A stretch of DNA of 43,746 nucleotides. Source: Nitrososphaerota archaeon (GTDB taxonomy: Archaea > Thermoproteota > Nitrososphaeria > Nitrososphaerales > Nitrosopumilaceae). Position 1 is the first letter of the stretch, and each line of letters starts with the position of its first letter. The position numbers and the translations under genes were made by a program. Below are positions 1 through 43,746 of the stretch, piece after piece. The DNA is taken from positions 1-43,746 of the forward strand of contig VHBM01000002.1 in NCBI GenBank assembly GCA_016871975.1, given 5' to 3'. A model generated the notes under the pieces. That model had not been told where the DNA came from, did not search any database, and was given only the letters and a program-made list of their open reading frames with translations.

Positions 1-8
1 GTCTGCCT

Positions 9-254
9 ATGACGTACAGCTATAATGCTAAAATAGAGATCGACGCAAAAGAAAAATCAAAAGCAATTTTTGATTCAATAAAGGCAGACAACAAATTTTA
101 TCCAGAAAATCCAACAAAAACAAAAATCTCGTTTAACAAAAAAATTATACTAGATATTGAATCAAAACAAATCACTCACCTGCGTGCCAATCTAAACTCT
201 ACTCTTAGACTAGTTCAGGCAAGCCATGACTCTATTGAATCGGTAAAGATATAA
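9..254 (+). CDS. KEOPS complex subunit Pcc1-like protein
   Basis: 81 aa; pattern ...ITHLRANLNSTLRLVQASHDSI typical of small archaeal Pcc1/CTAG-family proteins; immediately upstream of prefoldin beta. Confidence 0.65.
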   Translation: MTYSYNAKIEIDAKEKSKAIFDSIKADNKFYPENPTKTKISFNKKIILDIESKQITHLRANLNSTLRLVQASHDSIESVKI

Positions 255-279
255 GAAAACAATAAAGCTTAGCTTCTAA

Positions 280-672
280 ATGTCATCAGGCCAGCAAATT
301 CCTCCTTGGTTGCAGGAACAACTTGCAAAACTGCAACAGGCACAGCAAAACCTACAGGCAATCTTGGCACAAAAACAACAGCTAGAACTTGATCAACACG
401 AATCTAACAAGGCACTTGAGGAACTAAAAAAGGCTGGCGATGATGAGTCTGTCTACAAATTTGTAGGCTCGATTATGATAAAGTCTACAAAAAAGGCACT
501 AGTTGATGAAATTGAGGAACGAAACGAGCTTGCAAAGACAAGGGCAACTGTTTTGGCAAAACAAGAAGAACGTATAAAGCAATCCATTACAGAACAGGAA
601 ACAAAAATCAATGAAATGATAAAAAACGCAACAACTGGTGCAGCTCCTCCAAAAACAAATCTTCCCAAATAG
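280..672 (+). CDS. pfdB: Prefoldin subunit beta
   Basis: PPWLQEQLAKLQQAQQNLQAI...VYKFVGSIMIKSTK; coiled-coil helices flanking a beta hairpin, typical archaeal prefoldin beta. Confidence 0.9.
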   Translation: MSSGQQIPPWLQEQLAKLQQAQQNLQAILAQKQQLELDQHESNKALEELKKAGDDESVYKFVGSIMIKSTKKALVDEIEERNELAKTRATVLAKQEERIKQSITEQETKINEMIKNATTGAAPPKTNLPK

Positions 673-701
673 AATATTAACAAATAAAACAAATTTGTTT
701 T

Positions 702-1385
702 GTGAAAATAGATCAGCTAAGAATTATTGTAGATGAAAGAGAAAAAAAAAGTGGCATTCCTGACTTGCTCAAAGCAGTTGGAGTCAATATCGAAGTTAGA
801 ACTCTTCCAGTCGGTGACTATATAGTAGCGCCAGAAATAGTTGTAGAAAGAAAAAGCATTCGTGATTTAATATCATCAATCTTTGATGGAAGGCTATTTG
901 ATCAATGTAACAGACTGCGTGAACATTTTCAGCATCCAGTCATTCTAATGGAAGGAGACGTTGATGAAATCGAAGAATTTACAGAAAACCCACTTGTTTT
1001 TTATGGAGCCATTTCATCGATTGCAATTGATTTTAAGATTCCAGTAATCCCTACACCAAACGCAACACACACCGCAAAGCTGCTAGTATCAATGTCATCA
1101 AGAAAAGAGGCACAAAAGGGACCCTTTCTTAAAAAAATAAAAAAATCAAATGACTTGCAGAGGCAACAACTATCTGTTCTGTGTAGCTTGCCTGGAGTAG
1201 GGGAAAAACTTGCAACTAGAATGCTTGAAAAATTTGGAACCCCGCTTCAAGTATTGTCTGCATCATCTGTTGAGCTTGCCAAAGTCGAAGGACTAGGCAA
1301 AGAGCGTGCAAAAAAAATTAAAGACATGCTTGAAAGCAAGAGCAAATTTTTGAAAAGCTCTAACCAAAAAACACTACATGACTAG
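702..1385 (+). CDS. XPF/ERCC4-type structure-specific nuclease with C-terminal HhH
   Basis: GTG start; IIVDEREKKSGIPDLLKAVGVNIEVRTLPVGDYIVAPEIVVERKSIRDL (ERCC4 nuclease motif) and SLPGVGEKLATRMLEKFGT (HhH). Confidence 0.9.
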   Translation: MKIDQLRIIVDEREKKSGIPDLLKAVGVNIEVRTLPVGDYIVAPEIVVERKSIRDLISSIFDGRLFDQCNRLREHFQHPVILMEGDVDEIEEFTENPLVFYGAISSIAIDFKIPVIPTPNATHTAKLLVSMSSRKEAQKGPFLKKIKKSNDLQRQQLSVLCSLPGVGEKLATRMLEKFGTPLQVLSASSVELAKVEGLGKERAKKIKDMLESKSKFLKSSNQKTLHD

Positions 1386-1867
1386 ACTTGTGACGGCTTG
1401 AGTTTTTTTCGAAGCCTGTTTCCACACAAAGAGCAAACAGTTGCATTTGAAAAACTCTTTTTGCAAGCAGGACAATAATGTACCCACACACCTCGAGTTT
1501 TAATGCCAGACGTCATCACTGGAATTACTGCAAGGCCTAGATTTTTTGCAACATTAGAGGCTGCAAAATCATCTGTTATCAGCTCCCCTTTTAGCTCATA
1601 GCACAGTGCGATAGATGATATATCTTCCTTTGAGAGATCATTATAGTCACCGCTTTTTTTTGCACTAGATACTACAAAACTAGTAGAATCATCTTTTGGA
1701 TCTCTTACTTCAAGTCTTTTTGTTTCAAGCAGTAGTCCTATGGCATCGTGATTTTTTTTGATGTGTTTTATTTCCTCAAAAATAAGTGAGGTGGTATAGT
1801 ATTTGTTTGAAGAGCCAAAAGGAATTCCTGCATAAAATGCGCTTGCGTCTAATATTTTAAAATCCAA
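1382..1867 (-). CDS. Endoribonuclease Nob1-like (PIN domain plus C-terminal zinc ribbon)
   Basis: ILDASAFYAGIPF PIN start, ITDDFAASNVAKNLG, C-terminal CPACKKSFSNATVCSLCG zinc ribbon. Confidence 0.85.
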   Translation of the reverse strand: MDFKILDASAFYAGIPFGSSNKYYTTSLIFEEIKHIKKNHDAIGLLLETKRLEVRDPKDDSTSFVVSSAKKSGDYNDLSKEDISSIALCYELKGELITDDFAASNVAKNLGLAVIPVMTSGIKTRGVWVHYCPACKKSFSNATVCSLCGNRLRKKLKPSQV

Positions 1868-2672
1868 GCTTGCTCATCTGTCTTAGGCCTTTCTTTTTTA
1901 ATCTAACAAAAACTGCAGGCTTTTTGTATTTCTTTATTGTAATTGGTTCGCCAAAACCGGCCGATTTTATCACTTGTGCATCCATTACTATATTACAGTC
2001 ATGGGAGCAAATTATCTCTATTTTCTCATCTGGAACTACAATTGATGGCAGGCCACGAACAGGGGCCACTGGAGTTATTATCAAAACATCAAGGCTTTCA
2101 TGCAAAATAGGTCCGCCTAGTGAATGAGAGTGGCCTGTTGAGCCACTTGGGGTTGAAACAATTATGCCGTCCATTTTTTGTTTTACTGTATCATTTTGAA
2201 ACTTTATCTCAAACTCTGATGTCTTTGTGAGGTTTTGTCTGTTGAGATATATTTCATTCAGGGCTGGCGCAAATTCCTCTTTATTACATGATGCTACAAC
2301 TCTTGTTCTCTTGTCAAGCCATACTTTATCAGCAATTATTTGATCTATTGCTGTATCTACCTGCTCTAAAGTTATTTCAGACAAAATTCCTCTATTGCCG
2401 CCAACATTTATTGTTAAAAGCGGTACCTCGTTTGCAAGATTTCTAAAGGTTCGAAGTGTTGTTCCGTCCCCACCTAGAGTAACAGCAAGGTCTAGTCTTT
2501 CATCTTGTAGCTGGTCTGTTGATTCTATCTGTTTTGCACCATCCACTACAACAGGTGCAATGGTAAAGACCTTGGCTTTTTTTGCAAGCAATTTTTTTGC
2601 AACTTTTTTTGCAGCATCCTCTGCTTCCTTTGAGCCAAACTTGCTTACCACCGCTACAGAGTTTAGTTTCAA
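1857..2672 (-). CDS. nadK: NAD(+) kinase
   Basis: VTLGGDGTTLRTFR (GGDGT motif) and DGIIVSTPSGSTGHSHSLGGPI. Confidence 0.92.
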   Translation of the reverse strand: MKLNSVAVVSKFGSKEAEDAAKKVAKKLLAKKAKVFTIAPVVVDGAKQIESTDQLQDERLDLAVTLGGDGTTLRTFRNLANEVPLLTINVGGNRGILSEITLEQVDTAIDQIIADKVWLDKRTRVVASCNKEEFAPALNEIYLNRQNLTKTSEFEIKFQNDTVKQKMDGIIVSTPSGSTGHSHSLGGPILHESLDVLIITPVAPVRGLPSIVVPDEKIEIICSHDCNIVMDAQVIKSAGFGEPITIKKYKKPAVFVRLKKKGLRQMSKLGF

Positions 2673-2762
2673 ACAATTCTCTGTGTAGTTCTTTCTTTAA
2701 AAATCATGGTTTTCTAATCAAGACAAACAATTAATTATGAAGCAAAAATTATTGTCTCTTGT

Positions 2763-3608
2763 ATGGATTACGCACATCCAGAAGTACTTGTTGAAACAGA
2801 CTGGGTTGCAAAAAATCCACCAAACGAAAAAAGAATACTGGTAGAAGTTGACTATGATCCAGAAAACGGATACAGGAAAGGACACATCAAAGGGGCTAGC
2901 CTGATTTGGTGGAAGCGTGATGTAAATGATCCAGTTACTCGTGATATAGTAAACAAGGAACAGTTTGAGAAGCTAATGTCAAAAAATGGAATAACTCCAG
3001 ACTCTGAAGTAATTCTTTATGGAGACTTTAACAACTGGTTTGCGGCCTTTGTGTTTTGGGTTTTCAAGTATTATGGCCACAAAAACATCAAAATCATGAA
3101 CGGAGGGAGGAAAAAATGGGAGCTAGAAAAGCGAGAATATACAACTGAAGAACCCAAAGTACCTCAAACACAATATTTAGCTCAAAAACCTGATGAAAAA
3201 ATACGTGCATATCTTGATAATGTTAGAGGCTCACTTGGAAAACCAAGCATTGTTATGATTGATGTCCGTTCGCCAAAAGAGTTTACAGGTGAGATAACAG
3301 CTCCCCCTGAATATCCAATGGAACATGCACAAAGGGGAGGACACATACCTGGTGCAAAAAACATTCCATGGGCAACTGCAGTAAATGACGAAAATGGAAC
3401 ATTCAAGACAGTAGAAGACCTAAAGAAAATTTATTCAGAAAAGGGAGTAAGCCCTGACAAAAACATCATCTGCTACTGTAGAATTGGGGAAAGATCCTCT
3501 CACACTTGGTTTGTTCTAAAATATTTGCTTGGCTATCAAAATGTTGTAAACTATGACGGTTCATGGACCGAATGGGGCAACATGATTAAAAATCCAATCG
3601 AAAAATAA
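2763..3608 (+). CDS. Thiosulfate sulfurtransferase (two-domain rhodanese)
   Basis: RILVEVDYDPENGYRKGHIKGA...; VMIDVRSPKEFTGEI...HIPGAKNIPW; active-site loop CYCRIGERSSHTWFVL. Confidence 0.92.
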   Translation: MDYAHPEVLVETDWVAKNPPNEKRILVEVDYDPENGYRKGHIKGASLIWWKRDVNDPVTRDIVNKEQFEKLMSKNGITPDSEVILYGDFNNWFAAFVFWVFKYYGHKNIKIMNGGRKKWELEKREYTTEEPKVPQTQYLAQKPDEKIRAYLDNVRGSLGKPSIVMIDVRSPKEFTGEITAPPEYPMEHAQRGGHIPGAKNIPWATAVNDENGTFKTVEDLKKIYSEKGVSPDKNIICYCRIGERSSHTWFVLKYLLGYQNVVNYDGSWTEWGNMIKNPIEK

Positions 3609-3609
3609 G

Positions 3610-3921
3610 TTGAGCCAAGACTTACCAGTAATAAAAAAAGGAACATTTTACTTTATCAAAGATAGCAACACACACCTCATCGTAGAAGACAAGACAAAGC
3701 GAGGACTGACAGTAAAGGAGAGATCACTTGATGAAAAAACTAACGTTGAAGCTGACAAGGGCATGATACACGATCTTGACGGAATTGGTCATTGGGTTCC
3801 AATAAGATGGTTTTTCCCAAAATCAGACTATACACTAGAAAATGTTCTAGAACATGCAGAAGCAATGGAAAAAAAATACAAAGAACTACGTGAGCTGACC
3901 TGTCCTGAAGATGACGAATAG
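3610..3921 (+). CDS. Conserved hypothetical protein
   Basis: TTG start 1 nt after the rhodanese stop; 103 aa; same strand, probably co-transcribed. Confidence 0.6.
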   Translation: MSQDLPVIKKGTFYFIKDSNTHLIVEDKTKRGLTVKERSLDEKTNVEADKGMIHDLDGIGHWVPIRWFFPKSDYTLENVLEHAEAMEKKYKELRELTCPEDDE

Positions 3922-3959
3922 ATAAGATTTTTAAACAAACCTAGAGCAAATTAGACCAG

Positions 3960-4913
3960 ATGTCACTTTTACTGCAAGAGCGTGTCTATACAATGCAGTC
4001 CCCAACTGCAAAACGTGGGGTATATCCATTACACGGCTACAAGTTGGGACTATATCGCCTTCCAATAAAACTTGAAGACCCTCTAGAAATCCAGTCAGTC
4101 TTTGATGGCATGAAAAGCACATTCAAGATGGACAAATTTGCTGACCGAATTTATGCTACATATGCTTGGAAAGAAGAAAACGGCCCAGATCCTGACGCAA
4201 AAGGATACGAGCAAGTCGAGCTAAGCATAACTGTTGAGATAGTTACAGGCGAGGTAGTTGACATGATATACCAAATATTTCCAATCGAAAAGTTTGGTGA
4301 TCCACAATGGGTGCAAGACTATAGAAAAAAGGCAGATCACTATGCAAAGATGGTAATTGATACCATACTGCGAAACACAATCCTTGCAGACAAGATGGCT
4401 GAAAGCCTTATGAAAAGCGAGAAAATCTCGCAGGATCATGCATTTGTAAAACTAGAAGAGATGACGCCGCTTGCAAAGATAGTTCCAGATGCAAAACCAA
4501 AACCAAAGATCGAAGCTGTAGTTGAGCAAGCAGATGCAGGACCTGCAGTTGCTCCACTAGACGGTCCAAAGCCTGGACCAATTGATGTTGAATACAAATC
4601 TCACATGAGACCAAGCTCTCCATTCAAGGTTTCTGCAAACGGAAATACAATCAAGACATGGGGAAGAGGACCTGACAACAAAAGATTGGGGGTTTGGGGA
4701 GAGTATGTTTCAGTTGATTTTGATATTTGTGTTGCAGATGGTGCCTGTATTGACGCATGCCCTGTAAATGTGTACGAGTGGTTTGAAACTGCAGGACACC
4801 CAGCATCTGAGAAAAAGCCACTAATGGCAAGAGAGCCAGACTGCATATTTTGTCTGGCATGTGAAGGGGTCTGTCCTCCACAGGCAATCAAAATTTTCCA
4901 GAAAAAAGGATAG
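3960..4913 (+). CDS. Ferredoxin-containing protein with long N-terminal extension (two 4Fe-4S motifs)
   Basis: CVADGACIDACPVNVYEW and CIFCLACEGVCPPQAIKI; about 200-aa N-terminal region with no Fe-S motif; TATA-like tttttaaac about 30 nt upstream. Confidence 0.85.
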   Translation: MSLLLQERVYTMQSPTAKRGVYPLHGYKLGLYRLPIKLEDPLEIQSVFDGMKSTFKMDKFADRIYATYAWKEENGPDPDAKGYEQVELSITVEIVTGEVVDMIYQIFPIEKFGDPQWVQDYRKKADHYAKMVIDTILRNTILADKMAESLMKSEKISQDHAFVKLEEMTPLAKIVPDAKPKPKIEAVVEQADAGPAVAPLDGPKPGPIDVEYKSHMRPSSPFKVSANGNTIKTWGRGPDNKRLGVWGEYVSVDFDICVADGACIDACPVNVYEWFETAGHPASEKKPLMAREPDCIFCLACEGVCPPQAIKIFQKKG

Positions 4914-4964
4914 TTTTTTCTCGCAAGTATAAATACAGAATAATGATTTGCCAAACTAGGCAAG

Positions 4965-7007
4965 ATGGCAGTTAATCCGTTTACTTCATTTGTTTTTGAT
5001 CTTTTCATTCTTGCAGCTGTTTTGATAACAGGTTATACTTGCAATTTTTACTATCTGGCATTTCTTTCAAGAAAACGCAGAGAAAAATATGATCTAGTTT
5101 CACTTGGTGAGCCTACCATAACTGTTCAGCTTCCAATTTACAATGAAAAGTATGTGGCTGCGCGACTAGTAAATGCAGTATGTGCAATGGATTATCAAAA
5201 GGAAAAAATGAAAATTATGGTACTAGATGACTCTGATGACGATACTGTAGCAATTCTAGAGGACTTGGTAAACCATTACAAGAAAAATGGCTTTGATATC
5301 ATCCATGTGAGGCGAGAAACAAGAAAAGGGTACAAGGCTGGAGCACTAAAATATGCAATGAAATTCACAAATACAGAATTTGTTGCAATATTTGATGCAG
5401 ACTTTATCCCGCCAACTTGGTTTTTAAAAAAGGCAATACCATACTTTTCAAAATCAAACATTGGCCTTGTTCAGGCAAGATGGGGCCATGTAAATGAGAA
5501 CTATTCAGCAATAACACAGGCTCAAGCACTTAGTCTTGACTTTCACTTTCTAATAGAACAGCAGGCAAAAAGCAACTCAAATCTTTTTATGAACTTTAAT
5601 GGAACTGCTGGAATTTGGAGAAGAGAATGTATTGAAGATTCTGGTGGATGGCACACTGCGACCCTTGTTGAAGACTTGGATCTAAGCTACAGGGCACAGA
5701 TGAAGGGATGGAAGTGCATGTTTATTCCAGATATTGTTGTAAATGCAGAACTTCCTGTACAGATGAATGCTGCAAAAAGGCAGCAGTTTAGGTGGGCAAA
5801 AGGCTCAATGCAATGCGCCATCAAACTACTTGGCGACATTTTAATAAAAAGAAAAATTGCAGTAGAGGCAAAGATTCAGGCCTTTATCCAACTAACACGA
5901 CACATCGTATATCCATTAATGCTAATACAGTTTTTGGCACTGCCTGTTTTACTGGCAGGCGACATTAACCTGTATGTAGTTAGCATTCTTCCAGCACTGA
6001 CAATAGCTGCATACTTTGCCCTAGGGCCTGGCGCATATCTTCTTCTCATACATGACCTGTATGGAAAATCTTGGAAGTCAAAGGCAAAGGCATTGCCATA
6101 CTTGGTAATTTATTCAGCAGGACTGGCGGTAAACAACACTGTAGCTGTATTTGATGCAATGTTTGGAAAGAAAAACGAGTTTTTGCGCACACCAAAATAT
6201 GGGATCATAAAAAACACAGATGACTGGCACGATAAAGCATACAATCTACCATTTACAAAAACAACACTTCTTGAGATATTCTTTGGAATCTATGGCCTTA
6301 TGGGGATTCTAGTATCAATTTACTCAAACAATGCCTTTTTTGCACCAATAATTGGGCTTCAAACTATTGGATTTCTCTACATTGCCTCGCTTAGTCTTGC
6401 ACACTCTAGATTTAAAAGAAATAAATCAAGCAACCCTAAGGTCATATCAAAGGCAGAAAAAATGGCAAACAAAACATACAAGCTTGCAATGATTGGAATT
6501 TTTGGAATAATTATTTTTGGCGTCTATATGGCATTTGATGGATATCACAAAGACGTTTACCCACTTGATCTAACACGTGGTCTTTTGTTTAGAATAGCGG
6601 CATCATCAGAGCCAGATACAATGTTAGCTGATCTTCATTCAATAAAAGAAAATCTTGGCAAAGTGATGGCACGTCTTCCTGAAAACAAAAATCCTGTCTG
6701 GATATTTCCAACAGACTCGACAAACTTTGCAAGAATAACACAAGACATTGATGTAATGATTGCAAGCGTTGAAAAAATATCTACAGTTCCACGCGACAGC
6801 TCTGCATTTCATACAGGAATGCGTGATGTACATGAAAGGGCTGTTATTCTTAGAGAAAACGTAATGGATGCAACACCATACATGTATGTCAGCGTATCAA
6901 ATATCATATTTAGCTCAATCTGGATTGCTGCAATTTTGGGAATCTTTGCTGTACTAAAGAAAAGAAGAGAACAGCTTAGAGCCTATGATGCATCAGAAGA
7001 CGTCTGA
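4965..7007 (+). CDS. Glycosyltransferase family 2, cellulose-synthase-like, multi-TM
   Basis: TVQLPIYNEKYVAARLVNAV, VLDDSDDDT, FDADFIPP, EDLDLSYRAQMKGW, QQFRWAKGS (QxxRW), followed by TM helices. Confidence 0.92.
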   Translation: MAVNPFTSFVFDLFILAAVLITGYTCNFYYLAFLSRKRREKYDLVSLGEPTITVQLPIYNEKYVAARLVNAVCAMDYQKEKMKIMVLDDSDDDTVAILEDLVNHYKKNGFDIIHVRRETRKGYKAGALKYAMKFTNTEFVAIFDADFIPPTWFLKKAIPYFSKSNIGLVQARWGHVNENYSAITQAQALSLDFHFLIEQQAKSNSNLFMNFNGTAGIWRRECIEDSGGWHTATLVEDLDLSYRAQMKGWKCMFIPDIVVNAELPVQMNAAKRQQFRWAKGSMQCAIKLLGDILIKRKIAVEAKIQAFIQLTRHIVYPLMLIQFLALPVLLAGDINLYVVSILPALTIAAYFALGPGAYLLLIHDLYGKSWKSKAKALPYLVIYSAGLAVNNTVAVFDAMFGKKNEFLRTPKYGIIKNTDDWHDKAYNLPFTKTTLLEIFFGIYGLMGILVSIYSNNAFFAPIIGLQTIGFLYIASLSLAHSRFKRNKSSNPKVISKAEKMANKTYKLAMIGIFGIIIFGVYMAFDGYHKDVYPLDLTRGLLFRIAASSEPDTMLADLHSIKENLGKVMARLPENKNPVWIFPTDSTNFARITQDIDVMIASVEKISTVPRDSSAFHTGMRDVHERAVILRENVMDATPYMYVSVSNIIFSSIWIAAILGIFAVLKKRREQLRAYDASEDV

Positions 7008-8131
7008 ATGTTAAGCTCTTGTCTTATCTCATCAACTGCACGAATTCCAAAAATATCTCGCACCTGCTGAATCCTTAAAGTCTCTTTTAGCAAATCTCGA
7101 CCCAAGCTATTTTGTAATACATTAAAGACATCGGTAAATCTTATCTCCCACCTATCTGCGCAATCTAGGATCTTTGATACTGCCCACTGCCTTACCTCAA
7201 CTGGAAGCGGCATGTTCTCTTGTAGCTCAATTGATAACTTGTCAAAGAGATTGATTAGCTCTGCAGTCTGGTTTGCCATTTTCTCTAAGTCTTTTATCTC
7301 GCCATATTTTGATTCAGCCTGCATTCTCAAATTTGACTGAAACTCGGATAATTTTAGCAAGGCTAGCACATCCTTTGATGTTTCTGATGAGGCCTTGTTT
7401 GTGACGCTTTTGATTTCATGAATCTCTTGGAATAGCTTGTCTGCCTTTTGGTGGACTTCGGCAATTGACTTGTCTTCTCTGTTTATGAGTTCAGCTAAAC
7501 TTGAAACTTCGTTTTTTATATTCAAAATATCATTTCCAAAACTTCCTGCCCTGTGAGCAATTGCCTCTACATTGTGCTTTACTGTTTCAATTTGTATTGG
7601 AATATCTGAAACTGATTCTGATTTTGCCATGGACACTTGTAATTCATGGTTTAGATTCTCTATCCTGTCTGATATTCTCATTATCATTGTTGTATTGTTT
7701 TTAATAGAGTCAAAGCTATCAGAGACTGCCTGTACTAGTTTTTCTGTCTTTGGCTCTAGCTTTTGATCCTCGATTTTCTTTAGCTTTTCTTGTAGCCTTT
7801 CAGTTTGTGAGTTTATCCTTGCAACAAGACCTGATTGGGCACGAACTTGGCTTAGCCCATCATAGAGTTTTTCTGTGTCATGTTCAAGTGAACTGATATG
7901 CTTTGATTGTTTTTGTACATGCTCAACAGAGCTTGTCAGAGTATCAATCATGTCCTTTATTGCAATTAACACCTTTTGGTTTTCTGCAAAAATCTTAGTC
8001 ATTGCCTTTAGCTCTTTTGATAATGTTTTAGCAGAAGTTGATACTGTTTCGACTTTTTTTATCAGACTAGCTGGAATTGCTGTCTTTTTGACAGTTTTTG
8101 ATTTTGAACCTGATTTAGATTTTGTAGCCAC
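6983..8131 (-). CDS. Long coiled-coil protein of unknown function
   Basis: 382-aa ORF, heptad-like composition, basic N-terminus (KSKSGSKSKTVKKTAIP); converges on the GT2 gene with a 25-bp overlap. Confidence 0.75.
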   Translation of the reverse strand: MATKSKSGSKSKTVKKTAIPASLIKKVETVSTSAKTLSKELKAMTKIFAENQKVLIAIKDMIDTLTSSVEHVQKQSKHISSLEHDTEKLYDGLSQVRAQSGLVARINSQTERLQEKLKKIEDQKLEPKTEKLVQAVSDSFDSIKNNTTMIMRISDRIENLNHELQVSMAKSESVSDIPIQIETVKHNVEAIAHRAGSFGNDILNIKNEVSSLAELINREDKSIAEVHQKADKLFQEIHEIKSVTNKASSETSKDVLALLKLSEFQSNLRMQAESKYGEIKDLEKMANQTAELINLFDKLSIELQENMPLPVEVRQWAVSKILDCADRWEIRFTDVFNVLQNSLGRDLLKETLRIQQVRDIFGIRAVDEIRQELNIQTSSDAS

Positions 8132-8191
8132 GCTAAGTAATTGGTTGTTTTATTGATAAAAAAGTTGGATCAATAAAAAAAACCAAAAGCG

Positions 8192-8299
8192 TTATTTGTT
8201 TACTACTTCTGGCTCATGAAGGATTTCATGTAGTGTCTTTTCAACTAGCCCATTTGGAGACTCGACAAAGCCTCTGGGACAGTATTCACATCGAATCAT
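8192..8299 (-). CDS. Small protein, 35 aa (MIRCEYCPRGFVESPNGLVEKTLHEILHEPEVVNK)
   Basis: Manual translation; ATG to TAA, CxxC near N-terminus; not in the supplied ORF track. Confidence 0.55.
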   Translation of the reverse strand: MIRCEYCPRGFVESPNGLVEKTLHEILHEPEVVNK

Positions 8300-8509
8300 G
8301 TAGTACTGTATAGTACCGTACCTATTATAGGATTGGTCATGACCTTATTACCAATGCAGAGCAACAAATCCAAGACGCATTTGGAAACTTAGCCGCAAAG
8401 CCCACTTTATTCATAAAAAATGAGGCTAATTGCAGTCAGATACCCCAGGTCTAATTCCTCATTTTATCAGAATGACCTAATCATCACCCTGCCTTTTGAT
8501 AAAATGTTA

Positions 8510-9247
8510 TCATTCTTCCATTTTAGCTAATCTATGTCGTAGCAAGTACACACCAAAAACCACAATTCCTAAAGCACCTACATCAAACGGAGTTATTTGT
8601 TCCCCAAGAAAGATTCCAGCAAACATCACACCAAATACAGTTGTAGTTGAGTAAATCAGAATTGTCCTAATTGCGCCGAGAAAACGCAATGCAAGAACAA
8701 AAAAATAGTACCCAAGTCCTGTCACAAAAATTCCCATAAATAAAATGCTTGGAATATGTGCTACTTGAATATCAAAAGGAACTTGAAAAATTGTCACTAG
8801 TACCAATGCAAAAGGAATGCCAGCAAACGCCGATAATTGAGATATTCTCGTAGCTGAAGCTCTTCTACTGACAAATCGTGCAATGCTAATATCAACTGCA
8901 TAAAATGCAGCAGCAAGTAAGATCAAAAAGTCTCCAAAAACTATTTTGTCTAATGTAAAATTATTTTCTTGTAGATCAAGACCCAAAGGAATGATCATGG
9001 CGCCCGCAAGAATCATTGAAAGTGGCAAGTATTCTTTTTTGTGTAGCCTTTCATGAAAAATCAAAATGGCAATAAGAATCACAAAGATAAATTCTGTATT
9101 ACTTAGAATGGATGCATTAGAAGCTGTTGTATGTGTAAGACCAAAAAAGTTTGTTGCAGTAGCCGCAACTTCGGAAATGTCTAGGATCAAAATACAAATT
9201 AATGTCTTTTTGTCGAATTTTTTTATTGGTGTTTGATAACGCATCAA
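8510..9247 (-). CDS. EamA/DMT-family transporter
   Basis: Multiple TM helices; ...ASNASILSNTEFIFVILIAILIFHERL and GVMFAGIFLGEQITPFDVGALGIVVFGVYLL are typical EamA repeats. Confidence 0.85.
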   Translation of the reverse strand: MMRYQTPIKKFDKKTLICILILDISEVAATATNFFGLTHTTASNASILSNTEFIFVILIAILIFHERLHKKEYLPLSMILAGAMIIPLGLDLQENNFTLDKIVFGDFLILLAAAFYAVDISIARFVSRRASATRISQLSAFAGIPFALVLVTIFQVPFDIQVAHIPSILFMGIFVTGLGYYFFVLALRFLGAIRTILIYSTTTVFGVMFAGIFLGEQITPFDVGALGIVVFGVYLLRHRLAKMEE

Positions 9248-9431
9248 TCATTGTAATAATTGTTAATTAACATACAAGTTCGTATGTAAATAATCGATAA
9301 TAATTTTCTATTATATTTCTAGTTTTGATTATAATTATATGAAAAATATGATACATTTCTATGCATGACAATTTAAAATACAATTCAAACTAAACATGTC
9401 ATGCTAATACTAGATCTTTTTATCTAAATTT

Positions 9432-9779
9432 TTATTCGATTCTTCTGTAAACAGCTTTGAATTCTTCTGCAAGTGTATATGCTATGTTTAACAAATGTGT
9501 AACCTCAATCATACTTGATTTATCTTTTGATAACTGTCTAAGAAGAGTCAAGGTTTTATTTGCTGTTTGAAGAGAAATGATCTCTTCTCTGCCTGCCCAT
9601 GCCTTGAACACATCTGAAACATCAAGACATAGTTTTAGGATAAACTCCTCCCAGTCTTTTGTACTAATTGAAATCTTTACTACATTAGCTAATTCGCGGA
9701 ATTCGTTTTTCCGATCAATTAGTAACATGTTTAGTGCTTTTTTGGATCTACTCATCTCAAAGTCCGGATGCTTTAGCAT
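9432..9779 (-). CDS. Hypothetical protein
   Basis: 115-aa ORF, helical composition, no recognised motif. Confidence 0.55.
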   Translation of the reverse strand: MLKHPDFEMSRSKKALNMLLIDRKNEFRELANVVKISISTKDWEEFILKLCLDVSDVFKAWAGREEIISLQTANKTLTLLRQLSKDKSSMIEVTHLLNIAYTLAEEFKAVYRRIE

Positions 9780-9983
9780 AACATAATTACAAGATAATGA
9801 AATTTAAAGCGCACTCTACAAACGTATCATTTTTTAATATGAAAGTTTGATTTATTTTAAATTTATTTAATGTTTTATAGCTTTTCTAAATATTAAAATA
9901 ATAAAATCATAGTTTACCTTATAATTTTAATTTGTACTATCAAAGTATGACCTTTTCTGCATTAAAATTTTGGAGGGTTTTAG

Positions 9984-11207
9984 CTGAGTGAAAAAATTAC
10001 CGATCTCAAAAGAAAGAAAATAACACAACTGCAAAGAACTGTGATTGGTGCAGTTGGAGGACTAGTTGGAGGATTTGCAATCTTTTTGATCATTTTTGGA
10101 ATAGATGCCGAGCTTTCTGTAACGCCTGGAACATTTTACAAGATGGTTGGCATTCCTGTTGGGCTTTCTGATATTTCAGCTACAATATTTGGGCTTGTAG
10201 GCCATATGCTAACTGCATCTCTAATCGGAGCTGTATTTTGTTTTTGTTCAGGATTCCATCAAAGACTTAACATTAAGAGTTTGAGAAAAGGTGCATTTGC
10301 TGGTGGCATTACGGCAATTGCAGTTTATGCAATATTTTTTATCCCAATAACTTTGTTCGTAATGACTCCAGCATTAGAGTCACAGACAACAGACGAAGCA
10401 GGGTTAGTAACTACTCTAGCAAACATTGATTCAAAAAAACTAATTGAAAACATGAATATGATTTTAATTGGTTCCCTAGAAATGCACATTGTTTACGGAA
10501 TAGTAATGGGAACATTTTGTGCAATGATGTTAAAAAAAGAATATGCAAGTATAGGAACAACATTCAATAATGTCCATGCAATAAAAATTACAATCATTGG
10601 AATTATTCTAGCCACATCTGCAATTGCCTTATACTATGTACTAATTCCTTCATATTCTCAAACATCGTTTGATCAAATAACATTATCTTCTGAATTAAAT
10701 AAGATACAGGAAGGACTAACCTATTCTAAATTCCTCACTATGAATAGGCAAGAAAAATTGGATTTGGTTGCAAAAATGCCAAGTCATACAATTACTTTTA
10801 TAATAAATGAGGCAACAAAATATGACACAATTTCATCAGACGGAATGGATGAGATTGTATCGCAAGTTCAATCAAATAATGAATTAAAATTCCTACAGAT
10901 TGGAGGAATTCAAGGATTAAAGGGAAATAACGCAGAAGGAAAAGTGTATGTAATTGAAGCAGGAGATTCTATCTTCCTTAGATTTGAAAAGTTCAGTGTA
11001 ACAAACGGTCCAGACTTGCATATTTTTCTTACAAAGTCTGGCGATATTAGTGCAGGTTTTGATGTTGGAGTGCTAAAAGCAAACAAAGGTGATCAAAATT
11101 ATGAAATCACAGGAATTAACACAAACGAATACAGTATTGTGATAATCTCAAGCGATATCTTTGGACAGTATTATGCATCAGCTAAACTTGTAAAAATAGG
11201 AAAATAA
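9984..11207 (+). CDS. Membrane protein with C-terminal DM13-like domain
   Basis: ORF track starts at GTG 10041; the frame is open back to CTG 9984, 6 nt after GGAGGG. C-terminus GNAEGKVYVIEAGDSIFLRFEKFSVTNGPDLHIFLTKSGDISAGFDVGVLKANKGDQNYEI resembles DM13; N-terminus has several TM helices. Confidence 0.7.
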   Translation: MSEKITDLKRKKITQLQRTVIGAVGGLVGGFAIFLIIFGIDAELSVTPGTFYKMVGIPVGLSDISATIFGLVGHMLTASLIGAVFCFCSGFHQRLNIKSLRKGAFAGGITAIAVYAIFFIPITLFVMTPALESQTTDEAGLVTTLANIDSKKLIENMNMILIGSLEMHIVYGIVMGTFCAMMLKKEYASIGTTFNNVHAIKITIIGIILATSAIALYYVLIPSYSQTSFDQITLSSELNKIQEGLTYSKFLTMNRQEKLDLVAKMPSHTITFIINEATKYDTISSDGMDEIVSQVQSNNELKFLQIGGIQGLKGNNAEGKVYVIEAGDSIFLRFEKFSVTNGPDLHIFLTKSGDISAGFDVGVLKANKGDQNYEITGINTNEYSIVIISSDIFGQYYASAKLVKIGK

Positions 11208-11209
11208 AA

Positions 11210-11482
11210 CTAGTTTTGTCCTTCTATTCCCATAAGAGTAAGTGTTGATCTAACATGAGGAAGTTTTCTTATCTTCCATGTTATTGTCTCACGAAGCGTT
11301 TCATTTTTTTGTGAATGTACTTTTGCTATTATGTCATATGCGCCAAAAGTTCCATGAACTTCCTTTACATTTTCCAAGTGTTTAAGGTCGTCTATGATTT
11401 CTTCTTCGTGTCCCAAATCACAGTTTATCAAAACATATGCATCAGCCATTTTCAAACACTCATGTAGCAGGCCAAATTTCAC
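11210..11482 (-). CDS. Standalone Lrp/AsnC ligand-binding (RAM) domain protein
   Basis: AYVLINCDLGHEEEIIDDLKHLENVKEVHGTFGAYDIIAKVHSQ...; no HTH; likely start is the internal ATG at 11449. Confidence 0.85.
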   Translation of the reverse strand: MKFGLLHECLKMADAYVLINCDLGHEEEIIDDLKHLENVKEVHGTFGAYDIIAKVHSQKNETLRETITWKIRKLPHVRSTLTLMGIEGQN

Positions 11483-11689
11483 TTTCTAGCTCATGAATCG
11501 TTTTCTTTGAATCACTACCTAATTTTGATTTTTTTTGCTTTACCTTTTCCATACTATTTTTCTGTATTCATAATATATGAAGAACTATAAGTAAAAACTT
11601 AAAATTCATTTGAAATTATCAACAGAAATTGAATAAAAACATAGTAATTTTACTTTAACCTTAAATATTATTTTTGCAAATATCATGCT

Positions 11690-11807
11690 GACGAGGATTA
11701 CTCTAACGGATCATGTCCTCTTAGAGTGATGCAGCGAAGTTAGAGGAAGGCCTTTGGCTTTGGATGCAAACGCTTCCTAACCTTCCAGGCAAGCGTAAAT
11801 CCTCGTT
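11690..11807 (+). ncRNA. Candidate structured non-coding RNA
   Basis: Intergenic, higher GC than flanks; terminal helix 11691-ACGAGGATT-11699 with 11798-AATCCTCGT-11806, internal hairpin 11700-ACTCTAA / 11721-TTAGAGT, further pairing 11739-GTTAG / 11777-CTAAC; upstream BRE/TATA-like aaccttaaatatta (about 11657-11670) at the expected spacing. Confidence 0.5.
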
Positions 11808-11823
11808 CCTCGCTATCTTAGAC

Positions 11824-12270
11824 CTAAAATAATCTAAAGTCTTCTTTGATTGTGTTTAATACAACATGAGTTATGGTGTTTTCCACATTTGGTTTTGATG
11901 ATATTTTTTTTACAAATTCGCTGAGATCATCCCTTCCCTTGAATTTTGCAACAATGAATGTATCTGTTGTTCCTGTCACATCATATACTGCGCATATATT
12001 ATCAATGCCCGCAAGTTCGTTTTCTATCTCAATAATTTTGTCCTTTTTTGCAACAACTTCAATTACTGCAGTAAGATTGAATCCAAGTTTTTCGTGATCA
12101 AGTATTGCCGTATATCCTTTGATTATCTTTTCAACTTCCAGTTTTTTTAGTCTTGATATGATGGTTACAGTTGATATTCCAAGTTTTAGTGCAAGCTGTC
12201 TTGAGGATTGCCGCGCATCAACTAACAAATGTTTTAGAATTTTTTGATCTAGCTTGTCTGGTATCAACAA
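11824..12270 (-). CDS. Lrp/AsnC family transcriptional regulator (HTH plus RAM)
   Basis: LDQKILKHLLVDARQSSRQLALKLGISTVTIISRLKKLEVEKIIKGYTAIL and C-terminal RAM domain. Confidence 0.92.
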   Translation of the reverse strand: MLIPDKLDQKILKHLLVDARQSSRQLALKLGISTVTIISRLKKLEVEKIIKGYTAILDHEKLGFNLTAVIEVVAKKDKIIEIENELAGIDNICAVYDVTGTTDTFIVAKFKGRDDLSEFVKKISSKPNVENTITHVVLNTIKEDFRLF

Positions 12271-12377
12271 ACAAAATAAATTAAAAATGTATTTAAATAT
12301 TGAAAAAATTATCTAATAAATGTACTATATTTTACCAAATTAATTACAAAATTTACACATATGACATGAATTAGAAC

Positions 12378-12746
12378 TCAAATTTTAACAACTTGCCAGT
12401 TATCATCAACCCAAGCGCCAATTACTTTAACAGGAAGATTCCACGATTTTATGACAGAAACTGCATTTTTTATTTGTTCTACATGCTCTTCTTTTGAAAC
12501 CGGATTTCCCGCACAGTCAAAATGGCCTGTTACTAAAATTACATCTGAATTATGTTTGTTTACTGAGATTAGTACCTTTGATTTTATTTGCTCTGCCTTT
12601 GCTGAATCAAAAAATAATTTATCAATTCCTGGTTCTGTTATTGTATCTACATACTTTGCACCATAATTACTTTGTAACCATTGATAAATTGGCATTTGAA
12701 TTCTGCCATCCATACAACAAATTGATGTAGCAAACATTTTAGTCAT
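12378..12746 (-). CDS. Short beta-carbonic-anhydrase-like protein
   Basis: CCMDGR (CxDxR) and GHFDCAG (HxxC) zinc-site motifs in a 122-aa protein. Confidence 0.65.
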   Translation of the reverse strand: MTKMFATSICCMDGRIQMPIYQWLQSNYGAKYVDTITEPGIDKLFFDSAKAEQIKSKVLISVNKHNSDVILVTGHFDCAGNPVSKEEHVEQIKNAVSVIKSWNLPVKVIGAWVDDNWQVVKI

Positions 12747-12749
12747 AAT

Positions 12750-13061
12750 TTAGCTTTGATTTTCTTTATTTTCTAAATAGTCCAGAATTGTTTTATGAAG
12801 CTCGGCTTTATGTTTACTAATTTCTCTTTGAATTTCAAATAATAATTCATGATACATTCTTTGGCCATATTTTTCATAAAAAGAAGTAGAATATTCCTGT
12901 TCCTTACTGCCAATAAACCAACCTAAGATAAAATCATGCTCATTTTCAGGACTCCATGATGCCTTTAGCATTGGATAGTACACTTCAAGAAAGCCTTTCA
13001 AGTCAAATGAGATCTGTTTAAGATCGTTTTTTATAAATTCCATAAATGTTCGTGTTGACAT
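12750..13061 (-). CDS. Hypothetical protein
   Basis: 103-aa ORF, 3 nt upstream of the CA-like gene on the same strand. Confidence 0.55.
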   Translation of the reverse strand: MSTRTFMEFIKNDLKQISFDLKGFLEVYYPMLKASWSPENEHDFILGWFIGSKEQEYSTSFYEKYGQRMYHELLFEIQREISKHKAELHKTILDYLENKENQS

Positions 13062-13102
13062 ATCAAACTTTAATCATATTACCATAATTAAAATCAAAAC
13101 TT

Positions 13103-14422
13103 TTACCAGCTATTCATATACGATATCTGTTCTTTTGTTAGTTTGTCTATTTTAATACCCATTGCTGCCAGTGCATCAACTGCAACCTGTCTGTCAATTT
13201 CTTGTGGTACCTTCATTACCTGATTTGGCAGTTTTTTGTGATTTTTTAAAATGTATAGAATAGAAAGTAACTGGTTTGAAAACGATTGTGCCATTACTTC
13301 TGGTGGATTTCCTTCAGTCGCAATCAAGTTTGCAGCCCTTCCTTTTGCGATAAGATACATTTTCTTACCATTATACAACACACATTCATCAAGATTAGGC
13401 CTTACCTCTCTTACAGATCTTGATTTTTTTAACAAAAACTGACTGTCAATTTCTACATCAAAATGTCCTACATTTCCAAGTATTGCGCAGTCTTTCATCT
13501 TTAGAATATGCTCTTTTCTAATTACACCAGCCATTCCAGTACATGTTACAAAAATATCGCCAATTCTTGCAGCCTGACTCATAGACATTACCTCAAATCC
13601 ATCCATGTGAGCTTCTAATGCTTTGATAGGATCAACTTCTGTTACTATAACTTTAGAGCCCATGCCATGACATCTAGATGCAACTCCTTTTCCAACCCAG
13701 CCATACCCTACTACAACAACACGCTTTGATGCAAATAATAGATTCATTGCACGCAAATACCCATCTATAGTACTCTGTCCTGTTCCGTATCGGTTATCAA
13801 ACATGTGTTTTGTATATGCATCATTTACTACAATGACTGGATAGCAAAGTAAACGATTTTTTTCCAAAGATTTTAGTCGTTTTGCTCCAGTAGTTGTTTC
13901 CTCTGTAGCGCCAAGAATCTTTAATGACTTGAATTTTTTGTTGTTGTGTACCATAATATTTAGATCGCCACCATCATCAGTCAAAATATTTGGCTTGTGA
14001 TTTAGAACCTGTTCAATACACCAGTCATATTCTTTTTTTGTTTCAGCTGACCAAGCATAAACATGAATTCCATCCGAAGCTAAAAATGCTGCAACATCAT
14101 CTTGAGTTGTTAGGGGATTTGCACAACAAGCTACGACACTTGCTCCAAGTTCCTTTACTCCTTTTAGTAGTACAGCTGTTTCTTTTGTTATCTGTAAGCA
14201 AAAACCCAAAGTTATATTTTTGAATGGCTGTGATTTTTTTAACCTAGAAATAGTATTATCAAGAATCTGCATGTGATTTCTTGCCCATTCATAGGAAAGT
14301 TTGCCTTTTTTTGCAAGTTTTATGTCTTTTACCTTGTATAACAAATCGTTAGTTTTTCTTGTAAAATCAATAATAAAGTATGTTCTACTATAATCATTAC
14401 AATTTTTTGATCTATTTAACAA
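13103..14422 (-). CDS. ahcY: Adenosylhomocysteinase (S-adenosyl-L-homocysteine hydrolase)
   Basis: LSYEWARNHMQIL, DDGGDLN, RYGTGQSTIDGYLRAMNLLFASKRVVVVGYGWVGKGVA, NVGHFDVEID; more likely start is TTG at 14344 (LYKVKDIKLAKKGKLSYEWA). Confidence 0.93.
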   Translation of the reverse strand: MLNRSKNCNDYSRTYFIIDFTRKTNDLLYKVKDIKLAKKGKLSYEWARNHMQILDNTISRLKKSQPFKNITLGFCLQITKETAVLLKGVKELGASVVACCANPLTTQDDVAAFLASDGIHVYAWSAETKKEYDWCIEQVLNHKPNILTDDGGDLNIMVHNNKKFKSLKILGATEETTTGAKRLKSLEKNRLLCYPVIVVNDAYTKHMFDNRYGTGQSTIDGYLRAMNLLFASKRVVVVGYGWVGKGVASRCHGMGSKVIVTEVDPIKALEAHMDGFEVMSMSQAARIGDIFVTCTGMAGVIRKEHILKMKDCAILGNVGHFDVEIDSQFLLKKSRSVREVRPNLDECVLYNGKKMYLIAKGRAANLIATEGNPPEVMAQSFSNQLLSILYILKNHKKLPNQVMKVPQEIDRQVAVDALAAMGIKIDKLTKEQISYMNSW

Positions 14423-14471
14423 AAATTTGATACCATTCGATTATATACGACAAATAGTTTGCAATAGAAAC

Positions 14472-14660
14472 ATGGAAGAAGGTACCATAAAATGGTTCAA
14501 CGCCACAAAGGGCTACGGATTTATCGCAAGAGAGTCTGGTGCAGACCTTTTTGTCCACAAAACTGAGGTTCAAGGAAACCTAAGAGAAGGGGATAAGGTG
14601 TCGTTTGAAACTGCAGAAGGTCCAAAAGGCCCGCATGCAAAAAATGTATCAAAGATTTAG
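14472..14660 (+). CDS. Cold-shock domain protein (CspA-like)
   Basis: MEEGTIKWFNATKGYGFIARESGADLFVHKTEVQGNLREGDKVSFETAEGPKGPHAKNV; the 14427 start in the track is probably too long. Confidence 0.93.
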   Translation: MEEGTIKWFNATKGYGFIARESGADLFVHKTEVQGNLREGDKVSFETAEGPKGPHAKNVSKI

Positions 14661-14713
14661 TACGATTAAAGTAATTTTAAGAGTAACAATTTCCTTTGAT
14701 TAAATTTTCATTT

Positions 14714-15493
14714 TTATTCTTTTTTGAATATTTTCATGTAATCATATATCCCAAATGCGATAAGAAAGTACATAAAATGAAATAGCATTTCAAGCGGATG
14801 ACCCGTATAGTAGGAATCTTCAAGCTGAGTATACAAAAAAGTCGTATCTGCCACATACAATGAAATGACGCCAACAAAAACAAGTGTCCACATAAAATTT
14901 ACTTTGCCTTTGAAAAACAAAACAACGCCCAATACCGCCGGAACCAATACGATTGCATCTGCTATTGGGTATCCAGCTAGCAGTGCAAACTCATAGTTGC
15001 TTAATTCTTCCTCTTCATTAAACACAACATAAAGACTTGATACTAAGACAATAACCGCAGCAAGAATAGCTAAGCCAAGTATCTCTTTTGTAATGCCCTC
15101 CTTTAAAATTTCTAAATATGAAATTACAAACATTAACAAAAAAGGATAGCCAACAAGATAGAATAGGTCCGCAGTTGAAGGAAATGGTTCTATTTTAAAA
15201 TAAAGTTCTTGTAGCATCCAAGTCATTTCAGCAAAAAACCAGGATATTGCAAAACCTACCAATGCTATTAGTGCGCTACCATGTTTTCCTGATGAGCCTA
15301 ATCGTTGGAGGACAATGATACTAACTACCAAAAGACTACCAGCTGCAGGAATATACATCAAATTCCCAACAATTACAGCAACATCTTCTCCAAAATAATT
15401 TGCAATTAAATTAATTACCGCAACAGAAATTACGACAAAAAAGATCTTTTGTATGCTTGAAATTTTCTGTGAGCTTGTCTGTAATTTTTTCAT
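14714..15493 (-). CDS. Multi-TM membrane protein, possible sensor-type membrane domain
   Basis: About 8 hydrophobic segments; EMTWMLQELYFKIEPFPSTADLFYLVGYP resembles N-terminal TM regions of some bacterial GGDEF/histidine-kinase sensors, but no output domain present. Confidence 0.6.
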   Translation of the reverse strand: MKKLQTSSQKISSIQKIFFVVISVAVINLIANYFGEDVAVIVGNLMYIPAAGSLLVVSIIVLQRLGSSGKHGSALIALVGFAISWFFAEMTWMLQELYFKIEPFPSTADLFYLVGYPFLLMFVISYLEILKEGITKEILGLAILAAVIVLVSSLYVVFNEEEELSNYEFALLAGYPIADAIVLVPAVLGVVLFFKGKVNFMWTLVFVGVISLYVADTTFLYTQLEDSYYTGHPLEMLFHFMYFLIAFGIYDYMKIFKKE

Positions 15494-15608
15494 TTGTTTA
15501 ATAATTTAATAAATTTTGTAAGATTTGTACCTTTAGTGCATTATTTGTAAATCATTGATTTTAACTACAATTATGAAATACAAAAATAGAAATGATTCAA
15601 AAACTGGC

Positions 15609-15737
15609 CTAGGCACAAAAGATGTCTAGTTTTGCACAATTTTCACACAGATAATACTCTGCTTCATTTGAAAATTGAATCTTTACAGTTTTTGGTCCAT
15701 CATGCACACATTCTCTTTGTGGTAGATTTTCTGACAT
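15609..15737 (-). CDS. Small zinc-binding-like protein, 42 aa (MSENLPQRECVHDGPKTVKIQFSNEAEYYLCENCAKLDIFCA)
   Basis: Manual translation; CxH...CxxC pattern; not in the ORF track. Confidence 0.55.
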   Translation of the reverse strand: MSENLPQRECVHDGPKTVKIQFSNEAEYYLCENCAKLDIFCA

Positions 15738-15870
15738 TAGTTAATGAATTAATTAATTTCAATTAGAGTGGATTAGTTTAAACTATTTGGCTATTTGCAG
15801 AAAAGTCAATTCAATTATCTAATGACGATTAGTAATCATAATTGTTAAAAAGAAAAACACAACCTCATAA

Positions 15871-17406
15871 TTGATGCTAAAAATTATTTTATTACTATTA
15901 TGTCCTTTTTTCCTTTTTACAGGCTCTGTGTTAGGTGATCCAGTTGGTTCTGTACCAACTATAAAAGATCAAAATTTTGTAATTGAGAGATATGTTACTG
16001 GAATAGAAAATAGTCCCACCACCATGGCGTTTGTTGGAAACGACATTTTGGTTTTACAAAAACATGATGGAAAGGTTCGTCTCATACGAGATGGCCATAT
16101 TGACAAAGCCGTGCTTGATGTAAGTGTAACAAACATTGGTGAACAGGGAATGCTTGGCATAGCTACAGTAGATTCTACTGTTTATCTTTACTTTACAGAG
16201 TCAACAAGTGATGGTGGCGAACCGATTGCAAAACGAGTTTACAAATATGAGTGGAATGGCAATGAGCTAGTCAATCCAGTTTTGCTAAGAGATTTGCCAC
16301 AAACAAGACCATATCATAATGGTGGTGCAATGGTTACCGGTCTTGATGATTCTGTTTATTTGATTTTAGGTGATGCTGGAAGATATGGGAAGCTACAAAA
16401 TCACAAAACAGGTGAGCCAGATGATACTAGTGTAATTATGCGAATAGATAAAGAGAAACCATACTATGCGATGGGAATACGAAACAGCTTTGGTCTAGCA
16501 GTTGATCCTGTAACTGGTAATCTTTGGGATACAGAAAACGGCGATGATGATTTTGATGAGATAAATCTTGTAATGCCATATTTTAACAGCGGTTGGGAAG
16601 TGATTATGGGTCCTGCAACACAGGACGAGTTTTCTTTGTTGCCTGGCTATGAAGGATACGTGTACAGCGATCCTGAATTTAGCTGGCAAAAACCTGTTGC
16701 GCCAACTGCAATCACATTTGTAAATTCAGAACCACTTGCAAAATTCCAAAATAGCGTTTTTGTCGGTGATTGCATTTACGGTAATCTTTACAAGTTTGCG
16801 CTAAATTCAGACAGAACAGAATTTGTTTTTACGAATCCAGAGTTACAAGATAAAGTAGTAAACATGGACGAATCTCTGGATGATATAATTTTCGGAACAG
16901 ATTTTGGTTGTATCACTGATCTTGAAGTTGGACCTGATGAGTTGTTGTATATTGTATCGCTTTCAGAGGGAACAATATTTAGAATGATTCCACAAAGTAT
17001 GGCAACAACTAGTACTACGGAAGAAGACGGTGGTTGTCTTATAGCTACTGCAACATTTGGCTCAGAGCTTGCACCTCAAGTCCAATTCTTGCGTGAAATA
17101 AGAGATAATACTGTACTTTCAACTGTATCAGGCACATCATTTATGACTGCATTCAACTCATTCTACTATTCATTCTCGCCAGCAGTAGCTGATCTTGAAA
17201 GACAAAACCCAATGTTTAAGGAAACTGTAAAGATTGTAATATCCCCCCTACTATCATCGCTATCATTGCTACAGTATGTTGACATTGATTCAGAATCAGA
17301 GATGCTAGTATATGGGGCTGGAATTATTCTACTAAATATTGGAATGTACTTTGTAATGCCTTTAGTTGTAATTTCAAAATTAAAGAAAAAAATTAACAAA
17401 AAATAA
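15871..17406 (+). CDS. Secreted glucose/sorbosone dehydrogenase-like beta-propeller protein with CFI-box-like C-terminus and TM anchor
   Basis: Signal peptide; NSPTTMAFVGNDILVLQKHDGKVRLIRDG, NIGEQGMLGIA, RPYHNGGAMVTG, GIRNSFGLAVDPVTGNLWDTENGDDDFDEINLV; C-terminal GGCLIATATFGSELAPQVQFLREIRDNTVL then hydrophobic helix and KLKKKINKK. Confidence 0.85.
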   Translation: MMLKIILLLLCPFFLFTGSVLGDPVGSVPTIKDQNFVIERYVTGIENSPTTMAFVGNDILVLQKHDGKVRLIRDGHIDKAVLDVSVTNIGEQGMLGIATVDSTVYLYFTESTSDGGEPIAKRVYKYEWNGNELVNPVLLRDLPQTRPYHNGGAMVTGLDDSVYLILGDAGRYGKLQNHKTGEPDDTSVIMRIDKEKPYYAMGIRNSFGLAVDPVTGNLWDTENGDDDFDEINLVMPYFNSGWEVIMGPATQDEFSLLPGYEGYVYSDPEFSWQKPVAPTAITFVNSEPLAKFQNSVFVGDCIYGNLYKFALNSDRTEFVFTNPELQDKVVNMDESLDDIIFGTDFGCITDLEVGPDELLYIVSLSEGTIFRMIPQSMATTSTTEEDGGCLIATATFGSELAPQVQFLREIRDNTVLSTVSGTSFMTAFNSFYYSFSPAVADLERQNPMFKETVKIVISPLLSSLSLLQYVDIDSESEMLVYGAGIILLNIGMYFVMPLVVISKLKKKINKK

Positions 17407-17464
17407 AATATAATCTACAGCTGATTATGATACTCTTAAGTAATTGTTATGTCAATTACAATAT

Positions 17465-17731
17465 ATGCTTTTTATTGCCTTGATCAAGTTTAAGAAAAAA
17501 GCACGTGATGCAGCAGAGTATGGAAAATCAATCCTTGAAAATATGCCAAAGGGTGTAAAAATTATTGGAACATACTGGACTTTGGGAAAATACGATGCTG
17601 TGTGGATTTATGAAGCGCCATCAGAAAAGGACGCAATAAAACTTGGAATTGATGCAGGTGAGGTCATGCAAACACAAACACTTGTTGCAATACCAAGAGA
17701 AGAAGCAGTCAAGATGCTAGGAAAACTCTAG
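17465..17731 (+). CDS. GYD domain protein
   Basis: LFIALIKFKKKARDAAEYGKSILENMPKGVKIIGTYWTLGKYDAVWIYEAPSEKDAIKLG; internal ATG start preferred over 17444. Confidence 0.8.
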   Translation: MLFIALIKFKKKARDAAEYGKSILENMPKGVKIIGTYWTLGKYDAVWIYEAPSEKDAIKLGIDAGEVMQTQTLVAIPREEAVKMLGKL

Positions 17732-20049
17732 TTAAAGTAATCATCAAAGCTTTTTGGCTTTGGTTGTATGTATTTGGCATATCTTGTGATCAGGCTATAA
17801 ATTCTGTAAAAATACCTGTTTTCCTTTAACCTTGGACCTATTTTATCCCAGAAATACCTAGCATGGATTTCTGAGAATCTTGAGTCGCTTATTACCAAAA
17901 ATGACTTTTTTGATTTTGTTATTATTTCCAGTGTTTTTGGGCTAAATGCTTGCTCTGACTGGTTCCCAGCCCCAACCATTATTAATTCAGGCTTGGCTGT
18001 GCTAAAGTTCTGCAACAATTTTGGAACCAGTGTATCGTCTCTTACATCAAATCTTTCCAATGGTATTTTTTGCCAGCCTAGATCAAACATCTTCTCATTG
18101 ATTTTGTTTATGATGTTGAGCTCTTTTTCTGGTGTGTCTGTAGTTGCCCTGACAATTCGTATCTTGCTACTCTGAGATTTTAGAAAAGAGTCAGCCACTT
18201 CTAGTGCCAAATCACAGTGTCTTCCTTTATCGTATGATACAACTACATTTGAGATTTCATTCTCAAAGTTGTTTCTAACTAAAACTCCTACAATGTCACA
18301 TGTAGCAAGTGACATGAGTTTTCTATTATTTTTTAGATCATCAAAGTCTATAACAAGCAGATTGGTACCCTGCTCTTCAATTGTGGCAAGTATGGCCTCT
18401 GTCACATCATGTGATAATCTTATCAGATAACCGGTAGAATCACTATCGCCTAGTTCTTTTTTGAGATTTTCAAGCGTGTGCACTTCGTTATCTGCAATTT
18501 CTCTTGATGAAGATAATGGAAGCTGAATTGGTACATTTACAACATTAAGGTAGGAAATCTCTGCATCTTTTGCACCAGCTATAACATTTGCTATCTTTAC
18601 TAAATTTTTAATTGATTTACCATTATAGTGAATTAGTATTCTATAGTTTTGACGTTTTTGCGGAATCTCATTTATGATTGATGGGGCATAGTGTTCTATC
18701 TCTTTTTTTGCAGTATGCATCTTGTAAAGTGTAAACCCAATCATTATCCAAATAACTGCAATAAGCCAACTTAGTGGATTAAAGATTAGCAGGTAAATTG
18801 CCAGCCCAATTTGTGTAAATACACCAATAATTGGAATCACAGGAAAGAATGGTGTTTTAAAACCATAATCTAATTTTGAGCCATAAAGCCTTCTAATTGT
18901 AATTGCAGCTATGTTGACCTGTATAAACAAGAAAAGAAACATTACACCCGCAGCTAATGCAATCTGCTCAAGTGGTAATGATGCAGCCATTATGATCATT
19001 ACGATGCCAGAAATTATTGTAGCAAAGTATGGAGTGCGATAGTTTGTATGAATTGAACTAAATGTTTTAGGAAGGTTAAACTGCCTACCCATTGCAAACG
19101 CTACTCTACTTGATGAAAACGTCGTAGCGTTTAGTGCTGATAGTGTAGAAACAAATCCACCAACAAGTACCAGTATGGTTCCAAACGGAATGATATAGTC
19201 TGCAGCCTTTACTATTCCAAGTTCTTTGTTTTCCCCTATGAACTTCCATACTTCGGTTCCTATTTTTTGCGAGTCAACGCCGCCAAGAAATACAAATGTA
19301 AAAAGTATGTAGATGCCAACAACACCTGCAAGGGAAAGAAAAATTGCTTTTGGTATGTTTTTCTTGGGATTTTTTACCTCTTCACCTGTCTGTACAATTA
19401 TTTCATATCCTTCAAACGCAATGAATGTGAGTGCCATGGCAATAAGTAGTCCGCCTGCACCATTTGGCATAAAGCTCTCAAAATTGATAGCCCAGTCATG
19501 TTCAACAAAAAAGGTGGCAATTAATCCAGCCACTATTAAAATTCCAATTATTGCAAGCTGAGAAAATGTAACGGCGTTTCCTATCTTTCCAGTTTCAGAA
19601 ATCCCTCTGACGTTGACGTAGGTAAATAAAACAATGGAAAGAACTGCAATTAGCTTATCAATTCCAGCAAATTGCACAAGGCCAATAATTGTTAAAAAGT
19701 GACCCAAAAATGAACCAAACCCAACTGCATAGAGACTTCCTGCAATCATGTGGGCAAACCATGCCATCCAGCCGCTAATGAAGGCATTAGGACGAGGTAG
19801 GCCTTCTCTTATCCACTTGTATCCGCCTCCTGCTTCTGGCAAAGCAGAACCAAGCTCGGCATACACAAGTGCAGTAAAGAATGTTATAACACCATTTATC
19901 ACAAAGACAATCATTAATGCAGGACCCGCCTCGTTCATTGCAGGTCCAACAAGAACGAAAATCGCACCGCCTATCATGGCTGCTATGCCTATCATTGTTA
20001 TGTCAAGAAGCGAAAGGCTTCGTACTAGCTCTGAGCGTCGTTCAGCCAT
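17728..20049 (-). CDS. APC-family amino-acid/amine permease with C-terminal UspA-like domains
   Basis: 12-TM-like N-terminal half (LLDITMIGIAAMIGGAIFVLVGPAMNEAGPAL...) and soluble C-terminal half YRILIHYNGKSIKNLVKIANVIAG...; 773 aa. Confidence 0.88.
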   Translation of the reverse strand: MAERRSELVRSLSLLDITMIGIAAMIGGAIFVLVGPAMNEAGPALMIVFVINGVITFFTALVYAELGSALPEAGGGYKWIREGLPRPNAFISGWMAWFAHMIAGSLYAVGFGSFLGHFLTIIGLVQFAGIDKLIAVLSIVLFTYVNVRGISETGKIGNAVTFSQLAIIGILIVAGLIATFFVEHDWAINFESFMPNGAGGLLIAMALTFIAFEGYEIIVQTGEEVKNPKKNIPKAIFLSLAGVVGIYILFTFVFLGGVDSQKIGTEVWKFIGENKELGIVKAADYIIPFGTILVLVGGFVSTLSALNATTFSSSRVAFAMGRQFNLPKTFSSIHTNYRTPYFATIISGIVMIIMAASLPLEQIALAAGVMFLFLFIQVNIAAITIRRLYGSKLDYGFKTPFFPVIPIIGVFTQIGLAIYLLIFNPLSWLIAVIWIMIGFTLYKMHTAKKEIEHYAPSIINEIPQKRQNYRILIHYNGKSIKNLVKIANVIAGAKDAEISYLNVVNVPIQLPLSSSREIADNEVHTLENLKKELGDSDSTGYLIRLSHDVTEAILATIEEQGTNLLVIDFDDLKNNRKLMSLATCDIVGVLVRNNFENEISNVVVSYDKGRHCDLALEVADSFLKSQSSKIRIVRATTDTPEKELNIINKINEKMFDLGWQKIPLERFDVRDDTLVPKLLQNFSTAKPELIMVGAGNQSEQAFSPKTLEIITKSKKSFLVISDSRFSEIHARYFWDKIGPRLKENRYFYRIYSLITRYAKYIQPKPKSFDDYFN

Positions 20050-20139
20050 GAACCTAGAGCTAAAAAGATGTTATGAAAACTTATCTCTTAATGATATAGC
20101 CTAAAATCTAATTTTTCTAGAATCCAATTAGATCCTGTT

Positions 20140-21852
20140 TTAGTACAAATTGTATAGTCTAGCTAGTGCAAGTTTGTCAGCTGGTTTTACAGTGGCAATC
20201 TTTCCATCAACTTTGACCTCATAGGTTTCTGGATCAATTTCGATTTTTGGTGTGAGATTGTTGTATATCATATCTTTTTTGCCAATGTTTCTACAGTTTT
20301 TGACTGGAACTAGTTTCTTTTTTGTTGAGACTTTTCTTTCCAGTCCTTTTTCGATTGCAATCTTTGATGTAAATGTAAATGATGTGAAATATTTTGCAGA
20401 ACCTAGTGCGCCAAACATGGGGCGATATGTGATTGGCTCTGTTGTAGGAATCGATGCATTAGGATCGCCCATAAGAGAATAGGCAATCATTCCTCCTTTG
20501 ATTATCATCTTTGGTTTTATTCCAAAAAATTGCGGAGTCCAGATAACAATGTCTGCAAGCTTGCCTGACTCTAGTGAGCCAACATATTGAGAAATGCCGT
20601 GTGTTATTGCAGGGTTTATCGTATACTTTGCAAGATATCGTTTTACCCTGAAATTATCATTTCTGTCAGTATCTTCTGGAAGTTTTCCAGTCATTTTTTT
20701 CATTTTATCAGCAGTCTGCCAAGTTCTTGTTGTAACTTCACCAATTCTTCCCATGGCTTGACTGTCAGATGACATCATGCTTAGAACACCAAGGTCGTGC
20801 AAAACATCTTCAGCTGCTATTGTCTCTGCCCTGATTCGAGATTCTGCAAATGAAACATCTTCAGGAACAGATGGATTTAGGTGATGGCAGACCATCATCA
20901 TGTCAAGATGCTCATTTAGTGTGTTTACGGTAAAGGGTCTTGTTGGGTTTGTAGACGATGGCAGGATGTTTTTTTTGCCAGCTATCTTCATGATATCTGG
21001 TGCATGTCCGCCGCCAGCTCCTTCTGTATGATACGTGTGAATTGTGCGTCCGGCAATGGCTGCTATGGTATCATCAACATAGCCACATTCGTTTAGTGTA
21101 TCCGTATGAATTGCAACTTGGGTGTCTGTTTTGTCTGCAACTTTGAGGGCTGCATCAATTGTAGCAGGAGTCGTTCCCCAGTCCTCATGAAGCTTTAGTC
21201 CACATGCACCTGCCTCTATTTGCTCAATTAGTGCATCTTCTTTAGAGTCGTTTCCTTTTCCCAAAAATCCAAAATTGAGTGGGTATTCTTCTACTGCTTC
21301 TATCATTCTTTGAATATTCCATGCACCAGGAGTACATGTTGTTGCATTTGTTCCATCAGCAGGTCCGGTACCACCACCAATCATTGTAGTTGTTCCATTA
21401 CAAATTGCATGGATTGCCTGTTGTGGAGAAATAAAATGGATGTGAGTGTCTACTGTGCCAGCTGTACAAATTGTATGCTCACCAGCTATTACTTCAGTAT
21501 TTGATGAAATTATCATGTCAATATCATCCATGATGTTTGGATTTCCAGCATTTCCAATTTTTACAATTTTTCCGTCTTTGATTCCAATGTCAGCTTTTAA
21601 AATTCCAAGTATAGGATCTAAGACAATTGTATTTGTAATTACAAGATCAAGTGAATCATTTCTTTTTACGCCGGAGGCTTGACCCATGCCATCTCTTGCA
21701 CTTTTTCCACCACCAAAGACGACCTCATCACCGTATCTTAGAAGATCCATTTCTATCTCGATTATCAGATCAGTATCTGCAAGCCTTATTCTGTCGCCTA
21801 TAGTTGGCCCAAAAAGGTCAACGTATCTCTTTCTGGGGATCTCAAGAACCAA
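20140..21852 (-). CDS. ureC: Urease subunit alpha
   Basis: [52 protein letters not shown] (carbamylated Lys), [32 protein letters not shown]. Confidence 0.98.
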
Positions 21853-21854
21853 AT

Positions 21855-22226
21855 CTATGCGCCTTTGAATCCTTTTTCTTTTGCCTTCTTGATGGCATCA
21901 GACCTTTTCTTTTCAAGCTCACCATTTACTAGTCCACTAAAACCAAAGACGATTTTTTTCCCACCATATTCAGTTAATGATACTTCTTTTGTCTCGCCAG
22001 GCTCAAATCTGACTGACGTGCCTGCTGGAATGTTTAGGTGACACCCATAAGCCTGCTGGCGTGGAAAAGAAAGTGCCTTGTTTGCCTCAAAAAAGTGTGC
22101 ATGAGAGCCAACCTGTATCGGTCTGTCACCAGTATTGCTTACTTTGATTGTTACAGTTTTTCTGTTCTGGTTTGCAAGAATTGCTTTGTCTGAAAGAAAA
22201 TACTCTCCTGGAATCACAAACATCAC
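21855..22226 (-). CDS. ureB: Urease subunit beta
   Basis: [73 protein letters not shown]. Confidence 0.97.
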
Positions 22227-22525
22227 ACTATTGGATCGTGGATTGTGACAAGCTTTGTCCCATCCTCAAAGGTTGCCTCAACCTGAATTGAATAGATTAG
22301 CTCTGAAACGCCTGGCAGCACATCATCTTTTGTCAATACCTTTCTCCCAGAGCTCATAAGCTCAGATACCGACTTGCCATCCCTCGCTCCTTCTAAAATA
22401 TGGTCAGATATTATAGCAACAGATTCTGGGTGATTTAGCTTCAAACCTCTTGCCTTTCTTTTTCTTGCAAGCTCTGCTGCCAAAAAAATATGTAATTTTT
22501 CCATTTCACGTGGAGTAAGCATCAT
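22223..22525 (-). CDS. ureA: Urease subunit gamma
   Basis: [52 protein letters not shown]; 4-bp overlap with ureB. Confidence 0.97.
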
Positions 22526-22616
22526 ACGCAGATAGTATCTGGCTCTTGTATTTAATAATTTGAAAAATCATGTGTATTTCACGAAAATATATTTTCAACA
22601 ACAAACTCAACCTAGT
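22526..22616. promoter_or_regulatory. Divergent ureABC / ureEFGD promoter region
   Basis: Plus-strand TATA-like aaaatatatttt (about 22585-22595) upstream of ureE GTG at 22617; minus-strand aattattaaata (22549-22560) upstream of ureA. Confidence 0.5.
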
Positions 22617-23120
22617 GTGTTAAAAATCACAAAAATCTCTGGAAATATTTTTACTGATAGAGAGTTAAAAAAAAGATTTGAGGCATTAGACAAGCAGAAA
22701 AAGTGTGAACGATTACATCTAACTCGTCAAGAGTTAGAAAAAACACGATTAAGAAAAAACACAGACAAAGGAACTGATGTTGGACTGACATTTAATGGTA
22801 ACACAAAACTAAATCATGGCGATGTCTTGATTTTAGATGAAGATTTTATTCTAGTTGAACAAACCCCAGAAAAAGTGCTCTCAATTAAAATAAAACAAAA
22901 CTCAAATCAAACAGAAGCACTCATCTTGCTTGGCCATATCATAGGTAATAGGCACAGGCCAATAGCAATTGATGCACAAACCATCATGTTTCCAATTCAG
23001 GCAGATTCAGAGGTTGAACTATTCAAGAACTTACTTGCAGAATTCCAAGATAACTTGGAGCTGAAAATTGAGGAAAGAGTATTTGTTCCACGAAAAGGAA
23101 TGGATGTACATGAGCACTGA
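22617..23120 (+). CDS. ureE: Urease accessory protein UreE
   Basis: VLKITKISGN..., LHLTRQELEKTRLRKNTDKGTDVGLTFNGNTKLNHGDVLILDEDF, LGHIIGNRHRPIAID; GTG 22617 preferred over TTG 22560. Confidence 0.93.
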   Translation: MLKITKISGNIFTDRELKKRFEALDKQKKCERLHLTRQELEKTRLRKNTDKGTDVGLTFNGNTKLNHGDVLILDEDFILVEQTPEKVLSIKIKQNSNQTEALILLGHIIGNRHRPIAIDAQTIMFPIQADSEVELFKNLLAEFQDNLELKIEERVFVPRKGMDVHEH

Positions 23121-23805
23121 TTTTTTTGAACAGCTTGGAATAATGCAGCTGTCTGATTCGTTTTTCCCATCCGGTCTTTATGCTACCTCAAATGGCCTTG
23201 AGATCCTAATTCATGATCGAAAAATAAAAACTGCCAACGAGCTAGGTGAACTGATAAAGATTTTCATAAAACAGCAAATTGGTCCTGCTGACTGTGTTGC
23301 CTTGTGCAATATCTATAATTTTATTGCAGAAAATGACTTTGAAAAAATAATTCAAGCAGACAAAATGCTATATTCAATGAAACTGGTAAAGGAAATAAGA
23401 GAAACATCAACAAGGTCTGGAATTCAGCTAATCAAGTGTATACAATCATTCAAAGATCAAAAAATCCTAAAACTTTATTCTGATTCTATAACAAAAGGAG
23501 AATCTACTGGCGTGTATCCTGTCTGCTTTGCAATTGCATCATACAGTCTTGGAGTAAAAAAAGAACACGCTGCAACGATGCTTCTTTATGGTTTTACAGT
23601 AGGGATGGTAGGGGCTGCGCTACGTATGGGAATAGTTGAGCACTTTGAAGCACAGAAAATAATAGATGATCTAAAAAATGAAATTGCAAACACTGTACAA
23701 AAAAATATCAACAAAAGTATTTCTGAAATGTGGCAGTTTGCACCAGAGATTGACATTGTACAAATTACCCATGAAAGACTAGCTGAAAAGATGTTTATCA
23801 CTTAA
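23110..23805 (+). CDS. ureF: Urease accessory protein UreF
   Basis: MQLSDSFFPSGLYATSNGLEILI, QIGPADCVAL, GESTGVYPVCFAIASYSLG; ATG 23110 overlaps the ureE end. Confidence 0.95.
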   Translation: MSTDFFEQLGIMQLSDSFFPSGLYATSNGLEILIHDRKIKTANELGELIKIFIKQQIGPADCVALCNIYNFIAENDFEKIIQADKMLYSMKLVKEIRETSTRSGIQLIKCIQSFKDQKILKLYSDSITKGESTGVYPVCFAIASYSLGVKKEHAATMLLYGFTVGMVGAALRMGIVEHFEAQKIIDDLKNEIANTVQKNINKSISEMWQFAPEIDIVQITHERLAEKMFIT

Positions 23806-23808
23806 TTT

Positions 23809-24468
23809 ATGAACCAAAATAGAATACCAAGAGTTGGAATCGGCGGGCCTGTAGGCTGTGGCAAAACCATGTTAATTGAAAGAGTGGTTCCAGTTCTTGC
23901 ATCAAGTGGATACAGCGTCAGCATAATTTCAAACGACGTGATTTCAAAAGAGGACGCTAATAGAATGCGGCTAAATTTAGCAACAAAAAGAGGCCTTCTT
24001 CCAGAAAATCTAGTAGTTGGCCTTGCAACAGGTGGCTGCCCGCATACTGCAGTTCGTGAGGATCCTTCAATGAATCTGGCTGTAATTGAGGAAATGGAGA
24101 CAAAACATCAAGAGCTTGACCTTATCATAATAGAAAGCGGCGGGGACAACATAACAACTACGTTTAGCCCCGCCTTGGCAGATTATTTTATCTACATAAT
24201 AGATGTGGCGGGTGGCGACAAGTATCCAAGAAAAAGGGGACTGGGAATTGAGACTGCTGATCTTCTTGTTATAAACAAAATTGATCTTGCACCACTTGTA
24301 AACGCAAACTTGGAAGTAATGGAAAAAGACGCAAAGGCAGTAAGAGACAACAAACCATATGTTTTTGTTAATTGCAAAACCGACAAGGGAATTGATCAAG
24401 TAGCATCACACATAATGCATAATGTCTTGTTTGATGAGCCACCAAAAGCACAGCAGCTAAAAAGGTAG
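23809..24468 (+). CDS. ureG: Urease accessory GTPase UreG
   Basis: RVGIGGPVGCGKTMLIERVVPVL (P-loop), ISNDVISKEDANRMR, ATGGCPHTAVREDPSMN, ESGGDNITTTFSPALADYFIYIIDVAGGDKYPRKRG, INKIDLAP. Confidence 0.98.
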   Translation: MNQNRIPRVGIGGPVGCGKTMLIERVVPVLASSGYSVSIISNDVISKEDANRMRLNLATKRGLLPENLVVGLATGGCPHTAVREDPSMNLAVIEEMETKHQELDLIIIESGGDNITTTFSPALADYFIYIIDVAGGDKYPRKRGLGIETADLLVINKIDLAPLVNANLEVMEKDAKAVRDNKPYVFVNCKTDKGIDQVASHIMHNVLFDEPPKAQQLKR

Positions 24469-24473
24469 AAAAA

Positions 24474-25400
24474 ATGCAAGATGTTGATTTTTTCACACCA
24501 GATAATCTGCCAACTGAGATTCTTGCATATGATTCTGAGGTAAAACAGCTTGGCGTTGGTTCTGTTGGCAAGCTAGGATATTTATCACTTGGATTAAAAA
24601 GAGACCCACATAGTGGAAAAACTATAGTACAAGAACAAAGTTCTCATGTTCCTTTACTGACACAGCGTGCTATTTACTATGAGACAGAGCTTCCTTCCAT
24701 GGCATATCTTCAGATTGTTTCCCCATCAGGTGGGATACTGCAGGGTGACCGGTACAGGATGGATATCTCATTAAAAGAAAATGCGATAGCACATCTTACT
24801 ACACAGGGTGCAACAAGACTATACAAGATGGATTCAAACTTTGCAACACAGCTAGTCAATGTAACGGTTGGCGCGAATTGTTATCTAGAGTTTATTCCAG
24901 ACCAGATTATTCCATACAAGAACTCCAGATTCTATCAAAAAGTTTCACTTGATGTACATGAAAGCGCCTCAATGATTTACTCTGAAATCATTGTATCAGG
25001 GAGAACGGCAATGAACGAATCCTTTGAATATGATATTTGTTATCTAAAAACTGTAGCAAAAACTAAAGAAAATACTCGATTTGTAGACGTGGCAATGTTA
25101 GAGCCAAAAAAACAAAATCTCAATACTTTTGGCATACTTGGCAAGCAAACAGTTGTAGGCACTATATACATAATCACAAAAAGAGATTATGTGACAGAAC
25201 TGTGTGAGAAAATCAACTCTGACCTGCAAAATACAGCAAAAACTTCCTTTGGAGCATCAATTCTCCCTCATGATTCAGGAATACTAGTCAGATTGACAGG
25301 CAATTCTGCTTCAGATATCAGGGATGCAGTTTACGAGGTTGTTAAAATGACAAGAAAAAAGATTCTAAATGCTCCATTTACTGGAATTAGAAAAAACTAA
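24474..25400 (+). CDS. ureD: Urease accessory protein UreD/UreH
   Basis: GSVGKLGYLSLGLKRDPHSGKTIVQEQSSHVPLLTQRAIYYE, SPSGGILQGDRYRMDISLKENAIAHLTTQGATRLYKM, FIPDQIIPYKNSRFYQK. Confidence 0.95.
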   Translation: MQDVDFFTPDNLPTEILAYDSEVKQLGVGSVGKLGYLSLGLKRDPHSGKTIVQEQSSHVPLLTQRAIYYETELPSMAYLQIVSPSGGILQGDRYRMDISLKENAIAHLTTQGATRLYKMDSNFATQLVNVTVGANCYLEFIPDQIIPYKNSRFYQKVSLDVHESASMIYSEIIVSGRTAMNESFEYDICYLKTVAKTKENTRFVDVAMLEPKKQNLNTFGILGKQTVVGTIYIITKRDYVTELCEKINSDLQNTAKTSFGASILPHDSGILVRLTGNSASDIRDAVYEVVKMTRKKILNAPFTGIRKN

Positions 25401-25433
25401 AATGTTATTAGCTAAATTAGGTAAAATCCTTTA

Positions 25434-26750
25434 ATGCAAAATTTTTTTCTCCAGCTTGAAGGCTCTAGAGTTCAATCCACCATAAATGAAGAAATTTCAA
25501 ACGTAATAGAAAGAATAACGCCTGAACTGCCACATAACACATTCATCACAGATATGGCAATCATTATGATTCTAGCAGCAATTGTAACTCTGGCCTTTTT
25601 TAAAATCAGGCAGCCATTGATCATAGGTTATTTGTTTACAGGAATGTTAATTGGTCCACTATCACCACTGTGGACCTTACTATTGCCAGCTGATCCTTTT
25701 GAAACTGGTGCCGGCACATTGGGGATATTATCTGATGTATCTGTTCTGAATGTTTTTGCTGAAATTGGCATTATTTTATTGCTTTTTGTAATAGGTATAG
25801 AGTTTCCATATTCAAAAATCCGTGCTATTGGAAAAACAGCAATAGGAATTGGAACGTTAGGTCTTTTCTCAACATTAGGCTTGGTATTTTTTGCATCATC
25901 AATGCTTGGACTTGGCTTTATGGACTCACTTTTTCTTTCTGCAGCGTTATCAATTAGTAGTACTGCAATACTGATAAAAATTTTTGAAGACACCGGCGTG
26001 ATAAAAAGAGAATCATCAATTCTTGTTTTGGGAATTTTAATTGTTGAAGATGTAATTGCAGTCATTTTACTTGCCTCACTAGAATCAATCGCACTTGTAG
26101 ATGCAGTATCTATTGAAAGCGTTGCAGTAGTATCAGCTGTTGCTACAGCATTAATCATTGGAACATTTACTATTGGAACAAAAATAGTGCCAAAACTAAT
26201 TGACCGAGTTGCAAGTGCAGAAAACCGCGAGATCCTACTTCTTAGTGTTCTTGGCATTTGTTTTGGTTATGCATTATTTGCAAATGTTGTAGGATTATCT
26301 GTAGCAATTGGTGCATTTTTGGCAGGCGTTTTAGTGGCAGAATCAAAATCAGCCGAAGTCTCAAAGATAATCTCCAGTCCCATTAAGGACATGTTTGTTG
26401 CAATCTTTTTCGTATCTGTAGGCGCACTTATGGATATTAGCATGCTACAAAACTATATCGTAATTGCATTTGTATTGATTGCAGTTGCTATAGGAATGAA
26501 GTTTGGTGGAAACATGATTGGAAATCTATTATTTAGGCTAGACAAGGACAAATCACTACGTTCTGCATTTTCACTTGCAGCCCCCAGAGGCGAATTTTCA
26601 ATTGTGATTGTAAAGTCTGGTGTTGATCTTGGAGTTGTGAGTCCTTTTCTCTTTCCACTGATGGGAATGATTTCTATAATTACGGCATTTATCTCTCCAT
26701 TTTTAATAAAAGCTGGAGATAAAGTAATTCCAAAACTTGCAAAGGCATGA
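25434..26750 (+). CDS. CPA2/Kef-type cation:proton antiporter
   Basis: FFKIRQPLIIGYLFTGMLIGP, FAEIGIILLLFVIGIEF, LSISSTAILIKIFEDTGVIKRESSILVLGILIVEDVIAVILLA, VGLSVAIGAFLAGVLVAES; no TrkA-N domain. Confidence 0.92.
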   Translation: MQNFFLQLEGSRVQSTINEEISNVIERITPELPHNTFITDMAIIMILAAIVTLAFFKIRQPLIIGYLFTGMLIGPLSPLWTLLLPADPFETGAGTLGILSDVSVLNVFAEIGIILLLFVIGIEFPYSKIRAIGKTAIGIGTLGLFSTLGLVFFASSMLGLGFMDSLFLSAALSISSTAILIKIFEDTGVIKRESSILVLGILIVEDVIAVILLASLESIALVDAVSIESVAVVSAVATALIIGTFTIGTKIVPKLIDRVASAENREILLLSVLGICFGYALFANVVGLSVAIGAFLAGVLVAESKSAEVSKIISSPIKDMFVAIFFVSVGALMDISMLQNYIVIAFVLIAVAIGMKFGGNMIGNLLFRLDKDKSLRSAFSLAAPRGEFSIVIVKSGVDLGVVSPFLFPLMGMISIITAFISPFLIKAGDKVIPKLAKA

Positions 26751-26754
26751 GCTA

Positions 26755-27183
26755 ATGTCAAATAATGAACTAGAGAGATTATTATCCAAAACACACAAAG
26801 AAATTACGACATTTACTTTTAACAAAACCGAGGTTCCTTGCATAATATTTCCTGAAAAAAAATTTGAAGCAATTTTGGGAAGAATAGCTGGAAGGCCAGT
26901 CTCTGTTGATACTAATCTTAACATTTTGCAAGACGGCCTCGGCCATGTCTTTGTTGAGATTAATCTAACATTTTCACTAGGTGATATTAGCGAAAAAATT
27001 TTGCTTTATGCAAACGAGTCATTAGAATTTTTTGAGCTTCTTGCAAAAACTGCGATGCTTGCCTTGTCTTCACCACCTGAGCTTGGCAAGGAAAATATCT
27101 TTATGATTCAGCTACCAAGGCCAGAAAAGGCAGTTAATGCACTTATAATAATAAAAAAAGGCCTAGCTGAAGGCAAAAAATAG
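26755..27183 (+). CDS. Conserved hypothetical protein
   Basis: ORF track 26737; internal ATG (MSNNELERLLSKTHKEITT) is a more natural start; slight overlap region with antiporter gene. Confidence 0.6.
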   Translation: MSNNELERLLSKTHKEITTFTFNKTEVPCIIFPEKKFEAILGRIAGRPVSVDTNLNILQDGLGHVFVEINLTFSLGDISEKILLYANESLEFFELLAKTAMLALSSPPELGKENIFMIQLPRPEKAVNALIIIKKGLAEGKK

Positions 27184-27191
27184 AAACAAAA

Positions 27192-27268
27192 TGGTGCGGT
27201 TGCCGGGATTTGAACCCGGGTCGCGGAATTGGCAATCCCGCATATTAACCAAGCTGTACTACAACCGC
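27192..27268 (-). tRNA. tRNA-Gly (GCC), 3' CCA encoded
   Basis: Reverse complement GCGGTTG...CGGGA-TTGCCAA-TTCCG...CCCGGGTTCAAATCCCGG-CAACCGC-A-CCA; acceptor, anticodon and T arms readable. Confidence 0.93.
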
Positions 27269-27382
27269 TTAATCGGTAAAGCCAAATATTCTCTATTAAA
27301 CTGTAATGAATTTACTTGATTTTAATATGACATAAGATGTTGCACTAAAAATAAAATAAAAAATTAGAAAAAGTTGTTTTGT

Positions 27383-28411
27383 TTACTGACCTGCGACTAC
27401 AGAGTAACTTACAGTAAATGGTTCAGTGTTTAGTGTGTGTACTGCGAGTGCATTACCAGCAAATTTCCATGTTCCAGCTGCGGATTCCTTGTCTACAAAT
27501 GTTAATGCAAACTTTGTCGTGCCATCTGGAGTCCATATTGCCTGGCCTGCGTCTTCACCTTCTGCTAGTGGACCATGTAGTGCTACTAGCTGAATTGGCT
27601 CAGATGCAGAATATGTCAAAAGACCGCTGTATGTTTTGTCACTTGGTGGCAAAATTATTGCAAGCTGATGTGTCTCATGACCAACTCCTGGATCTACCAT
27701 TGATGTGATTGTTCCAGTCTTTACTGTATCAGACATTTCTTTTTCCATATAGGAAACAGAATAGCTTACAGTAAATGGTTCAGTGTTTAGTGTGTGTACT
27801 GCGAGTGCATTACCTGTAAACATCCAGCTTCCCATAGCGGTTTCTGGATCAATAAAGGTAAGTGCAAACTTTGTCGTGCCATCTGGAGTCCATATTGCCT
27901 GGCCTGCGTCTTCACCTTCTGCTAATGGGCCATGTAGTGCTACTAGCTGAATTGGCTCGGATGCAGAATAGGAAAGTATTCCTTTGTATACATTGCTAGT
28001 TGGTGGCAAAATTATTGCAAGCTGATGTGTCTCATGACCAACTCCTGGATCTACCATTGATGTGATTGTTTCAGTGGTTGTTTTCCAGCCATGATCCATC
28101 TTTTTTTCCATTTTCTCTTCCATCTTTTCCTTCATCTTCTCTTCCATTTCTGGTGCAGCTTCTGGAGATTCCATTTCTTCTTCTACTGGAGCTTCTGGTT
28201 CCTCTTCAGGAGCTGTACCGCTCTTTACTTGTTGACGCATTTGTTCGCGTTCTGCTTCAGCATCAGGACCATTATTAGAGTCACAAATTTTATCTCCACA
28301 AATTCTTACTTGTGCAAATGCAGATGGAGCAGATTGTACTGCAAGTGATGTCGTTAGAAGTATTGTTATTGCAAACAATGTTACAAATTTTATGTGATTA
28401 ACTTTTGTCAT
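27383..28411 (-). CDS. Secreted protein with two near-identical ~100-aa domains and an acidic/Met-rich linker
   Basis: Signal peptide (...LTTSLAVQSAPSAFAQ), EEMESPEAAPEMEEKMKEKMEEKMEKKMDHGW linker, domain VDPGVGHETHQLAIILPP...GPLAEGEDAGQAIWTPDGTTKFALTF...ALAVHTLNTEPFTVSYSV present twice. Confidence 0.85.
   Translation of the reverse strand: MTKVNHIKFVTLFAITILLTTSLAVQSAPSAFAQVRICGDKICDSNNGPDAEAEREQMRQQVKSGTAPEEEPEAPVEEEMESPEAAPEMEEKMKEKMEEKMEKKMDHGWKTTTETITSMVDPGVGHETHQLAIILPPTSNVYKGILSYSASEPIQLVALHGPLAEGEDAGQAIWTPDGTTKFALTFIDPETAMGSWMFTGNALAVHTLNTEPFTVSYSVSYMEKEMSDTVKTGTITSMVDPGVGHETHQLAIILPPSDKTYSGLLTYSASEPIQLVALHGPLAEGEDAGQAIWTPDGTTKFALTFVDKESAAGTWKFAGNALAVHTLNTEPFTVSYSVVAGQ
27409..28073 (-). 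repeat. Tandem ~300-bp intragenic duplication (offset about 357 bp)
   Basis: e.g. acagtaaatggttcagtgtttagtgtgtgtactgcgagtgcattacc at 27411 and 27768; ~60-bp stretch aaaattattgcaagctgatgtgtctcatgaccaactcctggatctaccattgatgtgattgtt shared. Confidence 0.9.
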
Positions 28412-28596
28412 TAAAAAGCGATTTAATAGTTATACAATAAAAACGATCTGATCGCTTATCGTATTATCTAAGCATGGTTGCTAGAAATCTTGTTTACTAG
28501 TAAGCAACAAAGCTGACCATATCTTATCAATAATTTTTCCAAATCATAATCATAAAAACACAAACAACTCAAACCAGAATAAACATCTGGGACAAA

Positions 28597-28698
28597 ATGG
28601 TTCATGCTTCCTTTAGAAAGGTAGTTGCCTTTGACCTATTATTTTTGGGTCTTGGCATAGCTATAGGAGCAGGAATCGGTGCATTCCTAGTAATCTAG
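28597..28698 (+). CDS. Small single-TM membrane protein, 33 aa (MVHASFRKVVAFDLLFLGLGIAIGAGIGAFLVI)
   Basis: Manual translation; ATG to TAG; glycine-zipper-like TM helix; absent from ORF track. Confidence 0.55.
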   Translation: MVHASFRKVVAFDLLFLGLGIAIGAGIGAFLVI

Positions 28699-28757
28699 GA
28701 ATCAAATTTTTTTATTTTTGCTTAAGATTGTTTTTAATCCTGATTAATTCTATCAAT

Positions 28758-29033
28758 GTGATGGACAAAAGACTCAAAGAAAAGATGGAACAAAAAATAA
28801 GCGAGACTTTTGAAAACATCGATGAAATAAAACAGATTGTCAAGTCGTTAGTTGTACTTTCTGATAATACAAACTCATTTGGATTTGGAGTTGTTATAGG
28901 AAGGCTGTATAACTCATTTTATTACCAATCAAGAAGGATTCTAAAAAGGGATCCAACAAAGGAGGAATTTCTGGAATTTTTGGATATACTAAAACAAAGA
29001 CAACAAGAGTTTAGAAAAAAACTTAGATTATGA
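28758..29033 (+). CDS. Conserved hypothetical protein
   Basis: Internal ATG (MDKRLKEKMEQKISETFENIDEIKQIV...) of the 28728 ORF. Confidence 0.6.
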   Translation: MMDKRLKEKMEQKISETFENIDEIKQIVKSLVVLSDNTNSFGFGVVIGRLYNSFYYQSRRILKRDPTKEEFLEFLDILKQRQQEFRKKLRL

Positions 29034-29528
29034 TTTTTTTAATGGGATTACTTTGATAGTTGGGGTTCCAGATAATTTTACACATGCACTTTTTAGTGCC
29101 TTTTTTGCAGCATCAAGATGTTCCTTTTTTACAAACATCTCCATGACAACTTGACCTGCCTTTAGACGAGCTGCAAGACTTACTGCCTTTCCAAAGGCTC
29201 GACGCATTCCCTCTTGCAATCTGTCTGCTCCTGCTGTCGCAATCATTTTGTTTTCCCTTAAAAGAATGTGAGGATAAACACGTAATTTAGAAAAATAGCC
29301 TGTCTCGCCGGTGGTTTTTTCGATTAACTTGTTTGCTGCAAGCCTTGTTGATTCTAATGCCATATGGGTAACCTGAATTTTTTCATTTACTAAAAGCTGG
29401 ACACAATAATCATAGTCTCCCATCTGCCCGCCATTGAACTTGGCTATTTTGATCTGGGGCTTTCCTTTAATGAACTCCTTTCTTGTATATGGCTGTCCAT
29501 TTCCTCTTCGATAATTTGCACCGTGCAT
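29028..29528 (-). CDS. rpl10e: 50S ribosomal protein L10e (L16 family)
   Basis: NYRRGNGQPYTRKEFIKGKPQIKIAKFNGG, RVYPHILLRENKMIATAGADRLQEGMRRAFGKAVSLAARLKAGQ. Confidence 0.95.
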   Translation of the reverse strand: MHGANYRRGNGQPYTRKEFIKGKPQIKIAKFNGGQMGDYDYCVQLLVNEKIQVTHMALESTRLAANKLIEKTTGETGYFSKLRVYPHILLRENKMIATAGADRLQEGMRRAFGKAVSLAARLKAGQVVMEMFVKKEHLDAAKKALKSACVKLSGTPTIKVIPLKKS

Positions 29529-29644
29529 AATATTTCCAGCTATTCCGAGTCAAAGGCCCATATTTTAACGGTTAACCATACATAACAAAACTAGGACACA
29601 AATCCAATTCATCCTTATATGGAAAATATTATCAAATTTACCAA

Positions 29645-30214
29645 ATGGAGCAAGATTCAGAACCTCAAGTAGAAGGCGTATTGGTAAAGGATCATACACT
29701 AATTATAAACAAGGAGATGAAAAACAGCCTTGAGCAAAAAGGCTATGGGGAAATAACACAGAAAAAATTTTTCCTAAAACCATTTGAATCGCTGTATCTG
29801 ATGTATTGCGATAAGCTAAAGCTGGAAGGAAAAAAGAAGATTGATTTTGATACCTTGCTTCAAACATGTATAAAACAGGATGAGGATGCACTAACAAAGT
29901 TTCTAATTTACCGCGACCTGAGAACTCGAGGCTATATAGTCAAAGATGGCTTTGGCTTTGGCTCTGACTTTAGAGTATATGATAGAGGGCACTTTGGAGA
30001 AAAGGGCGCAAAATATTTGATATTTGGTTTTAATGAAGGCAGGCAAGAAAAGATAGGCCAGCTGCAAAAAAAGATTGAAGAGATTACCCATATGGGAAAA
30101 GAGCCAATCGTTGCAGTAATAGAAAGAAGAGGCGAGGTAATCTATTATAAAATTTCTAGAATAAATTTTCTTGAAAACAAAGAAAACACTGAGCTTGAAA
30201 GTTTTAATTTCTAA
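29645..30214 (+). CDS. endA: tRNA-splicing endonuclease EndA
   Basis: YRDLRTRGYIVKDGFGFGSDFRVYDRGH (catalytic Y/H region), AVIERRGEVIYYKISRI. Confidence 0.92.
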   Translation: MEQDSEPQVEGVLVKDHTLIINKEMKNSLEQKGYGEITQKKFFLKPFESLYLMYCDKLKLEGKKKIDFDTLLQTCIKQDEDALTKFLIYRDLRTRGYIVKDGFGFGSDFRVYDRGHFGEKGAKYLIFGFNEGRQEKIGQLQKKIEEITHMGKEPIVAVIERRGEVIYYKISRINFLENKENTELESFNF

Positions 30215-30215
30215 C

Positions 30216-30881
30216 TTATCTTTGCAACCATTCTGCAGAATATTTTAAGAGGTTGCTTTTTGCAGCATATGCAAAATCATACACTTCCACAGTCTCTGTT
30301 TTGTTTTCCCACAGGTTTTCAAAATCCATGACTTTGGTCTCTACTCTACTTTTATCATTCCACGATGTAAAGACATCAATTGACTCAAAGTTTTTCTTTT
30401 CAGGATCAAATGTCTCATTTGATGTCCCAGTAAAGGCTACAACATCATCATTTTCGTCTCTGAAAACTCCAATATTTTCTGAAAAAGAACCATAGACTTT
30501 ATCAGAGTTTGGTATTGCAATTTTTAGTTTCAGCTTGTCATTTGTTATCATGTTTTGAAGAATCTGAATCTTTTTTTCATCAACCCCATCAATCTTTAAA
30601 GATGATTTTCCGTTTTGGAATACTTGAACTAGCAAATTAAGATCATATGTTCGAAATCTGTGTCCTGTGACCATTCTAATTTTTGGCTCGTTTTCAATAA
30701 ACTTTCTAAGGCCAAAATAAAAGTTGGTAAGACTTTTTACCGCAACATATTCTATTGCCCTGTCATATTCTATGCAATAGTAAAGACAGGGAATAAAAAA
30801 TTCTGAGACAAGATCGTCTCTATCGGATCTATACTGTTCCTTTAATGCAATGTCCCGTAGTCCCACACATGACAAACGCAT
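30216..30881 (-). CDS. Standalone phospholipase-D-like domain protein
   Basis: DRDDLVSEFFIPCLYYCIEYDRAIEYVAVKSLTNFYFGLRKFIENEPKIRMVTGH...GVFRDENDDVVAFTGTSNETFDPEKKNFESIDVFTSW resembles PLD-like domains fused to SNF2/DEAD helicases. Confidence 0.7.
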   Translation of the reverse strand: MRLSCVGLRDIALKEQYRSDRDDLVSEFFIPCLYYCIEYDRAIEYVAVKSLTNFYFGLRKFIENEPKIRMVTGHRFRTYDLNLLVQVFQNGKSSLKIDGVDEKKIQILQNMITNDKLKLKIAIPNSDKVYGSFSENIGVFRDENDDVVAFTGTSNETFDPEKKNFESIDVFTSWNDKSRVETKVMDFENLWENKTETVEVYDFAYAAKSNLLKYSAEWLQR

Positions 30882-30965
30882 TTTTCTTATTTAAACAAGA
30901 ACAAGAATCATCTGACTAATCTTTGATACGCATTCAATATATAGCGACAGAAAAGCTTTGCAAGT

Positions 30966-31745
30966 ATGAACAAGACACTGATTGTCACACTGACAGCAAT
31001 AGTACTGGTACTTGCATTTGCTATAACACTTGTACCGCAAGAAAAGCAGGCAACAGCACAAGAGACAACACCATTTCCTTCACGGGAAAAGATAATCTCT
31101 GTTACAGGAACTGCAACAACTTCAGTCGAGCCTGATCTTTTACGAGTTCAGTTTGGAGTAGAAACGCAGGAAAAGACAGCAAAAGAGGCACTTGAGGCAA
31201 ACTCTAGTCAAATGACTGCAATTGTAGAAGCAATAAAAAAAATAGGCATAACAGAAGATGATCTTAGTACATCAAGCCTGAACATATACCCTGTCTATGA
31301 CAGCTATCAAGACAAGCTAACTGGTAGATACACACAGGAGCTAATTGGATACCGTGTTTCAAACATCTTGATGGTAGAAACAAGTCAGCTCTTACTTGCA
31401 GCAGATATTATAGATTCTGCGGTTGCAGCAGGTGCAAACAGAGTTGATTCTGTGTACTTTACACTATCGCCAGAAAAACAGCTTGAGACAAATGATAACC
31501 TCCTTGCAAAAGCAGTCTTGAATGCAAAATCAAAGGCAGAAAAGGCACTGACCCCCCTTGATCATAAAATAATAGGCGTCAAGGCCATTTCCTTATCTGA
31601 ATTTGGAATGCCTCCACCGATCCCATACTATGATAGTATGATGATGGCTGAGGGTGCAGCATTCAAGTCATCAACGCCAGTATTCTCATCAGACCAAGAA
31701 GTTTCTACCACAGCAAATGTGATATTTGTAATTGGTAGCAACTAA
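30966..31745 (+). CDS. SIMPL (DUF541) family secreted protein
   Basis: Signal peptide; ISVTGTATTSVEPDLLRVQFGVETQEKTAKEALEANSSQM...IGYRVSNILMVET. Confidence 0.92.
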   Translation: MNKTLIVTLTAIVLVLAFAITLVPQEKQATAQETTPFPSREKIISVTGTATTSVEPDLLRVQFGVETQEKTAKEALEANSSQMTAIVEAIKKIGITEDDLSTSSLNIYPVYDSYQDKLTGRYTQELIGYRVSNILMVETSQLLLAADIIDSAVAAGANRVDSVYFTLSPEKQLETNDNLLAKAVLNAKSKAEKALTPLDHKIIGVKAISLSEFGMPPPIPYYDSMMMAEGAAFKSSTPVFSSDQEVSTTANVIFVIGSN

Positions 31746-31758
31746 CTCTTTTTTATTT

Positions 31759-32076
31759 TTAATAATCAATTTTTTTAATTCTTACCTGGCTTCCCTTTGT
31801 TTCAAGGAAGTGTCCTAGAAAATTCTTTAGCTGTTCTGCTATTCTGTACCCCAACGCACCTTCCAACATGCCTGTTTTTTCGATTATATCCGACAGCTCT
31901 GAGCTTATCTGAAGACTAAAAAAAGTCCATCCGGCCTTTGTAAATGGTTCACCTATCTCATATCCATCTTTAACATTGCAAATATTTTCAAGCTCTGTCA
32001 TTGCTTTTTTTACTAGCTCTATTTCTTGGTCATATCTTCTGGTACTTAGCTCAAATAACGGCTTCATCTTTAACAC
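31759..32076 (-). CDS. Hypothetical protein
   Basis: 105-aa ORF; no recognised motif. Confidence 0.5.
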   Translation of the reverse strand: MLKMKPLFELSTRRYDQEIELVKKAMTELENICNVKDGYEIGEPFTKAGWTFFSLQISSELSDIIEKTGMLEGALGYRIAEQLKNFLGHFLETKGSQVRIKKIDY

Positions 32077-32267
32077 ATGAACATTAGCTACATTATAATC
32101 TAGTTCATTAGAATGTGAACCAGATTTTCAACTTTGATCTTATTTGATCACATAAAAATTATGAAAACTCTAGTTTATGATCTAAACTTTTTGATATCTG
32201 TATTATTAATCAAATATTTGACAAATTACATTACATTGCAAAAATGTCTGATTAATATTAGCCATAA

Positions 32268-32414
32268 ATGGGTGTGGAATATTCTAAGATGATTAATTTC
32301 TACAAGTACCTAAAATGCCCTGACTGCCAGGAATCAGGCTTGTACTGCAAAAAGCATAAAGGCGAGGTAGAAAAAATACTGGCAGAAAATGGGCTAGTAC
32401 ATGGAAATTCTTGA
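32268..32414 (+). CDS. Small Cys-rich protein, 48 aa (MGVEYSKMINFYKYLKCPDCQESGLYCKKHKGEVEKILAENGLVHGNS)
   Basis: Manual translation; CPDC...CKKH zinc-finger-like; overlaps start of the next gene by 14 bp; absent from ORF track. Confidence 0.6.
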   Translation: MGVEYSKMINFYKYLKCPDCQESGLYCKKHKGEVEKILAENGLVHGNS

Positions 32415-32721
32415 CGAGAAGGTTCACCTCTGGCTTGAAAGTACGAGGTTTGTAAAAGCCAAGTCCGGTGTGTATGTCCTTTATGATAAAAAACTAGAGG
32501 TAATTTACATTGGAGAAAGTGACAATCTTCAGAATGAATTTGCAAACTATGTTGACACAAACTTTGAGAACAATCCTTGTAAACAAAAAACGCATGCCTA
32601 TCAAAGAACGTTTATGACAGATCCACACGAGAAAAAAATCCAGCTCTTAGATGAATACAAGAAAAAGCATGGAAATATTCCCTGCTGTAATCTTGACATT
32701 GACTCAATAATTGTCACTTAA
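32401..32721 (+). CDS. GIY-YIG-like domain protein
   Basis: SGVYVLYDKKLEVIYIGESDNLQNEFANYV resembles GIY-YIG core. Confidence 0.65.
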   Translation: MEILDEKVHLWLESTRFVKAKSGVYVLYDKKLEVIYIGESDNLQNEFANYVDTNFENNPCKQKTHAYQRTFMTDPHEKKIQLLDEYKKKHGNIPCCNLDIDSIIVT

Positions 32722-32797
32722 GTACGTCACTCTGTCAAGACTAGATAAAAAATTCTTTAGATGTAAAACAAGACTTGTTTTGGTTTTTTTATCACGA

Positions 32798-32935
32798 TTA
32801 ATGGCTATGTCCGCAACCACAGGAATCATGACCCGAGTGAGTCTCTTGTTCCTTACCCACACATCTAGAACACTTGTTTGAGCCAGTAGGAGAAAAGAAT
32901 CCAATCCCACACACTACACATTTCATACTTGTCAT
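32798..32935 (-). CDS. Small zinc-ribbon protein with Cys/His tail, 45 aa (MTSMKCVVCGIGFFSPTGSNKCSRCVGKEQETHSGHDSCGCGHSH)
   Basis: Manual translation; CxxC...CxxC plus CGCGHSH terminus; absent from ORF track. Confidence 0.65.
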   Translation of the reverse strand: MTSMKCVVCGIGFFSPTGSNKCSRCVGKEQETHSGHDSCGCGHSH

Positions 32936-33017
32936 ACATGAATTCACTTGTACCTGTATTTATCTGGTCTGATTATGATTAGCTAAACACAACCTTGCTA
33001 TTTGTACCACAATAAAG

Positions 33018-33093
33018 TGCTCCCGCCGGGATTTGAACCCGGGATCACTGCCTTGAGAGGGCAGTATGCTTAGCCGGACTACACCACAGGAGC
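33018..33093 (-). tRNA. tRNA-Glu (CTC), CCA not encoded
   Basis: Reverse complement GCTCCTG...CTGCC-CTCTCAA-GGCAG...CCCGGGTTCAAATCCCGG-CGGGAGC-A. Confidence 0.93.
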
Positions 33094-33166
33094 TCAAGGT
33101 AAGTGCCATAACTAATTCAATTTAAAGGAATGTTTTCACATTGAATTATTTGGTTAAAATAAGTAA

Positions 33167-34084
33167 TTGATATCCTTTAAACAAAAATTCTCAAGTAATT
33201 TTTCTGTGGACATAAAAAAATTATTGTCAAATCTGGCAGGCGATTCTCCTGTTGGACTAGGTGGATGTCAAGCTCAAAAAAATAATTTTAGTTGCTGTGA
33301 ATACAACGTTACAATTTTTGATAATACAAACGAAAATGACTTGGTAAAAGACGTAGATGGCCAGCTAATCAAAATTCATCATGGCTTGCTGTCAGGTGCA
33401 AGCTTGGATGCATTAATACAATATGATAACATGCAAATTCTTTTTGATGAGCAGTGGGAACTAAATACTGTTTTATCAAGTATCAAGGAAAAAAGAAACC
33501 ACTTTTTTGATTCTTTTGCAAAAAGCTGTCTTGTTGATGCAACAATTTGCGCAACAAAAGCAAAAGATGGAATACAAAATAATGATCCATTTACATCATC
33601 ATGGGTAAAGTGTGCAGCATATTTTATTGCCGATGCAATATTAGTACACAATCTTAGGCGGCCAAGTCCAGCACACATGCTTGAAGACATACGAAGATTT
33701 GAAAAAAATAGATTCAATGAAAACTTTACGATAGTAAATGAATGCATTGGAATTGAAAGGGCGACCTCTTCACTTCTTTTGAGAATGCTAAAATCAACAA
33801 TAGGTTTTTCAGATATTGTTGAGACAAACAACCACTCAAAAATAATTCAAAAAAAATATGATTACTTTATTGAAAACTCGCTTTTCTCTGATTGCTATTT
33901 CTATCTAGGTTATATCAACAAAAGCAACATGATCAAAATCAAGCAAAGTCTGCATAGGAGACCTGAGCTGATTCATGTGTTAAAGGTGGCCTTTGATGTA
34001 GAAAGCGACATGGCAAAAATTGAAGCACAGGCAAGTACCTTACACCATACAGCAAACCAAATGCTGGCTATATTAAACGCGTAA
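33167..34084 (+). CDS. Hypothetical protein, 305 aa
   Basis: Long ORF after tRNA-Glu; no recognised domain. Confidence 0.65.
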   Translation: MISFKQKFSSNFSVDIKKLLSNLAGDSPVGLGGCQAQKNNFSCCEYNVTIFDNTNENDLVKDVDGQLIKIHHGLLSGASLDALIQYDNMQILFDEQWELNTVLSSIKEKRNHFFDSFAKSCLVDATICATKAKDGIQNNDPFTSSWVKCAAYFIADAILVHNLRRPSPAHMLEDIRRFEKNRFNENFTIVNECIGIERATSSLLLRMLKSTIGFSDIVETNNHSKIIQKKYDYFIENSLFSDCYFYLGYINKSNMIKIKQSLHRRPELIHVLKVAFDVESDMAKIEAQASTLHHTANQMLAILNA

Positions 34085-34135
34085 TTTTGACAGTATTTGA
34101 AAACTTTTAAAACCCCGACTGCGATCCACAAAGAC

Positions 34136-34282
34136 ATGGTAGATCAAGCTTGTGGATGCGAAGCCGATAGCGGCGATCCCGACTACGCATGTGATTGTGC
34201 TATGCAAGGTCATTGTATTTGCAGTCAAGATTGCAAATGCAAAACAGATGTATGCAAAGAAGCAGTCCGTGGACTACGTTAG
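34136..34282 (+). CDS. Metallothionein-like Cys-rich small protein, 48 aa
   Basis: MVDQACGCEADSGDPDYACDCAMQGHCICSQDCKCKTDVCKEAVRGLR; CxC motifs; TATA-like cttttaaaac about 30 nt upstream. Confidence 0.65.
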   Translation: MVDQACGCEADSGDPDYACDCAMQGHCICSQDCKCKTDVCKEAVRGLR

Positions 34283-34321
34283 AAAACTTTTCACTCTTTC
34301 TTTTTTGTAAAATCTAAAATG

Positions 34322-34486
34322 CTACTCTTTTTCTTCAAGGCCCCAAGACTTTACAAGTTCTTTTTGAAAATTATCTGCCTGTTTTTCATTTAATGGGTCT
34401 CCACAATTTTTGTGTGTTGGCACAACAGTCATTCCAGCCAGCTTGAATTCTACTTCATAGAGATGAACTTTGGAGCAGTCGCACAT
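34322..34486 (-). CDS. Small protein, 54 aa (MCDCSKVHLYEVEFKLAGMTVVPTHKNCGDPLNEKQADNFQKELVKSWGLEEKE)
   Basis: Manual translation; CxC near N-terminus; absent from ORF track. Confidence 0.55.
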   Translation of the reverse strand: MCDCSKVHLYEVEFKLAGMTVVPTHKNCGDPLNEKQADNFQKELVKSWGLEEKE

Positions 34487-34565
34487 ATTCTAGCAATTTT
34501 CTGCATCGCCTCTATATTTGCTTATTTGAAACCTTTAACTAGGGAAAATCACAAATTAGTTTTAG

Positions 34566-36026
34566 TTGAAGTCATTTCCTTTTGTTGTATCTTTACTTGT
34601 TGTTATGATAATAGGAGCAAGCGCACCAAATGCTTTTGCACAGTTTCAGTCTGGTGGAGTAAACAAGCCAGGTGACTGGTATGTTGGTGAAGGATTAAAG
34701 GTTGGAGATCAATTTAGTTACAGATTATGTTATGTAGACTATAAGGAATGTGCAGAATTTCAAATTGACTTTTGGATATCTGGAGAAAAAAAGACTGGAA
34801 CTGAGGAAAAATGGCTTGCTCAGACTGTAATCTATGATGGAAATAAAATTGTCAAAGGTGAAATGGAGCTTGGTAAGGTTGCACCAGAACCAACTGGTGG
34901 TAGTACAGAATTATCAGTATATCGAGGTGCTTTCAAATCATCACTAGCATGGCTATCTGCATATGCAACAAACAGCCCTGGCGATGCAGTTAAAGGACCA
35001 AAAAAGTTTTCTGCTCCATCTTGGGGTAAAATTGGAAATATTGGCGGAGAACAAATTATCCCAACTGCACTTGAAACAATAACTGTACCTGAAGGAAAAT
35101 TTGAAACTGTTGTGATTCAGTGGAAAACTGGTGGATACTTCAATAATGTCTGGATAGTAGATGAGTTTCCTTTTCCAATAAAGGCAAGTACTTGGGCACA
35201 TGTTGCAGAAGGAATACCTCCACAAGAGTATAGATTTGAGCTTTTAGACTATAAACAAAATGTCAAAACGGATCCATTTTCTGGAATAGTTCCAACTCCT
35301 CTAGACCAAAGTACCGCAGGTTGTCCTAAAAACTATAGTCTTGTAGAAAAAAGGGGAAACACAAAACAATTTACAATGATAGTTGAGGTAAAATATGGGC
35401 CACCAAACCCTGTTCCTAGCTGCCAAATAGAGTGGTTTATCAATTTCAAAAACAAGTATGATGAGACAAAGTTCCTAAATCAGGTACACTATGATATCTT
35501 GGTAGTAGATGATAGCCTCAAGCCAATACGCTCAATTGCACAAGATGATGGAAGACAAAAGCTGTTTAGCGCATCAGGACAGGTTCAAACATTTACAATA
35601 GTAAAGGAAAAGCCAGGAACAGCACATTATGTAATATGGATATATGGAACAAATCCTGAACAAATCATTCCACCTGCAGAGGAGCTTGACTATTTCCAAG
35701 TAGATATTCCAATTTCAAGTAAATCTTCACAAACCCCTATAGGTACAACACTAAACATTCCAACTTGGATAAAGAACAATGCAAAATGGTGGTCAGCTGG
35801 CACAATTGGAGATTCTGACTTTATTTCAGGAATACAATACTTGATTAATCAAGGGATAATGAAAATTCCACAAACAACACTTGGTAGCAGCACCGGCTCA
35901 AACGTCATTCCAACTTGGGTAAAGAACAATGCAAAATGGTGGTCTGAAGGCACTATAGGTGATCAAGACTTTGTCTCAGGAATTCAATACTTGATAACAA
36001 ACGGAATTTTAAAAATTAAACAATAA
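34566..36026 (+). CDS. Secreted protein with two C-terminal 'IPTWIKNNAKWWS..GTIGD.DF.SGIQYLI' repeats
   Basis: TTG start, signal peptide ...GASAPNAFAQ; repeats IPTWIKNNAKWWSAGTIGDSDFISGIQYLINQGIMKIP and IPTWVKNNAKWWSEGTIGDQDFVSGIQYLITNGILKI. Confidence 0.85.
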   Translation: MKSFPFVVSLLVVMIIGASAPNAFAQFQSGGVNKPGDWYVGEGLKVGDQFSYRLCYVDYKECAEFQIDFWISGEKKTGTEEKWLAQTVIYDGNKIVKGEMELGKVAPEPTGGSTELSVYRGAFKSSLAWLSAYATNSPGDAVKGPKKFSAPSWGKIGNIGGEQIIPTALETITVPEGKFETVVIQWKTGGYFNNVWIVDEFPFPIKASTWAHVAEGIPPQEYRFELLDYKQNVKTDPFSGIVPTPLDQSTAGCPKNYSLVEKRGNTKQFTMIVEVKYGPPNPVPSCQIEWFINFKNKYDETKFLNQVHYDILVVDDSLKPIRSIAQDDGRQKLFSASGQVQTFTIVKEKPGTAHYVIWIYGTNPEQIIPPAEELDYFQVDIPISSKSSQTPIGTTLNIPTWIKNNAKWWSAGTIGDSDFISGIQYLINQGIMKIPQTTLGSSTGSNVIPTWVKNNAKWWSEGTIGDQDFVSGIQYLITNGILKIKQ

Positions 36027-36064
36027 ATTTCTCAAATTTGTTTATCAGCTTAAAGTGAAATGAT

Positions 36065-36421
36065 TTGACTGGGCTTTTTAGCTATCCAAAACGTCACCTA
36101 CGAAAGCTTGTAAAAGATGGAGACTATCTTGAGGCAATTGAATTTGGAAAAAACCTTGAAAAAAAACACTCTGATCCTGATCTATTATTTATGATTGCTA
36201 GCATATACTACCTCAACGGTGATGCACAAAACACACTGTTATATCTTGATAAGACATTGACACTAAACCAAAATGATACAGAGGCTCTTCTCATGAAGGC
36301 AAATCTGCATCTTTACTTAAAAGATAAAGAACAAGCAGCTGATTGTTGTGAGAGGCTGCGCAAAATTGATCCACAAAACAAGGAAATAGACGAAATACTA
36401 GACAAGCTGGAAAAATTATAG
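36065..36421 (+). CDS. Tetratricopeptide-repeat protein
   Basis: DLLFMIASIYYLNGDAQNTLLYLDKTLTLNQNDTEALLMKANLHLYLKDKEQAADCCERLRKIDPQN. Confidence 0.8.
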   Translation: MTGLFSYPKRHLRKLVKDGDYLEAIEFGKNLEKKHSDPDLLFMIASIYYLNGDAQNTLLYLDKTLTLNQNDTEALLMKANLHLYLKDKEQAADCCERLRKIDPQNKEIDEILDKLEKL

Positions 36422-36422
36422 A

Positions 36423-36914
36423 CTATTTAGCATTAGCTGAATTTGGATTAACTAGATAAACCTCGTCAAGCAACCAGTTACAAAACCTTGTTACCTTATC
36501 TGAAAATTTGCACCAAATATGCAACGAATGAGGTAAAATGTCAATTCTTCCTGAATCAAGAAAAACCTTGACGCCTTCTTTTCCCTCATACATGTAGGCA
36601 TCTTCAGCTTTTACTTTGCCTAACATTTCTATTGCTTTTGATTTTATAATATCCCTGTTGATTGGAAATCTCTTTTTTTCCATATCAACAATTATGCTAA
36701 GATCCTGTGTCCCATACGAGTCAAAATCATAGATTTTTTCTTTTTTTGAAAAATTTACCAGTAACTTTACGTTATACTTTGTGCCTACCTGAGTGCCAAT
36801 TTCTGTAATCTTTGTGTACGCCATTGCAGGATTTTTGTTTAACATGAATCTAATCTGGGGCAAATTAGACTTTAGCTCCTTTTTCAAACTAGCAGCTATT
36901 GCCTCAAAACTCAT
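36423..36914 (-). CDS. Hypothetical protein
   Basis: 163-aa ORF convergent with the TPR gene, 1-nt gap. Confidence 0.6.
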   Translation of the reverse strand: MSFEAIAASLKKELKSNLPQIRFMLNKNPAMAYTKITEIGTQVGTKYNVKLLVNFSKKEKIYDFDSYGTQDLSIIVDMEKKRFPINRDIIKSKAIEMLGKVKAEDAYMYEGKEGVKVFLDSGRIDILPHSLHIWCKFSDKVTRFCNWLLDEVYLVNPNSANAK

Positions 36915-36999
36915 GATACAAAATTTTGCTAGTTGTCATATTCATTGATTTCTAAAATCTTTGGATTGGTTTTTTTATGCAGTCATTTCTTTAGATTCT

Positions 37000-37644
37000 G
37001 TGGCGCTACCAATAGATTTTGACAAATTACGTGTTGATGAAGCCTCAGAAAGGGCAAGCAGTGTTGAGGACTATAAGGTAACATGCATGGAATTTATCAA
37101 AGATATTTCTAGCGACTATCTTGAATGGGTTGATTACTACAAACTTCCTCAAGAAGAGGACAAAATACGCAGAGACGCGATTGCTGCTATAGTTGAGAGA
37201 ACAAATGAATGGATAGCAAAGGTTGCCCAAACCATAAAGGGTGTTGATGTTGTCATGAATGATGGTGTTCAAAAAATGGCAGAAGCTACTGCTGGCAAGC
37301 CTTTCCAGATTGGTGTTTTTGTAAACAAAAAAGCCGGATATACTCAGGCAAATCCAGGACTCATAGACGTTAATGTAAAAGCGGCAGGAAGAGAAAGCAG
37401 AAAAACAAAACTTGGGTTTCACCACCTTGATCAGCGATTTCGAATAGAAACTACCGGAAAGGCATTTTTTGATGAAGGCTCAATACCGCAAGAAGAGTTT
37501 GACTTGATGGATGTAAACCTAAAACTTCATACAGAAGAATGCAAGCAGCGTGATGTTATTTCATTTACTGTAATTGTTTCTGAGATAAAAGATGGTTCTG
37601 AACTAGATAGAAGAGGAGTTACCACCATTGTTCATATTGTTTAG
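37000..37644 (+). CDS. Hypothetical protein
   Basis: GTG at 37000 (ALPIDFDKLRVDEASERASSV...) preferred over TTG 36961. Confidence 0.6.
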   Translation: MALPIDFDKLRVDEASERASSVEDYKVTCMEFIKDISSDYLEWVDYYKLPQEEDKIRRDAIAAIVERTNEWIAKVAQTIKGVDVVMNDGVQKMAEATAGKPFQIGVFVNKKAGYTQANPGLIDVNVKAAGRESRKTKLGFHHLDQRFRIETTGKAFFDEGSIPQEEFDLMDVNLKLHTEECKQRDVISFTVIVSEIKDGSELDRRGVTTIVHIV

Positions 37645-37709
37645 TTACCTACGACTTTAGATCTAATTGTATTTCAGCGAAAACCCTCAGGTCAAGTAAT
37701 TTAACTACA

Positions 37710-38213
37710 ATGATTGAAAATTCTGATATTGGCTGTCATAAATCAATCCTAGAAAGGTTGGCCATGTCAAAGCTTGAAGGAATGCCAGGAAAAATTTGTA
37801 CTGCCGATGAATTTACAGGGAAAAAGGTAGTAGACAGAGAAGGAATAGCATATGGAAAGGTCAAGCATATTCACATACACCCAGAAACAATGACAGTGTC
37901 AGGTGTTACAATCCATGAGGGATTTAACAATGATTATTTTCTGTCAAATGAATATATTGACAAGTTTACAGAAAAATCGCTTTTACTAAACATCCCGCCA
38001 ATTAGACCAAATGCCCATGTAGTTGATATTGATGGACACAAAATCGGCACTGTCAAAAGACTGCAAAGAAACCCACAAACATATGAGCTTGAATCACTTG
38101 AAATAGCGTCTGGCTTGATGAAAACAAAGATTGTTTCCAAATCACATGTTTGGGGTGTTGGCGAAAAAATCATTTTAGACATGACAAAAGAAGAATACAA
38201 GAATCTAAAATAA
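37710..38213 (+). CDS. PRC-barrel-like domain protein
   Basis: FTGKKVVDREGIAYGKVKHIHIHPETMTVSGVTI and VVDIDGHKIGTVKRLQRNPQTYELESLEI, two barrel-like repeats. Confidence 0.75.
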   Translation: MIENSDIGCHKSILERLAMSKLEGMPGKICTADEFTGKKVVDREGIAYGKVKHIHIHPETMTVSGVTIHEGFNNDYFLSNEYIDKFTEKSLLLNIPPIRPNAHVVDIDGHKIGTVKRLQRNPQTYELESLEIASGLMKTKIVSKSHVWGVGEKIILDMTKEEYKNLK

Positions 38214-38288
38214 AATATCAATTTTTACATTATTTTTTTCCTACGAAGACTATTTTACGTTGTATGTAATGGTGTTACCATTTTATAA

Positions 38289-39305
38289 TTGCACAATCTG
38301 CTCATGTTATTGTATGCAATTGAGACAAATTCACTAACAAAGGAATTTGACAAGGTAAGGGCAGTAGACAACATTTCATTTAAGGTAGATACAGGTGAGA
38401 TCTTTGGTTTTCTTGGCCCAAACGGTGCAGGAAAAAGTACAACAATGATGATACTTACTACCCTTTTAAAACCAACATCAGGAAATGCATCAGTTTCAGG
38501 CTTTGATGTAGTTTCTCAGGCAACAAAGGTACGGCAAAACATTGGATATGTACAACAGGAAATTTCAGTAGATGAATTTCTCTCAGGAAGGGAAAATCTT
38601 CTCATTCAAGCCAGACTTAATCATGTTCCAAAGGATCAAGTGGAAAAAAGAATCGATGAGGTTTTAGATCTTGTAGAGCTAACCGACAAACAAAAAGACG
38701 CTGCGTTGACATATTCAGGTGGAATGCGAAAAAGACTCGATATTGCAGGCGGCTTGCTAAACAGACCCAAGGTACTGTTCTTAGATGAGCCAACAGTTGG
38801 GCTTGATATTCAAACAAGGCGCAAGATATGGGAGTATATTAAAAAAATACATGTGGAATTTGAGATGTCAATTTTTCTTAGTACCCATTACATGGAAGAA
38901 GCAGACCAACTCTGTGATAGAATTGCCATAATTGATTATGGCAAAATCCAAGCCAATGATACCCCAAAATCTATGAAAACTGCGCTAGGAAATTACAGCG
39001 TTACATTTACAATTAATGATCTAAACAAGAAAAGCAATTTTCTTGAGAAAATAAAAGAAATCGAATATGTAAAAGACATCACAATAAAAGATGAAAAAAT
39101 AACTGTCTTTTCATCAAAAGAAGCAATAATGTATTCGATTTTTAATTTATCGTCAGGTCTTGGAATAGAAATCAACTCAATTACATTTACCCAGCCAACA
39201 CTTGATGATGTTTTCATTGCATATACGGGCCATGATCTAAGAGATAATGTAGGAACCTACGATAGAAGAAAAGAGCACATAAAAATGAAAAGAATTAGAG
39301 CATGA
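38289..39305 (+). CDS. ABC transporter ATP-binding protein (DrrA-like)
   Basis: GFLGPNGAGKSTTMMILTTLLKPTSG (Walker A), YSGGMRKRLDIAGGLL (signature), VLFLDEPTVGLD (Walker B); probable start slightly downstream (38304/38310). Confidence 0.95.
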   Translation: MHNLLMLLYAIETNSLTKEFDKVRAVDNISFKVDTGEIFGFLGPNGAGKSTTMMILTTLLKPTSGNASVSGFDVVSQATKVRQNIGYVQQEISVDEFLSGRENLLIQARLNHVPKDQVEKRIDEVLDLVELTDKQKDAALTYSGGMRKRLDIAGGLLNRPKVLFLDEPTVGLDIQTRRKIWEYIKKIHVEFEMSIFLSTHYMEEADQLCDRIAIIDYGKIQANDTPKSMKTALGNYSVTFTINDLNKKSNFLEKIKEIEYVKDITIKDEKITVFSSKEAIMYSIFNLSSGLGIEINSITFTQPTLDDVFIAYTGHDLRDNVGTYDRRKEHIKMKRIRA

Positions 39306-40078
39306 TCCAATCAGATACTTATACAATTTTTTGGAGGGAGCTAAAGCGATACCGAAAATCAAGAAGCGGTGTCTTGATACGATTGATCCAGCCTGCAATT
39401 TGGATTATAGTTATTGGAAACACGTTTGCTGGAACACAGCCATTGATTCAGTCTGTGGGATTTGAAGGGCAATACATTGAGTTTATGGCACCTGGCGTCA
39501 TTATTCTTACTGCAATTTTTACCAGTATTTTTGGAGGTGTAAACACACTTTGGGACAGAAGATATGGATTTATGAATAAGGCACTGACAGCTCCTGTTTC
39601 TCGTTCTTCTATTGCCATTGGAAAAATGCTTGCAATATCACTAATTGCCGCAATCCAGTCTAGTCTAATTTTAGGAATTGCTCTTGCAATTGGTGTTGGC
39701 TTTCCAAATCCCTTGATGATTGCCCCAATCATGGCAATTGTAGTTTTGTTTTCTCTGGGATTTTCTGGAATATCTGTTGTAATTGCAGCTACGGCAAAAT
39801 CTCAGGAAACGTTTTGGGGTGTGATCAACTTTCTTGGCATGCCGCTGTTTATGTTAAGTCCAGCACTTTTCCCATTAGAGCTTTTACCTGACTGGCTTGC
39901 AGCAGCTGCCAGACTAAATCCTGTAACTTACACCGTACTTTTGGTGCGGGAAATGATGACTGGTGTTACAGAAGGGGTATCAACTATTTTGAGTATAGGA
40001 GTAATTGCAATATTTGTGGCTGTGATGGTAGGATTGGCCAGCTATGTATTCACACGTGAAGTGAACAAGCCATTTTAA
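39302..40078 (+). CDS. ABC-2 type transporter permease
   Basis: Multi-TM; APGVIILTAIFTSIFGGVNTLWDRRYGFMNKALTAPVSRSSIAIGKML; 4-bp overlap with ATPase gene. Confidence 0.93.
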   Translation: MIQSDTYTIFWRELKRYRKSRSGVLIRLIQPAIWIIVIGNTFAGTQPLIQSVGFEGQYIEFMAPGVIILTAIFTSIFGGVNTLWDRRYGFMNKALTAPVSRSSIAIGKMLAISLIAAIQSSLILGIALAIGVGFPNPLMIAPIMAIVVLFSLGFSGISVVIAATAKSQETFWGVINFLGMPLFMLSPALFPLELLPDWLAAAARLNPVTYTVLLVREMMTGVTEGVSTILSIGVIAIFVAVMVGLASYVFTREVNKPF

Positions 40079-40153
40079 TTCACCCAAAATTGACAAAAAC
40101 TGCAATAATTCCTAACTAGGGTGATCTTTTTTGAACCTTGAAACTCATTTGTG

Positions 40154-43100
40154 TTGAAGGTAATACTGTCCCTAGCTGTAATTGTCTCATTTATCTTACT
40201 AGCTGGAACTATGCAAGTAGCATTTTCGGCAACAGGCTCACACCCATTTATTTTAAAATGGGGCGGCTCTGGATTAACAGAACCTGGATTTTTTTCGTTA
40301 CCTCAAAAAGCAGCGGTAGATAGTGAAGGAAATGTCTATGTCACAGATCTTGGAAATAAACGAGTTCAAAAATTTGATAATGATGGAGTTTTTGTGGCAG
40401 CATGGGGAAACAACAATGAAAACGTAGAATTTGCAGAACCAACCGGTATTGCAGTGTACGATGATCTGGTTTTTGTTGTAGACGGCAAACTAGGCACTGT
40501 ACAAAAATTTGATTCAATTGGTAATCTTGTTGCAAAATGGGGAAGTGTTGGCAAAGAAAAAGGACAATTTACAAAACCAAATGGAATAGCTGTAAGTAAA
40601 GATGGGCTTGTCTATGTGGCAGATACTGAAAATCACAGAGTCCAAAAATTCACATTGGATGGCAAGTATATTTCAGAATTTTATCCAGGTGATAGTAAAT
40701 ACAGTAAGGACTTGCCAGTAGATATTGCAATTGACAAGGATGGAAATATCTATGTGTCAGATCCGTATCTTAACAAGATTACAAAATATGACTATGAAGA
40801 AAGTTTCATAAAAAAATTTGGTCCTAATGTTGGGGGGTATCCAATGACCCCATATGGAATTTCAACAGATCTGGAGGGTAATGTTTATGCAGCTGATGGT
40901 TCTCGTGACAGAATCTTATACTTGAACAAGGAAGGTGCCACAATAACAATTTTTGGCAGCACAGGTATTGGCAATGGTCAGTTCAAGGTACCACTTGATG
41001 TTGCAATGGATCCACAAGGACATTTGTTTGTAGTTGACTCAAACGGTCATAGAATTCAAAAGTTTGATACGCCAACCACTACAAAAATAGTAGAACCAAT
41101 AATTGAAGAGGCCCAACCAGTACAAAAAACACAACCATTAACAACAGTCAACCCCGTTCCAAATGATTTTACAAAACCACTAATCATTGCGCCAAATGAC
41201 ATGTTAGTTGAAGCAATAGGAGGATTAACTCCAATCTCAATTGGCAAGGCAACTGCCACAGATGAAAGCGGAATCCAGTCACTTGTTAGCAATGCACCAT
41301 CACAATTTCCCTTAGGATCTACTACCATTATTTGGACTGCCATAGATGGTGCAGGAAATGTTGGCATAGCTACCCAGACAATTACCGTAGTTGATACAAT
41401 CCCACCAGTACTTTCTTCCCTACCTGACTTGGTAGTCGAATCATCAAACTCAAAGAAAACAGTTGAATTAACAATGCCAGATGTAAAGGATACGGTAGGA
41501 GTTCTTTCTCTAACAAACGATGCACCTGAAGTATTCCAATTAGGTGAAACCATAGTCACTTGGACTGCAACTGACGTAGCAAAAAATTCTGCTATCACAA
41601 CTCAAAAAGTGACCATAGTTGATACCATTCCACCAACAATTACTGCACCAAAAGATGTTGTGGTCGAGGCTACAAGTTTTAATGAAAATGTTGTAGAATT
41701 AGGAGAAGCAATCGTTGTTGATAATGGCAAGATCCTATCAATAACAAATGATGCGCCTCTTTCCTTTAGCATTGGTGATACAACAATTACATGGATGACA
41801 TCAGATGAGGCAGGAAACGTTGCAACTGCTACTCAAAAGATCTCAGTAATTGATACAACAACACCACAAATCACTCCGCCTGAAAACATAGTTTTTGAAG
41901 CTACATCTGTTGATGAAAATATAGTAAAACTAGTAGCACCGTCCGTGATTGATGTACAACCAGTAATAATTCAAAATGATGCACCACTAGTGTTTTCATT
42001 AGGAGACACAGTTGTAACATGGATGGCAACCGATTCTTCTGGCAATTTAGCAACTGCTACTCAAACTGTTACAGTTGTAGATACAACGGTACCAAAAGTT
42101 ACACCACCTAGTGATGTTACAGTAGAAGCTATAGGATTAGAAAATAATGTCATTAATCTGGGTGATCTTTCAGTTGAAGACATTACAGGTGTGGCAGCAA
42201 TAACACATAATGCACCTGAATATTTCCCATTGGGAACAACTATTGTAACTTGGATTGTGACAGACAATTATGGAAACACCATAACCGCTGATCAAAAAGT
42301 AACTGTAGTTGATACAACGGCGCCAACAATAGATGCACCAAATGATGTAATTTCAGAAGCTACCTCTTTAGAAGAAAACTATGTTGAGCTTGGAGAACCA
42401 AAAATTAAGGATATCATCGGTATTGAATCTATAACAAACGATGCATCCGAAGTTTTTTCATTAGGAATGACTACAGTCACATGGACTGTCGCAGATACTT
42501 CAGGAAACACAGCATCTGATACACAAATAATAACAGTTCATGACACAACTGCACCTGTTCTTAGTATTCCTGAAAACATAACTGTAGAAGCCACAGGGGC
42601 ATCAGGAATGTCTGTTGCCATAGGTGAAGCAACTGCCACTGATACAATCAAAGTGAACTCTATTACTAATAACGCACCTCAAACCTTCTCACTTGGAGAA
42701 ACAACGGTTACTTGGACTGCGATAGATTCTTTTGGAAATGTAGCAACCGCAGACCAGACAATATCTGTAGTTGACACCACCGTTCCAACAATAACTCCGC
42801 CAGCAGATATCACCTTTGAGGCTCAGAGTCCAACATCCAATCAAATTTCTATTGGTATTGCAACAGCAGAGGATATCGTAGGAGTTGCCTTGATCGAAGT
42901 AGACGCCCCAGCAGCATTCCAATTAGGTGATACTATAGTAACCTGGACTGCAACAGATTCTTCTGGCAATTCAGCAACTGCCACGCAAAAGATAACTGTG
43001 GTTGATACAACTGAACCAGTACTAACTCCTCCAGAGTCATTACAAGTAGAAGCAACTTCTGAACTTGAAACAGCAGTATCACTTGGTGATGCTACTGCAA

Positions 43101-43746
43101 CTGATCATATCGAAGTAGCATCAATAACAAACAATGCTCCAAATACATTCCCATTAGGTGAAACCATAGTCACTTGGACTGCAACCGATTCTTCTGGTAA
43201 CTTGGCAACTGTCACACAAACCATTACAGTTGTAGATACAACTGCACCAACAATAGAATCATTACCACTTATTACAGTAGAAGCGGCAAATAAAGATCAA
43301 AATTATGTAGAACTTGGCACAATCGTAGCAACTGATCTAGTAGGAGTTGCATCAATAACAAACGATGCACCAGAAGTTTTTCCATTTGGCTTAACCACAA
43401 TAACTTGGACAGTTAAAGACAAAGTTGGAAATAGTGCCAATGCAACACAACAGGTTTCTATTATAGATACAACAGTACCTAGCATTGTAGCACCAGATAA
43501 TCTGGTAATAGAGGCTGTTTCAGCTGATAACAACACTGTAGATTTGGGTAATGCTATAGTTGCAGATGGAGTAGAAGTAGCATCAATAACAAACAATGCT
43601 CCAAATACATTCCCATTAGGTGAAACCATAGTCACTTGGACTGCAACCGATTCTTCTGGTAACTTGGCAACTGTCACACAAACCATTACAGTTGTAGATA
43701 CAACTGCACCAACAATAGAATCATTACCACTTATTACAGTAGAAGC
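40154..43746 (+). CDS. Secreted NHL-repeat plus tandem HYR-domain surface protein (3' truncated by window edge)
   Basis: TTG start, signal peptide MKVILSLAVIVSFILLAGTMQVAFSATG; NHL motifs (AAVDSEGNVYVTDLGNKRVQKFDNDG); then tandem HYR units ...LGETIVTWTATDSSGNLATVTQTITVVDTTAP; incomplete, so absent from the ORF track. Confidence 0.88.
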   Translation, partial: MKVILSLAVIVSFILLAGTMQVAFSATGSHPFILKWGGSGLTEPGFFSLPQKAAVDSEGNVYVTDLGNKRVQKFDNDGVFVAAWGNNNENVEFAEPTGIAVYDDLVFVVDGKLGTVQKFDSIGNLVAKWGSVGKEKGQFTKPNGIAVSKDGLVYVADTENHRVQKFTLDGKYISEFYPGDSKYSKDLPVDIAIDKDGNIYVSDPYLNKITKYDYEESFIKKFGPNVGGYPMTPYGISTDLEGNVYAADGSRDRILYLNKEGATITIFGSTGIGNGQFKVPLDVAMDPQGHLFVVDSNGHRIQKFDTPTTTKIVEPIIEEAQPVQKTQPLTTVNPVPNDFTKPLIIAPNDMLVEAIGGLTPISIGKATATDESGIQSLVSNAPSQFPLGSTTIIWTAIDGAGNVGIATQTITVVDTIPPVLSSLPDLVVESSNSKKTVELTMPDVKDTVGVLSLTNDAPEVFQLGETIVTWTATDVAKNSAITTQKVTIVDTIPPTITAPKDVVVEATSFNENVVELGEAIVVDNGKILSITNDAPLSFSIGDTTITWMTSDEAGNVATATQKISVIDTTTPQITPPENIVFEATSVDENIVKLVAPSVIDVQPVIIQNDAPLVFSLGDTVVTWMATDSSGNLATATQTVTVVDTTVPKVTPPSDVTVEAIGLENNVINLGDLSVEDITGVAAITHNAPEYFPLGTTIVTWIVTDNYGNTITADQKVTVVDTTAPTIDAPNDVISEATSLEENYVELGEPKIKDIIGIESITNDASEVFSLGMTTVTWTVADTSGNTASDTQIITVHDTTAPVLSIPENITVEATGASGMSVAIGEATATDTIKVNSITNNAPQTFSLGETTVTWTAIDSFGNVATADQTISVVDTTVPTITPPADITFEAQSPTSNQISIGIATAEDIVGVALIEVDAPAAFQLGDTIVTWTATDSSGNSATATQKITVVDTTEPVLTPPESLQVEATSELETAVSLGDATATDHIEVASITNNAPNTFPLGETIVTWTATDSSGNLATVTQTITVVDTTAPTIESLPLITVEAANKDQNYVELGTIVATDLVGVASITNDAPEVFPFGLTTITWTVKDKVGNSANATQQVSIIDTTVPSIVAPDNLVIEAVSADNNTVDLGNAIVADGVEVASITNNAPNTFPLGETIVTWTATDSSGNLATVTQTITVVDTTAPTIESLPLITVE
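41160..43746 (+). repeat. About 11 tandem HYR-encoding units, 228-231 bp period
   Basis: Codon preceding 'gat aca' in the TVVDTT motif at 41390, 41618, 41849, 42077, 42308, 42539, 42770, 43001, 43232, 43463, 43694; spacings 228/231/228 then 231 throughout. Confidence 0.92.
43112..43746 (+). repeat. Exact 173-bp direct repeat, 43112-43284 = 43574-43746
   Basis: gaagtagcatcaataacaaacaatgctcc...ccacttattacagtagaagc read identically in both copies; offset 462 bp = 2 x 231. Confidence 0.9.

Follow-up and report, generated by a model that had tools for sequence, protein, structure and literature searches.

A strongly folded candidate small RNA gene between two Lrp/AsnC genes of a Nitrosopumilaceae archaeon

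Introduction

Intergenic small RNAs (sRNAs) of archaea include sRNA132 (PMC6560208) and s479 (PMC8155600) of Haloferax volcanii, for which a regulatory role is reported. For ammonia-oxidising archaea, an open-access search for sRNAs, non-coding RNA families and transcription starts gave only an RNA-family survey and a study of a group I intron.

We analysed a window of 43,746 nucleotides (43.7 kb; the whole stretch of DNA under study) from a draft Nitrosopumilaceae genome of 1.09 Mb, which is in 101 contigs and 85.5% complete. Judged by its gene content, the organism looks like an ammonia oxidiser of the Nitrosopumilus group. The initial annotation of the window had proposed a structured RNA with a promoter-like element of its own in the DNA between two Lrp/AsnC genes.

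Results

The element, at 11690-11807, is flanked by two Lrp/AsnC genes that are both on the - strand. The gene at 11824-12270 encodes an Lrp/AsnC regulator of 148 aa with a helix-turn-helix, and its 3' end points toward the candidate RNA. The gene at 11210-11482 encodes a stand-alone Lrp/AsnC ligand-binding domain protein, listed as 90 aa; since its relatives align from residues 10-12, the start is probably the ATG at 11449. These archaea carry many small ligand-binding-domain genes of this family, with up to 12 matches in one genome, and several of them stand in tandem at 2866-5705 of locus L149 in the related genome G014. The rise in GC that the initial annotation had described is real, the island at 11690-11807 having a GC content of 0.49 vs 0.22 in the adjacent AT-rich intergenic DNA. 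We also agree that no convincing ORF covers the element.

The 118 bases of the + strand are predicted to fold into a four-way junction with a minimum free energy of -50.9 kcal/mol. The fold has 46 pairs, of which 7 are G-U, and nearly all pair probabilities exceed 0.8. In the pair list, the terminal helix P1 joins 11690-11698 to 11799-11807. The helix that had been described here, ACGAGGATT (11691-11699) with AATCCTCGT (11798-11806), is present in both the sequence and the predicted fold, and base 11699 has alternative partners at 11798 or 11728. P2 (11699-11728; pair probabilities mostly 0.8-1.0) is made of (T)ACTCTAA / TTAGAGT(G) and an inner GGAT / GTCC, and so includes the hairpin of ACTCTAA (11700-11706) and TTAGAGT (11721-11727) seen earlier. 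The third helix of the initial annotation, GTTAG..GAAG with CTTCCTAAC, did not hold: when it was imposed the energy was -34.4 vs -50.9 kcal/mol (16.5 worse), and P3 and P4 form instead. P3 (11730-11768, arms 11730-11746 and 11751-11768; pair probabilities mostly 0.97-1.0) consists of TGCA/TGCA, a G/GA internal loop, a 12-bp helix with several G-U pairs and an AAGG loop. Its G-U pairs would be A-C on the - strand, and P3 is therefore confined to the + strand. P4 (11770-11796, arms 11770-11778 and 11787-11796; pair probabilities 0.93-1.0) consists of ACGCTT/AAGCGT followed by CCT/AGG with a bulged C, and has the loop AACCTTCC. The tip of P3, GGAAGG (11745-11750), is a perfect complement of CCTTCC (11781-11786) in the P4 loop, and this complementarity suggests a possible loop-loop contact.

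We compared the fold with chance. Against dinucleotide shuffles, the z-score was -4.8 for 11680-11815 and -5.9 for 11690-11807 on the + strand, where none of 2000 shuffles was as good. With energy corrected for dinucleotide content, the element ranked first among 8726 windows on both strands of the 43.7 kb. In a scan of about 97% of the genome, its composition-corrected energy was second among 15,750 non-coding windows, behind an AT palindrome. Of the top windows besides the element, L211 is read as a long AT palindrome, L227 covers tRNA-Asn, and L168 is read as lying within a basic, Lys/Arg/Ala-rich reading frame. The fifth rank is held by an intergenic candidate at L197:5923-6040 (contig C40 of this genome), a long imperfect hairpin of AGGCAAGTAGG...CCTGCTTGCCT. 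A window antisense to a coding gene (28141-28260, + strand) had a shuffle z-score of -6.8, lower than that of the element, so that z alone is no proof of an RNA gene. An intergenic stretch at 28597-28698 (+) also folds well; it holds a short, membrane-like reading frame of 33 aa (MVHASFRKVVAFDLLFLGLGIAIGAGIGAFLVI) and probably encodes a small membrane protein.

Either strand of a perfect inverted repeat can fold, so we kept P1 and shuffled the interior alone. The + strand interior gave a z-score of -3.6 and was better than 1996 of 2000 shuffles, the other 4 being as good. The - strand interior was at chance level, with a z-score of -0.8 and 215 of 1000 shuffles as good. Since the interior is exceptional on the + strand only, and P3 is partly built of G-U pairs, the element looks in these models like an RNA of the + strand rather than a DNA inverted repeat or a structure in a - strand untranslated region.

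The initial annotation had pointed to a TATA/BRE-like aaccttaaatatta (11657-11670) at a fitting distance. We learned a promoter motif de novo from the upstream regions of 34 tRNAs of the same genome (consensus AAAAATTAAAAC; starts mostly 41 to 32 nt upstream of the tRNA), and the proposed site agrees with it in both motif and spacing. Its core AACCTTAAATAT (11657-11668, + strand) begins 33 nt upstream of 11690, where the 5' arm of P1 starts, and scores 6.66, the median for tRNAs being about 6.9; this score is reached by 2.6% of random intergenic positions. A match on the - strand, upstream of the element and inside the AsnC gene, scores nearly the same (6.1), so the promoter evidence lends support without settling the matter. 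The region gave no terminator-like site, and P1 is not directly followed by a U-tract.

We also evaluated known RNA classes. No Rfam 15 family matched over the element, at gathering or at permissive thresholds (E up to 5), in line with the initial annotation; this holds for the covariance models of SRP, RNase P, 5S, riboswitches and ribozymes. The RNase P model RF00373 (about 280 nt) gave no match in the element's own genome and clear matches in all five relatives tested; thus the element is not a diverged RNase P copy visible to this model. The RNase P RNA itself has probably fallen into a gap, the draft being 85.5% complete. A tRNA, with or without introns, was rejected, as neither ARAGORN nor Rfam gave a call and inspection of both orientations found no T-loop or A-box. 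Box C/D guide RNAs carry a C box (RUGAUGA) and a D box (CUGA) in that order; here neither strand has a C box, and the sole CTGA (11688) precedes the sole UGAUG (11727). Archaeal box H/ACA RNAs have a hairpin with a pseudouridylation pocket and a 3' ACA. P2-P4 hold no internal loop of pocket size, and the nearest ACA, at 11861, is 54 nt past P1. The arms do not match what we take to be the core consensus of integron attC sites. Elsewhere in the window, Rfam RF02514 (5' ureB sRNA) matched 21407-21699 (+) with 71.5 bits, antisense to a urease alpha-subunit-like gene (20140-21852, -); conservation of the urease coding sequence, rather than an sRNA, is the most likely source of this match.

When non-coding islands of the same genome that are bounded by 9-bp inverted repeats were ranked by GC contrast, the top three were a tRNA-Asp, the element and L163:17582-17688 (contig C6), which we read as a tRNA interrupted by an apparent intron and which is absent from the standard ARAGORN and Rfam gathering lists. 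This tRNA-like sequence shares with the element a similar length, a long terminal helix, a multi-branch fold, a GC island and the class of promoter motif. Unlike intron-bearing tRNA genes, the element has no ARAGORN or Rfam tRNA call, T-loop or A-box. In composition and fold, then, it behaves like a structural RNA gene.

Relatives were sought in 252 genomes of the family. Searches with blastn, two congeners included, gave short AT-rich or chance matches only. A covariance model matched only the element itself in the 252 genomes; a model built from a single sequence has little power to detect distant relatives, and others may be lost at the first-look filter of the genome search. Laxer filters on 37 genomes gave no homologue either. 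The model found no second copy in the 0.91 Mb of the same genome besides the window, so that the element is single-copy in this draft. The blastn matches listed for phages and plasmids were chance matches, none longer than 25 bases. Neither of the two congeners, which are 90% and 73% complete, yielded the element. Where the flanking genes align with one of them, G001, the DNA is 82-88% identical; with the element missing there, a conserved housekeeping RNA is unlikely.

The order of the locus is not conserved either, as judged through AsnC, the small Lrp, adenosylhomocysteinase and the flanking DNA. In G001, adenosylhomocysteinase and the 103-aa protein have different neighbours, a gene read as metG following adenosylhomocysteinase, and the AsnC neighbour was found in neither congener. 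Neither a homologue in the 252 genomes nor a syntenic locus was found that could show covariation. The initial annotation had named a lack of conservation in relatives beforehand as counting against its proposal, and we found none across these genomes, the two congeners among them. Its structured RNA is upheld in part: the strand-specific fold, the tRNA-like promoter, a GC island matched only by tRNA genes and the lack of an Rfam family support it, and the missing conservation counts against it.

Six intergenic elements of 91-104 bp that are bounded by GGAAGCTAAC...GTTAGCTTCC were observed in related genomes: three in G014 (L149:3452-3548, L149:10507-10609 and L153) and one each in G061 (L154), G062 (L155) and G064 (L156). 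Their arms are perfect inverted repeats of the form YGGAAGCTAAC...GTTAGCTTCCR, and a reversed control pattern gave no match. Like the window element, they are GC-richer modules between perfect inverted repeats, set in AT-rich DNA outside genes (GC 0.41-0.46 vs 0.20-0.31 in the flanks); the sequence of their arms is different. Their interiors are mostly unrelated to one another and, with the arms fixed, mostly lie at chance and are not strand-specific (z +1.2 to -1.7, with one exception at -2.9 and -2.8 on the two strands). This family might be a miniature element or a protein-binding inverted repeat. Lacking strand-specific interior structure, its members were rejected as relatives of the window element.

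Discussion

The predicted fold, its strand specificity, the GC island and the promoter motif together point to 11690-11807 on the + strand as a candidate gene for a free-standing small non-coding RNA. This RNA would be about 120 nt or longer and specific to the species or a narrow lineage, and we consider this reading probable.

The alternative that survives best is a decaying or recently acquired sequence that owes its good fold largely to chance and is not maintained by selection. What is left of a mobile element, an RNA gene in decay or GC-richer DNA gained by horizontal transfer would all fit this description. An element conserved nowhere in the family, in a gene order that G001 does not keep and beside an AsnC gene that the two congeners seem to lack, is what one would expect of such DNA. 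However, the + strand interior helices outdo all but 4 of the 2000 interior shuffles, and a tRNA-like promoter at the matching spacing would have to be a coincidence. We regard this explanation as unlikely.

The element might instead belong to the - strand, as a structured intercistronic or 3'-untranslated region in a transcript of AsnC and the small Lrp, where it would serve to stabilise or process the mRNA. Both neighbours are on that strand, the element begins 17 nt after the AsnC gene, and its - strand folds too (-38.5; z about -3). However, all of this significance comes from P1, the interior falling to -0.8 once P1 is fixed, and P3 relies on G-U pairs present on the + strand only. This makes a - strand role a rather poor prospect.

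A DNA-level element bounded by inverted repeats, such as a miniature transposon or a recombination site, is very improbable: the 9-bp perfect terminal repeats around a 116-bp GC-rich module and the six modules with other arms in G014, G061, G062 and G064 would suit it, but the element is single-copy (in a draft genome, which can collapse or lose repeats), its arms recur in the other family genomes in one match only (G221, with a coding-like interior), no direct repeats of more than 5 bases flank it as a target-site duplication, and its interior is strand-specific where those of the six are mostly unremarkable.

If the element is an sRNA gene, transcription would start near 11690, and the junction would fold into a stable RNA, perhaps with the P3/P4 contact. 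Since P1 has no U-tract immediately after it, we would expect the primary transcript to continue, in antisense, into the 3' end of the Lrp/AsnC gene. The sRNA itself would be stable and trimmed to the folded core. It would tune the neighbouring Lrp-type regulators through antisense contact with the 3' region of the AsnC mRNA, a mechanism that we favour because of this predicted unterminated antisense transcript; further targets elsewhere may exist. The regulatory role, which we infer, is the weakest part of the explanation and is put forward with low confidence. It is also doubtful that the element represents a new class of structured archaeal RNA, a four-way junction with a possible P3/P4 kissing contact, which would control Lrp/AsnC-type regulators across ammonia-oxidising archaea and whose other members are too diverged for the searches used.

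With no homologue in the 252 genomes, the element stays one orphan candidate. As a strongly folded, free-standing RNA beside two Lrp-type regulators, it is also a concrete and testable one. The Haloferax volcanii sRNAs sRNA132 and s479 are demonstrated haloarchaeal transcripts, whereas the window element is known from its sequence and offers no sequence relation to them that could be tested. Like these two sRNAs, the candidate would be encoded by a short gene of intergenic position.
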